A stretch of DNA of 64,000 nt from an uncultured Christensenellaceae bacterium (GTDB lineage: Bacteria; Bacillota; Clostridia; Christensenellales; UMGS416): positions 62,001-126,000 of the forward strand of contig CALWDW010000033.1 of the NCBI GenBank assembly GCA_944376795.1. The letters run 5' to 3'. How positions within the stretch are numbered: the stretch's first letter is position 1; every line of letters starts with the position of its first letter. The notes beneath the pieces are model-generated. The model was not told where the DNA came from and did not search any database. It was given only the letters and a program-made list of their open reading frames with translations. Positions 1 through 64,000 of the stretch are shown one piece after another. Both the position numbers and the translations under genes were made by a program.

Positions 1-408
1 TTTTTGCGCCAAGGAAAGGGCGAGGAGATAGTTGTTGGATCGTTCGTCCAGGAGCGTGCTTTCGATCACTGTTCCTGGCGTTACGATGCGGACTATGCCC
101 CGCTCCACCAGCCCTTTTGACTCTGCGGGGTCGGTCAGCTGTTCACAGATGGCTACCTTATACCCCTTTTCCATCAGCCGATTGAGATAGGTATCGACGG
201 CATGATACGGTACACCGCACATGGGAGCCCGCTCCGCCAAGCCGCAGTCCCGTCCAGTGAGCGTCAAATCCAGTTCGCGCGACGCTGTGATAGCGTCGTC
301 AAAGAACATCTCATAGAAATCCCCTAGGCGAAAGAAAAGCAATGTGTCAGGGTTTTGCTTCTTCAGCTCAAAATACTGCCGCATCATGGGGGAAAGCTTT
401 GCCGCCAT
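1..408 (-). CDS. mutS: DNA mismatch repair protein MutS, N-terminal part
   Basis: This is the first 136 residues of MutS; the rest runs off the left edge of the window. MutS is the ATPase that recognises mispaired or looped DNA and recruits the repair machinery. The visible part is the mismatch-recognition domain. It includes the LGDFYEMF segment, whose Phe stacks on the mismatch, followed by the conserved [23 protein letters not shown] stretch (quoted here in shortened sense: CGVPYHA then [10 protein letters not shown]). The start ATG follows AAAAGGAGGATCTC. The gene lies just after ricA and miaB, the same order as in Bacillus except that cotE is absent. Identity is secure, but the ATPase domain cannot be assessed. 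Confidence 0.96.
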
Positions 409-448
409 GAGATCCTCCTTTTATCCGCGTAAGACGAGATCCGTATGC

Positions 449-841
449 TTAGTGGTGTCCGCAGCCAGCGCAGGTGGAACAGCTGCCGCTGCAGCCTTCG
501 TCTCCCGTGGAGCCGGTCAGATGGAACGTAATGATTTTGTTAACCTGATCCATGATCCCTTGAAAAGCCTGGTTGGCTTTTTGATAGGACGAAATCACTT
601 CATTCTGGCCCGCTTGTTCCCGGAGCTGCCGGTAGAGAGTCATTTTTTCACGCATGGCGTCTTCGTCTTGCTCGGCCTGCTCCATCAACGCACGTATATC
701 ATCCTCTAGGGCATTAATCCCCGTCATGATGGCAAAGGCCTGTTGGTCGGCCTGGAGTGCGGCCTGTGCCGCCATCAAGTTCTGATAAGCTTCGCTCTCG
801 TGAAGAGCTTCTCCCAGCTGCCTAGCTGTTTCAAATACCAT
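449..841 (-). CDS. ricA: RicA (YmcA)-type Y-complex subunit
   Basis: A 130-residue, mostly helical protein of the YlbF/YmcA family. In Bacillus subtilis, YmcA (RicA), YlbF (RicF) and YaaT (RicT) form a complex that carries iron-sulfur clusters and modulates RNase Y cleavage of mRNAs. The position between miaB and mutS matches ymcA rather than ylbF. The C-terminal tail has four closely spaced cysteines (C117, C121, C124, C127) followed by two His, which fits metal or cluster ligation. An AGGAGG lies just before the ATG. RicT and RNase Y are encoded elsewhere in this window. The family call is firm; the choice of RicA over RicF rests on synteny. Confidence 0.85.
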   Translation of the reverse strand: MVFETARQLGEALHESEAYQNLMAAQAALQADQQAFAIMTGINALEDDIRALMEQAEQDEDAMREKMTLYRQLREQAGQNEVISSYQKANQAFQGIMDQVNKIITFHLTGSTGDEGCSGSCSTCAGCGHH

Positions 842-877
842 TGTTTTCCTCCTATTGGGCTTGCGGCCCTTTTATTG

Positions 878-2284
878 CTATTTTTTAACCCGTCCCGAAA
901 GGGTATGCGCTTTAACCGTAGTGATCTCTATGGGAAGAATCTGGCCAATCCATTCTGGGCTGCCTTCAAAATGAACCATCCTTCCTGTAGAGGTGCGGCC
1001 GTTGAGTTCGCGGGGATTACGGATGCTGACGTCCTCTACCAACACGGGAAAAACCTGTCCGAGACAAGCAGCATTGTTTTCTGACGAAATTGCGTCTTGC
1101 AATGCGTTCAAGCGGGCAAGCCGTTCTTTCTTCGTATCCAAGGGGATTTGCGCCTCCATGGCGGCGGCAGGGGTTCCCTCACGGGGGGAGTATAAGAAAG
1201 TGTAGGCAGCATCAAAACGAACGGATTCGACTAGCTTAAGCGTATCAGCAAAGTCCTCCTCCGTCTCGCCGGGGAAGCCTACAATGATGTCGGTAGTCAG
1301 CGAAATATCCGGGACACGCTCCCGAAGGCGGCGCACCAAGTCTATGTAATGCGCCCTATCGTACCGCCTGTTCATCTTGGCAAGAATGCGGTCGCTGCCG
1401 GACTGCACAGGAAGGTGCAAATGGTGGCACACCTTGGGAAGTTCTCCCATCACCTGCATTAGCGCCTCCGAAAGATCCTTGGGATGGGATGTCATAAAGC
1501 GGATGCGTTCAATGCCATCGACAGCATGAAGTTGACGGAGGAGCCCGGCAAAGTCTAAGGGCTTCTCCAGATTCTTGCCATAGGAGTTAACATTCTGCCC
1601 TAAGAGCGTAATTTCCCGGACACCATCGGCAGCCAGCCCTTCAGCTTCATGAAGAATGTCTTCCGGCAGTCGGCTTCGTTCTCTTCCGCGCACATAGGGT
1701 ACAATACAGTAGGAACAGAAGTTATCGCACCCATACATGATACTGATCCACGCCTTGCACCCGGCTTTTCGGACAATGGGAAGGTTTTCCACCACTTCCC
1801 CCTCCTGGGTGTCGACTTTGACCACGGTATGCCGCCCTTCAATCGCTTCCCACATAAGCTGTGGAAAGCGGCACACGTGATGGGTGCCAAATATAATATC
1901 TACATAGGGATACCGCCTGGCCAATTTATGTGCCACCTCGCGCTGCTGCATCATGCAGCCGCATATACCAATGAGGATCTGAGGGTTGGCCTCCTTGAGT
2001 GCGCGCAAAGCGCCCACATTTCCGAATACCTTCAATTCGGCATGTTCGCGGACGCAGCAAGTATTCAGCAGGATTACATTGGCTTCTTTGAGGCTTGGAG
2101 CTGGAGAAAAACCGGCAGACGTCAAGAGACCCGCAAGCTTTTCCGAATCATTCTCATTCATTTGGCAGCCATAGGTTTGAATCCAGTACCGGGGGGCTCG
2201 GCCTTGATAATACGCCCGGATCTTCATTAGGTACTGCTGTTGGCGCAAGTCCTCCCCAAAGTCGCGTCGTATGGTTTTGGTCAT
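878..2284 (-). CDS. miaB: tRNA-2-methylthio-N6-dimethylallyladenosine synthase MiaB
   Basis: A 468-residue radical-SAM methylthiotransferase that converts i6A37 to ms2i6A37 in tRNAs reading UNN codons. Order of domains: an N-terminal UPF0004 domain with cluster cysteines C40, C76 and C110; a radical SAM core with the CxxxCxxC motif at C186, C190 and C193 (CDNFCSYC); and a C-terminal TRAM-like region ending around HTLSGRV. Length and motif order are typical of MiaB rather than MtaB or RimO. The gene starts the leftward transcript miaB-ricA-mutS and has a strong promoter directly upstream. Confidence 0.96.
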   Translation of the reverse strand: MTKTIRRDFGEDLRQQQYLMKIRAYYQGRAPRYWIQTYGCQMNENDSEKLAGLLTSAGFSPAPSLKEANVILLNTCCVREHAELKVFGNVGALRALKEANPQILIGICGCMMQQREVAHKLARRYPYVDIIFGTHHVCRFPQLMWEAIEGRHTVVKVDTQEGEVVENLPIVRKAGCKAWISIMYGCDNFCSYCIVPYVRGRERSRLPEDILHEAEGLAADGVREITLLGQNVNSYGKNLEKPLDFAGLLRQLHAVDGIERIRFMTSHPKDLSEALMQVMGELPKVCHHLHLPVQSGSDRILAKMNRRYDRAHYIDLVRRLRERVPDISLTTDIIVGFPGETEEDFADTLKLVESVRFDAAYTFLYSPREGTPAAAMEAQIPLDTKKERLARLNALQDAISSENNAACLGQVFPVLVEDVSIRNPRELNGRTSTGRMVHFEGSPEWIGQILPIEITTVKAHTLSGRVKK

Positions 2285-2317
2285 ACACTCGATCCTTTCC
2301 TAACGAAACTTCTTATT

Positions 2318-2346
2318 ATTATACCTTTTTTCCTCGATTTCTGCAA
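2318..2346 (-). promoter_or_regulatory. Sigma-A promoter of miaB-ricA-mutS
   Basis: On the minus strand, TTGCAG (2341-2346) and TATAAT (2318-2323) are separated by exactly 17 bp, about 35 bp before the miaB start. It is back-to-back with the plus-strand promoter of the SGNH hydrolase. Confidence 0.8.
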
Positions 2347-2361
2347 GGAAGGAATCGGCAA

Positions 2362-2390
2362 TTGCCGCAAGAGGATGAAACGGCTATAAT
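2362..2390 (+). promoter_or_regulatory. Sigma-A promoter of the SGNH hydrolase gene
   Basis: TTGCCG (2362-2367) and TATAAT (2385-2390) with a 17-bp spacer. The -10 box ends 29 bp before the ATG. Confidence 0.75.
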
Positions 2391-2419
2391 AGTTACAAAA
2401 GCTGGTGGGAGGCTACAAT

Positions 2420-3151
2420 ATGAACGCTGTCTTAGCGGAATATGTGGAGAAATGGCGGAATTCTGCTGTTGGTTGGAGAATCATTGCCTATGGATCGAGC
2501 AATACGGAACTGTGTCTGCACAGCCAAGGCGCGCAGAATTGGGTCGATCACCTTATGATTGCCTTACGTACGCAGGTTGGGTGTCAGGTATCCGTTACCA
2601 ACCAAGGCATCTGTGGAGATACAGCTTCTGGACTTTTACAACGGTTCGATCGAGATGTAGAGCCATTTCATCCGGACTGCGTGATCGTGACGATTGGAGG
2701 AAACGACGCGGGACATGGTGTTGCTGTGGAAGATTATTTGGGACAGGTGGATGCGCTTTGCCGGATGATTCGGCATATTGGCGCCAAGCCCGTGCTACAA
2801 AGCTATTATTTCCTTCTCTATGATCAGCTCTCTGCGAATCACGCCACCTTGTATCCTCGTTATGTGGAGGGGCTGCGCTATTATGCTGAAGCCAATGGGA
2901 TTCCTCTGTTGGATCCCTATGGTCCCATGGAGGCTTACTGCCGGGTGGATCCGGCTGGTTATGCATCCCTGATGCTGGATGGCCTGCATGTCAATCCGTT
3001 GGGGAATGCAGTCATGGGAAAGCTTGCCTGTGAGGCCTTTGGCCTAACCATGCCGGAACTTCCTGCAGGTACGCAGCGGGAGCTTGATATCCACTGGGCC
3101 AAGCTCCAGGCCGCGCAGGGAGCTTTTCCCTCCGAGAAAAAACTGGAATGA
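2420..3151 (+). CDS. SGNH/GDSL-family hydrolase
   Basis: A 243-residue cytoplasmic-looking esterase or lipase-type hydrolase without a signal peptide. SGNH blocks are visible: block I as GSSNTE (the usual GDS Asp is Ser; S27 is the likely nucleophile), the block II Gly in NQGICGD, block III GGND (N95), and block V as DGLH (D187, H190). The start is set at the ATG preceded by GGGAGG; an in-frame GTG 15 bases upstream would overlap that ribosome-binding site. The substrate cannot be read from the sequence; carbohydrate acetyl esters or acyl esters are both possible. It is a single gene between its own promoter and the promoter of the next gene. Confidence 0.8.
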   Translation: MNAVLAEYVEKWRNSAVGWRIIAYGSSNTELCLHSQGAQNWVDHLMIALRTQVGCQVSVTNQGICGDTASGLLQRFDRDVEPFHPDCVIVTIGGNDAGHGVAVEDYLGQVDALCRMIRHIGAKPVLQSYYFLLYDQLSANHATLYPRYVEGLRYYAEANGIPLLDPYGPMEAYCRVDPAGYASLMLDGLHVNPLGNAVMGKLACEAFGLTMPELPAGTQRELDIHWAKLQAAQGAFPSEKKLE

Positions 3152-3160
3152 TTTCGAAGA

Positions 3161-3189
3161 TTGCGGCATAATGGCAGCTGTGGTATAAT
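3161..3189 (+). promoter_or_regulatory. Sigma-A promoter of the peptidoglycan-binding protein gene
   Basis: TTGCGG (3161-3166) and TATAAT (3184-3189), 17-bp spacer, just after the SGNH gene stop. Confidence 0.7.
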
Positions 3190-3222
3190 GAAATCAATCA
3201 AAAGGAGGAGGATTCTCTGCCG

Positions 3223-4134
3223 ATGAAAGTATCACAGCTTTGTGTGGCTGCGGGGGTGACAGCGCTCCTGGGGATAACCTGCGGCTTTTCCGCACTGGCT
3301 GAACCGGAAGCCTCGCCCTCCAACCCAACAATAAGTCCCGGTCCCAGCCCATCACCTGCGGTTACCGTAGCGCCTAATGCAACGGTAGGAGACGTTCCCG
3401 CAGATGGAGAGTCCCCGGTACCAGTCGAAAGCGGGGACAGCCAGGAATATCCCACCATTCGAAAGGGAAATTCCGGCGACGAAGTAATTTTGATCCAGAT
3501 GCGCCTTCGGGATCTTGGGTATTTCAATTATAAGATTACTAACTACTATGGAAGTCTGACCGAGACGGCGGTTAAGTCCTTTCAGCGGGAGAATGATCTT
3601 CCTGCTGATGGAACGGTGGGACCCGTTACTTGCGATGCCCTCTTTAGTAATAAGGCCATTCGAAAGCCCATTGTGCCGATTGCCACCCCCACGCCAAAGC
3701 CTACTAAAAAGCCTGCGGGTTACGTTGCTGAGGTACCCATTGGCGTGATGACCGATTGGTCCAAGGTGACAAATCTTTGGCCTCGTGGTACGAATTTGCT
3801 GGTTATTGATGTAGAAACTGGTGCCCAAATGACTTTCCAACGGGTTGGAGGACAGCTTCACGCGGATGTTGAGCCGCTTACCGCCGAGGACACCGCCAAA
3901 CTCAAGCGATGCTATGGCGGCACGTGGAACTGGAGCCGGCGCGCTGTTGTGGTCAAGGTTAACGGTACATGGACGGCAGCGTCCATCAATGGCTATCCCC
4001 ACGGAAAAGAAACAGTTCCGAATAATGACATGGTTGGACAGGTGTGCATTCATTTCCTTAACAGCCGCACGCATATTCGAAACATGAAGGACCCTGACCA
4101 CCAGGCTATGGTTCGAAAGGCCGCTGGTCAATAG
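3223..4134 (+). CDS. Secreted peptidoglycan-binding protein with uncharacterised C-terminal domain
   Basis: A 303-residue exported protein. It has a signal peptide (residues 1-26, ending ALA), a Pro/Ser-rich linker to about residue 75, a PG_binding_1 repeat at about 80-142 (RLRDLGYF, then FQRENDLPADGTVGP), a second Pro/Thr/Lys linker, and a domain from about 170 to the end. The last domain contains CIHFLNSRTH (C275, H277, H284) and DPDHQ (H293), a Cys/His/Asp set suggesting catalysis or metal binding, but I cannot assign it to a known enzyme family. A strong AAAGGAGGAGG lies upstream. Probably anchored at the cell wall; its role in wall remodelling is inferred. Confidence 0.8.
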   Translation: MKVSQLCVAAGVTALLGITCGFSALAEPEASPSNPTISPGPSPSPAVTVAPNATVGDVPADGESPVPVESGDSQEYPTIRKGNSGDEVILIQMRLRDLGYFNYKITNYYGSLTETAVKSFQRENDLPADGTVGPVTCDALFSNKAIRKPIVPIATPTPKPTKKPAGYVAEVPIGVMTDWSKVTNLWPRGTNLLVIDVETGAQMTFQRVGGQLHADVEPLTAEDTAKLKRCYGGTWNWSRRAVVVKVNGTWTAASINGYPHGKETVPNNDMVGQVCIHFLNSRTHIRNMKDPDHQAMVRKAAGQ

Positions 4135-4142
4135 GCTTTAAT

Positions 4143-4182
4143 ACAACAAGACCGGTGCTCTGTAGAGCGCCGGTCTTGTTGT
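4143..4182. terminator. Bidirectional intrinsic terminator
   Basis: An 18-bp inverted repeat (ACAACAAGACCGG arm) with a short loop lies between the convergent peptidoglycan-binding protein and YitT genes. One G-U-type mismatch only. It can serve both strands. Confidence 0.85.
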
Positions 4183-4203
4183 ATTTGGCATTCTTCCCCT
4201 CCC

Positions 4204-5049
4204 CTATACGCCGCGGAAGCCTTTTCCAATGATTTCGCTGGTGTTGGTAATAAGAATGAAAGCCGAGGGATCAATGCTTCGCACGTACTGACGCAGCGCT
4301 TGCGCTTGTGCCCTTTTGACGGCAGCTAAAACTATATAGCGGTCTGTATGGGTATAGGAACCATACGCCTTCCATACCGTAGCTCCTCGCCGCAATCTTT
4401 CCATAATGAATTCTTCCACCAGTTCATGCTTACTGGTAATAATGGTACAATATTTTCGTAGGTTGATGCTTTCGATGACGGTATCCACTACGGCTGCCTT
4501 TAGGATGAGTCCCAATATAGAAAAGAGACCTGTCTCTGCGCCGAAAACAAGGCACGAGATCAAAACAATGCAAGCATCCGCGCAAAACAATGCTTTCCCA
4601 ATGTCTAGATTTGTATATTTCCGGAGTATCATGGCCAAGATGTCAGTACCGCCTGTGCTGGCCTGCATATTAAACAAAATGGCCGATCCTACCGCCGGGA
4701 GCATTACGGCAAAGATCAATTCTAGAAGTTTCTGGTCGGTAAGCGCATGAGCCAGGGGAAAAACCTGCTCCATGATATAAATGCTAAGCGACATGAGTAG
4801 ACTGCAGTAAACGGTCCGGATTCCAAAGGATTTTCCGAGAAAAATGAAGCCGAGTATTAGGAGAAGTACATTGATTACTAAAACCAATGTCCCAGGCGTG
4901 ATGTTGGGAATTACATACCCCAGTATGATTGAAATGCCGCTAACTCCGCCGGTGGAAAAGTTATTTGGAAACTTGAAGACATAAACACCGGCGGAAACAA
5001 GCAAGGTTCCCAGGGAAAGCAACAGATAGTCCCGTATCTTTTTGCTCAT
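4204..5049 (-). CDS. YitT family membrane protein (DUF161/DUF2179)
   Basis: A 281-residue integral membrane protein. The N-terminal two-thirds has five or six hydrophobic segments and the family signature FSTGGVSGISIIL and STGGTDILAMIL. The C-terminal 80 residues form the soluble DUF2179 domain. No transport substrate has been established for this family. The chosen ATG has GGAGG eight bases upstream; an earlier in-frame ATG overlaps that site and was rejected. A second, divergent paralogue lies at about 54 kb. Confidence 0.88.
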   Translation of the reverse strand: MSKKIRDYLLLSLGTLLVSAGVYVFKFPNNFSTGGVSGISIILGYVIPNITPGTLVLVINVLLLILGFIFLGKSFGIRTVYCSLLMSLSIYIMEQVFPLAHALTDQKLLELIFAVMLPAVGSAILFNMQASTGGTDILAMILRKYTNLDIGKALFCADACIVLISCLVFGAETGLFSILGLILKAAVVDTVIESINLRKYCTIITSKHELVEEFIMERLRRGATVWKAYGSYTHTDRYIVLAAVKRAQAQALRQYVRSIDPSAFILITNTSEIIGKGFRGV

Positions 5050-5078
5050 GCATACCTCCATGCATTTTTTTCTGTACT

Positions 5079-5107
5079 ATTATAGGACTGTATATCTTAA
5101 AATGCAA
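5079..5107 (-). promoter_or_regulatory. Sigma-A promoter of the first YitT gene
   Basis: Minus strand TTGCAT (5102-5107), 17-bp spacer, TATAAT (5079-5084). Confidence 0.7.
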
Positions 5108-5139
5108 TGTTCGATTTTGCTTTATAAGATCATAGAAAA

Positions 5140-5168
5140 GCGGCCTGCTGCCTTTTGCAGCAAGCCGC
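5140..5168 (-). terminator. Intrinsic terminator after the beta-propeller lipoprotein gene
   Basis: An 11-bp GC-rich stem (GCGGCTTGCTG arm) with a 7-base loop, followed on the minus strand by CTTTTCTA. Confidence 0.75.
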
Positions 5169-5259
5169 AGGTGAACGATCCGTCCATAGAAGGAGTGATT
5201 TCAATCAGGAAACTTTGCCGAAACCATGTGCCATTCCCCTGGTACAAAATCGTTGTCCG

Positions 5260-7116
5260 TCAGGATTGATCGGCCAGCGGAATGCGGTACGTAATATGCG
5301 TAGCGGCATCGGTTTGGGTATTGATAACGCACAACAGGACTTCGTTTTTCTCCTGTGAAGGAGCCAGAGTACCGGAGATGGTTTTTCCCCACTCCCGAAG
5401 GGTATGCGCGGCATTGTCATAAATAGACAATCCCATCTGAAAAGCATCGGTAATATCGCCATCAAGATATGACTGGCAAATTAAGCTTTCGCCCGAAGCA
5501 TCCCAGCACATATCAATAATATCTGACTTCTCAGCAACGATCCAAGTAGAAAGCGTAGGCAGGTTCATAACTTTCAATTGGGTCGTTGTAGCTTCATTGG
5601 TGACGTTATCCTTGTTCAAGACAGCCATGTTCCCTGTCTGATGATGGATACGGAAAGACGTTCCGTCAGTAATCTGCGTCACAAGGCTGCTTGCGATGTC
5701 CAGCGCGTAAACCGAGCTAATCCCGGTGGTTTCGTCTGTTTTAACAAAGAAAATGCTATCCTGATAATAATCCAAACTGCAGTCATCCATACTCATAGCG
5801 GTATAACTCCACGAATCCGCCAAGCTACCATCTTGAAGGGTAACAGCATAGAGTCCCAAGGTCTCTCCGTCACCGGTTATTCCGAAGAGTGTGGATGAAC
5901 TATCATGCCATACGAAGGAAGGTGTATCATAACCAAAGCCGATGGCTTCCCCGTCAATGACCTGCTGGGTTTGTGTATCATAGATCATCAGGCAACGACG
6001 CACATCCATATAGTCCAGAAAAGCCAAATAGCGCCCATCGCTCGAGTAGGATGCCACTGAAATGGAGGAAAACTCCATTTCTGGCAATAATGACGTGGCG
6101 TCTGCACCGGGTTTCCCGATGTACAGCTGCTCATAAACGTAGTCGGCACGAGAGTCCACGCCGGGAATAATGCTGGACTTAGCAAACAGATAGCTTTCTC
6201 CATCCGGGCACCAGGCCAAAAAACGCCCATCGGGGATGAGGACATCGGTGGCTTTGGGCTCACCATTCTGGCAAACGACCTCAGCGTCCGCAGCGATAGA
6301 TAGCGAATTATCCTCTGCGGCATGAGGGAGACTATTTGCAGGAATCGAAACAATGGAAGCCAGTTGGCCGGGCAAAAGCTTTTCTAACGTGCCTTGGTTC
6401 GCGGAAAGATAAGCCTGTGCATCTTGCTTTGTGGGAAAGCCTTCAGATACCAGGACAGTGTGTGAACCGTCATCGCAAAGTGCTGGCGAGAAATGAATCG
6501 AATTCAGCGCGCTGAAGGAGATCATAGTGTCCGGACATGCTACCTGAATAAACCATTGCGGAGATGCCTCCATATTTGTATGGGAGGAGTCTCGATGTAG
6601 ATACACGCGCAGCTGATTTCCCTCTTCAACGACCTGGTAGGTAACAGGCTCAGAGAGATGCATATAAAGAACGGAAGAACTTCCGTCCGGGGCCGCTTTG
6701 GTAAAAATCCCTAATATCGGCGTGTTTTCCAACATCTCGGCATCCATAAACGTGCTGTTTTGGTTAACTCCATGAAAATTGAAGGCCAACCTGCAGAGAT
6801 CAGGATAGAGGCTTGTAGAAAATGTAGGAACACCACTGGCAAAAGAACCGTTAGCGTCTGCGCTACCATCCAAAAAACTCATCGCGACCACAACGTCTGC
6901 ATCATATCGGGAAATGGTTATGGATCCAATATCGGCTGCTCCAACATCTTTGCCGCCACCCAAGGATTGGGTAAGATCATAAAAACCCGTCTCAGCATCA
7001 GCGGGAACGGTCGTAGCATCCGTAGGTTCGCTTACCACCGCAGTGCACCCTGCCAACGAGAAAAGCAGAACTGCTATGAGCAAACAAGGCCATGCCTTGG
7101 AAAACTTTCGAAACAT
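5260..7116 (-). CDS. Lipoprotein with TolB/WD40-like beta-propeller features
   Basis: A 618-residue exported lipoprotein. The N-terminus is a lipoprotein signal with lipobox LAGC (Cys about residue 23), followed by a Thr/Ala/Asp-rich spacer. The C-terminal half contains repeated beta-propeller-type units such as GRYLAFLDY and CPDGESYLFAK, resembling TolB-like or WD40-like blades. The N-terminal half has no recognised domain. The start is the ATG after AGAGGTATACTTG; the codon before it is TTG. The gene has its own promoter region and terminator, so it is probably monocistronic. A sensor or surface-binding role is possible but not shown. Confidence 0.75.
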   Translation of the reverse strand: MFRKFSKAWPCLLIAVLLFSLAGCTAVVSEPTDATTVPADAETGFYDLTQSLGGGKDVGAADIGSITISRYDADVVVAMSFLDGSADANGSFASGVPTFSTSLYPDLCRLAFNFHGVNQNSTFMDAEMLENTPILGIFTKAAPDGSSSVLYMHLSEPVTYQVVEEGNQLRVYLHRDSSHTNMEASPQWFIQVACPDTMISFSALNSIHFSPALCDDGSHTVLVSEGFPTKQDAQAYLSANQGTLEKLLPGQLASIVSIPANSLPHAAEDNSLSIAADAEVVCQNGEPKATDVLIPDGRFLAWCPDGESYLFAKSSIIPGVDSRADYVYEQLYIGKPGADATSLLPEMEFSSISVASYSSDGRYLAFLDYMDVRRCLMIYDTQTQQVIDGEAIGFGYDTPSFVWHDSSSTLFGITGDGETLGLYAVTLQDGSLADSWSYTAMSMDDCSLDYYQDSIFFVKTDETTGISSVYALDIASSLVTQITDGTSFRIHHQTGNMAVLNKDNVTNEATTTQLKVMNLPTLSTWIVAEKSDIIDMCWDASGESLICQSYLDGDITDAFQMGLSIYDNAAHTLREWGKTISGTLAPSQEKNEVLLCVINTQTDAATHITYRIPLADQS

Positions 7117-7489
7117 CAAGTATACCTCTAATATCGATCATCAATGCCGTCGTTATTCTTTGTTGCGAAAGAATTCCAACTTCATTGCAATTCCAGTATA
7201 CCACACTTGCGCAAGGTAATTAATCACAAAAGTAAAGAATAATCTAAAATAAGTATGATAATTCTTGGATATTCTATTGCAAAAGTCTCGTTTTCGCCAT
7301 AGTTTCCTTTGTTTTACGACTTCCCTGGATACAGGATTATACATAACATGCAGAAGCTATTAACCGCCTTGTCATACCTGTAACGTCCATTCCAAGGCAG
7401 TTTTACCTGGGAAAAACGAAGGACGCCGACCGGGGCGTCCTTCAGGCAACTTGTTTTGCTTCCGGCATCCATTAACGGAGCGTATCGGC
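7117..7489 (-). other. Intergenic region upstream of the lipoprotein gene
   Basis: No credible gene. It holds an extended -10 candidate promoter for the lipoprotein gene (minus strand TGGTATACT, about 7195-7202; no good -35) and, at its far end, the terminator of the cyclophilin gene. The AT-rich middle (about 7210-7350) shows nothing else that I can recognise. Confidence 0.5.
7418..7443 (-). terminator. Intrinsic terminator after the cyclophilin gene
   Basis: GAAGGACGCC arm with its complement around a short loop, followed on the minus strand by GTTTTTC. Confidence 0.8.
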
Positions 7490-8029
7490 TCAGCGGCCGG
7501 GAAGAGTTTCGGGGCTTCCGTAGTCTACGCCAAAGGTTTCCACCGTAACAGAAGCCATTTCCATAGGCTCAAGAGGACGGTCGGTAAAATCCGTAGGAGC
7601 GGAATGAATCTTTTCCACTGCGTTCATGCTTTCTTCATCCATAACTTTTCCAAAGGCGGCATATTGTCCGTCCAGGAAGAGGGCATTCCCCGTAACGATG
7701 AAGAACTGAGAACCGCCGGAATTCATGCTCTGTGCACGAGCCATGGAGATCACGCCCGGCACATGGGAGACATCATTCTGCGGAAATCCATTGGCTGCAA
7801 ATTCTCCGGGGATGCAATACCCGGGTCCCCCGCGTCCGGTACCGGTAGGATCTCCCCCCTGGATGACAAAGTTTTTGACAACGCGATGGAAAATAACGCC
7901 GGAATAAAATCCACTATTCGCCAAAGCGATAAAGCTCTTAACCGTGTTGGGGGCCTTCTCCGGATACAGCTCAATGCGAATAGTGTCCCCGTTTTTCATG
8001 GTGATCGTTGCAATGGGATTTTGTGCCAT
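7490..8029 (-). CDS. Peptidyl-prolyl cis-trans isomerase, cyclophilin type
   Basis: A 179-residue single-domain cyclophilin that speeds proline isomerisation during folding. Family motifs are clear: FHRVVKNFVIQGGDPTGTGRGGPGY in shortened form (FHRV with the catalytic Arg, then QGGDPTGTG), SMARAQSMNSGGSQFFI (read as MARA then GSQFFI) and LDGQYAAFGKV. There is no signal peptide, so it is cytosolic. The start ATG is preceded by GGAGGGTGAAATT. A longer reading frame upstream runs through a terminator hairpin and was rejected. Confidence 0.93.
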   Translation of the reverse strand: MAQNPIATITMKNGDTIRIELYPEKAPNTVKSFIALANSGFYSGVIFHRVVKNFVIQGGDPTGTGRGGPGYCIPGEFAANGFPQNDVSHVPGVISMARAQSMNSGGSQFFIVTGNALFLDGQYAAFGKVMDEESMNAVEKIHSAPTDFTDRPLEPMEMASVTVETFGVDYGSPETLPGR

Positions 8030-8047
8030 AATTTCACCCTCCTCAAT

Positions 8048-8086
8048 AAAAGGTGGGGAAGGAATTTTCTCCCCTTCCCCACCTTT
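8048..8086 (-). terminator. Intrinsic terminator between the GH4 and cyclophilin genes
   Basis: A 14-bp stem (AAAGGTGGGGAAGG arm) followed on the minus strand by TTTTATT. The only promoter I see for the cyclophilin gene would be upstream of it, so it may act as an attenuator. Confidence 0.75.
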
Positions 8087-8096
8087 CAAATTTCTT

Positions 8097-9401
8097 CTAG
8101 TGATACTGGGGCAGCCAGTCACCGTGTTCGGCAATCAGGTCGTCGCACATGGCACGGATATCGTCGATCGACAGCTCGCTGGCCGTGTGAGGATCCAACA
8201 TGGCCGCCTGATAGATATAATCCTTCTTCAGCGTCAACGCCGCCTCAATAGTCAAAAGCTGAACATTGATGTTGGTCATGTTCAGAGCTGCCAGCTGTAC
8301 AGGCAGTTCTCCAACGTAGGTAGGTGTCACGCCAGAGGCGTCCACCATACAGGGAACTTCTACGCAAGCCTTGGCGGGCAGGTTGGGAATCAAACCATGG
8401 TTCAGGACATTGCCCCCGATCTTATAGGGCTTATTTGTCACCATGGCTTCCATGATGTAGGAAGCGTATTCATGAGTGCGCTCATGGGTCAGCGTCTCGT
8501 TGCTTACCAATTCTTCCCGCATCTTTCCCCAGCTGGCGATTTGGTTCACACAGCGGCGGGGATACTCATCTAGCGGAATATTGAAGCGCTCGATCAGCTC
8601 CGGATACTTGTCCTTAATGAAGTAAGGCACATACTCCGCGTTGTGCTCACTGGATTCGGTAACATAGTAACCAAACTGCTTCATGATCTCGTAACGCACC
8701 ATGTCGCTATGCTTCTCGGTTCGAGCCAGCGCCCGGCGCTTAATTTCCGGATAGAGATCCTCTCCGTCTTTGGTGACCTCAAGCAGCCAAGCCATATGGT
8801 TAATACCGGCAATCTTCCACTGGATTCTGTCGTCATACTCCATGCCAAGGCCCTTGAGCAAGCCGGAGCAACATACCTGCACACTATGACAGAGGCCCAC
8901 TGTTTTGACGGAAGTGCCACGTAGCATGGCGCCGGTAAGCATGGCCATGGGATTGGTATAGTTGAGGAACCAAGCGTCAGGGCAGACCTCCTCCATATCC
9001 CGGGCAAAGTCCAACATGACGGGAATTGTACGCAAGGCACGGAAGATTCCACCAATACCGAGGGTATCGGCAATGGTTTGGCGGAGACCGTACTTGCGAG
9101 GAACTTCAAAGTCCGTAACGGTACAGGGCTCATACAGTCCAACCTGAATGGCATTGACTACGAAATCGGCGCCGCGGAGAGCGTCTTTACGGTTCTCTAC
9201 ACCGAGATAGGCCTCGATCTTAGCTTTGTTTCCATGGTTTCGGTTAATGTTCTCCAGCATCATCTGGGAATCGGTCAAACGCTGGGGATCGATGTCGTAC
9301 AAGGCAAATGTCGCTTCGCAGAGCGAAGGTGTTAGCATGCAGTCGCCCAGCACGTTTTTTGCGAAGACTGTGCTACCAGCCCCCATAAAGGTAATTTTCA
9401 T
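8097..9401 (-). CDS. Glycoside hydrolase family 4 enzyme (alpha-galactosidase/alpha-glucosidase type)
   Basis: A 434-residue GH4 enzyme, which cleaves glycosides by an NAD- and Mn-dependent oxidation-elimination route. The Rossmann motif GAGSTVFAKN is at residues 7-16, the metal and substrate residues appear as NYTNPMA (about 147-153) and CHS (171-173), the latter typical of the MelA/AglA branch rather than the phospho-alpha-glucosidases. Cytosolic. It follows rae1 by 15 bases, an odd partner for a sugar enzyme, and no sugar transporter is adjacent. Substrate specificity between galactosides, glucosides and glucuronides is not decided. Confidence 0.88.
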   Translation of the reverse strand: MKITFMGAGSTVFAKNVLGDCMLTPSLCEATFALYDIDPQRLTDSQMMLENINRNHGNKAKIEAYLGVENRKDALRGADFVVNAIQVGLYEPCTVTDFEVPRKYGLRQTIADTLGIGGIFRALRTIPVMLDFARDMEEVCPDAWFLNYTNPMAMLTGAMLRGTSVKTVGLCHSVQVCCSGLLKGLGMEYDDRIQWKIAGINHMAWLLEVTKDGEDLYPEIKRRALARTEKHSDMVRYEIMKQFGYYVTESSEHNAEYVPYFIKDKYPELIERFNIPLDEYPRRCVNQIASWGKMREELVSNETLTHERTHEYASYIMEAMVTNKPYKIGGNVLNHGLIPNLPAKACVEVPCMVDASGVTPTYVGELPVQLAALNMTNINVQLLTIEAALTLKKDYIYQAAMLDPHTASELSIDDIRAMCDDLIAEHGDWLPQYH

Positions 9402-9416
9402 GACCGGAAAACCCTC

Positions 9417-9944
9417 CTATCGCTTATTTCCCTCCCGAATCATTTGAAGAAGCTTCTCTCGAACGTCGGCAGGCAAACTATTCTCCAAAGTGTTGGGCTT
9501 GACGCCCTGCTGCTGGCGGGCGATGCGTTCCCGCCGATGGATAGCCTGCTGTACATAACCCAGCAGTTCCTGAGCGGATACCCGGATACCTCCACGCCCC
9601 ATAATGACCGTCTGCTCGGTGGAATCCGACGTAGCGACTCGAATCAGGCCTACGTCCCGGGGATTGATTTCGCTGATTAAGCGTTCGATGTAGTGATCCG
9701 CCGTTTCACCGCGCCGGGTATACACTAGTTCAACACCAAATCTTTTTTCCTTTGTATATCCAATACGCTGGGTATGGTAGGCATCAAACACTACGATGAT
9801 TCGTTCCCCGCTGACCCCTCTGTAGTCGCCCATAATCTCGATCAGCTTATCACGAGCGGCATCAAGGCCCACGAGATTCACCAGACTGCGCAGTTGAGGC
9901 CAAGCATGGATGATATTGTAACCATCCACCAGCAGTACGTCCAT
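9417..9944 (-). CDS. rae1: NYN-domain ribosome-associated endoribonuclease Rae1 (YacP)
   Basis: A 175-residue NYN (PIN-like) domain protein. In Bacillus, Rae1 enters the ribosomal A site and cuts certain mRNAs in a translation-dependent way. The N-terminus VLLVDGYNIIHAWPQL carries the catalytic Asp, and the motif VFDAYHTQR and an acidic TSDSTEQ follow. The start at MDVLLVDGYN matches the known B. subtilis N-terminus, and AAAGGGAT lies upstream; nine further in-frame residues are possible upstream. Gene order mrnC-(thyX)-rlmB-rae1 is the conserved Firmicutes arrangement. Confidence 0.88.
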   Translation of the reverse strand: MDVLLVDGYNIIHAWPQLRSLVNLVGLDAARDKLIEIMGDYRGVSGERIIVVFDAYHTQRIGYTKEKRFGVELVYTRRGETADHYIERLISEINPRDVGLIRVATSDSTEQTVIMGRGGIRVSAQELLGYVQQAIHRRERIARQQQGVKPNTLENSLPADVREKLLQMIREGNKR

Positions 9945-9977
9945 TGGCTTTTTATCCCTTTGCATGGACAAGAAGGA

Positions 9978-11222
9978 CTATTTGGTCCCGACAGCGCGCT
10001 GTCGGACCGCTTCAAAGATTAAGACCGCTGCTGCTACCGACGCATTCAGTGAGTCAACGTGTCCCTGGAGAGGAATCCCAGCCAGCACATCGCACTGCTC
10101 TCTTACCAAACGACGGATCCCCGTTCCCTCGTTGCCAATTACGATGGCGGTGGGACCGGTTAAGCGCACGTCATAGCAGCATTGGCCTTCGGCGTCAGCA
10201 CCCACAACGTAAATGCCGCGCTGCTGCAATTCTTCAATGGTGCGGGTAAGATTGGTAACCTTTGCCACGGGCATGTGCGCTAGGGCCCCTGCGGAGACCT
10301 TAGCTACCGTAGAAGTCAGTCCAACGGAGCGATGCTCCAAGGTAATAATGCCCTGGGCTCCGGCACAATCTGCCGTTCGAATGATGGCGCCTAGATTATG
10401 GGGATCCTGCAGTTCGTCCAGCAGAATAAAGAGCGGGGTTTCGGTCGCGGCGAATGCATTCTCCAGCATAATATCTAGGGGAGTATAATCCATTGCCGGC
10501 AGCATTGCGATCATTCCCTGATGCTTTTGCGAGGGGGAAAGCTCGTCAAGCTTTGCACGGGGAACTCGCTCAATCTTAACCTTTTCGCGGCGGGCAATGC
10601 CCAGGATGGGGAGAATGCCTTCCTCCTCCACGGTAGAGGAAATAAGCAACTTTTCAATCGTGCGGCCCGCCTTCAATGCTTCCCAAATGGGGTTCCGTCC
10701 TTCCAAGATTGTTTTGTGGATATCTGTTACTTCCTCAAGGAACGTCTGGTTTGGGGCATCCCCATTTGCACTGGCATCATCGCGATATTGATGGCTGTAT
10801 GGCTTGCCTTGGTAGGATTTGGGCGCATCTGGGTGAAAAACATGGCCTCGATCTCCCTTGGAATAGGGACGCGCAGATTTCTCATAGCGATCAAAACCGT
10901 GTCCACTCCCCTTACGCCCTTTTTCTGTGCCGCCGCCTGTGTGCGCTGCGTAAGAATTCCGATAAGAGGTTCGTACCCCCTGTGGACGCCCCTCCCGGCC
11001 TTCGAGTTTTTCGGAAATACTGCGAGAATCTGCCGTAGTATGGCTCTGGTTGCCGGGACGAGAACGATTGGGATTGTTTTGCGTATAGGCACGGGAACGA
11101 AATTGGCTGGATTCGCCGCGACGGCCCCCGCTATGCGAGTCGTAGGAATTTCCTTGCGGCGCATCCCCCCACTGAGAAGCCTTATTCCGACCTCTGGCAC
11201 TCTGATCACCATGATTACGCAT
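9978..11222 (-). CDS. rlmB: 23S rRNA (guanosine-2'-O)-methyltransferase RlmB with long low-complexity N-terminus
   Basis: A 414-residue SPOUT methyltransferase. The C-terminal 245 residues are the usual RlmB protein: substrate-binding domain from LEGRNPIWEAL (about 174), then the SAM knot with IVIGNEGTGIRRL and SLNASVAAAVLIFEAVRQR (motifs 2 and 3). It is expected to methylate G2251 (E. coli numbering) in the peptidyl-transferase loop. Residues 1-165 are an extra, Gly/Ser/Arg/Asn-rich, probably disordered extension. The start ATG follows GAGGCGGATAATC and overlaps the thyX stop by 8 bases; an earlier reading frame overlaps thyX heavily and was rejected. Confidence 0.9.
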   Translation of the reverse strand: MRNHGDQSARGRNKASQWGDAPQGNSYDSHSGGRRGESSQFRSRAYTQNNPNRSRPGNQSHTTADSRSISEKLEGREGRPQGVRTSYRNSYAAHTGGGTEKGRKGSGHGFDRYEKSARPYSKGDRGHVFHPDAPKSYQGKPYSHQYRDDASANGDAPNQTFLEEVTDIHKTILEGRNPIWEALKAGRTIEKLLISSTVEEEGILPILGIARREKVKIERVPRAKLDELSPSQKHQGMIAMLPAMDYTPLDIMLENAFAATETPLFILLDELQDPHNLGAIIRTADCAGAQGIITLEHRSVGLTSTVAKVSAGALAHMPVAKVTNLTRTIEELQQRGIYVVGADAEGQCCYDVRLTGPTAIVIGNEGTGIRRLVREQCDVLAGIPLQGHVDSLNASVAAAVLIFEAVRQRAVGTK

Positions 11223-11979
11223 GATTATCCGCCTCGATTCTCTTAAGCATTTCCTGGTAACGCATCCGAATAGCTTCCGCTTGGCCGCAGCTCTTTTTAC
11301 CCTCGGGACAGCTTCCGCGCAGACATCCCGGGCCAACACCAACAAAGAGATGCGGTGCAGCACGGTTGACCTGCTCCAACATAGTCCAGGCCATGGCACG
11401 TATTTCCCACTGGGCACGATTGCAGCAGCGCATGGAAAAAAAGTGGTGAAGCTCTCGGGCGTTCATCGTCATAATGATACGCGTACCCGCAGCATTGGGC
11501 AGTACAAAGCGCGCATCTTCAAAGGAATGCTCTCCTTCCCCGCCCAGTGCATCTACCCATTGGTTATACCACTCCTGCATTTGGGACATTTGGTCTTGAA
11601 AACGTTTTACAGCCGCATCCCCCAGTGCCTGTATCGAGGGCGGAATGATATAGTCAAACGTTTCACCATCATGGGAAACCTTACCCACATAGCGCTGGGA
11701 CTGTACGGAAAAACTGGCGAGACGGTGGCGGGTCAGCTGTGCCAAGAGAGAGCGGGACACGCCTTCAATGCCGAACGTAAAGCTGGCATGCTCAATACAG
11801 GACAGGTGGCCCATCTCAATCAGTCTCTCTAGATATTTTGCTTGGTCTTTCTTCTGAACACCTTGGGCAATTTCATCAATGGTACTGCTAGAGTAACACA
11901 GACGTGCCGCCATGGAGACGGTTTCTTCCGGAGCGGGAGTGTAGCGCAGCAGTTGAACGTTTTGGTTTACTTGGGACAA
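11215..11979 (-). CDS. thyX: Flavin-dependent thymidylate synthase ThyX
   Basis: A 254-residue ThyX, making dTMP from dUMP with methylene-tetrahydrofolate, FAD and NADPH. The signature RHRLASFSVQSQR is at 84-96. The best start is a TTG preceded by GGAAAGGAAG; no in-frame ATG fits better. It overlaps mrnC by 13 bases and rlmB by 8, so it is embedded in the RNA-processing operon. The enzyme is oxygen-independent, in line with an anaerobic lifestyle. A Cys-rich patch GPGCLRGSCPEGKKSCG near the C-terminus is seen in clostridial ThyX proteins. Confidence 0.95.
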   Translation of the reverse strand: MSQVNQNVQLLRYTPAPEETVSMAARLCYSSSTIDEIAQGVQKKDQAKYLERLIEMGHLSCIEHASFTFGIEGVSRSLLAQLTRHRLASFSVQSQRYVGKVSHDGETFDYIIPPSIQALGDAAVKRFQDQMSQMQEWYNQWVDALGGEGEHSFEDARFVLPNAAGTRIIMTMNARELHHFFSMRCCNRAQWEIRAMAWTMLEQVNRAAPHLFVGVGPGCLRGSCPEGKKSCGQAEAIRMRYQEMLKRIEADNHA

Positions 11980-12410
11980 TTTGCATCTTCCTTTCCGGCA
12001 GCGGCCTCTGTGGCGTCGTACGCCCAGGTCATGATTTCCTTAGCGCGCGAATCCTGGCCTGACAAGTACAGATACCCCAGCAGTGTCTCCAGTGCCGTAG
12101 CAAAATGATAATCTTGAATGGAAGCATTCTTTGCGGCGGTAGGCGTCTTGGCATTCCGGCCGCGCTGGGCGATCTGCCGTTCCTCTTCGTTCAAACGATC
12201 CCATAGGGCTTTCAACGCCCGACTCTGCCCCACGGCACTTACAAATGCAATGGCGCGGCGGTTGAGGCGGCCCGTTGTATCCTCATGGGTGCTGACGAGC
12301 CGGGAACGGACGTAAAGATCGTACAGGGTATCTCCCAAATAGGCCAACGTCAGCGCTGGCACCTGCGCAGCTTGCTGCGGCAAAAGAGGTTCTTCGGGAA
12401 ATATGGGCAT
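11967..12410 (-). CDS. mrnC: Mini-ribonuclease III MrnC
   Basis: A 147-residue RNase III catalytic domain without a dsRNA-binding domain, as in MrnC, which matures 23S rRNA ends in Bacillus. The signature LAYLGDTLYDLYVRSRL is near residue 20 and the second acidic site lies in ATALETLLGYLYLSG. The ATG after AAGGAGTCTAGGC is used; the longer frame has no ribosome-binding site. First gene of the mrnC-thyX-rlmB-rae1 transcript. Confidence 0.92.
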   Translation of the reverse strand: MPIFPEEPLLPQQAAQVPALTLAYLGDTLYDLYVRSRLVSTHEDTTGRLNRRAIAFVSAVGQSRALKALWDRLNEEERQIAQRGRNAKTPTAAKNASIQDYHFATALETLLGYLYLSGQDSRAKEIMTWAYDATEAAAGKEDANCPK

Positions 12411-12439
12411 GCCTAGACTCCTTCCGCATTGGTAAATTA

Positions 12440-12468
12440 ATTGTACCATACTTTTGCTATCTTGTCAG
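12440..12468 (-). promoter_or_regulatory. Sigma-A promoter of mrnC-thyX-rlmB-rae1
   Basis: Minus strand CTGACA (12463-12468), 17-bp spacer, TACAAT (12440-12445), about 30 bp before the mrnC start. Confidence 0.7.
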
Positions 12469-12536
12469 CCGGTGGAATCAAGAACCTTGCGGAGTTCTTT
12501 CATTTAAGAAGCATCGTCCTATCTTTCGAGAATAAA

Positions 12537-12563
12537 AAAGGAAGGCATGCACAGCCTCCCTTT
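12537..12563 (-). terminator. Intrinsic terminator after the TIM-barrel isomerase gene
   Basis: AAAGGGAGGC arm, 7-base loop, then TTTTTT on the minus strand. Confidence 0.75.
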
Positions 12564-12582
12564 AAAACGGCCGAAGAATCTT

Positions 12583-13419
12583 TTATGTTGTATAGCCCAT
12601 GCTTTCTGCAAGCTCACGGATATAGGCAACCGCTTTGTCATAGAGCTGGGGCGTTGCCAGGTGCTCCATCATGACGGGACAGTTGGGTTTCAATGTTTCG
12701 ACGCATTGGATGAGGGTTCGGTGATCCAAGTATCCCTCTCCCGCCACGACTTCATCCAAATGTGTGGTAAGCTTTTCGCGCAGCAAAATATCCTTGCAGT
12801 GGATACCCACTAACTTGTCTCCCAAACGTTGGAAACAATCCCGAATGATGGCCCCGTTGGAATAGTATTTTTCTGGGGAATTGATCATGTTTACAGGATC
12901 AAAGTGAACTACGAAACGAGGGTGGTTGACCTCCTGAAGCAGACGCAAATGATCGTCCACCGTCACGGGATACATCCAAGGCATGAATTCCAGCGCATAA
13001 CCGGAATCGTGGGGATCCGCCTCTTCCAAAACCTTTCGAACAAACCGCACCGTCATGGCAAAGGTTTCTTCTGTAAGATTGAGAGGGTGGGGACCATCCC
13101 AGACAAGCCCTCGGGAAGAGGACACATTAACACAGCAACCGGCTCCCAGCTTATCGGCAAAAACCATGCGGTCAATTGTATTGCGTAGCGCTTGGGACGC
13201 AATTTGGGGATCCGGATGGAACGGATGGTTCAAAAAGGCGCTAACTTCTGCAATTACGATGTCGTTTTCCGCAGCAGCGGCACGGTATTCCATGATTTCG
13301 CTGTCAGATGCTCCCAGGTCAATGGGTGCATAGGCGGCACGGTAACCGTGTTTTTTGCATATAGCCACCCACGCCTCTGGAGAATGGTAGCTTTCAAAAA
13401 TGGGGGCACCAATACGCAT
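12583..13419 (-). CDS. Sugar phosphate isomerase/epimerase family TIM-barrel protein
   Basis: A 278-residue protein of the xylose-isomerase-like TIM barrel (AP endonuclease 2) superfamily. Metal-ligand segments visible are ALEFMPW (Glu), VVHFDPVNMI (Asp), GIHCKD (His, Asp) and the terminal VMMEHL (Glu), the usual four-ligand layout. It is 19 bases downstream of the DUF3795-VOC gene and probably in the same transcript. Activity could be a ketose epimerisation, inosose dehydration or hydroxypyruvate isomerisation; the sequence alone does not decide. Another protein of the superfamily is encoded at about 30.3 kb. Confidence 0.82.
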   Translation of the reverse strand: MRIGAPIFESYHSPEAWVAICKKHGYRAAYAPIDLGASDSEIMEYRAAAAENDIVIAEVSAFLNHPFHPDPQIASQALRNTIDRMVFADKLGAGCCVNVSSSRGLVWDGPHPLNLTEETFAMTVRFVRKVLEEADPHDSGYALEFMPWMYPVTVDDHLRLLQEVNHPRFVVHFDPVNMINSPEKYYSNGAIIRDCFQRLGDKLVGIHCKDILLREKLTTHLDEVVAGEGYLDHRTLIQCVETLKPNCPVMMEHLATPQLYDKAVAYIRELAESMGYTT

Positions 13420-13438
13420 TAGCTCACATTCCTTCCTT

Positions 13439-14149
13439 CTAGTCGTTTTCCAGCAATTCCAAGATCATTTTGAGCTCTTTGCGAGCGTCCGCGTAGGCGT
13501 AGCGTCCTCCAGTGTACTCGCCCTTTTGCATCAGGGGGTATCCCATGCTTTCTAGGATCTTAATCTTTTGCGGCATATTTTTGATTTCAAAGGCAATGTG
13601 ATGGAGCCCTTCCCCGTTCGCATCCAGGCAATCGCGCCACACAGAAGGATTCTCATCGGGCTGGATCAGCTCGAACTGCACGGGACCCAGTTGGAAGAAC
13701 CCTTGCTTACAGCGTGCGTTGCAAGGCTCTCCGTTGTATGTAGCATGGGTTTTGTCATAACCATCGCTCCAGAAAGTTTTAGGAACTTCAACGCCCAGCA
13801 ATTGGGCCCATGCTTCACAGGCCTTATCTACATCGTGAACCAGGATTCCCACTTGCACCATTACGCGGTTGCCAAGGATAGGTTTCCCGGCGGCTTTTGC
13901 CAACTTAAGAAGCATGGTAGCACCTTCTCCGTGCTCCGGATCAAAGGCATTGGCCTCTACCAGAGAGCAAGGAAAGTCTGCACACTCCCCACAGTGATTG
14001 AGTCCACGGGCAAGACAGCACTTAGCGGTTGCGCATTCTCCATGAAAAGGCTCGCCGTCCGAAGTCTGGCAACCTTTGCATTGCGTTTTTTCGTGATAGT
14101 CACAGGTTTTGCAGCACAGCCCACAGCAAGTCAGATCTATTTCGCTCAT
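13439..14149 (-). CDS. DUF3795-VOC fusion protein
   Basis: A 236-residue two-domain protein. Residues 1-75 are a Cys-rich DUF3795-type module (CCGLCCKTC, CKGC, CATAKCC, HCGEC, PC: about fifteen Cys), expected to bind metal or an iron-sulfur cluster. Residues about 93-233 are a vicinal-oxygen-chelate (glyoxalase-like) domain: VMVQVGILVHDVDKA (start), QFELIQP (metal Glu), GLHHIAFEI (metal His) and MILELLE (terminal Glu). VOC domains use divalent metal for isomerase, lyase or dioxygenase chemistry. The downstream gene is a TIM-barrel isomerase. I do not know this domain combination from a characterised protein. Confidence 0.8.
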   Translation of the reverse strand: MSEIDLTCCGLCCKTCDYHEKTQCKGCQTSDGEPFHGECATAKCCLARGLNHCGECADFPCSLVEANAFDPEHGEGATMLLKLAKAAGKPILGNRVMVQVGILVHDVDKACEAWAQLLGVEVPKTFWSDGYDKTHATYNGEPCNARCKQGFFQLGPVQFELIQPDENPSVWRDCLDANGEGLHHIAFEIKNMPQKIKILESMGYPLMQKGEYTGGRYAYADARKELKMILELLEND

Positions 14150-14205
14150 TGGTTCGAGGCCTCCTCATACATAGTTTTGCCAGCACAATAAAAGAGCATA
14201 ATAAA

Positions 14206-14234
14206 AGTATATCGTGGCGTCCTGCAAAACACAA
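14206..14234 (-). promoter_or_regulatory. Promoter of the DUF3795-VOC / isomerase pair
   Basis: Minus strand TTGTGT (14229-14234), 17-bp spacer, TATACT (14206-14211). An AGGAGG precedes the gene start. Confidence 0.6.
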
Positions 14235-14280
14235 TGGGCTGAAATGATTCCAATAGTGCAAAATCTTACACAAATAATAG

Positions 14281-14319
14281 CATGGCGCTCCACGATGATC
14301 CTCATCGTAAAGCGCCATG
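14281..14319 (-). terminator. Long hairpin, probable terminator of the darA-holB-ricT transcript
   Basis: A 9-bp outer stem (CATGGCGCT) and a 7-bp inner stem (ACGATGA). On the minus strand it is followed by CTATTATTTG, a weak T tract, so termination is likely but not certain. Confidence 0.5.
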
Positions 14320-14460
14320 AAAAAGAATCAGTTGATGGGTAATCCACCGGCACCTAGGTACGCTGACTCTTGCCTTCTCAGTATGGCAAGAACCATGCAG
14401 CTTTATGCATCGTTTTTGGGAAAATGCCAAACATTTGAGGAGGCAGTGAACCACTTAACT

Positions 14461-15657
14461 TTAATCCTGGGGTGCGGAAGGAGGGGAAGCTTCGGTGTGG
14501 TCTCTTTTTCCGCCACGCGGACGATGGGATTTGCGGCGCGGCGCCCCTTCTCCATCTCCGCTGCCGTGATGACGGGGTACTCGAGAACGGCGCGATTCTC
14601 CTTCTTGGGAGTCTCGCACAGGGCGTTCCCCCTTACTGGGCTCCTCAGGAAAAATGGATATATCATTAATACTCTGAGCCTTATTTTCATTAACAGGGCG
14701 AGGACGAGGCGCCCTAGCCCGTGCCTGATGGGCAGCCCGCAACTCGCGCGCACGGTCCGCTCGGCTTTCTGCGTCCGCCGTAACCTCCAGCAAGGTTTTA
14801 CCAACCTTTGCTTCGATTTCGGCTACGGCCGCTTGCCGCTCTTCTGGGGTAACAATCCGAACCTCCTCACAAGGATACTCTCGAATATCAAAGCTCAGGT
14901 CAGGGAGCGTCACACGAATTCGGAACTTTTCACGCAGAATAAAGTGTTCGACCATTTCTCCTGGACCATCCGGCGTAATAACGTCCGCGCCAGCTTTGGG
15001 AGACTTTGCCTTCTCCTGGGCATAAAATTCGTGTTCGAACTGCAGACAACACATCAGCCTACCACAGAGTCCGGAGATTTTAGACGGATTAAGAGAGATG
15101 TTCTGATCCTTGGCCATACGGATGGATACCGGCACAAAATCATTGAGGAAACTGGCGCAGCATACAGCGCGGCCACAAGGGCCAAGCCCCCCCATCATTT
15201 TGGTCTCGTCTCGGACGCCAATCTGCCGCAGTTCAATGCGGATATGGAATCGAGCCGCTAGATCGCGGACCAGCTCACGAAAATCTACCCTTCCATCCGC
15301 AGTGAAATAAAAGATGATTTTCTTCCCATCAAATGTATACTCCACATCTACCAGCTTCATCTCCAGTTGCCTGGCCGCGATGCATTCCAAACCAATGGTC
15401 ATGGCTTCTTTCTCTTTGGCCATATTATCGCGGACCCTTTGACGATCGGCCTCTGTGGCGACGCGTATCACAGGTTTGAGAGGAGCCACGATATCTTCTT
15501 CTGCAACTTCCCGCGGAAGAAGCGTGACATCAGCATACTCAATCCCGCGGGAGGTTTCCACCACCACGGCATCTCCCTGCTTGTATTCAAATCCTGACGG
15601 ATCAAAATAATAATTTTTTCCTGTTCGCCTAAAACGAACACCTACAACCATTGTCAT
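14461..15657 (-). CDS. ricT: PSP1 domain protein RicT (YaaT)
   Basis: A 398-residue PSP1 protein. In Bacillus RicT is a subunit of the Y-complex with RicA and RicF and supports RNase Y-dependent mRNA maturation. The PSP1 core spans residues 1-275. Cluster-type cysteines sit at C161, C166, C167 (GPCGRAVCC) and C198, C203, C204 (GLCGRLMCC). Residues about 300-398 are a charged, Arg/Pro/Ser-rich tail longer than in Bacillus. The start ATG has AGGAGC upstream; an earlier ATG overlaps that site. Gene order tmk-darA-holB-ricT matches Bacillus with yaaR missing. Confidence 0.92.
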   Translation of the reverse strand: MTMVVGVRFRRTGKNYYFDPSGFEYKQGDAVVVETSRGIEYADVTLLPREVAEEDIVAPLKPVIRVATEADRQRVRDNMAKEKEAMTIGLECIAARQLEMKLVDVEYTFDGKKIIFYFTADGRVDFRELVRDLAARFHIRIELRQIGVRDETKMMGGLGPCGRAVCCASFLNDFVPVSIRMAKDQNISLNPSKISGLCGRLMCCLQFEHEFYAQEKAKSPKAGADVITPDGPGEMVEHFILREKFRIRVTLPDLSFDIREYPCEEVRIVTPEERQAAVAEIEAKVGKTLLEVTADAESRADRARELRAAHQARARAPRPRPVNENKAQSINDISIFPEEPSKGERPVRDSQEGESRRSRVPRHHGSGDGEGAPRRKSHRPRGGKRDHTEASPPSAPQD

Positions 15658-15696
15658 AACGTTAGCTCCTATTTTATCCATTCCGGAAATGGCCGG

Positions 15697-16671
15697 TTAC
15701 TCCGCGGCCATCAAATCCAATAAAAGGCTGTCCATAACCAAAGAAGGGTTAGCATTTTGCGCCAAATCATATTCTGCCCGTATCAGACTGGCACATTTGC
15801 GGCGAAGCGCACCATCATGATACCGTGACCGAAGAGCGGCTAAGTCCTTCGCGTGATCTTTGTGGATGAACAGCGATGCATCTTCCAGCAGACAGTCCCG
15901 CAGAATTGTCTGCCAAAAGGATATGAGCTGCGGCCAGCGAGCACGCAAAGGCGTTACATGCTGATAGGCCAAGAAAATTCCACCAGGTGAGGACAGATAA
16001 CGCAATACCGCAAAAGCTTCCTCTCGAATTTGCCAGATGCTATCATCCCTGGCCATCTGCATGGCGCGTCCCACCCAGCCGTCGCTGAGGTTTGCAATGA
16101 CCTGTGCGCGCATTGTCATCATGCCCCAACGGTTGACAAGAAGCTGTGCCAAATCCCGTGTCGGTACACGGCACATACGAAGCATGGCGCATCGGGAAAT
16201 GATGGTGGGCAGCAGAGAAGAGAGTGTGTCGCAAAGCAGTAAGAGGATGGACGCTTCTGGCGGCTCTTCCAAACTTTTAAGGAGCTTATTTTGGGCGGCC
16301 AGACTCATAGCATGGGCATCCTCTAGGATCACGATGCGGCGTCCGCCTTCATAAGGCTTTACAGCTAGCTCGGAAATAATCTGTTCTACCGATTTGGAAA
16401 CGACCGTATTTTTTCCTGAAATCCCTATGCGAACTACATCCGGATGATTTCCGTGCAAAACCTTCTGGCAATTGCTACAGATTCCACAGGGTGCATTTCC
16501 ATGCGTACAGAGCAATGCCCTCGTCAGAATCTCTGCGAGGGTGCTCTTTCCGGCTCCGGCCGGGGCGGATATAATCAGGGCATGAGGTACACGGCCTGAC
16601 GCGACCATGGCCTTACATCGAGAAACCAATGACTCCTGCCCTATCAAATCTTCCCAAACGGCATTGACCAT
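15697..16671 (-). CDS. holB: DNA polymerase III subunit delta'
   Basis: A 324-residue clamp-loader subunit. It has an N-terminal AAA+ domain with a P-loop (SAPAGAGKSTLAEIL), a zinc finger with four Cys (CTHGNAPCGICSNC), and the SLEEPPEASILLLL and SRC sensor segments. It helps load the beta clamp onto DNA. It starts just 5 bases after darA and precedes ricT, as in other Firmicutes. No strong ribosome-binding site is visible, suggesting coupling to darA translation. Confidence 0.92.
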   Translation of the reverse strand: MVNAVWEDLIGQESLVSRCKAMVASGRVPHALIISAPAGAGKSTLAEILTRALLCTHGNAPCGICSNCQKVLHGNHPDVVRIGISGKNTVVSKSVEQIISELAVKPYEGGRRIVILEDAHAMSLAAQNKLLKSLEEPPEASILLLLCDTLSSLLPTIISRCAMLRMCRVPTRDLAQLLVNRWGMMTMRAQVIANLSDGWVGRAMQMARDDSIWQIREEAFAVLRYLSSPGGIFLAYQHVTPLRARWPQLISFWQTILRDCLLEDASLFIHKDHAKDLAALRSRYHDGALRRKCASLIRAEYDLAQNANPSLVMDSLLLDLMAAE

Positions 16672-16676
16672 AGAGG

Positions 16677-17006
16677 CTAATACTTCTTAAACTTCTCTAC
16701 GTCCAGAACAAATACCGTTGCACCGCCAACGACGACCTCGATCGGATACGGTACATAGGCACCCGTGGAGCCTGCCACCGGAGAGGGAGAGGTGGCAATC
16801 TGCTTGCGGCTGTGGCAAACCTTTTCCACAATAGACAGAGCACCGTCCATCTTGTGGTCATCCACGCCCAAAAGGAGCGTTGTATTCCCGGCACGCAAGA
16901 AACCGCCGGTGGTAGCTAGCTTGGTGATGCTGTATCCTTCCTGCATCAGGTTGCTGATTAGCCGGCCGGCATCCTCATCCTGCACAATGACGATGATTAA
17001 CTTCAT
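16677..17006 (-). CDS. darA: Cyclic-di-AMP receptor DarA (PstA)
   Basis: A 109-residue PII-like signalling protein that binds c-di-AMP as a trimer. The start KLIIVIVQDEDAGRLI and the loop GFLRAGNTTLLLGVDD are diagnostic, as is the terminal VVGGATVFVLDVEKF. Its output target is not known in most bacteria. It heads the darA-holB-ricT transcript behind a strong promoter. Confidence 0.95.
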   Translation of the reverse strand: MKLIIVIVQDEDAGRLISNLMQEGYSITKLATTGGFLRAGNTTLLLGVDDHKMDGALSIVEKVCHSRKQIATSPSPVAGSTGAYVPYPIEVVVGGATVFVLDVEKFKKY

Positions 17007-17087
17007 GATTAAGCCCTCCTTACAAGTAAACGTTGCCTTGCCTCAATTGCGAGACATTGAACGTATAACATTAGCTCCCACGACCTT

Positions 17088-17116
17088 ATTGTATCATTGT
17101 TCTTTGCCCGCGTCAA
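17088..17116 (-). promoter_or_regulatory. Sigma-A promoter of darA-holB-ricT
   Basis: Minus strand TTGACG (17111-17116), 17-bp spacer, TACAAT (17088-17093); leader of about 75 bases before the darA start. Confidence 0.8.
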
Positions 17117-17199
17117 CTGTTGTTTGTAAGAATTGTCTCATTTCTTTTGGCGGAATCTTAATACATCCTACAAGAGATGACAGAGGCTTGCTCCTTGCC

Positions 17200-17814
17200 T
17201 TATCCTCGGCTTTTCCAGGCGGCATAAATCATTTCGGATAGCTTCTCAACAGGAAGCGCGGCGTCTGCGAGGAACACGCGCTGCGGATGTTTCAAGGCAA
17301 TTTCCCGGAAGCCCTCGTATACACGTTGATGGAAATCCAACCTTTCCGCTTCAATACGATCCAGTTTCTTCGTATGCATACGTGCTCTGGCCTCGCTTGG
17401 ATCCAAGAGGAGCATAACCGTCCAATCCGGTTCTAATTCGCCAACCGCTTCCCTATTGATCGCCAGCACCCGTTCGGCGCCAAGCATCCGTCCATATCCT
17501 TGGTAGGCTAATGAAGAATCCAGAAAACGATCGCACAAAACAGTTTTTCCTGCATCCAGTGCTGGAAGTAGGACCTGACGCACATGCTGAGCGCGAGAGG
17601 CGGCATATAGATAAGCCTCCGTTAAGGCTTCCATGGGCTGAAGCGACCGATCCAGGACAACAGAGCGTATGGCTTCCGCTATCGCATCCCCGCCTGGCTC
17701 GCGCGTCCGCAGAACACTTCGCCCTTCCGCAGTAAGGCGCGCAGTAAAAAGCTCAATTTGCGTTGTTTTTCCCGCGCCGTCAATCCCCTCAAACGTTATG
17801 AATGTGCCCGCCAT
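17200..17814 (-). CDS. tmk: Thymidylate kinase
   Basis: A 204-residue dTMP kinase, needed for dTTP synthesis. P-loop FEGIDGAGKTTQ at residues 7-18, the DR(F/Y) motif in CDRFLDSSLAYQGYGR, and the LID segment near RIEAERLDFH. It overlaps the upstream HAD gene by 26 bases. ThyX, which makes its substrate, is encoded 5 kb away. Confidence 0.95.
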   Translation of the reverse strand: MAGTFITFEGIDGAGKTTQIELFTARLTAEGRSVLRTREPGGDAIAEAIRSVVLDRSLQPMEALTEAYLYAASRAQHVRQVLLPALDAGKTVLCDRFLDSSLAYQGYGRMLGAERVLAINREAVGELEPDWTVMLLLDPSEARARMHTKKLDRIEAERLDFHQRVYEGFREIALKHPQRVFLADAALPVEKLSEMIYAAWKSRG

Positions 17815-18466
17815 TTGGTTCCACGACCTCCTGTAGCTTATTTACCAACTGCTGTGGAGATTCAGCTAGGATATCCGCGCCAGCTTCTTCGAGCTCTTGT
17901 GCACTTCCGTATCCCCACAAAGCGCCGCAGGCAGGGATCCCTACAGCATGGGCGCCTTGCACGTCATAGAAGCGGTCGCCCACCATTACGCAGGGAGATA
18001 CCGGCCCATAGTGATCCAGCAGGTACTGCAGCAACTGCGGCTTTTCACAGCGCTCCGTCCCCAAAGTTGCTCCTACAATTCCAGAGAAATACGGACGTAT
18101 GCCGAAGTGATCTGCTATGGTATGGGCCATCGTTTCCGGCTTGGATGTACAGATGAAGAGGCGCTTTCCCGCCGAACGCAGTGCTTCCAGCATGGGGATT
18201 ACACCATCATACAGCCGATTATTGAAAATCCCCTCTTCCCGGTAGTACTGGCGGTAGACATCAACACATTCTTGGGACTGCTCCGGTGTAAGGCCATAAA
18301 ACGTCTGAAAAGCGTAAAACAATGGGGGCCCCATAAATCGTCGCAGCATGGCGGGGTCCTCTTCTTGGATGCCTACGTAGGCCAGAGCGCGCTGCACGCC
18401 CTGTGCAATACCCGGTGCAGAATCCGTAAGCGTACCGTCCAAGTCAAAAAAAACCGAGGCAAACAT
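17789..18466 (-). CDS. HAD-family hydrolase, phosphoglycolate phosphatase type
   Basis: A 225-residue HAD phosphatase. The motifs are DLDGTLTDS (nucleophile Asp at residue 8), CTSKPE (motif II) and VMVGDRFYD (motif IV), with a helical type-1 cap between. It resembles PpaX/Gph-like pyrophosphatases or phosphoglycolate phosphatases; the substrate is not determined. The start is placed at MFASVFFDLDG; the longer frame runs through a hairpin and has no support. Confidence 0.85.
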   Translation of the reverse strand: MFASVFFDLDGTLTDSAPGIAQGVQRALAYVGIQEEDPAMLRRFMGPPLFYAFQTFYGLTPEQSQECVDVYRQYYREEGIFNNRLYDGVIPMLEALRSAGKRLFICTSKPETMAHTIADHFGIRPYFSGIVGATLGTERCEKPQLLQYLLDHYGPVSPCVMVGDRFYDVQGAHAVGIPACGALWGYGSAQELEEAGADILAESPQQLVNKLQEVVEPNGGHIHNV

Positions 18467-18487
18467 ATAAACGTCCGTCCCTTCTAT

Positions 18488-18521
18488 AAACAAGGGGCTA
18501 CGCCGAATTTGGCGCAACCCC
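18488..18521 (-). terminator. Hairpin after the membrane-anchored hypothetical gene
   Basis: Inverted repeat AGGGG-rich arms around GAATTT (about 18492-18517). The better T tract (CCTTTTTTC) is on the plus strand; on the minus strand only CTTGTTTA follows. Confidence 0.45.
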
Positions 18522-18533
18522 TCCTTTTTTCTA

Positions 18534-19220
18534 CTATTCATCCGAAGCGGGAGGTGTGTAGGTCTGCTTGTTATCCAGCATCCAGTTGATAGTAGTGATA
18601 ACATTGTCTATATTCTCAGTATAGACAGGAATACAAATAACCATATCTACTGGAGACATCCCTAATTCAAAGAACCCTTCCATTGCATCGATGGGAATAC
18701 CGGCAATATGTTCTTCGGTCGTCTCGGCCTCCATGCCAGGCATGTTTAGATTGGTTACAGCGTAGGAAGGATCGATGCATTCCGGAATATGAAGACGATC
18801 CAAAATAGTTTGTCCCGATTCGTCAGGCACGTCCAACGCCATCCAAGCGCCTTGGAAGGCAAACACGTGGTATACATCCTGCGGAACCAACCAAATATCC
18901 CCTTCTTCGGCCGCCAGTCGGGCAAACATCAATTCAGCGCCCGTGCCAGCATCTTCTCCGTAGGAAATGGTAAAGAAGTCGATCAGTTCCTGATCATCAG
19001 GCAAAACGGTTGCAAGCTCGTCAACCCACTGCTGTGCGCTTTCATCCAGAATGTAGGCAGCTGAAATGATGACAACCTGTTTGTCGCCAGGCACAGGAGG
19101 CTTAGTCGCGCTGTAAATCAGGTTCCAAACGATTGCCATTGTAAAGAATGCTGCAATATAGATGACCTTGCTATACTGAAAATGGCTTTTTAACCGTTTG
19201 GAAGTGATGCGTAGATCCAT
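18534..19220 (-). CDS. Membrane-anchored protein of unknown function
   Basis: A 228-residue protein with a single N-terminal membrane segment (about residues 17-37, after a basic start) and an acidic, mostly outward-facing domain. I do not recognise a family. The domain contains QVVIISAAYILDE and DIWLVPQDVYHVF, reminiscent of a bilobal binding protein core, but no established motif. GGAGGAGG precedes the ATG. It sits 22 bases downstream of lysS and may be the last gene of the greA-lysS transcript. Confidence 0.7.
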   Translation of the reverse strand: MDLRITSKRLKSHFQYSKVIYIAAFFTMAIVWNLIYSATKPPVPGDKQVVIISAAYILDESAQQWVDELATVLPDDQELIDFFTISYGEDAGTGAELMFARLAAEEGDIWLVPQDVYHVFAFQGAWMALDVPDESGQTILDRLHIPECIDPSYAVTNLNMPGMEAETTEEHIAGIPIDAMEGFFELGMSPVDMVICIPVYTENIDNVITTINWMLDNKQTYTPPASDE

Positions 19221-19242
19221 GGCTACCTCCTCCTACTGCCAC

Positions 19243-20751
19243 TTACGAACGTGGGCGCATGGTGGGGAAAAGTAGTACGTCGCGGATAGACGGCGAGTTG
19301 GTTAGAAGCATCACCAAGCGATCTACCCCAAAGCCTACGCCGCCCGTCGGAGGCATACCATACTCCATGGCGGTGATAAAGTCCTCATCGATTTCAACAT
19401 CTTGATTTTCCCCGTGCTTTTCCCGCGCTTGCTTCTCAAAACGCTCACGCTGGTCAATTGGGTCGTTGAGTTCGGTGAAAGCGTTCCCCATTTCGCGGCC
19501 ATAGATAAAGAATTCGAAGCGCTCCGTAAGCCTGGGGTCGTACTTTGTCTTCTTTGCCAGAGGGGATATCTCAATAGGATAATCATAGATAAAGATGGGT
19601 TGAATCAGGTTTTCCTCCACCTTTTCCTCAAAGAAGGCATTGAGGCACTCTCCCCAAGTAGCATCCTTTCGGACTTCAATACCCGCAGCCTTCGCCTGGG
19701 CACGAGCCTCCTCATCGGTGGAAAAACTGGAGAAATCCACACCGGAGTATTCCTTAACCGACTCCGCCATGGTCATCCGTTTCCAGGGGGTGGTCATATC
19801 GATAACTGCATCCTGATAAGGGATCTGAAGAGTTCCGAGAACGGTTTGCGTGACATGGGTAAAGATTCCCTCGATCCGCTCCATCATGCCATGGTAGTCC
19901 GTATATGCCTCATACAACTCCATCATGGTAAATTCCGGATTGTGCCGTACCGACATTCCTTCATTACGGAAAATCCGGCCAATTTCGAAGACCTTGTCAA
20001 TGCCCCCTATGATCAAGCGCTTGAGATGAAGTTCCAACTCCACCCGCAGATACATGTCCAGATCCAAGGTATTATGGTGTGTCTTAAAGGGACGGGCCCC
20101 AGCATTGGTGGTATGATTATGGAGGACAGGCGTCTCAACCTCCAAATACCCCAAGGACTCCATATACCGGCGTAGTTCGCTCAGAATTCGAGAACGCACG
20201 ATAAATGTATTCTTTACCTCAGGATTGACGATTAAGTCAACATAGCGCTGGCGGTAGCGAAGATCAGGATCCTTCAGGCCGTGGAATTTCTCGGGCAAGG
20301 GGAGCAGGGATTTGCTTAGGAGGTCAACCGACTGGGCATGGATCGAGATCTCACCGGTTCGCGTCTTAAAAACCGTACCTGTACAGCCGACAATGTCACC
20401 AATATCCAGTTTCTTGCAGTCGGCATAGGAATCTTCCCCTACCTCATCCCGCTTAATATACAGCTGGATGGCACCTGCGACATCATGAATGTGGGCAAAC
20501 ATAGCTTTTCCCATAATTCGCTTCGAGGCAATGCGTCCGGCCACTGCTACAGTTTGCCCTTCCATAGCATCATAGTTGTCCCTTATAGCCGCAGAAGTAT
20601 GGGACACCGGATAGGAAACCTTAGCAAAAGGATCCTTCCCCGCATCCTGCAACTCCTTTAGCTTTTCACGGCGGACCCGTACAACGTCAGCCAGTTCCTC
20701 TTGGGTCATTTCCTCGGCAATCGCAGCCTGTTTTTGATCCATCTCTTGCAT
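19243..20751 (-). CDS. lysS: Lysyl-tRNA synthetase, class II
   Basis: A 502-residue class II LysRS. Order: an N-terminal OB-fold anticodon-binding domain (about 60-170, VAVAGRIASKRIMGKAMF region), then the catalytic domain with motif 2 (RIFRNEGMSVRHNPEFTMME, around 255-275) and motif 3 (GFGVDRLVMLL, near the end). It charges tRNA-Lys in the cytosol. AAAGGAGAT precedes the ATG at a good distance. It follows greA by 14 bases. Confidence 0.96.
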   Translation of the reverse strand: MQEMDQKQAAIAEEMTQEELADVVRVRREKLKELQDAGKDPFAKVSYPVSHTSAAIRDNYDAMEGQTVAVAGRIASKRIMGKAMFAHIHDVAGAIQLYIKRDEVGEDSYADCKKLDIGDIVGCTGTVFKTRTGEISIHAQSVDLLSKSLLPLPEKFHGLKDPDLRYRQRYVDLIVNPEVKNTFIVRSRILSELRRYMESLGYLEVETPVLHNHTTNAGARPFKTHHNTLDLDMYLRVELELHLKRLIIGGIDKVFEIGRIFRNEGMSVRHNPEFTMMELYEAYTDYHGMMERIEGIFTHVTQTVLGTLQIPYQDAVIDMTTPWKRMTMAESVKEYSGVDFSSFSTDEEARAQAKAAGIEVRKDATWGECLNAFFEEKVEENLIQPIFIYDYPIEISPLAKKTKYDPRLTERFEFFIYGREMGNAFTELNDPIDQRERFEKQAREKHGENQDVEIDEDFITAMEYGMPPTGGVGFGVDRLVMLLTNSPSIRDVLLFPTMRPRS

Positions 20752-20765
20752 CGGGCGTATCTCCT

Positions 20766-21242
20766 TTACTGGCGCTCTACGGCAACAATTTGAAGCTTGC
20801 GAGTACCTCCTGGCGTGGTCAGCTCCACCACGTCGCCTTCTCGGTGCCCCATACAGGCGGCGCCGACAGGCGATTCATTGGAGATTCTTCCTTTGAAAGG
20901 ATCAGCCTCATTCGATCCAACAATCGTATACTCCCGCTGGGTATTGTTGCTTTCATCCAGCAAAGTAACCTTTGTTCCAAGAACGACAACATCACCCGCG
21001 GCGGGCTGGGTATCTTCAATGACTTCAACGCTACGGAGCGTATTCTCCAAGGTGCTGATTTCTCCTTCCACGAAGGCCTGTTCATTTTTGGCGTCTTCAT
21101 ACTCGGAGTTTTCAGAAAGGTCACCCAAGGAAATTGCAGACTTAATGCGGTCTGCGACCTCTTGGCGACGGACCGTCTTCAAATATTCAAGCTTTTCTTC
21201 AAGCTTAGCAATGCCCTCACTGGTCATATAGTTTTTACTCAT
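20766..21242 (-). CDS. greA: Transcription elongation factor GreA
   Basis: A 158-residue GreA, which rescues backtracked RNA polymerase by stimulating transcript cleavage. The N-terminal coiled coil carries the acidic tip (SLGDLSENSEYEDAK, D and E residues) and the C-terminal domain has GNT-type FKBP-like fold (SPVGAACMGHREGDVVEL). Gene order dusB-greA-lysS is common in Clostridia. It has its own strong promoter, described separately. Confidence 0.96.
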   Translation of the reverse strand: MSKNYMTSEGIAKLEEKLEYLKTVRRQEVADRIKSAISLGDLSENSEYEDAKNEQAFVEGEISTLENTLRSVEVIEDTQPAAGDVVVLGTKVTLLDESNNTQREYTIVGSNEADPFKGRISNESPVGAACMGHREGDVVELTTPGGTRKLQIVAVERQ

Positions 21243-21308
21243 TACAAATCACCCTCCAGCACCATAAAAAAGGAAGCGAGCCAAATGGCCGCACCCTTTT
21301 GAAAGTTT

Positions 21309-21343
21309 CTATTCATTATATGAATGAATAGAAAAAAAGTCAA
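21309..21343 (-). promoter_or_regulatory. greA-lysS promoter with overlapping palindrome
   Basis: Minus strand TTGACT (21338-21343), 17-bp spacer, TATAAT (21315-21320). A perfect 8-bp inverted repeat, CTATTCAT-N7-ATGAATAG (21309-21331), covers the -10 box and downstream spacer. This could be an operator. Confidence 0.75.
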
Positions 21344-21385
21344 GTCCTTCTGCGGAAATCCCCTGAATTTTCAAAAAATTCACAG

Positions 21386-22357
21386 TTAGTTGCCTCCCGT
21401 GGCTGCAGATAATAAGGCTTTCTCCATCACAGCCCCCATCGCCTCCAGCGTTTCGGCACACATGATCTCCTGGCGTAGCCGCGCGGCGCCCGGGATCCCC
21501 TTAAGGTACCAAGCCATATGCTTGCGCATGGCGGCAACCCCAAACTGCTCCTGACGGATTTCGCATAGTTTCCGAGCATGCTCCATGGCTATTTCCACTT
21601 TTTCCCGCGGGGTTGGAAAGGAAACGGGGAGCCCTTGCAAAGCCTGCTGGATTTGGGAAAAAATCCATGGGTTTCCCTGGGCGCCCCTTGCCACCATGAC
21701 GGCGTCGCACCCTGTTTCGCGAAGCATTGCCAGTGCGTCTTGCGCGGAGAAGATGTCTCCATTCCCTATGACGGGTATTTCTAAAGCTTCCTTAACGCGG
21801 GCAATCGCTTCCCAATCCGCCTTGGGGGCGTAGAACTGCTCCCTGGTTCGTCCATGAATGGTTACAGCCGATGCGCCGGCGTCTTCCATTTTTTTTGCAA
21901 AGTCTAGATAATTGCAGTGAGCATCGTCCCAGCCCTTGCGAAATTTGACGGTTACTGGCTTCTCTATATTCCGTCTGATTTCTCGTACAATTTGGCATGC
22001 AAGCTCTGGTTCCCGCATAAGTGCGCAGCCTTGACCAGCTTTGACGATTTTGGGGGCAGGACACCCCATATTGATATCAATGATATCGAAGTCATTGCCA
22101 TAATCTCGCGCCATCTGGGCCATAACTTCAGGATCTCTGCCAAAGAGTTGCATGGCTACCGGGCGCTCGATTGGCGCGGTTGCGCGCAGCGTTCCACCTC
22201 GTACGGGATTATAATACAGCCCCTTGGCGCTAACCATTTCTGTGCAGGTTAGTGCCGCTCCCATTCGCCGGCAGATACTGCGAAAAGGCATATCGGTCAC
22301 ACCGGCCATGGGCGCCAACCAAGCGCCGTCAGGAATCTCAACTTTACCAATTCTCAT
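21386..22357 (-). CDS. dusB: tRNA-dihydrouridine synthase DusB
   Basis: A 323-residue flavoenzyme that reduces uridines in tRNA to dihydrouridine. TIM barrel with NADPH/FMN sites: LAPMAGVTDMPFR at the start, DINMGCPAPKIVKAGQGCALMR with the catalytic Cys, and VMVARGAQGNPW for FMN phosphate binding, then a helical tRNA-binding C-terminus. It overlaps the previous gene by 4 bases (ATGA), so the two are translationally coupled. Confidence 0.95.
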   Translation of the reverse strand: MRIGKVEIPDGAWLAPMAGVTDMPFRSICRRMGAALTCTEMVSAKGLYYNPVRGGTLRATAPIERPVAMQLFGRDPEVMAQMARDYGNDFDIIDINMGCPAPKIVKAGQGCALMREPELACQIVREIRRNIEKPVTVKFRKGWDDAHCNYLDFAKKMEDAGASAVTIHGRTREQFYAPKADWEAIARVKEALEIPVIGNGDIFSAQDALAMLRETGCDAVMVARGAQGNPWIFSQIQQALQGLPVSFPTPREKVEIAMEHARKLCEIRQEQFGVAAMRKHMAWYLKGIPGAARLRQEIMCAETLEAMGAVMEKALLSAATGGN

Positions 22358-23019
22358 GATTCTATCACAGGAATCGGGGGAAGTGTTTCCACCGGTGTCG
22401 GGTCGGGAGTAGGTTCTGCGGATACCGTAGGTGTAGGAGAAGCGCTAGGTCGCAGGGTAACGTCAGGTTCATCGGTAGGAGTGGCTTCGGGCTCTAGCTC
22501 CTCTAGTTCTTCCATATTGTCAATCATCCAAATCCCACCGATTAATTTACAGGTAACACGATACCGGGCGTGCTTCCAAGCAGGCAAAGCTTCCTGGACC
22601 GGGTTGCCGTTGACATCTGTATTCGTTCCTTGCAAATAGCCATCCATGGTGGGAATGGACTCTTCCACCACCAAAGTAGCCGTGCCATTCCACGGCTGAC
22701 ACCAGATTTCCTCCACCCGAAGGTGATATACGAAATCTGTAACCTCTGCACCCTGGTATGGATTCTCTTGCAGGAGGGAGTCCTGTGCCAGCCAGGTATC
22801 GGTAAAGTACATGGATAGGCTTAGGCTATCATCGACTTCGTAGGGGGTAAGGATCGTTGAGGCGCGCATTTTAAGACCATCGGTTACGATAACATAGGCA
22901 TTGGCGGAATTCATAGCAATCTGGTAAACCAGCACCAATCCACCTGTCAGCAAACCAACGGCTAAAAGCACCTTCACGGCAAACCAGCCAAACCTCGCCA
23001 GATATTGGTATATTTTCAT
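22354..23019 (-). CDS. Membrane-anchored protein with Pro/Thr/Glu-rich tail, unknown function
   Basis: A 221-residue protein with one N-terminal membrane segment (about 13-36) and an extracytoplasmic domain up to about residue 160, followed by a low-complexity Pro/Thr/Glu/Ser tail of about 55 residues. The domain resembles many clostridial lipoprotein or cell-surface accessory proteins only in composition; no family is recognised. Of two adjacent ATG codons the second fits AGAGGTGAG better. Its stop overlaps dusB. Confidence 0.7.
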   Translation of the reverse strand: MKIYQYLARFGWFAVKVLLAVGLLTGGLVLVYQIAMNSANAYVIVTDGLKMRASTILTPYEVDDSLSLSMYFTDTWLAQDSLLQENPYQGAEVTDFVYHLRVEEIWCQPWNGTATLVVEESIPTMDGYLQGTNTDVNGNPVQEALPAWKHARYRVTCKLIGGIWMIDNMEELEELEPEATPTDEPDVTLRPSASPTPTVSAEPTPDPTPVETLPPIPVIES

Positions 23020-23047
23020 CATCTCACCTCTTACTGTCGTCCCTTGT

Positions 23048-23731
23048 TCAGACGGGAAGAGCCTTTCCGGGGTTCCATCCGAGTCCCTGCGCGACGGCCA
23101 ACGCCATATCTAAGCCGCCCGCGGCAGCAAGCTGATCTAGACATGCCGCCTGTGCCTCCCGCCGGGTGAGGGGGCTTTCTTCCAACCCCAAAGCTTCCAG
23201 CCTGTCCTCTATACATTGATAGAGGTTAATAGGCCAGCCGTAAGCCTCCCCCTTTTGATTTGTTTTGCGCACATTGTCAATGATTGTGACAAGCCCCAGG
23301 CTTTGCAATCGCTCCACCGCCCTATCTACGGCATGGTTACCTTTCCTTCCGTTGCCCATTTCCTGGCGAAGCTGCGAAGTAGAAAGGACCCGTCGGCAGG
23401 AGAAAAGCAAATAAACCTGATATGTCACCGCATCAAGAAGTCCGGCACGATATAAGCTTTCTATGCCATCCTCTGGCTGGCAGGCAGCTAAAAATACAGC
23501 AGTATTGCGAAGGCTTACAAATCCTTTTTTCCCACCGAAATGACATCCGTACAGGCCTCGGCCTTCTCTGGGGAAACGAATGCGAAACTGCCATGGATCG
23601 GTATCCTCTTTATCGGTATGCCACTGTGCCGGATCAGCCCACATGCTTATAGATGGAACCCGAGATTCGCTTCCGAGCCAAAGCATCCCATACTGATCCA
23701 ATTTTCTTAGGAAATCCTGGTAGTCCAACAT
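23048..23731 (-). CDS. AlkZ-related / winged-helix protein
   Basis: A 227-residue protein resembling short clostridial proteins named AlkZ-related. The shared pattern is a Tyr/Trp-rich N-terminus, QWHTDKEDTDPWQFR, YGCHFGGKKGFVSL, and a helical C-terminal part that could be a winged helix (VDRAVERLQSLGLVTI). AlkZ/YcaQ proteins are DNA glycosylases for alkylated or crosslinked bases, but this protein is half their length and the catalytic QxQ motif is not visible, so glycosylase activity should not be assumed. Start: MLDYQDFL after AAGGTGAT. Confidence 0.55.
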   Translation of the reverse strand: MLDYQDFLRKLDQYGMLWLGSESRVPSISMWADPAQWHTDKEDTDPWQFRIRFPREGRGLYGCHFGGKKGFVSLRNTAVFLAACQPEDGIESLYRAGLLDAVTYQVYLLFSCRRVLSTSQLRQEMGNGRKGNHAVDRAVERLQSLGLVTIIDNVRKTNQKGEAYGWPINLYQCIEDRLEALGLEESPLTRREAQAACLDQLAAAGGLDMALAVAQGLGWNPGKALPV

Positions 23732-23754
23732 CCGTATCACCTTCTTAGTATGGG

Positions 23755-24909
23755 TTATGGTCGCGTTGGCCATACGCGCCGGCGTCCGATGGATATGGCC
23801 TTATGCCGGCACATCTCTTGGCAGCAGAAGCAGCTGATACAGCGGCTGTAATCCACCTTCGGACGATGGTCTTCTCCCATAGCGATGGCGCCGGGCGGAC
23901 AGGTCCGTTGGCAGTCTCCACAGCCCTTGCACGCTGCATAATCAAACAAAGGCCAGTCCCGCAATGCTGTGCGTAATGGTTTGGGAACAACAGCTACAGC
24001 CCATTTGCGAAGCTGGCTTACAATAATGTTCCTGGACTTTACAGCAGGCAAAAAAGGACGGGCACAGCGGCATGCCTCCAGGGAATCCCCCAGAATGATG
24101 ATATTCTGCAGATGGGGTCCCAATAATCCTCGGGTAATGCTCCGCTGTACGGTGAGCATTTCATGGGCAGGGAGGCCAGCCAGTTCGACGCACACCGCAT
24201 CCAAGGCATAGGGATTGGGAGAAGCCGCAAGGAAGTTAGCCCATCGCGGTGTTCCCGCAGTTGGCCCGGCTCCCTCCATCGCCAGGATTCCATCCATAAT
24301 ATGGAGTACAGGATGGACCGTACGCTGGATATCCAGCAGCATGTCGGCAAAATCATTGCGTTTGGGGAATATGGCGTGGTGCTGCGCTTTACTCAGCCCA
24401 GCCATCACGCCGTATAGATTTTTCACCGCACCGCTGTATCCGGTTAACCCATGCGTTTTAAGCTTGGGGAGGTTGATGACCGCGTCAACGTCGCGCATTC
24501 CCTTGGCCATGGGGATTCTTTCTAAGACGTAGGGATTGGGAACCGAGACCCAGTCCCACCCTTCCTTCGTCAGCAGTGGGATTTTTTCTTCTTCAGCTAT
24601 AGCTTCATATCCGCACGCCCTGTAGATACGCCTAAGCGCCTCCTCCGTAGTATGAAATCCCGGATTGTCTCCCAGGACGGGGAAGCCACCGGCTTCCTTA
24701 ATCATTCGAACCACAACGCGTACCAAGGTCGGATGGGTGACGACAGCCCGCTCTGGCCCAGCAGCGCCAATCATATTGGGCTTTACCAATACGCGCATAC
24801 CCGGCTGGATATATGCCTCTATGCCCCCCAATGGCTCCAACAGAGATTGTAGTGCACGCAATAGACCCTCAGTTTCATAGCTTTCGCACCGGCGCAGGCT
24901 TACTTTCAT
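23755..24909 (-). CDS. DUF362 protein with C-terminal 2x[4Fe-4S] ferredoxin domain
   Basis: A 384-residue protein. Residues 1-300 are DUF362 (start VLVKPNMIGA, NLPKLKTHGLTGYSGAVKNLYG) and the last 60 contain two ferredoxin motifs (CKGCGDCQRTCPPGA and CISCFCCQEMCRHKAI; the second has one extra Cys). The protein probably transfers electrons; the redox partner is unknown. It is cytosolic, with no signal peptide. GGAGGACTGCTG precedes the ATG. Neighbours are rhomboid and the AlkZ-like protein. Confidence 0.88.
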   Translation of the reverse strand: MKVSLRRCESYETEGLLRALQSLLEPLGGIEAYIQPGMRVLVKPNMIGAAGPERAVVTHPTLVRVVVRMIKEAGGFPVLGDNPGFHTTEEALRRIYRACGYEAIAEEEKIPLLTKEGWDWVSVPNPYVLERIPMAKGMRDVDAVINLPKLKTHGLTGYSGAVKNLYGVMAGLSKAQHHAIFPKRNDFADMLLDIQRTVHPVLHIMDGILAMEGAGPTAGTPRWANFLAASPNPYALDAVCVELAGLPAHEMLTVQRSITRGLLGPHLQNIIILGDSLEACRCARPFLPAVKSRNIIVSQLRKWAVAVVPKPLRTALRDWPLFDYAACKGCGDCQRTCPPGAIAMGEDHRPKVDYSRCISCFCCQEMCRHKAISIGRRRVWPTRP

Positions 24910-24924
24910 AGAGCAGCAGTCCTC

Positions 24925-25860
24925 CTACCCTAGCAGGTAATGGAAATTATGCACGTAACCGATTAATAGTCCTCCGCCATTTAAGAGGATGTACCCAATT
25001 CCGGCTGCAACCTGCTGCCAACGGAGCCGGTGACGGGATGCCAAGCATACCGCAAGAAACATCGTATAGCCTCCCGTTATCACACCGATGGTGGCTGCCA
25101 GCGTTCCAAATACATTGGCAGAGTCGGTGACTAGCCACGCCCACGTTGAAGCTGCGTTGTCGACAATAAGCAGAATCCGTGAAGCATACAAGGCCAGTCC
25201 GCCACCGAGAAGCAACGTGCCCATGATGCCCGACAGAATCTGAAGAGGTGTAAAATGCTTTTCCCATGCCATGCCCAGAGTCAGTCCCGCAAGGTATCCG
25301 CCGATCAAGCCGCCAAGGTGGCCTAGGTTATCGATTCCCTGGCTCATGAACCCCATAATCAAATTAAATGCCACGTAGACAAAAACCTGAACGCCAAAAA
25401 CGGCATTGTATATCTGCCTGTGCGACTTGCTGAAGGCAAGAAGCGAACCCAAAATACCCAAAATCGCACCAGAGGCTCCCAGAGCATTATAAGTGGAAAA
25501 CGCATACCCCGCTACGCATCCGGTAAATCCGGACAGCAAAAGGATCAGAGCATAGCGTCCCTTGCCATAAAAAGTTTCAGCATAACGTCCCCAGACGTAG
25601 AGAGCAAAGCAATTCATGAGCAGGTGCATTATGCTCCCATGTAGGAACATGGGTGTTATAAGACGCCACCACTGCCCCATGGTAATTAAGGCATTGATTC
25701 GCATTCCCATGAGGCTTAGGTACCCTGTGTTGGCCCCTCCCCACCCTAGCCACTGGGTAACCGTATCCGCCAAATAGATCAATATGCACAGGGCGATATA
25801 AGCGTAGGTAACCCAAGGGGCAGAACGATCAAGCCGTATGCTGCGGTTATGGAATTGCAT
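24925..25860 (-). CDS. Rhomboid family intramembrane serine protease
   Basis: A 311-residue membrane protein with about seven hydrophobic segments. The catalytic dyad is visible as Ser130 in ALGASGAILG and His181 in NLGHLGGLIGG; the conserved HLLMN (79-83) is present too. Rhomboids cut membrane segments of other proteins; the target is not indicated here. GGAGGCGACACGCCC precedes the ATG. It lies 16 bases downstream of the aminotransferase. Confidence 0.93.
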   Translation of the reverse strand: MQFHNRSIRLDRSAPWVTYAYIALCILIYLADTVTQWLGWGGANTGYLSLMGMRINALITMGQWWRLITPMFLHGSIMHLLMNCFALYVWGRYAETFYGKGRYALILLLSGFTGCVAGYAFSTYNALGASGAILGILGSLLAFSKSHRQIYNAVFGVQVFVYVAFNLIMGFMSQGIDNLGHLGGLIGGYLAGLTLGMAWEKHFTPLQILSGIMGTLLLGGGLALYASRILLIVDNAASTWAWLVTDSANVFGTLAATIGVITGGYTMFLAVCLASRHRLRWQQVAAGIGYILLNGGGLLIGYVHNFHYLLG

Positions 25861-25875
25861 GGGCGTGTCGCCTCC

Positions 25876-27060
25876 TTACTGGATATGCTTCTCAACAAAG
25901 CGGGCGATGCGCTGCAAGGCCTCTGTTATCTTTTCTTGGCTGGCAGCATAGGAAGCGCGAACATATCCTTCGCCCGATTCTCCGAAGGCTGTACCAGGTA
26001 CCACTGCCACCTTTTCCTCTCGGAGAAGATGCTGGCAGAACTCTTCGCTGCTCATACCGGTGGATTGAATGCAGGGGAAGCAATAGAAAGCCCCCAGGGG
26101 CTCAAAGCAAGGTAACCCCATACTGTTAAATCCATGATGCATAATCCTGCGGCGGCGATTGTAAGCACGACGCATGCGGGAAATCTCACGAAATCCATTA
26201 TCCATCTCGCTTACCAGTCCTTCTAACGCAGCCATTTGTCCCATAATGGGGGCACACATAATTACGTACTGATGGATCTTCAGCATTGCGGCAATGAGCT
26301 CTTTGGGACCGCAGGCATATCCCACGCGCCAGCCGGTCATAGCCATGCACTTGGACATTCCTGACAACAGAATGGTTCGCTCCTGCATGCCTGGAAGTTC
26401 GGCAATGGAAACATGCCGGCCCTCGCCATAATAGAGCTCAGCGTAGATTTCATCCGAAATTACCAGAAGATCATGCCGCATAATCACGGGAGCAATGCGC
26501 TCCAGATCCTCGCGCCGCATAATTCCCCCCGTAGGATTGTTGGGATAAGGAAGTACAAGAATGCGGCTTCTCTCGGTGATAGCAGCCTCCAAGTCTTCGG
26601 GCTGCAAGCTAAATCCGTGCTCTGCGTAAGTGCGGACGGCTATTGGAGTTCCCATAGCCAGCGTAACGCCGGGGGCGTAGCTCACATAGGAAGGATCCGG
26701 AATAAGCACTTCATCGCCAGGCGAAATAAAGGCGCGCATCGCCAAATCGATTCCCTCGCTTCCGCCAACTGTAACCAAGATCTGCTGATGCGGGTCATAG
26801 TTAAGGGAAAAACGTGTGCGCATATACCTTGCAATGGCTTCCCGCAGGCGGAAATCACCCCAATTGGAAGTATACTGGGTTTTTCCTTGCTCCAATGCGT
26901 AGATGGCAGCCTCTCGCATTCCCCATGGTGTAACAAAGTCAGGCTCTCCCACGCCCAAGGAAATGGCATCCTCCATCTCCTGCACAATATCAAAAAACTT
27001 ACGGATTCCTGACGGCGGCATATTCCGCACGCGTTCGGTTACTTTGCTTTCCATGCTCAT
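25876..27060 (-). CDS. Class I/II PLP-dependent aminotransferase
   Basis: A 394-residue fold-type I aminotransferase. NPTGG (175-179), SDEIYAELYYG (202-212), and the PLP lysine K237 in SGMSKCMAMTGWRVGY place it near aspartate or PatA-type aminotransferases. The Lrp-type regulator gene lies directly upstream, overlapping by 4 bases, a common pairing with a probable amino-acid signal. The amino donor is not decided by the sequence. Confidence 0.9.
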   Translation of the reverse strand: MSMESKVTERVRNMPPSGIRKFFDIVQEMEDAISLGVGEPDFVTPWGMREAAIYALEQGKTQYTSNWGDFRLREAIARYMRTRFSLNYDPHQQILVTVGGSEGIDLAMRAFISPGDEVLIPDPSYVSYAPGVTLAMGTPIAVRTYAEHGFSLQPEDLEAAITERSRILVLPYPNNPTGGIMRREDLERIAPVIMRHDLLVISDEIYAELYYGEGRHVSIAELPGMQERTILLSGMSKCMAMTGWRVGYACGPKELIAAMLKIHQYVIMCAPIMGQMAALEGLVSEMDNGFREISRMRRAYNRRRRIMHHGFNSMGLPCFEPLGAFYCFPCIQSTGMSSEEFCQHLLREEKVAVVPGTAFGESGEGYVRASYAASQEKITEALQRIARFVEKHIQ

Positions 27061-27545
27061 GGCGAGATCACCAGCCGTTCGTCCACTTCATCATCCATAA
27101 TGACGCCATCCGCCTTGTACTTCTTCAATACAAAGTGAGTTGCCGTAGAGAGCACGCCCTCAATGGTGGAGAGCTTCTCCGCAACGAAAAACGCAACCTC
27201 CCGGAGGCTGTGCCCTTCCACCTGCACCTGCAAATCATAGCCGCCAGACATCAGATATACAGCGCGAACTTCCTCGAAGTTGTAGATACGCCTGGCAATG
27301 CTGGCGAATCCGCGATCCCTCTGCGGCGTAACACGCACCTCGATTACAGCCTCCACCAGGTCATGATCGGCCTTTTCCCGATTGATATGAGCCGAATACT
27401 TCAGGATAATGAGGTCTTGCTCCAGCTCCGAAATCGCCTGGGTAATCTCGGCTTCGGGACGTCCCAGCATAATGGCCATTTTTTCCACAGGGGTCCGGGC
27501 ATCTTCCGATAGTATTTCGAGAATTTCTTCCTTGAGGCCTGTCAT
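27057..27545 (-). CDS. Lrp/AsnC family transcriptional regulator
   Basis: A 162-residue regulator with an N-terminal winged helix (about 1-55) and a C-terminal RAM domain for small-molecule binding (VRVTPQRDRGF to VEGVL). Start: ATG after GGGAGGAGGAACCAAT. It overlaps the aminotransferase start, so it may regulate its own operon in response to the aminotransferase substrate. The usual target site cannot be identified by eye here. Confidence 0.88.
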   Translation of the reverse strand: MTGLKEEILEILSEDARTPVEKMAIMLGRPEAEITQAISELEQDLIILKYSAHINREKADHDLVEAVIEVRVTPQRDRGFASIARRIYNFEEVRAVYLMSGGYDLQVQVEGHSLREVAFFVAEKLSTIEGVLSTATHFVLKKYKADGVIMDDEVDERLVISP

Positions 27546-28909
27546 ATTGGTTCCTCCTCCCATTTACTTATGCTACACCGGCGAAGTCCGGCTGGTAGAT
27601 GGTTTTTAAGCTGTCCTTGGCTTGCTTTCCCCCATCCTAAAGGGGCTCCATCGAGGCTGGCAACCATCCAGCCTTTTCCACTGCAAGGCAGAACCTCGCC
27701 GGCTAAGTAGGCGTCCGCCTGTCCTGCGCCGAAGTCCAAAGGGAATTGGGAACAAACCAAGCCTGTCATGGCCAGGCTATGATGGGGAACAAAATACCCC
27801 TTTCCCGCCCTGCCAAGGGGAATTCCCGCTCGAAGGCAGGTGATTCCATGGGTTTCCAATAGAATATCGGGATATAGATGAAAGCAGTCGCCCTCCTGCA
27901 CAAGCTGGCCGGGTAAAGGAGCGCCTCCCATCTCATCCCAGAAGGCTTTCCAGGTTTTAGCATCCTTGCATGGGGGAAGCTTTTTCCGCGCGATGGATGG
28001 AGAAGAACCTTCTATGCGCAGGAAAGCCGCCACAAAATGGCCCTCTCCGCGCCCAATATGGGGCGCCATCCGGGCACAGTAGGTTTCCCCGTTCTTTCCG
28101 GGCCGCCATCCGGGGATTGAAAAGGAGTACGGCGCATAGTCGGGATGCGTATCCAAAAACCAACACACTATATCTTCGTTCTCTGCCGGCGAAAATGTAC
28201 AGGTGCTATATACAAGACGCCCACCACGTCGCACTAGACGGGCAGCGGAGGACAGAAGCAGTTTCTGCCGCCCGGGACAGGCGTCGGCGGCGGCCGGGGT
28301 CCAGGCCTGGCGTGTTGCAGGATCTTTACGAAACATGCCCTCGCCCGAACACGGCGCATCCACCAGAACCCTATCAAAGCCTTCTCCCCAGATCTCCGCC
28401 AAGCGATCAGGATGTGCGGAGGTGACCATGCCATTGATAACGCCCCAACGCTCTAGATTGGAGGAAAGAAGCGGAGCGCGATTGCGTACATATTCATTAG
28501 CAACCAGCAGTCCCTTACCCGCCAGTTTGGATGCGATGGCTGTAGCTTTTCCACCAGGTGCAGCGCACAGATCTAAAACCATTTGTCCCGGTACGACATC
28601 CAGCACCTCGGCCACAGCCATAGCGCTGGGATCCTGCAAATAGTAGAGTCCAGCGTTATGATAGGGATGGCGTCCAGGATGGATGCGTTCCCCATCATAA
28701 TAGTAGCCCTCGGAACACCAGGGGACATGATCGATCTTGTCACTTAACCGTTCCGAAAGGATACGCGCATCCTTTCGGAGGGGATTGATCCGCATTCCCC
28801 AGCTTTGCGGCCCATCCAATGCCTCCAAAAGCAGGGAGGCTTCCTGAGGAAACTCTCGATGGATTCTGCAGACAAATGCTTCGGGAAGCGGTATATACGG
28901 CTTATTCAT
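27542..28909 (-). CDS. RsmF/NOL1-NOP2-Sun-type RNA m5C methyltransferase
   Basis: A 455-residue RNA (cytosine-C5) methyltransferase. The SAM-binding segment LDLCAAPGGKATAI and the two catalytic Cys regions (DAPCSGEGMFRKDP and YSTCTF) are present. A C-terminal region of about 130 residues resembles the RsmF/YebU extension rather than RsmB, so rRNA is the likely substrate. Its ATG overlaps the stop of the mannose-6-phosphate isomerase gene. Confidence 0.9.
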   Translation of the reverse strand: MNKPYIPLPEAFVCRIHREFPQEASLLLEALDGPQSWGMRINPLRKDARILSERLSDKIDHVPWCSEGYYYDGERIHPGRHPYHNAGLYYLQDPSAMAVAEVLDVVPGQMVLDLCAAPGGKATAIASKLAGKGLLVANEYVRNRAPLLSSNLERWGVINGMVTSAHPDRLAEIWGEGFDRVLVDAPCSGEGMFRKDPATRQAWTPAAADACPGRQKLLLSSAARLVRRGGRLVYSTCTFSPAENEDIVCWFLDTHPDYAPYSFSIPGWRPGKNGETYCARMAPHIGRGEGHFVAAFLRIEGSSPSIARKKLPPCKDAKTWKAFWDEMGGAPLPGQLVQEGDCFHLYPDILLETHGITCLRAGIPLGRAGKGYFVPHHSLAMTGLVCSQFPLDFGAGQADAYLAGEVLPCSGKGWMVASLDGAPLGWGKASQGQLKNHLPAGLRRCSISKWEEEPI

Positions 28910-29951
28910 GGCAGCGCCATCCAGCAATGCTATCCAGGTCCTTTTCCCTGGCCCCATGGGACAAAACCCATTCCCGCATGGAAGACCATGGCAAAACGCT
29001 CCCCATAAGCAGCGTACACTCCCCTTGGATTTTCATGGTTTCGGCACAGGCAGGAACAATCCAGCTCTGCCCACGCTGCAGCCTACGGGATTTGCCAACA
29101 GTCGTGAGAGTACCCTGTCCTGCCGTAACGGTTATAGCGTAACAGGTCTGAAGGGATCCACTCCACGCCCCATTTATAGATAAGCGTTCCAAAGCAAAGT
29201 CATGATGGCATAGCAAGGCAGTCCTTTGGGCGTCGCCTTCGCGCCAGCTGTAGCCTTTTACCGGCCCTTTGTAAGGGGGGAAATCCTTGAGGACCTCCAA
29301 GGCCTCCGCAATGTGCAGCGGACGGCTCTTTCCCTCTGCGTCCACCCGGTCCCAGTCATAGACGCGATACGTGGTATCACAGCTTTGCTGGATTTCATAA
29401 ACGATTACCCCGCTGGTTAAGGCATGCATCATTCCAGCCGGTATGTCAATGACATCTCCGGCCCGAACCGGAATGCTGCGCAGAGAAGACACGATATCTC
29501 CTGCTGATACGGCATGCGCGAAATCAGCAGCCGTGCAATCCAGACCGTAGATGATTTGCGCGCCCTTAGGCGCCTGCAGTATAACCCAGGCTTCGGTTTT
29601 GCCGCGTCCGCCCGTCATGCGGCGAGCCGCCGCGTCATCGGGGTGCACCTGTACCGAAAGGTCCTTTTCCGGCGCAATGACTTTAATCAGCATGGGAAAA
29701 TCCGAGATTTCATCGCGCCCATAGAAATCACGGCTTGAGAAGGCTGCAATGTATTCGGAAAGGGTCTTCCCTGCCATGGGGCCATCCATGATAACGCTCA
29801 TCCCGGTAGGATGGGCAGAAACCTCCCAGCTCTCAGACGTGTCCTGAAAGGGGGCAGTTGGCCGCCAGCACTCCTGCATTAACGTGCCACCCCAAAGCGC
29901 CCTGGCAAAATAGGGTGAAAGCTGTACAGCTTCTTTCAACGAATCTCTCAT
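28902..29951 (-). CDS. manA: Mannose-6-phosphate isomerase, class I
   Basis: A 349-residue zinc enzyme converting mannose-6-phosphate to fructose-6-phosphate. Zinc-site segments: VQVHPDDAAA (His), GKTEAWVIL (Glu), IPAGMMHAL (His). The ATG follows AGGAGGGGCC; the reading frame continues a further 106 residues upstream, but those cross a promoter and terminator. First gene of the long leftward series that includes the RNA methyltransferase and Lrp genes. Confidence 0.92.
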   Translation of the reverse strand: MRDSLKEAVQLSPYFARALWGGTLMQECWRPTAPFQDTSESWEVSAHPTGMSVIMDGPMAGKTLSEYIAAFSSRDFYGRDEISDFPMLIKVIAPEKDLSVQVHPDDAAARRMTGGRGKTEAWVILQAPKGAQIIYGLDCTAADFAHAVSAGDIVSSLRSIPVRAGDVIDIPAGMMHALTSGVIVYEIQQSCDTTYRVYDWDRVDAEGKSRPLHIAEALEVLKDFPPYKGPVKGYSWREGDAQRTALLCHHDFALERLSINGAWSGSLQTCYAITVTAGQGTLTTVGKSRRLQRGQSWIVPACAETMKIQGECTLLMGSVLPWSSMREWVLSHGAREKDLDSIAGWRCHE

Positions 29952-29979
29952 CCTGGCCCCTCCTAATAGGATTTGAATC

Positions 29980-30008
29980 ATTATAGCCGAAAAAGCTTTC
30001 CACGTCAA
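29980..30008 (-). promoter_or_regulatory. Sigma-A promoter of manA operon
   Basis: Minus strand TTGACG (30003-30008), 17-bp spacer, TATAAT (29980-29985), with the start ATG about 30 bases downstream. Confidence 0.85.
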
Positions 30009-30137
30009 AGAAAACCCAATAAAGTTTAGCTGCAAGCCTATGTAAACCCAATGAAAAATGCTATGATGCGGAGAATTCAAAAACCAAGCACCGTACCGCT
30101 GTAAAGCCAAATAGTATACTACAAATGTATTGTAAAA

Positions 30138-30170
30138 GGAGAAGGCGTCGCACGAACGGACACCTTCTCC
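30138..30170 (-). terminator. Intrinsic terminator after the sugar isomerase gene
   Basis: A 12-bp stem (GGAGAAGGTGTC arm) followed on the minus strand by TTTTACA. Confidence 0.75.
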
Positions 30171-30290
30171 GCGTAGCATGGGCCAAACGGCAGCGCATAC
30201 CCCATTAGTTAGCACAGGATCAAGCACATATCCCTGGGAATGCCTGCTGCACCAAATGGCAACCCTCACTGGGGAAAACGGCCTCGCGGC

Positions 30291-31148
30291 TTAATCTAGA
30301 CTGGCAATGGCGTCTTTCAGGTTTTGAGCGGACATCTCCACCGCTTCCATCACAGGCTCCAAGCCTTCGAACTCCACGGAAACGATGCCATCATAGCCGG
30401 CGCGCTTCAGGATTCCAAGGCATTGCGCCACGGGAACAACGCCATGTCCCAGGATTGTACCGCGCAAGGAGTTACCGCCGCGGGTATTAAACCAGCCCTG
30501 CCCCTTGATCGGCATACCTTTTTTGAAAAAGAAGTCCTTCGCATGGACATGGAACGCCAGGCTGGCCACCCGCCCTACAGCCACATCCGAGCTTTCATCT
30601 GCGCACATAAAATTCCCCATGTCGACCAGCAAACCGAAGTTCGGATGGGCTACGGCCGAGACAAGCTTCTCCACGCGCTGGCTGTCCTGGGAAAAATAGC
30701 CGTGGTTTTCTGTCGTCGTGCGAATCCCCTTACTCTGCGCGTAATCCGCCACAGCGCGTACGCCCTTTACCAGGATGGGAAGCGCATCCTCATAGGTGCG
30801 AATTCCTCGCTCAGGAACCGGCCCATGGGCCAGATCGTGCCGAAGAAGCGGGGCCCCCATTGCTGCTGCCACATCCACATGGGCTTTGTACTGGGCAATA
30901 GAAGCCTCAAAGTCATCAGCCAGCATATTGCCGCCTACAGCATAGCAGGCGATGGTTACACCCGCCTCCTGGCAACGCTTTTTCAGCATGGCAGCATATT
31001 CCAATACGTTGTCCTGCGGCATTTCGAAGTCTACAAACTCCACGGCATCGAAGCCCATTTTGGCAGCAATGGCGGGAATCTCATCCAACTTGAGTGTTCC
31101 CTTTTCCAGTAGCTTATGGAATGAATACGAACTCACACCTGTTTTCAT
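30291..31148 (-). CDS. Sugar phosphate isomerase/epimerase family protein
   Basis: A 285-residue TIM-barrel protein of the AP-endonuclease-2/xylose isomerase-like superfamily. Visible ligand regions: TTENHGYF (Glu), LLVDMGNFM (Asp), AFHVHAKDFFFKKG (His and Asp) and VSVEFEG (Glu). The start is the ATG after AGGAGAGCATCTC. It appears monocistronic, with its own promoter and terminator. The specific epimerase, isomerase or dehydratase activity is not decided. Compare the more distant family member at about 12.6 kb. Confidence 0.85.
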   Translation of the reverse strand: MKTGVSSYSFHKLLEKGTLKLDEIPAIAAKMGFDAVEFVDFEMPQDNVLEYAAMLKKRCQEAGVTIACYAVGGNMLADDFEASIAQYKAHVDVAAAMGAPLLRHDLAHGPVPERGIRTYEDALPILVKGVRAVADYAQSKGIRTTTENHGYFSQDSQRVEKLVSAVAHPNFGLLVDMGNFMCADESSDVAVGRVASLAFHVHAKDFFFKKGMPIKGQGWFNTRGGNSLRGTILGHGVVPVAQCLGILKRAGYDGIVSVEFEGLEPVMEAVEMSAQNLKDAIASLD

Positions 31149-31193
31149 GAGATGCTCTCCTTGTCCATGTATTTCCGGTGATCCTCTACCGGC

Positions 31194-31222
31194 ATTATAG
31201 CGCAAATACAATCAGGAGGCAA
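31194..31222 (-). promoter_or_regulatory. Sigma-A promoter of the sugar isomerase gene
   Basis: Minus strand TTGCCT (31217-31222), 17-bp spacer, TATAAT (31194-31199). Confidence 0.75.
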
Positions 31223-31238
31223 CCGGAGAATAGAAAAG

Positions 31239-31263
31239 CGTCCGGACCACTTTTACGCGGACG
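31239..31263 (-). terminator. Hairpin after the collagen-like protein gene
   Basis: A CGTCCG/CGGACG stem with a 13-base loop, followed on the minus strand by CTTTTCTATT. It separates the collagen-like gene from the next promoter. Confidence 0.55.
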
Positions 31264-31319
31264 GACAAATGATATATACTTTCGCAAGTAACGGTGCTTT
31301 AGTCTTCTCGTATCCCGTA

Positions 31320-32345
31320 CTAGAGGTCTCTGCGCAGCTTCAGTATCGTGACGTTGATTTCTCCATCTCGCGCGTCGCTTGAACCATTGTAGTTGAGATA
31401 AAACTGCGTTTGGGCAGGGGCTCTCAGGATAAGAAAGGCTGATCCACAGGCGCTGGATCCATTTGCGCTGGTCGCAAAATAGATACCGGTCTCCAGATGC
31501 GATGTGCCGTTATATACGGGGGTTACCTGCATGTAATTGGGGGATTGAAAAACGGCCGATACCTTATAGGAGATGAGATAATATCCCGGCTCAAGTGTAA
31601 TTCGCTCCAGGCTTGCCTGCACAATATTTCCTGTAGGGTCCGTAATATCGGGAAACAGCGCAATAGAGGTTCCCATCGTCAGTGGATACTGCGTATTGAT
31701 GAATGAAGCAAAGACATCATCCGGGATTGCACCCGTAGCCCCTGTGGCACCCGTAGCTCCTGTGGCTCCTGTAGCTCCCGTTGGGCCCGTCATCCCTGTG
31801 GATCCAGTCGCACCGGAAACGCCCGTGGCACCCGTTGGCCCGGTCGCTCCGGTTGAACCCGTTGCACCGCGTGGACCGGCAGCGCCAACAGCGCCGGTCG
31901 CTCCTGTGGGCCCGGTTGCACCTGTCAATCCTGCTATCCCGGTCGCCCCTGCAGGCCCGGTCGCACCCGTAGCACCTGTCGGCCCGGTCGCACCCGTAGC
32001 ACCTGTCGCACCTGTCGGTCCTGCGGTGCCAGTAGGCCCTATAGGCCCCGCGGCGCCCGTAACGCCTTTGTCTCCAGAGGGACCGGCAGCACCTGTGGCG
32101 CCGGTAGGCCCCGTCGGTCCGGTTGCCCCGGTGACCCCCGGGATTCCCGTGGCACCGGTTCCACCCGTCGGCCCGGTCGCACCCGTAGCACCCGTCGGCC
32201 CGGTCGCACCCGTGGCGCCGGGGATGCCATCCGCTCCTGTAGCTCCTGTGGGTCCAGACAAACCGGTAGCACCTGTCGGGCCTGTAGGTCCTACAGATGA
32301 GGCCCGAGAGGCATAACAGGCACATACATAGCGAAGCAAATTCAT
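31320..32345 (-). CDS. Collagen-like GXT-repeat surface protein
   Basis: A 341-residue protein. A short Cys-containing N-terminus (about 18 residues) leads into 62 uninterrupted Gly-X-Y triplets, mostly GAT and GPT, then a globular C-terminal domain of about 135 residues ([14 protein letters not shown] to [11 protein letters not shown]) that looks like the jelly-roll trimerisation domain found in BclA-type exosporium glycoproteins. The Thr-rich triplets are typical sites of glycosylation. An exosporium or other surface filament is likely. The ATG has GGATGGGG upstream; a TTG start 13 codons earlier is also possible. Confidence 0.88.
31730..32290 (-). repeat. Collagen triplet repeat tract
   Basis: A 9-base periodic, GC-rich repeat coding for Gly-X-Thr/Ala triplets. 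It is translated and not a CRISPR or satellite. Length probably varies between strains by slippage or recombination. Confidence 0.85.
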
Positions 32346-32508
32346 ATTACCCCATCCATGACAACAGTGTTCATAGTCAGCCAATGTCCATCCCCGCTTT
32401 CGTCGTATTCCCTATAACATATATATGCAAAACTATCCATGCCGTGCTTTGATCAAACATCATACCGCAGGCTATTAGTGTTTGCCTGAGTCATAAAACA
32501 CTGAAAAT

Positions 32509-32544
32509 TCAAGCAGCAGAGGCATGTATACCTCTGCTGCTTGA
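32509..32544 (-). terminator. Intrinsic terminator after the DUF1667 gene
   Basis: A near-perfect inverted repeat with arm TCAAGCAGCAGAGG and a short loop, followed on the minus strand by AATTTTC. Confidence 0.8.
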
Positions 32545-32579
32545 TGAATGTGCTGCCCTACTGATTCTCTGTGTCTATG

Positions 32580-32948
32580 CTATTTCTTCCTAACGTTCCG
32601 CGTAGCCACCACATTGGTATCTGTTCCCGCTACGTGAGGAATGATTACATCGCCCACATGGACAGGAGCGCAAACCTTGCAGCGCTTGAGGGCCTGCAGC
32701 ACCTCGGGGATTTTTGCCTTAGAAACGCTTCCTTGGGTTCGTACCGAAACAAGAGGCAGATCTCCCCCCTCTACCCAAACTGATGAGGTTACCGTGCGCT
32801 GCGGATCCACGAATTCATCTCGACCATATCGGGCTCCACGTTTGCAGGTATTTCCGCGCACAACGATCTCTCCATCCTCTGCCTGCGAAACAGTGAGACG
32901 GCAGCCCACCGGACAAACCGTACAGACAAACTCCTTTTGGCTGACCAT
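32580..32948 (-). CDS. DUF1667 protein, Cys-rich accessory of GlpA/GlpB-type flavoproteins
   Basis: A 122-residue protein with an N-terminal CTVCPVGC and a CKRG motif, the cysteine layout of DUF1667, likely binding an iron-sulfur cluster or zinc. In Firmicutes this family is found after flavoprotein subunits related to anaerobic glycerol-3-phosphate dehydrogenase, as here, and is thought to be a redox or assembly subunit. It starts 3 bases after the upstream gene stop and ends the operon. Biochemical role is not established to my knowledge. Confidence 0.88.
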   Translation of the reverse strand: MVSQKEFVCTVCPVGCRLTVSQAEDGEIVVRGNTCKRGARYGRDEFVDPQRTVTSSVWVEGGDLPLVSVRTQGSVSKAKIPEVLQALKRCKVCAPVHVGDVIIPHVAGTDTNVVATRNVRKK

Positions 32949-32951
32949 TTT

Positions 32952-34211
32952 CTATCCTCCTATAACGCTCACGGTAATCGTCCCCGCAATGTCTTGCAGT
33001 TTTTCTGCAGGAAGCGTCACTTTTTCCATTTCCCCTGGTGTCATGACGGACTTCTTCTTTTGCAGAAGCGTCTTGTCCCCTGCCTGGATGGTAAGAGTGG
33101 CCGGCTTAAAGACACCGCGGGTCCGCAGATAAATGTCCACATCTTCGTCCCCGGGAACAATGCGCTGCGGAACCGTGTAGGAAACTCCAGAGCCATTTTG
33201 GACGGAAACCGTTATTCCTTCGGGCTTGCGGTCCTGCATTATATAGTCAGCTGCAGCAATCCCCGCCGTTTGGGCCTCCATGCTAACATTGTCAACCAGA
33301 TCATGCACATGAAGCACATTTCCACAGGCAAAAATCCCCTCTACGCTGCACTGCCTATGTTGATCTACCATAGCGCCCTTCGTCCGAGAATCCATTTGAA
33401 TCCCTGCGGCCTCGGTGAGCTCATTCTCTGGCAAAAGTCCCACAGATAGCAACAGGGTATCGCAGGGAATGTATTCAAAGGTAGATGGAATGGGCTTACG
33501 ATCCCCGTCAACCCGTGCGATCGTCACTCCTTCCACCCTGCTCTTCCCGTGGATCTGCACCACAGTATGCTCAAAGCGGAGAGGAATGTCGTTGTCCTCC
33601 AAGCATTGCACAATATTGCGCGTCAAGCCACTGGAATAGGGCATCAGCTCGCAAACCAATTTTACCTTGGCTCCTTCCCAAGTTAGGCGCCGCGCCATAA
33701 TGAGTCCTATGTCGCCCGATCCCAGTATAACAATCTCCTTACCCGGCATATAGCCTTCCATATTGACAAGGCGCTGGGCACAGCCGGCAGTGTAAACCCC
33801 CGCGGGTCGGGTTCCCGGAATATTCAACGCCCCTCTCGTGCGCTCCCGGCAGCCCATGGCGAGGATAATGGCTTTCCCCGAGAGAACCATGAGCCCATCC
33901 TGAGCATTGACAGCCACAACTTCTCGCTGATTTGTGATCTCCAAAACCATGGTATCGGTCTTGCAGACAATGGAACTATCCTGCACACGGTCAATAAAGC
34001 GCTGCGCGTATTCAGGACCTGTCAGTTCCTCGCCGAAAAGGTGCAGGCCAAAACCATGATGAATGCATTGCTGCAGAATGCCTCCGAGCTGGCGGTCTCG
34101 CTCCAGGATCACGATATTCTCCTGGGGAATACCTCTCTCGCTGCAGGCTAAGGCTGCGGCCAGCCCAGCCGGTCCGCCTCCTACCACGATGACGTCCCAT
34201 TCCTTACGCAT
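32952..34211 (-). CDS. NAD(P)/FAD-dependent oxidoreductase, GlpB-like partner
   Basis: A 419-residue flavoprotein. The N-terminal FAD-binding GGGPAGLAAALACSE and the second Rossmann motif ILGSGDIGLIMARRL (NAD(P)) fit the pyridine nucleotide-disulfide oxidoreductase superfamily; a further signature is NVSMEAQTAG near the C-terminus. The start is the ATG after GGAGGATCAGACGC, overlapping the GlpA-like stop by 8 bases. With the upstream GlpA-like and downstream DUF1667 genes it forms the common three-gene dehydrogenase set. It may pass electrons from glycerol-3-phosphate oxidation to NAD(P). Confidence 0.85.
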   Translation of the reverse strand: MRKEWDVIVVGGGPAGLAAALACSERGIPQENIVILERDRQLGGILQQCIHHGFGLHLFGEELTGPEYAQRFIDRVQDSSIVCKTDTMVLEITNQREVVAVNAQDGLMVLSGKAIILAMGCRERTRGALNIPGTRPAGVYTAGCAQRLVNMEGYMPGKEIVILGSGDIGLIMARRLTWEGAKVKLVCELMPYSSGLTRNIVQCLEDNDIPLRFEHTVVQIHGKSRVEGVTIARVDGDRKPIPSTFEYIPCDTLLLSVGLLPENELTEAAGIQMDSRTKGAMVDQHRQCSVEGIFACGNVLHVHDLVDNVSMEAQTAGIAAADYIMQDRKPEGITVSVQNGSGVSYTVPQRIVPGDEDVDIYLRTRGVFKPATLTIQAGDKTLLQKKKSVMTPGEMEKVTLPAEKLQDIAGTITVSVIGG

Positions 34212-35679
34212 GCGTCTGATCCTCCCCGTTCCTTCCGTCTTCTTTAATCTTTCCGCAGACCATCCAGGACCCTTTGCCAAACTTCGTGACCTCCTGGAGA
34301 TCCATCCCCGTTTCCCGCGCCAGAATCTCCATCACGCGGGGAGAACAGAATCCTCCTTGGCATCGTCCCATGCCAGCGCGTGTCCTCCGCTTAATTGCAT
34401 CAATGGAGCGGGCTGGTACCGGACTATGAATCGCAGCGACAATTTCAGCCTCTGTAACGGTTTCACAACGGCAGATAATCCTTCCATACAGAGGATTATG
34501 GGCAATTGCTTCCGCCTTTTCTTTGCGATTCATGTGACGGAAGGGCTTGGTATGCTCGCGATGCGGCGAAAAGTCCGGTCGTTCACGGAGAGGCAGTCCC
34601 CCATCTCGTAAAAGATCCCGAACATACAAAGCGATAGCCGGCGCAGAGCTCAGGCCCGGAGAACAAATCCCCGCGACATTGACGAAGTTCTCTACCGTAC
34701 CTGAGCGTTCAATCAAGAAATCATGCTTCTCCTTCAACACTGCACGGATTCCGGAGAAGGATGTAATGACATTATAAAGATGCAAGTCGGGCACCGAAAG
34801 CCGAGCACAGCGGGTCAGCGCATCCATACCGCTTTGGGTGGTAGAAGTATCTTCTCGATCCTGCATATCCAGGGCCGTAGGGCCGGCAAATACATTGCCG
34901 TCAACCGTAGGGCTTACCAGCACGCCCTTGCCCATGGCCGTCGGCGGCTGGAAAATGACAGTAGAAACAACGGTACCCTCTTTACGATCAAGGAGCATAT
35001 ACTCTCCCTTCCTGGGACAAATTGTAAAAGGCGCGCCGCCTGCCAAAGCGTTGATGCAGTCAGCGTAGACTCCCGCCGCATTGATAACCCAGGAAGCGGA
35101 TATTTTTCTTCCATCAGCTGCGGAGATTTGCCACGCGTCCTTGTCTCGCTGCAGGGAACGCACCTCAAAGTCTGTCAGGATGGACACGCCGTTGACAGCT
35201 GCGTTCTCACACAGGGCAATGGTTAATTCATAAGGACAGGTAATGGCCGCAGAGGGCGCCCAAAGAACACTCTGAACCTCTGGACTTAGGTGTGGCTCCC
35301 GTTCTCTTGCCCAGTCCCCCGTCTGAATTGACATATCCGGCACGCCGTTTTGTATACCTTGCTGATAGAGTTTCTCCAGATGCACTTCGTCTTCCGGAGA
35401 AAACGCCAACACCATTGATCCAATGGGTTTGTAGGGCACTTGAAGTTCTGCGCAGAGACTCGCCATCATAGCGTTTCCTTGAACGTTGAAGCGAGCCATG
35501 AATGTACCGGGATCACAGTCATACCCCGCATGAACAATAGCACTGTTGGCCTTGGATGCGCCCGAAGCAACATCACTCCCTTTTTCAACGACAGCGATGG
35601 CAAGCTGATATCGGGATAACTCCCGAGCAATGGCGGCGCCAGAAACGCCTGCGCCGATAATGACTACGTCGTACTGCAT
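34204..35679 (-). CDS. FAD-dependent oxidoreductase, GlpA-like with C-terminal BFD [2Fe-2S] domain
   Basis: A 491-residue flavoprotein of the DAO/GlpA family. FAD motif IIGAGVSGAAIARELS at the N-terminus, conserved KANSAIVHAGYDCDPG around 49-64, and a C-terminal bacterioferredoxin-like (2Fe-2S) domain with four Cys (CRCE, then CQGGFC). The likely reaction is oxidation of sn-glycerol-3-phosphate to dihydroxyacetone phosphate. The gene follows glpP and a terminator, so expression is expected to depend on GlpP. Related L-2-hydroxyglutarate oxidases share this fold and are an alternative. Confidence 0.85.
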   Translation of the reverse strand: MQYDVVIIGAGVSGAAIARELSRYQLAIAVVEKGSDVASGASKANSAIVHAGYDCDPGTFMARFNVQGNAMMASLCAELQVPYKPIGSMVLAFSPEDEVHLEKLYQQGIQNGVPDMSIQTGDWAREREPHLSPEVQSVLWAPSAAITCPYELTIALCENAAVNGVSILTDFEVRSLQRDKDAWQISAADGRKISASWVINAAGVYADCINALAGGAPFTICPRKGEYMLLDRKEGTVVSTVIFQPPTAMGKGVLVSPTVDGNVFAGPTALDMQDREDTSTTQSGMDALTRCARLSVPDLHLYNVITSFSGIRAVLKEKHDFLIERSGTVENFVNVAGICSPGLSSAPAIALYVRDLLRDGGLPLRERPDFSPHREHTKPFRHMNRKEKAEAIAHNPLYGRIICRCETVTEAEIVAAIHSPVPARSIDAIKRRTRAGMGRCQGGFCSPRVMEILARETGMDLQEVTKFGKGSWMVCGKIKEDGRNGEDQTHA

Positions 35680-35806
35680 ACTTTGATCTTCCTCCGCAAA
35701 AGTCTCTTCCCACAACCAATGCAAAAAAAGCACGCTAAAAACACCTCTTGCAAAAGGCTGTTTTGCGGCTCTCCTTTCTCTGCCGAACTATTTGGTTACA
35801 AAAAAG

Positions 35807-35851
35807 TATACCACCTGTCCTCCATTCCCGTCAATGGACGCAGGTGGTATA
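35807..35851 (-). terminator. Leader terminator between glpP and the GlpA-like gene, probable GlpP target
   Basis: An 11-bp outer stem (TATACCACCTG) and a 6-bp inner stem, followed on the minus strand by CTTTTTTG. It lies about 125 bases before the GlpA-like start. As an intrinsic terminator the call is firm. That GlpP bound to glycerol-3-phosphate overrides it is inferred from the B. subtilis glpD/glpF leaders and the adjacent gene. Confidence 0.75.
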
Positions 35852-35894
35852 TTTGTACAGTATTTCTAGGCAATTTGCCGGGTGCCATACGGCG

Positions 35895-36497
35895 TTAAAG
35901 GTTCCAGAGAGCCTCTTGGCTGGTAGAGACAGCCAACGCTCCAGCGGCAAGGGCGCGCATGGCTTCCCGCTTCTCGGTAATCATTCCCCCGGCAATCACC
36001 GGGCGCCGAGATTCACAAGAGAACTGGGAAATGGCTTTATCCAGCAGGCCGGGCATAAGCTCAACCATGTCAGGCCGCGCTTCCGAAACCAGGGCAATGC
36101 CGCTAGCCAAAGAGGCGGAATCCAAGAGGAACATTCTCTGTACGGTACACAGCCCTTCTTCGGCAGCCGTCCGCAGGAGGCTGGTGCGTGTGGATATCAT
36201 GCCATCAGCATGCCATACCCGGGAAAGGAAGCGTACACCCGCTGCATCCCGGCCAATCCCCTCTACCAGATCAATGTGGAGAAAGATTTTCTTTCCGCCT
36301 TGCCGCAGCATATCCATCATGTTGGGCAACGTAAGAATGTCCCCACCCAGAATAAACGCAACGCCCACCGGAGAGGCTGCGGCTTTTTCGGCCGCTCGCA
36401 GGTTTTTTACTGCCGCAATGATGGGATTTGTCTCCAAAATGGCCCTGTACTCACGCAGCGTACCCATGTGATCAGGCTGTTTCCACTGCAGCAGCAT
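35895..36497 (-). CDS. glpP: Glycerol-3-phosphate-responsive antiterminator GlpP
   Basis: A 200-residue TIM-barrel RNA-binding antiterminator. Typical segments: NPIIAAVKN, FLHIDLVEGIGRD, GMISTRTSLLRTA, QRMFLLDS, DMVELMPG and VIAGGMITEKRE. In B. subtilis GlpP binds the glpD leader RNA with glycerol-3-phosphate and prevents termination. The start is ambiguous: the ATG here (GTGGGGGCTCCAGG upstream, overlapping the acyl-CoA ligase by 26 bases) or MGTLREY 10 codons later, which matches known N-termini. It is downstream of a T-box-controlled gene, so its level may follow that signal. Confidence 0.93.
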   Translation of the reverse strand: MLLQWKQPDHMGTLREYRAILETNPIIAAVKNLRAAEKAAASPVGVAFILGGDILTLPNMMDMLRQGGKKIFLHIDLVEGIGRDAAGVRFLSRVWHADGMISTRTSLLRTAAEEGLCTVQRMFLLDSASLASGIALVSEARPDMVELMPGLLDKAISQFSCESRRPVIAGGMITEKREAMRALAAGALAVSTSQEALWNL

Positions 36498-38136
36498 CCT
36501 GGAGCCCCCACTGCTCCACGGCCATGGTGCGCATCTTATACTTCTGAATCTTGCCGCTGGCCGTCATGGGGAAGGAATCCATGAACCAAACATAGCGCGG
36601 AGCCTTGAAGCGCGAGAGTTTTTCCTTGGTGTACTGAATCAGCTCCTCAGCTGTTACACTTTCCCCTTCCTTCAGGATAACGCAGGCCATGACCTCTTCT
36701 CCGTACTTAATGTCCGGCACTCCTATAACCTGGACATCCTTGACGCTGGGATGGGTATAGAGGAATTCCTCCAGTTCCCGCGGGTAGATATTCTCGCCGC
36801 CCCGAATGATCATATCCTTCAGCCGGCCCGTTATCTTGAAGTAGCCGTTCTTGTCCATGGTGCCCAGGTCCCCGCTGTGCAGCCATCCATTCTCGTCAAT
36901 GGCAGCGCGGGTCGCTTCCGGCATCTTATAATACCCCTTCATTACGCAATAACCACGAATCACGATCTCTCCTACCGTATCGTAAGGCATATCGGCACCC
37001 GTTTCGGGGTCGACAATCTTGACTTCCGTGTGGGGAAGCGTGCGACCGACTGTGTTCACCCGGGCTTCTAGGGGATCGTCCGTGGTGGTCTGGGTAACAA
37101 CAGGCGAGGACTCAGTTTGCCCGTAGGAGATGGTGATTTCCCGCATCCCCATCTCTTCAATCACCTGGCGCATGACTCGAATGGGACAAGGAGATCCGGC
37201 CATAATGCCCGTACGAAGCCCCGGGAAAGAGAATTCATGGAAACGCTCATGTTCCAGGATGGCAATAAACATGGTGGGCACGCCATGGAGCGCCGTACAG
37301 TGCTCATTTTGGACTGCTTCCATGACTTTAACAGGATGGTAAACCTCAACCATACACATAGAAGTCCCGTGGGTTACACAAGCCATGACGCCCAGCACGC
37401 ATCCAAAGCAATGGAAGAGCGGAACAGTAATACACAACCTATCCGCAGGTGAAAACTTCATACAGTCACCGATAAACTGGCCATTGTTGACGATATTATA
37501 ATGGGTCAGCATAACGCCCTTCGGAAATCCGGTGGTACCAGAGGTGTACTGCATATTGACAACATCGTCCGGCGTTGTAGCGGCAGTTGCCTCATCCAAA
37601 ACGCTGTCCGGAACCTGCTCGGCCAGCGTATACAGGTCGGAAAAGGCGAGCATGCCCTTTGAAGGCGTGTCTCCTGCAAAGATAACGTTTTTGAGGTATG
37701 GAAGGTTCGGATCCTCCAGTTTTCCGGGCTCACTGTCTTTAAGCGTCGGGCACAGCTCGTTGATACAATCCACATAACTGTAGCCCTTAAAGCTGTCAAT
37801 CATGACAAGCGTCGTCGAATCCGACTGCTTCAGCAAATACTCCAGCTCATAAATCTTGTAAGCTGTATTGACAGTAACCATGACCGCGCCCATGAGCGCT
37901 GTAGAAAACTGGATAATCAGCCACTCTGGCACGTTGGTAGCCCATATAGCCACATGATCTCCCTTTTTCACGCCGAGTGCCATCATGCCTCGCGCTGCTT
38001 TACGGCAGATTTCATAGAACTCCTTGAAAGTCCATCGGATTCCACAGCTAGGATAGATGATAAATTCCTGATCCGGCCGCTCGTTTACGTTCCAGAGCAA
38101 AATATCGGTAATGGTCTTATACTGCAAATCTCTCAT
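36472..38136 (-). CDS. AMP-binding acyl-CoA ligase (medium/long-chain fatty acid type)
   Basis: A 554-residue adenylate-forming enzyme of the ANL superfamily. P-loop YTSGTTGFPKGV (197-208), motif YGQTES, the hinge GRLKDMIIRGGENIYP, and the catalytic Lys in MTASGKIQK. It most resembles AMP-dependent fatty acyl-CoA ligases, activating a carboxylate through an acyl-AMP. The gene starts 30 bases after a T-box terminator and is followed by overlapping glpP. Start ATG after GGATGACCAACT. A carboxylate other than a fatty acid cannot be excluded; T-box control is unusual for this family. Confidence 0.9.
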   Translation of the reverse strand: MRDLQYKTITDILLWNVNERPDQEFIIYPSCGIRWTFKEFYEICRKAARGMMALGVKKGDHVAIWATNVPEWLIIQFSTALMGAVMVTVNTAYKIYELEYLLKQSDSTTLVMIDSFKGYSYVDCINELCPTLKDSEPGKLEDPNLPYLKNVIFAGDTPSKGMLAFSDLYTLAEQVPDSVLDEATAATTPDDVVNMQYTSGTTGFPKGVMLTHYNIVNNGQFIGDCMKFSPADRLCITVPLFHCFGCVLGVMACVTHGTSMCMVEVYHPVKVMEAVQNEHCTALHGVPTMFIAILEHERFHEFSFPGLRTGIMAGSPCPIRVMRQVIEEMGMREITISYGQTESSPVVTQTTTDDPLEARVNTVGRTLPHTEVKIVDPETGADMPYDTVGEIVIRGYCVMKGYYKMPEATRAAIDENGWLHSGDLGTMDKNGYFKITGRLKDMIIRGGENIYPRELEEFLYTHPSVKDVQVIGVPDIKYGEEVMACVILKEGESVTAEELIQYTKEKLSRFKAPRYVWFMDSFPMTASGKIQKYKMRTMAVEQWGLQDAAAVETA

Positions 38137-38167
38137 AGTTGGTCATCCTTTCAAAATATGATGAAAA

Positions 38168-38432
38168 ACAAAAGACCTTCGCCTCTTTCAGAGACGAAGG
38201 TCAAACTCCGCGGTACCACTCTGGTTAGGGCACTAGGCCCCCACCTCCTTCGGGCACATCCATGCCCTACCCCATATATCGGTGGGGAACCGGTCCAGCC
38301 TACTTGCTTCGGTGGACAGCTCAGGGGCCAGTTTCGCTGCATACACCACTGCCTCGCACCGACCGGCAGCTCTCTGGAGGTGGGGATACAACTACTTACT
38401 CCCCGTCATAGCCAAGGCTATGCAACTCATTG
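38168..38432 (-). promoter_or_regulatory. T-box riboswitch leader of the acyl-CoA ligase-glpP operon, specifier AGC (Ser)
   Basis: On the minus strand the T-box motif AGAGTGGTACCGCGG is at 38208-38222. Before it, Stem I shows the loop E AGTA, the terminal loop GGTCGGTGCGAG between CTGCC and GGCAG arms, and the 3' side AGC-GAA-ACTGG. GAA pairs across from AGTA in loop E, which makes AGC (38336-38338) the specifier, read by tRNA-Ser(GCU). The antiterminator (CAGAG with CTCTG, GCGGAG with CTTCGT, bulge TGGTACC) excludes the terminator stem 38174-38202. Uncharged tRNA would therefore switch the operon on. The bulge base U pairs better with A73 than with the G73 expected for tRNA-Ser, a caution. 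Confidence 0.88.
38174..38202 (-). terminator. T-box intrinsic terminator
   Basis: GACCTTCGTCTC arm with GAGGCGAAGGTC, loop TGAAA, followed on the minus strand by TTTTGTTTTT. Its 5' arm also contributes CTTCGT and CTCTG to the competing antiterminator. Confidence 0.92.
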
Positions 38433-38438
38433 GACCCT

Positions 38439-38467
38439 ATTGTACCAGAGACTTCCTCTCGTGTCAA
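38439..38467 (-). promoter_or_regulatory. Sigma-A promoter of the T-box leader
   Basis: Minus strand TTGACA (38462-38467), 17-bp spacer, TACAAT (38439-38444). It overlaps the end of the GH32 gene, so the T-box transcript starts at about 38432 and is separate from the GH32 message. Confidence 0.9.
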
Positions 38468-39843
38468 GGCAAAGGCGGAAAATTCTCGGAGTTAATTAAA
38501 GGCGTGCACCGTCCTCCGACCATGCCTTCCACAGCTATGCTTTCAAAACACTGGGTAGGAAAAAGCGTTGCGCTAAACATACGCGTACCATGATCAGCAA
38601 AGAGCGTCATAGCGCAATGATCCAATATGGCATACATATGCACAGGTCCCGTTTCTAGACGATGGATTGCATATCTGCGGCCAAAATCGGGATCGATCTC
38701 CATATTCCCGCTGTGTGTCCGGTCGAGAAAAATGCAGTTGTTGTCATCAACGCCAAACTCTACATATTCGCCAATTCCATTTTGCAGACGGATAGAAAAG
38801 GGTGCATCTCCTTCCAACTTCATTTCCATAGCCCCTTGCGGAAGCGTCTCCGACCATATATCGTACGAGTCACCGCGAAGCATCTCCATCGACGAAATGA
38901 CGTTGCCCGAAAGCCTATACCCTCGTACAGTAGGAACCAAACGAAGTTCAATGGGTAAAGACATCTGTCCACGATACCCTTCAGTAGGCATTTTATCCGC
39001 GTAAGTCCAATTGGACATCCAGCTTATCAAAACTCTACGTCCGTGGGGCTCTCCAAAAAAAGTAACACCTGCATAGCTGTCCGGACCATGATCCAGCCAA
39101 AGCGTATGGGGGCGTTCACACTCAGATAAGAATGTAGAACCGTCATATTGTCCCACAAAGTATTGCGTTCGGGATCCACCATTTTCGCGGCCCATTCCCA
39201 TGCTTACCAAAAGCACCCACTTCTCTCCCTCCGGAGTCGGCATAGGAAATACATCAGGGCATTCCCAGACGCCCGGTGCGCAATTTCCTTCAGGGCCAAA
39301 GCGTCCTGTAAAGGACCAATGGATCAAGTCCTGCGAACGAAAAAACTCCACGTGATCTCCCGCCGCTAAAACAAGCCCCCACCGCTGCTCTTTTCCAAAC
39401 CAAAAGACCTTGGGATCTCGAAAATCCTTATATCCAGGATTAGGAATTACAGGATTATGGGGATACTTCTCAAAATGAATGCCATCCAAACTGTAGGCTA
39501 AAGACTGCTGTTCTAAGCCATGCGGTCCATGGTGCGTGAAAAGGCATACCAACGGCGGTTGGTCGTTATCTCCAAGACCGCTCGTATTGTTTACGTCGCT
39601 GACAGCGCTGCCAGAAAATATCATACCAAGGCTGTCGGGATACAGTGCAATAGGTTGATGCTCCCAATGCAGCAAATCCCGACTGGTGGCATGTCCCCAA
39701 TGCATGGGCCCCCAATAACAGCTATACGGATGATACTGATAAAACAAGTGATAAATCCCTTGATGGTAGACTAAGCCATTGGGATCATTGCTCCAATTTT
39801 CCTTTGGGGAAAACTGCCACTGTGGTCGATATCGCATATCCAT
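38464..39843 (-). CDS. Glycoside hydrolase family 32 beta-fructosidase
   Basis: A 459-residue GH32 enzyme (sucrose-6-phosphate hydrolase or fructanase type). Catalytic motifs: NDPNG with nucleophile D20, RDP (142-144), and EC (194-195, acid/base Glu). A five-bladed propeller is followed by a C-terminal beta-sandwich. There is no signal peptide, so the substrate is imported, for example sucrose-phosphate or short fructans. No sugar transporter is next to it. Start: ATG after GGAAGGAAACC. Confidence 0.9.
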   Translation of the reverse strand: MDMRYRPQWQFSPKENWSNDPNGLVYHQGIYHLFYQYHPYSCYWGPMHWGHATSRDLLHWEHQPIALYPDSLGMIFSGSAVSDVNNTSGLGDNDQPPLVCLFTHHGPHGLEQQSLAYSLDGIHFEKYPHNPVIPNPGYKDFRDPKVFWFGKEQRWGLVLAAGDHVEFFRSQDLIHWSFTGRFGPEGNCAPGVWECPDVFPMPTPEGEKWVLLVSMGMGRENGGSRTQYFVGQYDGSTFLSECERPHTLWLDHGPDSYAGVTFFGEPHGRRVLISWMSNWTYADKMPTEGYRGQMSLPIELRLVPTVRGYRLSGNVISSMEMLRGDSYDIWSETLPQGAMEMKLEGDAPFSIRLQNGIGEYVEFGVDDNNCIFLDRTHSGNMEIDPDFGRRYAIHRLETGPVHMYAILDHCAMTLFADHGTRMFSATLFPTQCFESIAVEGMVGGRCTPLINSENFPPLP

Positions 39844-39978
39844 TGGTTTCCTTCCCTATCGCCGTAATATGCAAAAAGCGGCGTGTTTAACGATTGATCA
39901 ATCCAATCCCAGCCTAGTTCGACTGTCTTGACCTCGATCCTTAAACATTCCGCTCCTCGCGTTACCATATGTATTACT

Positions 39979-41541
39979 TTACTTCGCAAACTCCGTAGCA
40001 CGGGTCTCCCGAATGACATTGACCTTAATCTGACCGGGATACTCCATTTCGGTCTCGATCCGATGGGCAATATCACGAGCCATCAGAAGCGCCTGCGCAT
40101 CGTCAACCTTATCGGGAAGCACAACAATCCGCACCTCACGACCGGCTTGGATAGCGTAGGACTTCTCCACGCCTTCAAAGGAGTTAGAAATCTCTTCCAG
40201 CTTTTCTAGACGCTTGATATAGCTCTCCAGTGTCTCGCGCCGCGCGCCAGGTCTAGCGCCTGAAATAGCATCGGCTGCCTGTACCAGCACAGCTTCTACG
40301 GTTGTAGGCTCGATATCGTTATGGTGAGCCTGGATAGCATGGATAATATCGCCATGCTCCCGATACTTCTTTGCTAAATCTGTGCCTATCTTCACATGCG
40401 ACCCTTCCACCTCATGATCGATAGCCTTTCCGATATCGTGCAGAAGGCCCGCACGCTTCGCAACGCGGACATTGGCTCCCAGCTCCGCAGCCATCAAGCC
40501 CGCTAGGTGTGCCACTTCAATGGAATGCTTCAAAACGTTTTGTCCATAGCTGGTGCGGTACTTGAGACGGCCCAGAACCTTGATAAGCTCGGGATGGATT
40601 CCGTTGATTCCCACTTCAAAGACCGCACTCTCGCCAGCTTCACGGATCTGCTGTTCAATCTCTTTGCGAACCTTCCCCGTCAACTCTTCAATGCGTGCAG
40701 GATGGATACGTCCATCCGCAACCAAACGTTCCAAGGTAATCCGGGCGATTTCGCGGCGCACCGGGTCAAAGGCTGAAAGGATCACCGCTTCCGGTGTGTC
40801 GTCAATAATAAAGTCCACGCCTGTTACGGTCTCCAAGGTGCGGATATTTCGGCCTTCGCGCCCAATAATCCGACCTTTCATCTCCTCGTTAGGCAGGACA
40901 ACCACCGAAACCGTGCTTTCCGCCACATGATCGGCAGCACAGCGCTGAATCGCTTGGGTAATGATATTGCGCGCGATTTTATCGGCATCCGCCTTGGCGT
41001 CCCGTTCTATATCACGGATCATCAGCGCAACATCGTGACGCGTATCCTTTTCCGCTGTCTGCATAATGATTTCGCGCGCCTCTTCGTGGGTTAAATTGGA
41101 AATCCGCTCCAATTCATGCACCTGCTGATCACAAATCTCTTGGGTTCTTTCCTGGAGCTTAGCAATCTCTTCCCGCGTGGCTGCAATCTTCTCCTCACGG
41201 CTCTCCAACCCCTGGGCTTTTTTGTCCAGAGAGTCCTCTTTCTGCTGGAGCCTGTGCTCCACACGAGTTATTTCCGCCCTGCGATCACGGATCTCATGAT
41301 CCAGCTCCGTACGCAAGGTATGTACCTCTTCCTTGGCTTCAATCAGCGTTTCCTTCTTCAGCGCTTCGGCCTGTGCGCGGGCATCATCCACGATTTGCTG
41401 CGACAATGACTCGGAACGGCCGATTTTATTCTCAATGATCGACTTGCGATAGAAATACCCTCCCAAAGCGCCTGCTGTCAGGGTACCTGCCCCTATCACA
41501 ATCTCCATAATAATACGAGCAACTTCATTCACTGGAACCAA
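39979..41541 (-). CDS. rny: Ribonuclease Y
   Basis: A 520-residue membrane-anchored endoribonuclease that initiates mRNA decay. One N-terminal membrane segment (about 8-27), a long coiled coil (about 35-200, many Glu/Arg/Gln), a KH domain ([21 protein letters not shown]), and an HD domain with HDIGKA and the C-terminal region. Start appears to be TTG after GGGGAGGTG. It has its own promoter. RicA and RicT, which direct RNase Y in Bacillus, are encoded at 0.4 and 14.5 kb. Confidence 0.96.
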
Positions 41542-41616
41542 AGCACCTCCCCTCTTCTAAATCTCCCTATCAAAGCGGTTTTTACCGCACAAACAGGATC
41601 CATTCCACCTTATACA

Positions 41617-41645
41617 ATGATAATACACCGTTATCAGCCTGTCAA
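41617..41645 (-). promoter_or_regulatory. Sigma-A promoter of rny
   Basis: Minus strand TTGACA (41640-41645), 17-bp spacer, TATCAT (41617-41622). Confidence 0.7.
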
Positions 41646-41668
41646 GCGGCTCTCCGTCATCCAGCCGC

Positions 41669-42385
41669 TTATTCAGCATAAAGAATCCGGCCGCAATTTT
41701 CACATTCGCCGATGCACTGCTCTTCGCGGATCTTTTTTGCTGCTGCTGATGGAAGATCCATGTGGCACCCCGTGCAACGGCTCCCGCTCAATGGGACAAT
41801 AGGGTTAGTGGCATTGCTCTGGCGGGCCGAACGGTACCTAGCCATGAGGGCATCTCCAATTTTCTGTCCCAAAGCTTCCATCTCTTCCTTGATCGGCGCA
41901 GTCCGCGCCTGTACCTTTGCAAGTTCTTCATCATAGGTCACTTTCAAAGACGCGTAATCCGCTTTGGCTTTAGGGATATTGGTAGCCATCTTTTTAACTT
42001 CCTGATCCATATTGGCAAGCCGCTTCATTAAGCCGGTAAGCTCTTTTTCCTGCCGGGTCAGGTCGTTAAGAAGATTATTGGCCAAGCGCCGCATATCCGC
42101 CACATCATCCCCATCCGACTCCTCGTCCGCTGCTTCAAAGTGAACGCCCATCTCATCGAGCTCCTTCAACGAAGCCGCGTACTTCGTCTGCACGGTTTCA
42201 AGAAGACTGCGCAGTTCCTCAGCTTCCGCCTCCATTTTTTGCAGATTGTTTTGGGAATTAACCAGATAATTGCGGGCATGCAGCAGCTTTTTTCTCACTG
42301 CCGAGGCCCGCAACTCATCCTCGATGGCCCTAACTTTGTCATCCAGGCCCTGGTATTCCATCAGCATTGCAAGCTGTTCGGTCAT
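41669..42385 (-). CDS. Zinc-ribbon coiled-coil protein (C4-type, CT398-like family)
   Basis: A 238-residue protein with a long N-terminal coiled coil (about 1-175, rich in Glu, Lys, Leu) and a C-terminal zinc ribbon (CTGCHMDLP and CENCGRILY). The family is widespread and often near nif3 and trmK, as here, but has no settled function; nucleic-acid binding has been proposed. The ATG follows AAGGAAAAGG. The gap to nif3 is 36 bases. Confidence 0.85.
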   Translation of the reverse strand: MTEQLAMLMEYQGLDDKVRAIEDELRASAVRKKLLHARNYLVNSQNNLQKMEAEAEELRSLLETVQTKYAASLKELDEMGVHFEAADEESDGDDVADMRRLANNLLNDLTRQEKELTGLMKRLANMDQEVKKMATNIPKAKADYASLKVTYDEELAKVQARTAPIKEEMEALGQKIGDALMARYRSARQSNATNPIVPLSGSRCTGCHMDLPSAAAKKIREEQCIGECENCGRILYAE

Positions 42386-42421
42386 CCTTTTCCTTCCTTT
42401 CTCTCCTATTCGAACATATCC

Positions 42422-43204
42422 CTATTCCCGAAAATAAGGACAAGTGACAGTCTCCGAGCATAAAAACTCTATGTTATATTGTACCGCATTTGCACAGGAT
42501 TGTAAATGGTTAACTATATGGGAAATCACAGGATATTCGCTCCAATAGTGGCCTGTCTCACAGACTAATAAGCCCAATGACTGTGCCCGCAAAGCATCGT
42601 GATACTTGATCTCTCCCGTAACGTATGCATCGACGCCCAAGGATGCCGCTTCCTCCATGACATCTCCCCCGGATCCTCCCAGCACGGCCACGCGTTCCAC
42701 ACGATCCGGGGTGCGTCCGCAAAAACGTACCCATGGGGATTCTAGCTTTTCCGACAGCCAGGCCTTCCAAGCCGGCAGAGACATGGGCGCGGGGAGCCTG
42801 CCTATGCATGCCATTGGCAGACGGGGATCCCAACGAACGTCCAGCAAGCCCAATCGTTCCGCCAAAGCGTCGTTCACCCCGGGATGCGCCGCATCAAGAT
42901 TGGTGTGGGCAGCATATACAGCAATCCCATTGCGTACCGCCATGTAAACAAGACGGCTTTCTTCCTGGTCCTCTCGGATTTGCTTCATTCCATGGAAAAT
43001 AAGCGGATGGTGCGTGACGATCATATCTGCCCCTTTACCGGCGGCCTCTTCCAATACCGCCGTGTCTAGGTCCAGTGCCACCAATACCCGATGGATGGGA
43101 TCCTTCGCAGAACCGATTAACAGACCGACATTATCCCAAGACGCACAGCTCTCCTCCGGCGCCCATTGTCTCATCCACTTACAAACATCCGCCACTTTTG
43201 CCAC
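42422..43204 (-). CDS. NIF3-family dinuclear metal protein
   Basis: A 260-residue member of the NIF3/YqfO family, a toroidal protein with a two-metal site. VTHHPLIFHGMKQI and AVYAAHTNLDAAHPGVND supply metal-binding His residues; KYHDALRAQSLGL lies near the C-terminus. Some members act as GTP cyclohydrolase-like folate or as tRNA-linked enzymes, but the function here is unknown. The usual middle YbgI-type insert is absent. Start GTG after GGGAG; it overlaps the trmK stop by 26 bases, so the two are translationally linked. Confidence 0.88.
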   Translation of the reverse strand: MAKVADVCKWMRQWAPEESCASWDNVGLLIGSAKDPIHRVLVALDLDTAVLEEAAGKGADMIVTHHPLIFHGMKQIREDQEESRLVYMAVRNGIAVYAAHTNLDAAHPGVNDALAERLGLLDVRWDPRLPMACIGRLPAPMSLPAWKAWLSEKLESPWVRFCGRTPDRVERVAVLGGSGGDVMEEAASLGVDAYVTGEIKYHDALRAQSLGLLVCETGHYWSEYPVISHIVNHLQSCANAVQYNIEFLCSETVTCPYFRE

Positions 43205-43910
43205 TTTCCATCGCTCCCTTCTCCAGCAAAGCAATATGTTTTCCTTCGGTTTCTCGGCGCGCATCAATCACCGCCAAAGCCTGTTGAAGGCCGTCGCCAC
43301 CCCGATGGATAAGTCGTGCTCGTTCTCTTCTATCGCCTTCGCGCCGATCTACAAGCCATTGATAATAAACGGGATCGTTTTGGGCAAGCAGATAATCGCT
43401 CAATGTATAATCTTCCTTCTGCTGGATACGACCATTGCTACCGGGCACAATCCGGAAAATAAAAAAATATCTTCCCTCTTCTTGAATCAAAGCTTCTTGA
43501 ACAACCGGCCAGTCTTTCTCTGCCAGCCATTTTCGCAGAAACGGGACGCCTTGCATAGGTTGCACCAGAATTTGATCACACTGACTTACAATTTCCCTGC
43601 TATCTTGAAGAATATTCGCAATGGTTTTCCCCGAAAGTCCCGCAATGACCACGACATTGGGGAGTAAATCCTGCCAATTCCGGAGTCCATCCGACACTTT
43701 TGGGTACAACTTGGCGTCTACGCCATAGTTTTGAGCTAGGCGCACTGCTTTTTCCAGAGAGCTGCGGCTAATATCCACGGCAAAAACTCTTGGATTTCCC
43801 CGCAGCAGTAGAAAAACAGCTAGCTTTCCGTGATCACATCCCACATCGGCTACGACCGCATGAAAAGGGATCGCATCGGCAATCCAACGTAAGCGTTGGG
43901 ATAGTTTCAT
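43179..43910 (-). CDS. trmK: tRNA (adenine-22-N1)-methyltransferase TrmK
   Basis: A 243-residue Rossmann-fold methyltransferase that makes m1A22 in tRNA. SAM motif VADVGCDHGKLAVFLL, the next motif FAVDIS, then VVIAGLSGKTIANIL, where other TrmK proteins usually have an AGMGG-type motif. The C-terminal domain is the usual coiled-coil substrate-binding region. Gene order dnaG-rpoD-trmK-nif3 is conserved in Firmicutes. Confidence 0.87.
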   Translation of the reverse strand: MKLSQRLRWIADAIPFHAVVADVGCDHGKLAVFLLLRGNPRVFAVDISRSSLEKAVRLAQNYGVDAKLYPKVSDGLRNWQDLLPNVVVIAGLSGKTIANILQDSREIVSQCDQILVQPMQGVPFLRKWLAEKDWPVVQEALIQEEGRYFFIFRIVPGSNGRIQQKEDYTLSDYLLAQNDPVYYQWLVDRREGDRRERARLIHRGGDGLQQALAVIDARRETEGKHIALLEKGAMESGKSGGCL

Positions 43911-43928
43911 AGTATCCTCTCTGAAAGA

Positions 43929-43956
43929 AGGCCCCCCCTCTTCTGCAGAGGGAAGG
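43929..43956 (-). terminator. Hairpin between rpoD and trmK, possible terminator or attenuator
   Basis: A GGCCTTCCCTCT arm with its G-rich partner around GCAGA, followed on the minus strand by TTCTTTC, about 20 bases before the trmK ATG. The T tract is interrupted, so partial read-through from rpoD is likely. Confidence 0.5.
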
Positions 43957-44039
43957 CCGTATTGGCTTCTAGGGGAATGGATTCGCTATATGGCGGTTTC
44001 TGCGCCGGGAAAAAGCGCAAAGATATAACATTTCACGGG

Positions 44040-45122
44040 TTAATCAAGAAAATCCTTGAGCTTTTTGCTGCGGCTGGGATGGCGCAGCTTGCGCAGCGCC
44101 TTGGCCTCAATCTGTCGAATCCGCTCCCGCGTCACTTTAAACTCTCGCCCTACTTCTTCCAGTGTCCGCGCCCGTCCATCATCCAGTCCAAACCGCAAGC
44201 GAAGTACCTTTTCCTCCCGTGGCGTTAGGGTGTCCAAGACATCCATAAGCTGCTCCTTCAGCATAGCAAATGCTGCAGCTTCAGCCGGCGCTGGCACATC
44301 GTCAGGAATAAAATCACCTAAATGGCTGTCTTCTTCCTCACCGATAGGGGTTTCCAGAGAAACCGGTTCTTGGGCAATCTTCATGATCTCACGGACCTTT
44401 TCTTCAGAGATACCCATTTCCTTGGCAATTTCATCCGGCTGTGGGTCGCGGCCCAGCTCCTGCAAAAGCTGGCGGGAAACACGGATAAGCTTGTTGATGG
44501 TTTCTACCATATGTACAGGGATGCGAATGGTACGGGCCTGGTCGGCAATAGCACGGGTGATAGCCTGCCGGATCCACCAGGTAGCATAGGTGGAGAACTT
44601 ATATCCTTTTCGATAGTCAAACTTCTCCACTGCTTTAATCAGTCCCAAATTGCCTTCCTGAATCAAGTCCAAGAACTGCATCCCACGACCCACATAGCGC
44701 TTGGCAATCGAAACAACGAGCCGCAAATTGGCCTCAGCCAACTTCCGTTTCGCCAACTCATCCCCTTGTTCCATACGTTGGGCCAATTCGATCTCCTCAT
44801 CGGCCGACAGCAAAGGAACCTTACCGATTTCCTTTAGGTACATACGCACCGGGTCATCGGTACTGATTCCTTCCGGCACTGCCAGCTCGGGATCCAGGAA
44901 AGCAGCATCCGGCTCATCCGCTTGCAAGCCGCCGGTATACTCAATACCCAGAGTATCCAACTGCTCATAGATACGATCGATCTCTTCAGGCGTGAGCTCA
45001 ATGCCATCCAGCATATCGCCAATTTCCTTCTCAGAGAGCGATCCTTTATTTTTCCCCAGCTCGATGAGCTCCTTGATTCTCCCGGATTTGAACTTTGGAT
45101 TATTTTTATCAACTGCCGTCAA
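44040..45122 (-). CDS. rpoD: RNA polymerase sigma factor RpoD (SigA)
   Basis: A 360-residue primary sigma factor. A short region 1.1, region 1.2 ([17 protein letters not shown]), regions 2.1-2.4 ([27 protein letters not shown], shortened: [11 protein letters not shown] and [13 protein letters not shown] for -10 recognition), region 3, and region 4.2 helix-turn-helix ([22 protein letters not shown]) for -35 recognition. The start appears to be TTG, after AAGGAGGGACTCG. Promoters seen throughout this window fit this sigma factor. It lies 27 bases after dnaG. Confidence 0.96.
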
Positions 45123-45149
45123 GGACGAGTCCCTCCTTCTTGGGGTCCA

Positions 45150-46955
45150 TCATTTCAAGGTCTGCAGCTTTTCATACTGCTTCTTCAGGGCTAGCTTGCA
45201 CTGTTGCCGCTCCTCTGCAGGGAGAGCTGGCAACAGTCCGGTCAGTTTCTTGATCTCCCGCTCGCACTGATCGGCCTGAATGGCCCGCAAGCAGTCGGTG
45301 AGTATTTGATCCCGCGAAGAGGCGGGGAATTCCTTTGTCAACAGTTCTCCCAAAAGGGACCGCACATCTTCCTCCGCCAGATGCAATACCTTGGGTATTG
45401 CATCGGTAGCATGCTCCTCTAAAAAGGCTGCTGCCCTGGCATGGAGAGGATTCAAGTAGCCAACCTCTTCCATTACAGAACGAATTTCACCATACGCGGC
45501 TTTTTCATGGACAGCCAGTGATAAAACCGTCTTTTCCCATGCGCTCCGTGCAGCATCCTCTGTCGAAATACCGTCGGCATCTCCTGGTTTATTTTGCCGG
45601 ATATTCTCCGAGCTATGCATGACGAGATCTCGACCTGAAGGATTCTCGCGCCCCATCGTGTTTTGAAGCAGCCTCTCAACTTCGGCGCGTATGTCCACCT
45701 CCGAAATCCCCGTCTCCAAATGCAGCTGGCCTATTACAACCCCGCGTTCTATTGCGCTTTCCATTGGGGCAATAACTTCCCGGCAAACCGTTTGGACATA
45801 TTGCATGCGCTGCTGAGGATCGGATAAATTCTTACCCCTGCGCAGCGCAGCAAGACGGTAATCCGTGGCTTCAGACGCCTGCTCAATCCATTCCTGGATT
45901 TGTTCCAACGGGTATTTCCGCGCCATATCATCGGGATCCATGGCATCTGGTATAGTCATAACCCGGGCGTGCAATCCTTTTTCCTGGAGAATCGGGAGCG
46001 CACGCTGGCTGGCCTTGATGCCTGCCTCATCTCCGTCATATGCCAGGACGACTTCTTTACTATACCGCCCGATCAGTGCAGCCTGTTCAGGCGTCAAAGC
46101 CGTCCCCAGAGAGGCCACCGCTGTTGCTACTCCAACTTGATGCAGTGAGATTACATCCATGTAACCTTCTGTCAATACAATCTGCGGGATGTTTTGCTGC
46201 CCGCGGAGCATATGGAGTCCGTAAAGATTCTTTCTCTTATTGTAGATAGGCGTATCAGGAGAGTTCAAATACTTGGGCTGGCTTCCATCCATAACACGCC
46301 CACCAAATCCGACAACACGCTGCCGAGTATCCAAAATGGGAAAGATAATTCGATTGCGGAATGCATCATAAGTCCGGCCGTCCTTCTGCATAAGCAGAGC
46401 CGTTTGCAGAAGTTCCTTTTCCCCCACGCCGTGGCTTTGCAAAGCAGAAGCAATATTATGCCAACCATCGGGTGCAAAACCAAGTCCAAACCTTTTGATG
46501 GTTCGTAGGCCTAATCCACGCTGCCGGAGATATGCGTAAGCTTCCTTTCCTGTAGAAGAGATTAACTGCTCATGAAACCAGCGGGCTGCCCATGTACATG
46601 CATTATACATAGCCGACCTTTCCGCTTGGAATTGTGATGAACTGCCGCCATTTTCTGCACCAGCCGGGATAGGCAAATGAGCCCTCTCAGCCAGTCGAAG
46701 GATGGCTTCATAATAATCACAATGCTCTATGTGCTGAATGAAGCTGAAAACATTGCCTCCTGCATGGCAGCCAAAACAGTAATAAAACTGCTCGTCCGTA
46801 TTGACGCTAAAAGACGGAGTTTTCTCTCCGTGAAATGGACATAATCCCCACAATCTACGCCCTTTCGGGCGAAGCGCCACATATTGCGATATCACGTCCG
46901 CAATATCATTGTGGGACAATACATCCTCAATAAACTGTTCTGGCAACCTTGGCAT
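45150..46955 (-). CDS. dnaG: DNA primase DnaG
   Basis: A 601-residue primase that makes RNA primers for replication. N-terminal zinc finger C39, H42, C60, C63 (CPFHGEKTPSF and YYCFGC), a TOPRIM domain with ILTEGYMDVISL, YDGDEAGIK, and a C-terminal helicase-binding region of about 150 residues. The upstream gap holds its promoter, which I could not define well. Confidence 0.95.
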   Translation of the reverse strand: MPRLPEQFIEDVLSHNDIADVISQYVALRPKGRRLWGLCPFHGEKTPSFSVNTDEQFYYCFGCHAGGNVFSFIQHIEHCDYYEAILRLAERAHLPIPAGAENGGSSSQFQAERSAMYNACTWAARWFHEQLISSTGKEAYAYLRQRGLGLRTIKRFGLGFAPDGWHNIASALQSHGVGEKELLQTALLMQKDGRTYDAFRNRIIFPILDTRQRVVGFGGRVMDGSQPKYLNSPDTPIYNKRKNLYGLHMLRGQQNIPQIVLTEGYMDVISLHQVGVATAVASLGTALTPEQAALIGRYSKEVVLAYDGDEAGIKASQRALPILQEKGLHARVMTIPDAMDPDDMARKYPLEQIQEWIEQASEATDYRLAALRRGKNLSDPQQRMQYVQTVCREVIAPMESAIERGVVIGQLHLETGISEVDIRAEVERLLQNTMGRENPSGRDLVMHSSENIRQNKPGDADGISTEDAARSAWEKTVLSLAVHEKAAYGEIRSVMEEVGYLNPLHARAAAFLEEHATDAIPKVLHLAEEDVRSLLGELLTKEFPASSRDQILTDCLRAIQADQCEREIKKLTGLLPALPAEERQQCKLALKKQYEKLQTLK

Positions 46956-47304
46956 AGGCTACACTCCAACGTATTATTCGATACACCTGTCAAATATCCT
47001 GCACAAACCGTCAATCGTTTCACAGAAAGGGATCTGGCCACTGTGCCAAATCTCTAGTCATATAATTCGCCCTGATTTTTCAATTCCCTGCTGCCATGCC
47101 ATGATTGCGCCACGATCCGAAACGAGCTTTTGTAAAGAGACTTAATTCATTCAGATAATTCTTCCTAATCTTCGCAAAGCAAATCCCCCGCACACTTCCA
47201 AGAACTCATGTGCGGGGGATATCCCTTTGAAGAAGCCTTCTACAAGCTCAGCAGCCTATCCAGGTCGGCCAACAACCAAATCGCCGGCGTTAAGCCAAAG
47301 GACC
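46956..47304 (-). other. Intergenic region upstream of dnaG
   Basis: No gene or RNA is recognised. It holds the ppdK terminator and several AT-rich elements (for example TTGAAA at about 47082 on the minus strand) that could be the dnaG promoter, without good spacing. About 80 bases between the ppdK stop and the terminator show nothing else. Confidence 0.45.
47183..47221 (-). terminator. Intrinsic terminator after ppdK
   Basis: A 13-bp GC-rich stem (ATCCCCCGCACA arm), followed on the minus strand by TTTGCTTTG. Confidence 0.75.
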
Positions 47305-49935
47305 TTACTTGCGCGGATTCTTGATCGCGGCGTGCGCGGCAGCAAGACGGGCAATCGGCACCCGGAAGGGAGAACAAGAGACGTAGTTCAATCCAATGTC
47401 ATGGCAGAAGATGACCGAAGACGGATCTCCGCCGTGCTCACCGCAAATGCCCATCTTCATACCAGGACGAGTCTTACGACCTAACTCGACAGCCATCTTC
47501 ATCAGCTTGCCAACGCCAACCTGATCCACGCGGGCAAAGGGATCGCTCTCAAAGATCTTGTTGGCATAGTAGTCGTCCAGGAACTTGCCAGCATCATCAC
47601 GAGAGAAGCCGAAGGTCATCTGCGTCAAGTCGTTGGTACCGAAGGAGAAGAACTCAGCCTCCTTAGCAATTTCATCCGCAGTCAAAGCGGCGCGCGGCAC
47701 TTCGATCATCGTACCAACCATGTACTCGATCTCCGCGCCCTTGTCGGCCATGACCTGCTTGGCGGTCTTGTCCACAACGTCTTTGACAAATTTGAGCTCC
47801 TTGACCTCGCCTACCAAGGGGATCATGATCTCAGGAACAACCTGGAAACCTTCCTCCTGGTTCACTTCGATAGCAGCCTCGATAACGGCGCGGGTCTGCA
47901 TCTCCGCGATCTCGGGATAGGTCACAGCCAAACGGCATCCGCGGTGTCCCAGCATGGGGTTGAACTCATGCAGGCCATCGATTACGCTCTTCAGATCGGC
48001 AACCGTCATGTTCATTTCGGCAGCCAAGGCCTCGATATCCTCCTGCTTGGTGGGCAGGAACTCATGCAGAGGCGGATCCAGGAAGCGGATGGTTACGGAC
48101 TGACCGTGCATGGCCCTATAAATGCCCTTGAAGTCTTCCTTCTGCATGGGAAGCAGCTTAGCCAAAGCAGTACGACGCTTCTCTTCATTAGGTGCCACGA
48201 TCATCTCGCGCATTGCAGCGATACGATCCTCCTGGAAGAACATGTGCTCGGTACGGCAGAGGCCAATGCCTTCCGCACCAAACTTGTAAGCCACATCTGC
48301 GTCGCGGGGAGTATCGGCATTGGTGCGAACCTTTAGGTTGCGCAGTTCATCGGCCCAACCCATCAGCGTAGCAAAGTCACCGCTCATGGAAGCGTCTGTA
48401 GTCGCAACGGCCTCAGCGTAAACGTTTCCGGTGGAGCCATCCAGGGAAATGTAATCGCCTTCGTGAAGGACCGTGTCGCCGATGGTCATCGTCTTGTTTT
48501 CTTCGTCAATCTTGGCCTCACCGCAGCCGGCAACGCAGCAACGGCCCATACCACGGGCAACCACGGCGGCGTGGCTGGTCATACCGCCGCGAGCGGTCAT
48601 GATGCCCTGGGCGGCAGCCATACCCTCGATATCCTCGGGCGAGGTCTCGAGGCGGACGAGGACGACCTTCTGTCCAGCCTTGGCAGCGGCAGTAGCCTCC
48701 TCAGCGGTGAAGTAAATCTGACCGCAGGCAGCGCCTGGAGAGGCAGGCAGGCCCTTGGTGACGGGCTTGGCAGTCTTCAAAGCGGCAGCATCAAACTGGG
48801 GGTGCAGCAGAGCATCGAGCTGCTTGGGATCCACCTGCAGAACGGCCTCAGCCTTGCTAATCATGCCCTCTTCCACCAGGTCCACAGCGATCGCCAGAGC
48901 GGCAGCGGCGGTGCGCTTACCATTGCGGGTCTGCAGCATGTAGAGCTTGCCCTTCTCAATGGTGAACTCCATATCCTGCATGTCGCGGTAATGATTCTCC
49001 AGAGTCTCGGCAATCTTCACAAACTGCGCATAGACCTCAGGATTGGTCTGCTCCAGCTGGGTAATAGGCTGGGGCGTACGGATGCCAGCCACCACGTCTT
49101 CGCCCTGGGCGTTCATCAGATACTCGCCATAGAGCTTCTTCTCACCAGTGGAGGGATTCCGAGTAAAGGCGACGCCCGTTCCGGAATCATCGCCCATATT
49201 ACCAAAAACCATGCCCTGCACGTTGACGGCAGTGCCCCAGTCGCCGGGGATGTCATTCATGCGGCGGTACACAATGGCACGGGGGTTGTCCCAGGAACGG
49301 AAGACGGCCTTCACGGCCTCCAGCAGCTGGACATGGGGATCCTGGGGGAAGGGTTCGCCCTTCACTTCCAGATACATGGCCTTGTAACGCTTGACAACCT
49401 CCTTCAGATCTTTGGCAGTCAAGTCGGTATCGAGCTTAGCGCCCACCTCTTCCTTGACGGCATCCAGGATCTCGTCAAAGCGCTTCTTCTCCACCTCCAT
49501 AACAACGTCGGAGAACATCTGGATGAAGCGGCGATAGGAGTCATAAGCGAAACGCTCATTTCCAGTAAGGGCAACCACGCCCTGCACGGTCTCATCGTTC
49601 AGGCCCAGGTTAAGAATGGTATCCATCATACCAGGCATGGAAGCGCGGGCGCCGGAGCGAACCGAGACCAGGAAGGGGTTCTCCTTGTCGCCAAACTTCT
49701 TGCCGTACTCATCCTCGGTGATCTTCAGAGCGGCGTAGATCTGCTCCTTGATCTCGTCGGCGATGACCTTGCCATCCTCATAGTAACGGGTGCAGGCTTC
49801 CGTGCTAACCGTGAATCCCTGAGGAACGGGCAGACCCAAACCGGTCATTTCGGCCAGGTTTGCGCCCTTGCCACCCAGGAGATTTCTCATGGTAGCATTA
49901 CCTTCTTTGAACAGGTATACGTACTTGTGAGCCAT
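47305..49935 (-). CDS. ppdK: Pyruvate, phosphate dikinase
   Basis: An 876-residue enzyme interconverting pyruvate, ATP and phosphate with PEP, AMP and pyrophosphate, a glycolytic or anaplerotic step common in anaerobes. Order: an ATP-grasp domain (NLLGGKGANLAEMTGLGLPVP at the start), a swivelling domain with the phosphohistidine in GGMTSHAAVVARGMG, and a C-terminal PEP/pyruvate TIM barrel ending in GICGEHGGDPSS. Start ATG after CTTAAGGAGGATCATTC. Its own promoter, leader and terminator point to a single-gene transcript. Confidence 0.97.
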   Translation of the reverse strand: MAHKYVYLFKEGNATMRNLLGGKGANLAEMTGLGLPVPQGFTVSTEACTRYYEDGKVIADEIKEQIYAALKITEDEYGKKFGDKENPFLVSVRSGARASMPGMMDTILNLGLNDETVQGVVALTGNERFAYDSYRRFIQMFSDVVMEVEKKRFDEILDAVKEEVGAKLDTDLTAKDLKEVVKRYKAMYLEVKGEPFPQDPHVQLLEAVKAVFRSWDNPRAIVYRRMNDIPGDWGTAVNVQGMVFGNMGDDSGTGVAFTRNPSTGEKKLYGEYLMNAQGEDVVAGIRTPQPITQLEQTNPEVYAQFVKIAETLENHYRDMQDMEFTIEKGKLYMLQTRNGKRTAAAALAIAVDLVEEGMISKAEAVLQVDPKQLDALLHPQFDAAALKTAKPVTKGLPASPGAACGQIYFTAEEATAAAKAGQKVVLVRLETSPEDIEGMAAAQGIMTARGGMTSHAAVVARGMGRCCVAGCGEAKIDEENKTMTIGDTVLHEGDYISLDGSTGNVYAEAVATTDASMSGDFATLMGWADELRNLKVRTNADTPRDADVAYKFGAEGIGLCRTEHMFFQEDRIAAMREMIVAPNEEKRRTALAKLLPMQKEDFKGIYRAMHGQSVTIRFLDPPLHEFLPTKQEDIEALAAEMNMTVADLKSVIDGLHEFNPMLGHRGCRLAVTYPEIAEMQTRAVIEAAIEVNQEEGFQVVPEIMIPLVGEVKELKFVKDVVDKTAKQVMADKGAEIEYMVGTMIEVPRAALTADEIAKEAEFFSFGTNDLTQMTFGFSRDDAGKFLDDYYANKIFESDPFARVDQVGVGKLMKMAVELGRKTRPGMKMGICGEHGGDPSSVIFCHDIGLNYVSCSPFRVPIARLAAAHAAIKNPRK

Positions 49936-50246
49936 GAATGATCCTCCTTAAGTTATGGGTAAATGGAAATATGGGAAGCTCGCGCCAAATGGCGGAAGCT
50001 GACGAACACACACAAGAAAAGCTCTGTCTGGCCGCAACCAGTCCGCACAAAGCCTTCCGTCCTGTAAAGTATACCCTATTTTTCCATGTCATGCAACCGG
50101 TTTTCTCACAAACTTATGAATTTTTTTCTCTCAAATCTCGGCCGTCTGAAGCTGCCCCCATGCAGAAATGAGCGCCGTTTCACTTGCAGAACCCTGTACA
50201 GCCTCATTCTCCGAAAGATTGGACGTCTTTCGCGGAATGCGGAGAC
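49936..50246 (-). other. ppdK promoter and leader region
   Basis: Holds the ppdK promoter and a 5' untranslated leader of about 125 bases. The part nearer recO (50100-50246) has no gene; a plus-strand open frame here is only a shadow of recO. I do not see a riboswitch fold. Confidence 0.5.
50068..50096 (-). promoter_or_regulatory. Sigma-A promoter of ppdK
   Basis: Minus strand TTGCAT (50091-50096), 17-bp spacer, TATACT (50068-50073). Confidence 0.75.
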
Positions 50247-51044
50247 CTATGCGCGCGGATCCTTCTTCCTATCCAACGCGCCGACGGGATGATAGACATG
50301 ATCTCGAAGTTTATGGACAAATTCGACGGCGCCAAAGCTCTGTTCCAATTGATGAAATAAGGTTTCACGCCAGAGCTCTTCCAGCTGTGGGCGGATTTGC
50401 TTTGACAGGCGCAGGATACGCACCCTCTCCAAATCCGCGCCAAGCAGCAGACGCATGGAGGCAAGCGTACCGGGTAAAACGGTATGGGCGTCCGCATATC
50501 GGAGGCGGCATATGGGGCAAAGGGCTCCGCCGGCCTGGCATGAATACCAGGGAGACTCTTCCAAGGGAGCGCCGCACTCACAGCAGCGGTCAATTTGCGG
50601 GAAAAGGCCCTCCAGTTGGAGAGCCTGCATTTGGTAATACAACGAGATCATCCATGGGTCATTCTCCTCCTGGCATAGGGCGGCCAGGCATCGGGCAGTC
50701 AGCACAAAGAGTTGCGGCCTTGGCTGCCCTTCGGTTAGCATGACTTCCGCAACCTCACGAATTTGGCTGGCGCAGGTCAAAGTATCCAAATTATTCCGAA
50801 GGGCATAAAAGGACTCTACTACGCTGACCTGGGTCATAAGGTAACGGTCGCGGTTTTCACGAAGGATATATTCTCCAAATGTATACAGCTCGCATCCGTT
50901 AAAGAGGGGGCTTTTGGGACGCCGGCAGCCTTTGGCTGCTGCGGAAATCCGCCCCATACCCGGTGTAAAGAGGGTAACCATGCGGCTTGTCTCCGAAAAA
51001 TTCGCATAGCGAAGCACGATCCCATAGGTTTTAACCAGCGGCAT
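50247..51044 (-). CDS. recO: DNA repair protein RecO
   Basis: A 265-residue recombination mediator that helps load RecA at gaps. N-terminal OB fold (GIVLRYANFSETSRMVTLFTPGMG), a helical middle, and a zinc ribbon with four Cys pairs (CCECGAPLE and CPICR). Start ATG after AGAAAGGAGGGAGACT. It follows the PstS-like lipoprotein gene by 39 bases. Confidence 0.93.
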   Translation of the reverse strand: MPLVKTYGIVLRYANFSETSRMVTLFTPGMGRISAAAKGCRRPKSPLFNGCELYTFGEYILRENRDRYLMTQVSVVESFYALRNNLDTLTCASQIREVAEVMLTEGQPRPQLFVLTARCLAALCQEENDPWMISLYYQMQALQLEGLFPQIDRCCECGAPLEESPWYSCQAGGALCPICRLRYADAHTVLPGTLASMRLLLGADLERVRILRLSKQIRPQLEELWRETLFHQLEQSFGAVEFVHKLRDHVYHPVGALDRKKDPRA

Positions 51045-51083
51045 AGTCTCCCTCCTTTCTCATGTATACGCGGAAGACATCCC

Positions 51084-52130
51084 CTAGTTTTTTCCCGCAG
51101 GAACATATCCCGCTTCCCGAATGAGGGCAGTTCCCTCTTCGGTTTGCAGCCACTGGAAAATCTCCCTTTCCGGAGAATCGGCGGCCGCGTCCTGCCGGAT
51201 TGTAGCATAGAATGGATTGACCAGGCTGTACGCGCCGCTCTCGATGGTTTCGTTGGAAGGCGTTACACCCTCCACCGCAATCATCTTAATGTTCTCGTTA
51301 TCATACATATTGGCTACATAGTAATACACCGAAAAGCCCAAAGCATTGGTTTCGCCGCCAAACTCGGCAACCTTGTCAATCAGTTCGCCCATCTCTTCAA
51401 TCACCTGCTCCGTAGGAGGAACCATCATTTCCACATCGCCCATCACCAGCTTGCGCATCAGTGTCTGGCTTCCCGAGTCCTCTCGCCGCTGATAGGGAAT
51501 AATGGGCTCGTCCTTTCCGCCCACTTCGCTCCAATTGGTGATCTCTCCGCTGTAAATACCCACCAGCTGCTCGACAGTCAGAGAATCCACAGGATTGTCC
51601 TTCCCCGTAAGGAACACCAGTGCATCCCGGCCGATCTCTGCCTGCTCCAGTTTAGCTCCGGATTCCTGCATAATCTCTACAGTATCTGCCGAAGGCTCAT
51701 AGGCCAGGACCAGCTGGACGCGCCCTTCACACAGCGCCAAGTACGATGGGTTTGTATTGGAGAAATTGGCGGCCGTCAGCGCTGCAGCGGTGTCCGCATC
51801 CACGCCAAGCATCCTCTGGGTCAACAGATCCACCAACGGCACATTGGCCAAAGATCCATCAATAATGGGGAAGTTCTCCAGCGTATAGGGAGCGTCCGGC
51901 GCCGGCGTGGAAAAGCTCTGGTTGGCCGTAGGAGCTGCAGTTGGTGTAGGAGCCGATACGGCAGTCTCTTCGGGGGCTGCTGTTTTGGCATTGTCGGGAA
52001 TAGCTGTCTCCGCTGCGCCAGGCAAAGGGCTGATCACCGGGGCTTCCGCAGGAGCGGCCGTGCATCCAGTCAGGGTGAAAGCGCCCACCAGCAGCAAACA
52101 CAGGACGCTTAGAACGTATTTCTTCATCAT
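51084..52130 (-). CDS. PstS-family phosphate-binding lipoprotein
   Basis: A 348-residue lipoprotein. Signal with lipobox LTGC (Cys about residue 22), a Pro/Ala/Thr linker to about residue 75, and a PBP-like domain (type II binding fold) with ENFPIIDGS, VDLLTQRMLG, VEQLVGIYSGEITNW and RREDSGSQT, typical of PstS. No PstC/A/B permease genes are next to it. It may bind phosphate or another anion for sensing rather than transport. Start: second of closely spaced ATG codons, GGAG nine bases upstream. Confidence 0.87.
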   Translation of the reverse strand: MMKKYVLSVLCLLLVGAFTLTGCTAAPAEAPVISPLPGAAETAIPDNAKTAAPEETAVSAPTPTAAPTANQSFSTPAPDAPYTLENFPIIDGSLANVPLVDLLTQRMLGVDADTAAALTAANFSNTNPSYLALCEGRVQLVLAYEPSADTVEIMQESGAKLEQAEIGRDALVFLTGKDNPVDSLTVEQLVGIYSGEITNWSEVGGKDEPIIPYQRREDSGSQTLMRKLVMGDVEMMVPPTEQVIEEMGELIDKVAEFGGETNALGFSVYYYVANMYDNENIKMIAVEGVTPSNETIESGAYSLVNPFYATIRQDAAADSPEREIFQWLQTEEGTALIREAGYVPAGKN

Positions 52131-52142
52131 GATCATTCTCTC

Positions 52143-53618
52143 CTATCCCAATGTATCGTACCGTGAAGACTGGTAAATCCACTTTCCCGTACGATCGATA
52201 TATCCTTCGTACCAACCTTGGTACACGAAGTAAAGATCCTCCCCCACGCACTCCATATAGTTATAGATAGGGTTCAGGATCGGCTCTCCATCCAGGTTAA
52301 AAAGGCCATAGAAGCTTCGTCCGCCAAGAGGCACTTGGGCAATCAGCCCACCCTCCGAATCGATCTGCGGGAAGCTGGTCATTTCCTCAATGAGGATCTC
52401 CCCTTGCAGGTTCACCAGCGAGTTAATCCCCGTATTGTAATCCATGATTACATACCGGTCATCCCCAACCCGCTCGGCATCGTCGCAAGGGGGCAAATCT
52501 ACCTTGACACCTTCCGGCGTGTACAGGGAGAAGGAAGTCCCATCCGACCAGGCGAGGGTAGTATAGTCTCCATTGACATTGCGGAATACCTTTTCGGGAA
52601 TGGTCAGAAGCACATTGCCCTCACTATCCAAAATATCGGTAACATTCTCCCGCCAGGCCGTAATATATACCGCGTCATTCTCCGTCTCAATCACAATATC
52701 ATCATAGATAAAGTCAGTCAATGGCTCACCCTCTTCGTTTCCAAGGGCCACCATGCCGTCTCGATAGACCTGGGTGCAGGCGTTGGCGGTCGGGCTTCCA
52801 TAAATCAATTCACGCCCTACCATTTCGGGCACCGGGTTCCCCTGGAAGTCATAGGCTTCCTCAATGCGGTTGTTCTCAATATCGGTATTCGTAGAAATGC
52901 GGATGATATAGCCCTCGAAATCCTCGGCATCCTGCCACTGTACCGTACCAAAGGTTGTGTAGAAGCCTTGGTAGTATGACGACCTGCCCTCTGCGTCACA
53001 CAAATCCACCGTCCCCTCCAGGGACAGAATCTCCTCCCCTTCTTCGTTCAGCACATGGTTCACGGCGCCGTCCCACCAGGTAAAGTAGTAAGCACCGTCC
53101 ACACAAGCCAGCAGGCCACAGCTTCCGCCCTCCTGAATGGGGAGAATTTCTTTGCCGTCGGAAACCCGCACAATACCCCAATTCCGCTGCGCATAAGCCT
53201 CTACTTCATTCTCTGCGGCCTGCCTATTGACAGAAACCAAAGCAAAACCCGGGCAGAGGGGCTCGATATCAGTGTATTGGAACGGTGTAAGAATTTCCAA
53301 GGTCTTTTCGTCCATCAATGCATAGTTATAAAGGACTTGATTGTCCTCGTTCACCTGGCGCTGGGCTACCTTGAGCCATCCCGTGTTGGGAGAAGAGAGA
53401 GCAAGACTGGTATCGATACGGTCGTATGACGGCTCTGCCACCACCTGCCCTGCGGTATTCATGAGGCCGTATTGGGCGTCTTCGCGGATTACAATATAGG
53501 GTCCGCCGGCGGCTGTCTCCTCCTCCGCCAAGGCGGCCGCCGGCGTCAAAGCAACGAGTGCCAGCAGCAGCGCCGCCGCACAAGAATGCAGACGTGCGAT
53601 GAATTTCCCGTGTCGCAA
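52143..53618 (-). CDS. Secreted WG-repeat-containing protein
   Basis: A 491-residue exported protein. Signal peptide (residues 1-31, ending ALA), then about seven to nine WG-type beta repeats (YGLMNTAGQVVAEPSYDRI, NWGIVRVSDGKEILPI, FYGLFNLDGEPILNP). WG repeats form propeller-like surfaces; function is generally unknown. The start is a TTG after AAAGGGGGAATTAAC. It is 12 bases upstream of the PstS-like gene and 24 bases after the second YitT gene, so probably cotranscribed. Confidence 0.83.
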   Translation of the reverse strand: MRHGKFIARLHSCAAALLLALVALTPAAALAEEETAAGGPYIVIREDAQYGLMNTAGQVVAEPSYDRIDTSLALSSPNTGWLKVAQRQVNEDNQVLYNYALMDEKTLEILTPFQYTDIEPLCPGFALVSVNRQAAENEVEAYAQRNWGIVRVSDGKEILPIQEGGSCGLLACVDGAYYFTWWDGAVNHVLNEEGEEILSLEGTVDLCDAEGRSSYYQGFYTTFGTVQWQDAEDFEGYIIRISTNTDIENNRIEEAYDFQGNPVPEMVGRELIYGSPTANACTQVYRDGMVALGNEEGEPLTDFIYDDIVIETENDAVYITAWRENVTDILDSEGNVLLTIPEKVFRNVNGDYTTLAWSDGTSFSLYTPEGVKVDLPPCDDAERVGDDRYVIMDYNTGINSLVNLQGEILIEEMTSFPQIDSEGGLIAQVPLGGRSFYGLFNLDGEPILNPIYNYMECVGEDLYFVYQGWYEGYIDRTGKWIYQSSRYDTLG

Positions 53619-53642
53619 GTTAATTCCCCCTTTTTAAACATC

Positions 53643-54515
53643 TTACTTTGCATTGGATGATATCACGGACGTTGCGGCGGAGAATCCCTCCCCCAGCGCC
53701 TCCGAAACATCACTGACCAGCACAAAAGCGTCGGGATCGACTGCGTGTACCAGTCCCTTGAGCCGGTCAATTTCCCGTGGGGAGATGACGCACATAAGGA
53801 CGTCGCGGGGAGCTCCCGTATACATTCCTTTCCCCGGAAGAAGAGTCACTCCTCGATTCATTTGACTGAGGATTTTCTGGGATAGTTCCTCTCCCTGGGT
53901 GGTGATGATCCAGAAGCACTTGACCGCATGAATCCCCACTTGGACAAAGTCTGTGACCTTGGCCGAAATAAACAGGGTTACCAGAGAGTAGAGGGCAATA
54001 CGGGGCCCCAATACTAGAAAGGAGGCCGCCACCACCAGGAAATCAATGGCAAAGAGCACCCAAGACACCGAAAGAAACGGCACGTAACGATGCAGCAGCG
54101 CCGCGGCCAGATCCGTCCCGCCGGTGCTGGAATGGGCCCGGAACACCAGCCCTACGCCGGCTCCCAGCAGCAAACCGCCATAGACTGCGGCCAGAAAAAT
54201 GTCGTCTCCGATTGCCCCAAGAACCCCCTCCGGCAGAGGAAGGGTATCAATCAATAACGCAGACAGCACCATCCCGCAAAGACTGCGGAAAAGGAAGCTC
54301 TTCCCTCCCATTTTCCATCCTAGGGCAAACAAGGGAATATTGATGGCAATGGTAGCCGCTCCTACCGGCGTTCCCGTCTGGGAGTGGAGAATGGTCGCAA
54401 TGCCCGAAACACCACCAGGAGCAATGGAATTGGGCACCAGGAAAACACGGTACGCGAATCCCATGCATACCACGCCCAGCACCAAGAAGAGAAGCTCCTT
54501 AATTTGGCGTTTCAT
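53643..54515 (-). CDS. YitT family membrane protein (second paralogue)
   Basis: A 290-residue membrane protein with the same DUF161 (FLVPNSIAPGGVSGIATIL, STGGTDLAAALL) and DUF2179 layout as the paralogue at 4.2 kb, but well diverged. About six membrane segments. The function is unknown. Start: ATG after GGGAGGAATCAGA; it overlaps nnrDE by 4 bases. Confidence 0.88.
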   Translation of the reverse strand: MKRQIKELLFLVLGVVCMGFAYRVFLVPNSIAPGGVSGIATILHSQTGTPVGAATIAINIPLFALGWKMGGKSFLFRSLCGMVLSALLIDTLPLPEGVLGAIGDDIFLAAVYGGLLLGAGVGLVFRAHSSTGGTDLAAALLHRYVPFLSVSWVLFAIDFLVVAASFLVLGPRIALYSLVTLFISAKVTDFVQVGIHAVKCFWIITTQGEELSQKILSQMNRGVTLLPGKGMYTGAPRDVLMCVISPREIDRLKGLVHAVDPDAFVLVSDVSEALGEGFSAATSVISSNAK

Positions 54516-56035
54516 TCTGATTCCTCCCAAGGGCGGCTAGGGAGCGCCTGGGGCAGCCCATCCAGAATGTCCAGGGCTGTGAGCGCGGGCATACCCACTT
54601 TTTGGGCGGCTATGCCTCCGGCGCGTCCGTGTATCCAGGCGCCCGCCCAGGCCGCATCGTAACCGCTGAGTCCCTGGCCTAGCAGTGATGCCACAACACC
54701 CGTAAGCGTGTCACCGCTTCCGGCCGTTGCCATGCCAGGATTTCCGGATGTATTCAGCACCGTTGCTCGGCCTGGCGCGGCGATGACCGTAGTCGCTCCC
54801 TTGAGAAGTACGGTCCATCCGGTAGCCTCGGCGGCCTGGCGCGCTGTGTCCACAGGGGATTGGGTTACCTGGGGGATTGTAATGCCCAGCAGCCGGGCCA
54901 TCTCTCCCGGATGCGGCGTCATAACGCCATGCTCCCGGGGGAGGATCCATTCCGTGTGTCCATGCAGCACATTAATGCCGTCGGCATCCAACACCATAGG
55001 CAGTTGGGTTCTTTCCAAAATTCCCCGGACAAAGGCTCGCGTCTGCGGTGACTGTCCCAGGCCGGGTCCCACCGCCAGGGCGGAAGCCCGCTCTGCCAAA
55101 TCCAGCACGTCCTTGATGGCCATACCATCCAGCATTCCGTCAATGCTGGAGAGCGGCCTTGTCATAACGGTCCAAGGCGCAGAAGGCGTTTCTCCGCGGG
55201 GATAGCCCCAGCTGACCAGTCCAGACCCCGTACGCAGCGCGGCCGCCGAGGCCATAGCCCCCGCGCCCATCATGCCGTGGCTTCCGGCCAAGACCAGCAC
55301 ATGGCCATAGGTCCCCTTATGGCTGTCTATCGGCCGCGCGGGAAACACCTCATCCACAGCATGGGCATTGGTCTGCAAAAAGTCTGGTTTTTGTGGAGAC
55401 GCCAGTCCAGACAGGGGGGCAACCGACACCCGCCCGCAGCAGGCCCGCCCAGGGAAGAGCAAATGTCCCGGCTTGCGGCAACCCAGGGCCACTGTCTCCG
55501 TAGCTTTCACGCAGGGATCCAATGTCTCACCGGTGTCACCCAGTACTCCCGACGGAATATCCACCGCCAAGATCGGAACCCCTCCTGCCCCGAGAGCATT
55601 GATGGCGGAAATGGCGGCTGCGTGTCCTGGTCGCAGCGGCTTTTTCTCCAAGCCCGTGCCAAGAACCGCGTCAATAATGAGCGCATACGCATTCGTAGCG
55701 AAATCCTCCGCGGAGAGAAAGGACGGGTTCAAATCCGCAAGCCTTTGATAATTCCGGGCTGCATCCCCTTTCAACCGTTCGGGAACAGCAAGAAGCAGCA
55801 CATCGACCTGCCGGCCTGCTTCCATAAGAAGACGGGCCGCGGCCAGGCCGTCTCCTCCGTTGTTGCCTCCACCGCAAACCACTCCAATCTTTCCGCATTC
55901 CGCCATGCGGACGGCGGCCTGTACAACAGCCCGAGCGGCTTCCTCCATCATCTCTATACTTTTAATTCCACGTGCAAAGGCTTCTTGCTCAAGCCGGCGC
56001 ATTTGCTCACAGGAAACGACTATGCTGCACCCCAT
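54512..56035 (-). CDS. nnr: Bifunctional NAD(P)H-hydrate repair enzyme (epimerase plus dehydratase)
   Basis: A 507-residue fusion that recycles damaged NADHX/NADPHX. The N-terminal epimerase half (about 1-215) has VVCGGGNNGGDGLAAARLL; the C-terminal ADP- or ATP-dependent dehydratase half has LAGSHGMMGAGAMASAAALRTGSGL and GSGDTLTGVVASLL. This fused layout is the usual Firmicutes form. Start: ATG after GGAGGATCAGC. The gene lies between acpS and the second YitT gene, with an overlap at the latter. Confidence 0.93.
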   Translation of the reverse strand: MGCSIVVSCEQMRRLEQEAFARGIKSIEMMEEAARAVVQAAVRMAECGKIGVVCGGGNNGGDGLAAARLLMEAGRQVDVLLLAVPERLKGDAARNYQRLADLNPSFLSAEDFATNAYALIIDAVLGTGLEKKPLRPGHAAAISAINALGAGGVPILAVDIPSGVLGDTGETLDPCVKATETVALGCRKPGHLLFPGRACCGRVSVAPLSGLASPQKPDFLQTNAHAVDEVFPARPIDSHKGTYGHVLVLAGSHGMMGAGAMASAAALRTGSGLVSWGYPRGETPSAPWTVMTRPLSSIDGMLDGMAIKDVLDLAERASALAVGPGLGQSPQTRAFVRGILERTQLPMVLDADGINVLHGHTEWILPREHGVMTPHPGEMARLLGITIPQVTQSPVDTARQAAEATGWTVLLKGATTVIAAPGRATVLNTSGNPGMATAGSGDTLTGVVASLLGQGLSGYDAAWAGAWIHGRAGGIAAQKVGMPALTALDILDGLPQALPSRPWEESE

Positions 56036-56056
56036 GCTGATCCTCCACAAAATCTC

Positions 56057-56443
56057 TTACATCTCTCCATCAGGGCATCCTTCCACCACCGCCACAGCCA
56101 GTGCCATTCCCGCCTCATGAGCAATAGAGACCCAGACCCGTACCCCCCCCATACGTTGGAGGTGTGCCCGTGCCTTCCCCTGCAAATTGACCCGTGGAGC
56201 TCCCTTCGCATCAGGAAGAATGGCTACATCCTCCAGAGGACAGCCTGCCAGTCCGCAGCCCATAGCCTTGGCCACCGCTTCCTTGGCGGCCCAGCGGCCT
56301 GCAGCCCACTGAATCGGGTCCGCCGAACACCGGAGAATTTCCCGTTCCTCGGGAGTAAATACGCGCTGCATAAAGTGCGGCCGGGTCAGCGGCCTTTCCA
56401 GCCGTGCAATTCGTACCATGTCGGTGCCGATGCCCAGGATCAT
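56057..56443 (-). CDS. acpS: Holo-[acyl-carrier-protein] synthase AcpS
   Basis: A 128-residue phosphopantetheinyl transferase that activates ACP for fatty acid synthesis. GIGTDMVRIARLE at the start (Mg-binding Asp) and the WAAKEAVAKAMG motif with the catalytic Glu. Start: ATG after GGGGGAACGAGG; it overlaps the P1 peptidase stop by 4 bases. Confidence 0.94.
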   Translation of the reverse strand: MILGIGTDMVRIARLERPLTRPHFMQRVFTPEEREILRCSADPIQWAAGRWAAKEAVAKAMGCGLAGCPLEDVAILPDAKGAPRVNLQGKARAHLQRMGGVRVWVSIAHEAGMALAVAVVEGCPDGEM

Positions 56444-57375
56444 CCTCGTTCCCCCGCGGTCACCGCGTTGACAATGGCTTGGGCCACCGCCTGGGTGGCT
56501 GCGATGCAAAGCGCATTGTATTCGGCCTGTTTCTCCCCATACGATAGGGCAAAAAGCGTATCGCCATCCAGCATAGTATGCACCGGACGAATGCTCCAAG
56601 CCATGCCGTCGTGACTGATTTCCGCCAGACGGTTGCATTGGGCCTTGTCCAGCTTTGCGTCGGTAGCAATAACGCCAATGGTTGTATTGCGTCCCATCGC
56701 CATGGGCTGATGGGCGGCTCTTTCCAAGATGGCGTCGCTCCCTGAAAGCCATCGTCCGTCCCTCGACCGCGCTCCCGCCACTTCCTCCAAGGTATAAGGA
56801 TCAAAAATATCGCCCAGGGCGTTCACCGCCACGATGGCGCCCACCGTAACCCCATTGGGAAGACGGACGGAAGAGGTTCCAATGCCGCCCGGCATGGCAA
56901 AATCTCCTCCGTAGGCTTTCCCCACCGTAGCCCCTGTACCGGCTCCCACCAAGCCTTGCTCCGGTGGATTCTCGGTGGCAACCAGGCAGGCATCGTATCC
57001 CATCTGCGCGTCGGGACGCACTTGGGCCGACCCAACCGAAAGGTCAAAAATAACGGCGGCCGGGATGATGGGAACCTTCGCTACCCCCACATCAAACCCG
57101 ATGTCCTGCTGCTCGCACCAGTTCATGACCCCGGTGGCCGCATCCAGGCCAAAGGCGCTTCCCCCTGCCAATACCACAGCATGCGCCCGCTCAACCGCAT
57201 TACCCGGACGCATAAAGTCGGTCTCTCTGGTTCCTGGGGCGGCGCCGCGCACACTGACGCCTGCAACCGCGCCGGCGGTTGCCAGGATCACGGTGCACCC
57301 TGTCCGATGGGGCCGGTCCGAAACATGTCCAACCCGAATGCCTGCTACGTCGGTAATGCTCCCTTGATATCGCAT
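56440..57375 (-). CDS. P1 family (S58, DmpA-type) self-processing peptidase
   Basis: A 311-residue member of the DmpA/P1 group. GCTVILATAGAVAGVSVRGAAPG at the start and GGIGTSSVRLPNGVTVGAIVAVN with the autoproteolytic Ser (GTSSV) are visible. Such proteins cleave themselves and may act as aminopeptidases or amidases; the substrate is unknown. Start: ATG after AGGAGGAACGACC. Confidence 0.87.
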   Translation of the reverse strand: MRYQGSITDVAGIRVGHVSDRPHRTGCTVILATAGAVAGVSVRGAAPGTRETDFMRPGNAVERAHAVVLAGGSAFGLDAATGVMNWCEQQDIGFDVGVAKVPIIPAAVIFDLSVGSAQVRPDAQMGYDACLVATENPPEQGLVGAGTGATVGKAYGGDFAMPGGIGTSSVRLPNGVTVGAIVAVNALGDIFDPYTLEEVAGARSRDGRWLSGSDAILERAAHQPMAMGRNTTIGVIATDAKLDKAQCNRLAEISHDGMAWSIRPVHTMLDGDTLFALSYGEKQAEYNALCIAATQAVAQAIVNAVTAGERG

Positions 57376-57388
57376 GGTCGTTCCTCCT

Positions 57389-58372
57389 TTATTCCTCTGC
57401 CGGACGTACCGTAACTTCGCCAGTCGATACGGCCTCCACCGCGTCCCCGCGCTGAAGGAGCAGCTCACCTCGCTCGCTGACGCCTATAACAATACCATCC
57501 CGGGTACGGGGACCATCTACCATGTGGATGGGCTGTCCCAGCAGCGCCATACGTTCCCGATAGACCGAGGCAATGACGCCAAAGCCCTCCGACTGCCACC
57601 GGGAGAGGTAGTACTCCGTCCACCGGCAAATCCCCTCGGCCAGCCGCGCCCGTGGATACTTGATTCCCGTTTCCAGGAAAACCGATGTTGCTTTTTCCCG
57701 GAGCTCCTCAGGAAAGTCCTCGGCACGCAGCTGCATATTGACGCCCGTCCCGATGATCACCCAGTTAACCCCTTCCATATCGGCTGACAACTCGGTAAGA
57801 ATCCCACAGAGTTTCCGGCCCTTCACCCACAGGTCATTGGGCCACTTGATCAACGGAATAAATCCGGCCATTTCCTCCACCGCGCGGGACGCCGCCACTG
57901 CCGCAAGCAGTGTAATGGGCTGTACCTGGGCCGCTGGCATGTCCGGCCGCAGCACCAAAGACATCCACAACCCCATACCCGGCGTAGAAACCCACGCGCG
58001 CCCTTTACGCCCCCGTCCTTGGGTTTGGGCATTGGCAATAACCAGAGCGCCGTGGGGCGCGCCCTGGTTGGCCCAGTCCCTGGCTGCCTGGTTCGTGGAG
58101 GTCACGGTATCCAGACAACGAACCGGTCTTCCCATTGCAACGCCAGGGGCACGCTCGTAATCCAAAAGACAAGGTGCTATGACATCGGGACAGATCCGCA
58201 TCCGGTACCCTTGTCCAGGCATAGAGTCGAAGATGCCGCCAGCGGCCTGCAGCGCACGGATATGCTTCCATACCGCCGCCCGGGTAATGCCCAGTTCCTG
58301 GCTGATGGCTTCTCCGGAGATCCAGGAACCTTCCCTCTCCAGGAAAAGTCTCAATATATCATGATCTTTCAT
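57389..58372 (-). CDS. birA: Bifunctional biotin-protein ligase / biotin operon repressor BirA
   Basis: A 327-residue BirA. N-terminal helix-turn-helix (about 5-60, ISQELGITRAAVWKHI), a central catalytic domain with GRGRKGRAW, IKWPNDLWVKG and a C-terminal SH3-like cap. It attaches biotin to carboxylase subunits and, through the N-terminal domain, can repress biotin genes. No biotin operon is in this window. Start: ATG after GAGGAGGAAATC. Confidence 0.93.
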   Translation of the reverse strand: MKDHDILRLFLEREGSWISGEAISQELGITRAAVWKHIRALQAAGGIFDSMPGQGYRMRICPDVIAPCLLDYERAPGVAMGRPVRCLDTVTSTNQAARDWANQGAPHGALVIANAQTQGRGRKGRAWVSTPGMGLWMSLVLRPDMPAAQVQPITLLAAVAASRAVEEMAGFIPLIKWPNDLWVKGRKLCGILTELSADMEGVNWVIIGTGVNMQLRAEDFPEELREKATSVFLETGIKYPRARLAEGICRWTEYYLSRWQSEGFGVIASVYRERMALLGQPIHMVDGPRTRDGIVIGVSERGELLLQRGDAVEAVSTGEVTVRPAEE

Positions 58373-58408
58373 GATTTCCTCCTCGGTGTGCGAACCTAAG
58401 GATAGCAT

Positions 58409-58436
58409 ATCATAAATCCACGGAAAAATCATCCAA
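58409..58436 (-). promoter_or_regulatory. Promoter of birA
   Basis: Minus strand TTGGAT (58431-58436), 16-bp spacer, TATGAT (58409-58414). Divergent from the moxR promoter. Confidence 0.5.
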
Positions 58437-58441
58437 ACCAT

Positions 58442-58470
58442 TTGCACCCGGGAGACTTTTTATGTATCAT
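58442..58470 (+). promoter_or_regulatory. Promoter of the moxR-DUF58-transglutaminase operon
   Basis: TTGCAC (58442-58447), 17-bp spacer, TATCAT (58465-58470), followed by AAAGGAGGAAACC before the moxR ATG. Confidence 0.65.
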
Positions 58471-58500
58471 AGAGACACCAGGTAGGAAAAGGAGGAAACC

Positions 58501-59442
58501 ATGCTCGATATGCCTCAGGCGCTGCGGCGCATCAAGGAGAATATTTCCCAGGTCATAGTCGGCAAGGAGGATGTCATCGATCTGATGCTCATCAGTCTGC
58601 TGTGCGAAGGCCACATCCTCATTGAAGATATCCCGGGAGTTGGCAAAACGTCTCTGGCCTCCGCACTGTCGCGCTCCATTGGCTGCACCTTCCGACGCAT
58701 CCAGTTTACCCCGGATGTGCTGCCCAGCGATGTCGTCGGCTACAGCATGGTAAACATGCGCAGCGGCGAGTTGGAATACCATCCAGGGGCGGTCATGGCC
58801 CAGATCGTGCTGGCCGACGAGATCAACCGCACCTCACCCAAAACCCAGTCTGCCCTTCTGGAAGCCATGGAAGAGCGGCAGGTTACCGTGGACGGACAGA
58901 CCTATCCCATGGACCGCCCCTTCATGGTTATGGCCACGCAGAACCCCGTGGAATACATTGGCACCTATCCCCTGCCCGAGGCCCAAATGGACCGCTTTCT
59001 TATGCGCCTGCGCCTGGGCTACCCTTCCATGGTGCAGGAGGTAGAGATCCTGCGCCGTTTTGCGGAGGGCGATCCGCGGAAGGATCTGCGGCCTGTATTG
59101 CAGGCCAATGACATCGCGGCGATGCAGGAAGCCACCCAGCAAGTGTATTGCGATCCGCTTATGCTGGAATATATCGTCGCCATTACCGGCAAGTCCCGGA
59201 CGCATGAAGATCTCCAGCTGGGAATCAGCCCCCGCGGTACGCTCAGCCTTATGCGCGCTTCGCAGGGAGCGGCCATACTATCGGGCCGCGACTATATCAT
59301 TCCCGACGACGTGCAGAAGGTGGCCGTCAGCGTGCTGGCGCACCGCATGATTCTCAAGCCGGAGGCCCGGCTCAAGGAAATGACCACGGAGCGCCTGGTA
59401 AAATCCTTCCTCAATCTCGTGAAAGTACCGGTGTTTCAATAA
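58501..59442 (+). CDS. MoxR family AAA+ ATPase
   Basis: A 313-residue MoxR-type AAA+ ATPase. Walker A IEDIPGVGKTSLAS (43-51 core), Walker B LADEINRTSPKTQSALLEAMEE, and a C-terminal lid domain. MoxR proteins act as chaperone-like ATPases with DUF58/VWA partners. It overlaps nothing but the next gene starts directly after its stop codon, so the three genes form one operon. AAAGGAGGAAACC precedes the ATG. Confidence 0.93.
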   Translation: MLDMPQALRRIKENISQVIVGKEDVIDLMLISLLCEGHILIEDIPGVGKTSLASALSRSIGCTFRRIQFTPDVLPSDVVGYSMVNMRSGELEYHPGAVMAQIVLADEINRTSPKTQSALLEAMEERQVTVDGQTYPMDRPFMVMATQNPVEYIGTYPLPEAQMDRFLMRLRLGYPSMVQEVEILRRFAEGDPRKDLRPVLQANDIAAMQEATQQVYCDPLMLEYIVAITGKSRTHEDLQLGISPRGTLSLMRASQGAAILSGRDYIIPDDVQKVAVSVLAHRMILKPEARLKEMTTERLVKSFLNLVKVPVFQ

Positions 59443-60660
59443 ATGCGCTCCCGGCAAATCGGATTTGCCCTAGTTACTGCCTTTGTCCTGGTATCGGCGC
59501 TCTATACCGGCGAGGCGCTATACTATTATGCGCTATGCGTCATGGCGGGCATACTGCTCATTAGCGTAGTTTCTCTGGCCTTTATTTCCATCCAATTCAA
59601 TTACCTGCAGGCGCTTTCCCCCGCCTCCGGCACCAAGGGAGAGACATTGTATCTGGATATTACCCTGTATAACGATACACTTTTCATATTTCCCTATATC
59701 CGACTTCATTATCAGCTGCTCCCCTCTCGGGAAAAATCCATCAAGCGCAGCGCCTCCTTTTCGGTGCTTCCGCGTTCCAACGCACGGATCCGCGAAAAGA
59801 TCGACTGTCCCTTCCGCGGGAGGTTCTCCATTGGATTGATGCAAGTGGATTTTTGCGACATTTTCGGCATCTTTCGCGTTACAAGGCGGCTGGAGGCCAA
59901 CCAATGGCAGAAACCCCTCACGCTGCAGATTCGCCCGCGCATTGTGGCCATGGAGAGCCTGCCGCTTCCTGCCCAGGAGGTGGAAAGTGTGATTCCGCAG
60001 CACACCCATCAGACCGAAGACACCGCCCAAATCAACAGTCTGCGGGAATATCAAGATGGGGATACCCTGCGTAAGGTTCATTGGAAGGCCACGGCGCGTA
60101 CCGGCATTCTCATGATCAAAGAGTATGAGCTGCAGGCCACCGCCTCTCCCATGGTGTACTTAGACTGCAATACCCTGCATCTGGAGGCCTTTGACCGGTT
60201 GCTCATTGAAGACCTGCTCATCGAATGCGCCGTAGCAGCTGGAAGTTACTTGCTCAAAGCCGGACTCTCCATGGACTTGGTCGTACACAATCCCCAGCGT
60301 GCACAACAGCATTTTGGCCATTTAGAAGAGTTTGGCGCACTCTATCAATACCTGTCCGACTTTCAGTTCGCCGGAAACCAACCTATAGAAGGGATCCTTT
60401 TGGATGAGCTTTCCCAGATGTATCACGTGGGCTGCGTATATATCATCACCCAGGAAATCACCGCGCAAACATACGACCTACTGATTCAGCTGAGTAAAAC
60501 GTCACACATCGACATTACCGTGTTCTGGGCACATCTGACTCCCGAAGAAGATTTCCCAGTGGAAAAGCTGCGCATGATCTATGAGATGCGCGAGCACGGC
60601 ATCCACGTCGTGGAGCTGACGCCTCCCCTGGGACTTGCGGGAAAGGAGGCGGCAACATGA
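59443..60660 (+). CDS. DUF58 domain protein
   Basis: A 405-residue protein with two N-terminal membrane segments (about 7-50), a beta-rich region, and the DUF58 core including DTLRKVHWKATARTG. DUF58 proteins are VWA-like partners of MoxR ATPases. Translation is coupled to moxR (adjacent stop and start) and to the transglutaminase gene (4-base overlap). Confidence 0.9.
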   Translation: MRSRQIGFALVTAFVLVSALYTGEALYYYALCVMAGILLISVVSLAFISIQFNYLQALSPASGTKGETLYLDITLYNDTLFIFPYIRLHYQLLPSREKSIKRSASFSVLPRSNARIREKIDCPFRGRFSIGLMQVDFCDIFGIFRVTRRLEANQWQKPLTLQIRPRIVAMESLPLPAQEVESVIPQHTHQTEDTAQINSLREYQDGDTLRKVHWKATARTGILMIKEYELQATASPMVYLDCNTLHLEAFDRLLIEDLLIECAVAAGSYLLKAGLSMDLVVHNPQRAQQHFGHLEEFGALYQYLSDFQFAGNQPIEGILLDELSQMYHVGCVYIITQEITAQTYDLLIQLSKTSHIDITVFWAHLTPEEDFPVEKLRMIYEMREHGIHVVELTPPLGLAGKEAAT

Positions 60661-62939
60661 ACGGAACCCAGCGACTTCATTCCCTCATGAAAGGTTCTTT
60701 GCGCTTTCTGTCTCCTTCCTTTCTCCCCTGCTGGATTCTTGCCTTTGCCCTGACTCGAGCCGCACAGGTCAGTCTGTACATTCCCGGGTCCGTGGCCCTG
60801 GTTCTCGCAATCACGGGGGCTGCCGTACTGCTGGCTTCCCTGATTATGCATAACCGCTATATTGCCATCGGATTTGGCGGAATCCTCATCATAGCGGTTT
60901 TGGTGGTGCTATTTGCTGATGAGGGGCGTATCGCCCGCCAGCTGCTGACCCAGTTCGAGTGGTTTGTTCTGTATTGCTCCGGTGTGGAGACACTGGAGGG
61001 AGGTTTCCCGCTTGCAGCACTCTGCTCCATGGGCGTGTTGATCAGTATGGTCATTGCGGCTTTTGGAATCCGCTGGATCTTTTTCCCCGGGCAGCTGGCT
61101 GTCGCATCAGGCTTGATCTTAATGCTTTGGCTCCTCGGCCACAGTGAGATTCTGATCTATACTTTGTTGGCTTTCACCGCGTTAGGCGTCAATTTTGCCA
61201 TATCCTTCGGTCAATACGCCCAGCGGCATCAGGATTCCGGGGGACACCAATATGTCATTGCTGCTTGGACGCTGCCGGTACTGGCCCTGATCGGAGCATT
61301 GGGCTATCTCATGATTATCGAAGCGGGCGATCTTCCTCGTTCCAATTGGTTAGGCACCCGCCTGGATGTGGTCAATGATTACCTGGCGCAATACACCGGG
61401 CTGGTGAAGGAGCAGGAGAATGGCTTTTCCCTGGCCAGCGTAGGCTTCTCTCCTCTTGGCGGCAGGTTAGGCGGTCCGGCGAAGCCTATTGATTCCAAGG
61501 CCTTCTATGTCCGGGCTGATCAGTCTATGCTCTTGCGCGGCGCCGTTTACGATCAGTATTCCGGTACCCAGTGGAGCAAAAGCCAAACCGTATTGCAGCA
61601 AAGGCTGGGTGTCAGTGAGACATATGCGGCCCAATGTGAAACGTTTAACACCGACATGCCGCCGGCGGAAAATGTGCCGCGCAACTTCTATCAAAGCGTT
61701 ACGCTGACCATTTATCCTGAGTACATCCATACCAGCAATCTCTTTGTCCCCTTCCGCATAGACAGTGCCGTCCCTGTGGATGCCATGACCATGCTGGTTT
61801 ATTTCAATGCCTATGGAGAGGTCTTTGCTTCTCGCACCATTCCACAGGGTACAGGCTATACGATAACTGCAACGCTTCCCAATTACATGCACGGCCAATT
61901 CGGCGCCTGGGTAGAATCCTATCAAGCGGACCATGCGGAGGACTGTGTCACCGATGCGTCCCTCCTGGAGATGTATACCCAACTGCCAGACGATTTGCCT
62001 GCGAACGTCGCCGCACTGGCTGAGGAAATTACGGCGGATGCCAGTACGCCTTATCGTAAAGCTTATGCCATCATGGCGTATTTGGCGGAAAACTTTATCT
62101 ATACCTTGGAACCCACGGTACCCCCCGCGGATCAGGACTTTGTTGCCTACTTCCTGGAAACAGGAGAGGGCTATTGCACCTACTATGCCAGCGCCATGGC
62201 GGTCTTGGGGCGCTGTGTCGGGCTGCCCACCCGGTATGTAGAGGGTTTCCGCATCCCCGATTCTTCGGAAAAAGATGCGCTCCGTTTGGTCTCCTTCCAG
62301 GATGCCCACGCTTGGTGCGAAGTGTACCTAGACGGCATTGGCTGGATCCCCTTTGATCCCCTCTCTGTAAACCTGGACGCGGAGAGCCAGCCGGCTCTTC
62401 CCAGCGAGCCGCAGCCTACCGTAGACATTTCCGCCTTCATGAGCCAGACGCCTTTCCAGGGTGACATGCCGGAAACCCCAGCGGAGAGTGGCAGCAGGAT
62501 CTCTTCCTGGTTTTGGCTGGCCGGGGCCGGACTGCTCTTTGTGGTCGTGGTTACTCTACTGATCATCCTTTGGGAGCGCCATACGCGTCCCCAGCGCCTA
62601 TTCCGTAAAACGCCTTTGGGGCAAATCCAGCGGCGTTATGCGGATATTCTTAAGCTGTTAACCTACTATAACGCTGAGCTTCGTCCGGGGGAAACGCCCT
62701 ACCAGTATGCTGCCCGTATTGATAAGTGGCTCTATCTCTCCAGCGGAATCCGTATGCGGGATCTCGCCAAAATTCTGGTTGCGATCAGTTACGCCCGTCA
62801 CAATCCTACTCAGGAGGACGCGGCAGTTTTTCAGAAGTTCTGCCAAGGCCTGCGCCAGTATACCCGGAAAAACATGCCCTTCTTTTACCTCTGGCACTAT
62901 GTTTTTCGGATCCCCTACCGGCGTCCTGCGTATTCTTGA
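60657..62939 (+). CDS. TgpA-like membrane transglutaminase
   Basis: A 760-residue membrane protein. About six N-terminal membrane segments (to about residue 215), an extracytoplasmic transglutaminase-like domain with catalytic C507 (GYCTYYASAM), H551 (DAHAWCEV) and D567 (PFDP), another membrane segment near 625-645, and a C-terminal DUF4129-like cytosolic region. The MoxR-DUF58-TgpA set is found widely; its substrates at the cell surface are not established. Confidence 0.9.
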   Translation: MNGTQRLHSLMKGSLRFLSPSFLPCWILAFALTRAAQVSLYIPGSVALVLAITGAAVLLASLIMHNRYIAIGFGGILIIAVLVVLFADEGRIARQLLTQFEWFVLYCSGVETLEGGFPLAALCSMGVLISMVIAAFGIRWIFFPGQLAVASGLILMLWLLGHSEILIYTLLAFTALGVNFAISFGQYAQRHQDSGGHQYVIAAWTLPVLALIGALGYLMIIEAGDLPRSNWLGTRLDVVNDYLAQYTGLVKEQENGFSLASVGFSPLGGRLGGPAKPIDSKAFYVRADQSMLLRGAVYDQYSGTQWSKSQTVLQQRLGVSETYAAQCETFNTDMPPAENVPRNFYQSVTLTIYPEYIHTSNLFVPFRIDSAVPVDAMTMLVYFNAYGEVFASRTIPQGTGYTITATLPNYMHGQFGAWVESYQADHAEDCVTDASLLEMYTQLPDDLPANVAALAEEITADASTPYRKAYAIMAYLAENFIYTLEPTVPPADQDFVAYFLETGEGYCTYYASAMAVLGRCVGLPTRYVEGFRIPDSSEKDALRLVSFQDAHAWCEVYLDGIGWIPFDPLSVNLDAESQPALPSEPQPTVDISAFMSQTPFQGDMPETPAESGSRISSWFWLAGAGLLFVVVVTLLIILWERHTRPQRLFRKTPLGQIQRRYADILKLLTYYNAELRPGETPYQYAARIDKWLYLSSGIRMRDLAKILVAISYARHNPTQEDAAVFQKFCQGLRQYTRKNMPFFYLWHYVFRIPYRRPAYS

Positions 62940-62991
62940 GCTGGCAATCGCACATAGTAATGGTAAACGCTAGATTCCTTGGAGGTTCCCC

Positions 62992-63150
62992 ATGATTCCG
63001 TATCCCTGCCAGATGTGCCACAGTATATGCGACCAAAGGACAATGATTCCCTGCACCCGATGCGGCGTCCTTCTCTGCCCCGCATGTGCCAAAGAGGGCG
63101 GCTTATGCCGCGATTGCTTGGAACACGACGAGCTGCAGCAAAGCTTGTAA
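62992..63150 (+). CDS. Small Cys-rich zinc-binding protein (52 residues)
   Basis: A 52-residue protein too short for a usual length cutoff. Pairs of Cys at CQMC (6, 9), CTRC (21, 24), CPAC (29, 32) and CRDC (39, 42), with C13, resemble a double zinc ribbon or treble-clef pair. GGAGG lies 5 bases before the ATG and the stop is TAA. It follows the transglutaminase gene by 52 bases, so it may be the last gene of that operon or an independent one. Function unknown. Confidence 0.72.
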   Translation: MIPYPCQMCHSICDQRTMIPCTRCGVLLCPACAKEGGLCRDCLEHDELQQSL

Positions 63151-63160
63151 GAAGTCTCCC

Positions 63161-63190
63161 TTGACAATCCCTTTCCTACGCGCCTATAAT
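63161..63190 (+). promoter_or_regulatory. Sigma-A promoter of cysK
   Basis: TTGACA (63161-63166), 18-bp spacer, TATAAT (63185-63190); AAGGAGGTGG precedes the cysK ATG. Confidence 0.85.
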
Positions 63191-63215
63191 GCATCCAACG
63201 AAGGAGGTGGATCCC

Positions 63216-64000
63216 ATGCAGCATATTGCTGACAGCATTTTGGAAACCATTGGCCATACTCCGTTGGTGCGTCTTGCGCGCCTTGCACCGGGTCCCGCGT
63301 CCCTTCTCGCGAAGGTTGAGGCGCGCAATCCCGGAGGAAGCATTAAAGATCGGGCGGCCCTTTTCATGATCCAGGAGGCCGAAATGGCGGGCGCTCTGCG
63401 GCCTGGTTCCGTTATTGTAGAGCCCACCAGCGGAAACACCGGCGTTGGACTGGCTTGGATCGGACGGCTCAAAGGATATCCTGTGATCCTAACAATGCCC
63501 GAAAGCATGAGTGCAGAGCGCCGGATGCTGCTAACCGCCATGGGAGCCCAATTGGTTTTGACTCCTGCGGCGCAGGGTATGAAGGGCGCCATTGAAAAAG
63601 CAGAGTCGATCCTAAAGCAGACGCCGGGGGCATGGATGCCCATGCAGTTTGCCAATCCTTCCAACGCCCACGCCCACGAATGCACCACGTCGCAGGAAAT
63701 CTGGAGGGATACAGACGGGAAGGTGGATATTCTTGTGGCAGGCGTTGGCACCGGCGGCACCCTTACGGGGACGGCACGAGGACTTCGGAAGTATAATCCT
63801 TCACTCCAAGTCGTCGCTGTGGAGCCTGCTTCCTCGCCGCTTCTTTCCGGCGGAGAGGCCGGCCCGCACGCCATACAAGGAATTGGCGCCAATTTTATTC
63901 CCTCGCTACTTGATCGGAACCTTATCAATGAAGTCATAGCCGTGCGGGACGATGACGCCATGGAGGGAACCCGAGAGCTGATTGCGAAGGAGGGCATTCT
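63216..64000 (+). CDS. cysK: Cysteine synthase CysK, 5' part
   Basis: The first 261 residues of O-acetylserine sulfhydrylase; the gene runs off the window's right edge. It makes cysteine from O-acetylserine and sulfide with PLP. GHTPLVRL at the start, PLP Lys in NPGGSIKDRAA, the substrate loop EPTSGNTGVGL, and the phosphate-binding VGTGGTLTGTARGL are all present. Start: ATG after AAGGAGGTGGATCCC, 25 bases after the -10 box. No T-box or other leader is seen. Confidence 0.95.
   Translation, partial: MQHIADSILETIGHTPLVRLARLAPGPASLLAKVEARNPGGSIKDRAALFMIQEAEMAGALRPGSVIVEPTSGNTGVGLAWIGRLKGYPVILTMPESMSAERRMLLTAMGAQLVLTPAAQGMKGAIEKAESILKQTPGAWMPMQFANPSNAHAHECTTSQEIWRDTDGKVDILVAGVGTGGTLTGTARGLRKYNPSLQVVAVEPASSPLLSGGEAGPHAIQGIGANFIPSLLDRNLINEVIAVRDDDAMEGTRELIAKEGI

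Follow-up and report, generated by a model that had tools for sequence, protein, structure and literature searches.

The window, by which we mean the whole stretch of 64,000 nucleotides (64 kb) that was analysed, carries on its minus strand a gene for an AMP-binding acyl-CoA ligase, and directly ahead of this gene stands a T-box leader with a promoter of its own (Table 1). Both domains of the ligase score above their gathering thresholds (PF00501 with 322 bits, PF13193 with 71 bits), which confirms the initial annotation in its claim that a T-box here directly precedes an acyl-CoA ligase, which is not a usual target. The nearest NCBIfam model for the enzyme, NF009233, gives 781 bits and so falls below its cut-off of 832, and since no close homologue is to be found among solved structures (the best match reaches 253 bits), isovalerate, the substrate that we propose for the ligase, is to be regarded as putative. 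The gene that overlaps the 3' end of the ligase encodes a GlpP-like antiterminator responsive to glycerol-3-phosphate, which is possibly co-transcribed with the ligase; the explanation that we offer below does not require it. It belongs to a glycerol-3-phosphate cluster, directly after the ligase, that also includes a type 2 glycerol-3-phosphate oxidase with a BFD domain, an FAD oxidoreductase and a DUF1667 protein. A similar oxidase likewise follows the ligase at another locus (L098), and these glycerol-3-phosphate genes have no evident link to leucine. The window also holds a gene for a collagen-like protein with long Gly-X-Y repeats.

Table 1. Features at the ligase locus, with features of related loci named by locus
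Feature	Positions	Strand	Basis
Acyl-CoA ligase, 554 aa, PF00501 + PF13193, proposed isovalerate-CoA ligase	36472..38136	-	profile matches
GlpP-like glycerol-3-phosphate-responsive antiterminator, overlaps ligase 3' end	35895..36497	-	PF04309, 197 bits
Glycerol-3-phosphate cluster	32580-36497	-	
Collagen-like protein	31320-32384	-	
T-box leader (RF00230), full-length match	38187..38418	-	covariance-model search
Sigma-70-type promoter: TTGACA (38467-38462), 17-nt spacer, TACAAT (38444-38439)	38439..38467	-	sequence
AGAGAG element, distal Stem I	38370..38375	-	sequence and RF00230 alignment
Loop-E motif of the specifier loop: GAA, with AGUA as its 5' partner (within 38400-38393)	38333..38335	-	sequence and RF00230 alignment
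Specifier CUG (Leu)	38329..38331	-	sequence, calibrated register, automated parse
T-box bulge UGGU, the complement of ACCA (A73 and CCA)	38215..38218	-	sequence
Antiterminator segment: AGAG (38222-38219) able to pair with CUCU (38193-38190)	38189..38222	-	sequence and RF00230 alignment
Intrinsic terminator: 13-bp stem, GAA loop, TTTTGTTTTT	38164..38202	-	fold and shuffles
tRNA-Ala(GGC) in leader	L057 5734-5808; L064 5772-5846; L073 5793-5868; L093 2790-2865		
P-loop protein 5' of VorABG	L144 8018-8692; L146 15557-16258		

By its sequence the leader is a genuine and complete T-box of the transcriptional type, and as an RNA it is quite ordinary. It is the sole Rfam match across the window, and it aligns with the whole of model RF00230 (positions 1-219 of 219) at 104.3 bits, above the gathering score of 93 (E 5.9e-22, or 5.9e-24 when the whole genome is searched, where the same model finds 14 T-boxes). 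On the minus strand the distal loop of Stem I reads GGUCGGUGCGAGG, and the strand shows AGAGUGGUACCGCGG in addition to the AGUA/GAA loop-E motif and the terminator. The antiterminator and the terminator have the same CUCU in common and are thereby competing structures; the terminator, which has a T run, folds at -21.6 kcal/mol (z -5.15), and none of 200 dinucleotide shuffles is equally stable. A complete T-box under a consensus promoter is what the initial annotation had described, and all the elements of its anatomy are indeed present as it gave them, except that the specifier lies 3' of the GAA and not, as was supposed, 5' of it.

The end of the specifier bulge reads GAA-A-CUG-G and then enters the lower helix of Stem I, whose CCCC strand (38327-38324, next to G38328) pairs with GGGG (38404-38401), which makes the codon CUG, for leucine. 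At least nine other T-boxes of this genome, with known targets whose names were taken from the protein sequences, served to calibrate the register, which gives GUC before valS, ACC before thrS, UUC before pheS, UGG before trpS, UGC before cysE, AUC before ileS, CUG before leuA, AAC before an asparagine synthetase gene and AUG before a Met ABC transporter. The automated specifier parser misreads some frames (those of pheS and valS, and of loci L021, L143 and L147), and these we read by hand. Applied to this leader, the rule of TBDB, which starts from the end of the specifier bulge and takes the nucleotides 2-4 positions 5' of it as the codon (PMC7778990), likewise yields CUG. The neighbouring frames would specify Thr (ACU, frame -1) or Trp (UGG, frame +1); both are ruled out by the CUC of orthologous leaders, and also by the calibrated codons, which sit one nucleotide above the lower helix. 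The UGGU of the T-box bulge matches leucine as well, since in this genome tRNA-Leu(UAG) has the discriminator A73, followed by CCA, and tRNA-Ser(CGA) has G73. Three patterns for a tRNA-Leu(CAG) gene gave no match in the genome, which is 95% complete (one apparent hit was, on inspection, tRNA-Ser(CGA)), and tRNA-Leu(UAG) could read the CUG specifier by wobble. On the strength of the calibrated register, the TBDB rule, the two discriminator bases and a separate T-box found on serS itself (locus L008), leucine is strongly favoured, and serine is excluded as far as the sequence allows.

The pairing of T-box and ligase recurs well beyond this genome. Public genomes yielded 80 orthologous loci, and in about 20 of them a T-box motif stands a short way 5' of the ligase, as it does in several of 29 loci from relatives; the motif is absent in many of the delta-proteobacterial orthologues among the 80. 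About 27 orthologous ligases carry Leu T-boxes, with CUC or CUG as specifier and UGGU in every leader, as read both by hand and by script, and these orthologues, from many Clostridia, are roughly 55-66% identical. Two cultured bacteria, Ruminiclostridium hungatei and Desulfofundulus thermosubterraneus, are among the carriers of the Leu T-box ligase. Because the pair is kept across relatives, it cannot be put down to chance in a single genome. In four genomes a complete tRNA-Ala(GGC) gene is embedded in the Leu T-box leader, where it separates Stem III from the antiterminator.

In relatives, the ligase clusters with leuS, leuA-like, branched-chain aminotransferase and VOR genes. The order Leu T-box, ligase, leuS is found at five loci of the Desulfofundulus/Desulfallas type (L021, L057, L064, L073, L093), and L020, L069 and L087 have a branched-chain aminotransferase some 5 kb downstream. 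A LeuA-like gene stands directly 5' of a TIM-barrel::ligase fusion at ten relatives' loci (L115, L117-L125), and at two of these (L117, L118) the aminotransferase is directly 3' of the fusion. An association with both a 2-oxoacid:ferredoxin oxidoreductase and the branched-chain aminotransferase is seen in L144, L146, L152 and other relatives. In the L144 cluster the scores are 541 bits for the VorB-family subunit (cut-off 399) and 476 bits for the aminotransferase (cut-off 307). L144 runs Leu T-box (CUC), LeuA-like, TIM::ligase, aminotransferase, P-loop protein, VorA, VorB, VorG, HTH-cupin protein and a ligase of the second type, and L146 runs Leu T-box, LeuA-like, TIM::ligase, Ile T-box (AUC), ligase, Val T-box (GUA), ligase, P-loop protein and VorABG. 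The order in L149 and L150 is TIM::ligase, Ile T-box, ligase, Val T-box, ligase, aminotransferase, and in L147 it is TIM::ligase, ligase, Val T-box (GUA, read by hand), second ligase, aminotransferase. The P-loop protein, which is ParA/NUBPL-like and lies directly 5' of VorABG in several clusters, may serve the oxidoreductase as an iron-sulphur or assembly factor.

The LeuA-like protein has HMGL-like and LeuA_dimer domains. When it is set against solved isopropylmalate synthases, DTTLRDGEQ has become DSSLKNREK and the metal-binding HCHND has become SCSDK, and the HxH motif is missing, by eye, in all the LeuA-like homologues compared. The gene before the TIM::ligase fusion in L143-L152 encodes just such a LeuA homologue, lacking RDGxQ and HxHND with its LeuA_dimer domain intact, and in some of these loci it stands behind a Leu T-box. 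The protein is probably not an isopropylmalate synthase; that it serves as a leucine sensor is our guess.

The genome itself has a second ligase of interest, with an Ile (AUC) T-box 5' and a citramalate-synthase-like gene 3'. This ligase matches an AMP-binding protein of solved structure (PDB 3etc) at 775 bits, which we take to be an enzyme from Methanosarcina acetivorans with a preference for small branched acids, 2-methylbutyrate for instance. The 2-oxoacid oxidoreductases of the genome comprise two IorAB-like pairs, one VOR-like set and one PFOR-type protein, none of them adjacent to the ligase, and a search for Rfam T-boxes before the IorAB and VOR loci found none. The genome, of which 5% may be missing, has no match to IlvC or to the IlvD family; ilvB, leuC, leuD and leuB are clustered and leuA is also present, so that leucine may be reached here by other routes besides the ligase. 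Among the 14 genomes checked, IlvC is absent from 13, being found only in G037, and the IlvD family is absent from 10. One genome (G017) has no match to the aconitase family (LeuC) or to Iso_dh (LeuB), and the aconitase-family frames of the others, mostly of 640-780 amino acids, are read, by length only, as aconitase rather than LeuC.

How might all this work? It is established for T-boxes that the antiterminator is stabilised by uncharged tRNA. Here, when leucine runs short, uncharged tRNA-Leu would pair at two places, with the Stem I codon CUG and, by means of its NCCA end, with the UGGU in the antiterminator bulge, so that the terminator is blocked and transcription continues into the ligase gene. 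The enzyme would then turn isovalerate into isovaleryl-CoA, a substrate suggested by the regulation and the gene neighbours; a 2-oxoacid:ferredoxin oxidoreductase of VOR/IOR type would reductively carboxylate this to 2-ketoisocaproate, presumably running in that direction; and a branched-chain aminotransferase would complete the route to leucine. By the same route, the ligases behind Ile and Val T-boxes would feed 2-methylbutyrate into isoleucine and isobutyrate into valine. We assign the pathway in this way because the Leu, Ile and Val T-box ligases of relatives adjoin enzymes that would convert branched fatty acids to these amino acids. We consider it probable that a tRNA-Leu-specific, transcriptional T-box turns on this ligase at leucine shortage and so directs isovalerate, by way of isovaleryl-CoA, to leucine, with parallel ligases serving isoleucine and valine. 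Taking everything together, we also lean, with more reserve, towards a broader reading for an order of Clostridia, in which the canonical branched-chain amino-acid pathway has disappeared or been cut short and its place has been taken by the uptake of isovalerate, 2-methylbutyrate and isobutyrate, with three ligases, each under the T-box of the amino acid that it feeds, working with a VOR-type oxidoreductase and an aminotransferase, and with a LeuA homologue, bereft of its catalytic residues and keeping its leucine-binding domain, acting perhaps as leucine sensor.

The main rival, which we think unlikely, is that the ligase primes branched-chain membrane fatty acids with exogenous isovalerate (and the Ile and Val ligases with 2-methylbutyrate and isobutyrate) at times when 2-ketoisocaproate derived from leucine is scarce. 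In Staphylococcus aureus this is what MbcS does with 2-methylbutyrate and isobutyrate (PMC10026030), and MbcS is the best NCBIfam match of the Ile T-box ligase, though at 455 bits against a cut-off of 850; however, the clusters contain aminotransferase, VOR, leuS and leuA-like genes and not fatty-acid genes, and the lack of IlvC in most genomes checked makes amino-acid synthesis the more pressing need. Rather improbable, too, is a role for the ligase in leucine metabolism with some other acid, in a pathway shared with a TIM-barrel partner and an amidohydrolase. The xylose-isomerase-like TIM barrel (PF01261) is fused to the N-terminus of the ligase at L107, L108, L110-L115 and L117-L125 and is a separate neighbour gene at L018, L022, L024 and others, and amidohydrolases (PF04909) are found as neighbours, but many Leu T-box ligases have no such partner nearby, and VOR and aminotransferase suit the isovalerate route. 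We give very little credence to a relic leader, formerly serving leuS (or serS, as the initial annotation had suggested) and now left before an unrelated gene: leuS does follow the ligase in Desulfofundulus-type genomes, but a T-box with Leu specifier directly precedes the ligase in many and diverse lineages, most of them with no leuS nearby, the ligase also follows leuA-like genes, and parallel Ile and Val T-boxes stand before other acyl-CoA ligases. Hardly credible at all is the serine T-box first proposed, with induction of the ligase on serine starvation, since its AGC, directly 5' of the GAA (38338-38336), is on the wrong side of that motif and outside the codon register by both calibration and TBDB rule, the leaders of orthologues read CUC or CUG, and the UGGU mismatches the G73 of tRNA-Ser, a misfit that the initial annotation had itself suspected and that the tRNAs of this genome bear out.

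Returning to the isovalerate route, it has been known since the 1960s that rumen bacteria use branched-chain volatile fatty acids both as growth factors and as precursors of amino acids, and the T-box-ligase pair probably marks the genes of this biochemically familiar branched-acid pathway. Since the T-box specifier labels each ligase with an amino acid, anonymous annotations become testable substrate predictions (isovalerate, 2-methylbutyrate and isobutyrate). Acyl-CoA ligases are an added target class of the T-box regulon, and the findings suggest that auxotrophy calls may be mistaken in these anaerobic bacteria where they rely on the absence of ilvC or leuB. A literature search combining T-box and CoA ligase returned no paper, and acyl-CoA ligases go unmentioned in the main text of the genome-scale T-box surveys of Wels 2008 (PMC2494555) and of Sun and Rodionov 2013 (PMC3766115), so that the target class and the three-amino-acid wiring appear new within the literature compared.

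How, then, does this locus stand beside systems already known? The Leu T-boxes (RF00230) before leuS and leuA are alike in architecture, register, UGGU and transcriptional terminator, that of leuA in the same genome (L001) having the very same CUG specifier, and they differ in their target, which here is an acyl-CoA ligase. MbcS of S. aureus and 3etc of Methanosarcina are short branched-chain acyl-CoA synthetases, of which the Ile T-box ligase resembles the latter, and we know of no T-box for MbcS. The ligase behind the Leu T-box of the window falls into another ANL subfamily (nearest NF009233), and MbcS feeds membrane fatty acids (PMC10026030). Rumen bacteria make leucine from isovalerate, isoleucine from 2-methylbutyrate and valine from isobutyrate (PMC7356843), and the isovalerate carboxylation pathway of Allison and colleagues, cited in that article, has the same chemistry that we propose, from branched volatile acid to acyl-CoA, then reductive carboxylation and amination to Leu, Ile or Val. 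That pathway is known from labelling; what the present loci bring to it is candidate genes, assigned to each amino acid by the T-box specifiers.
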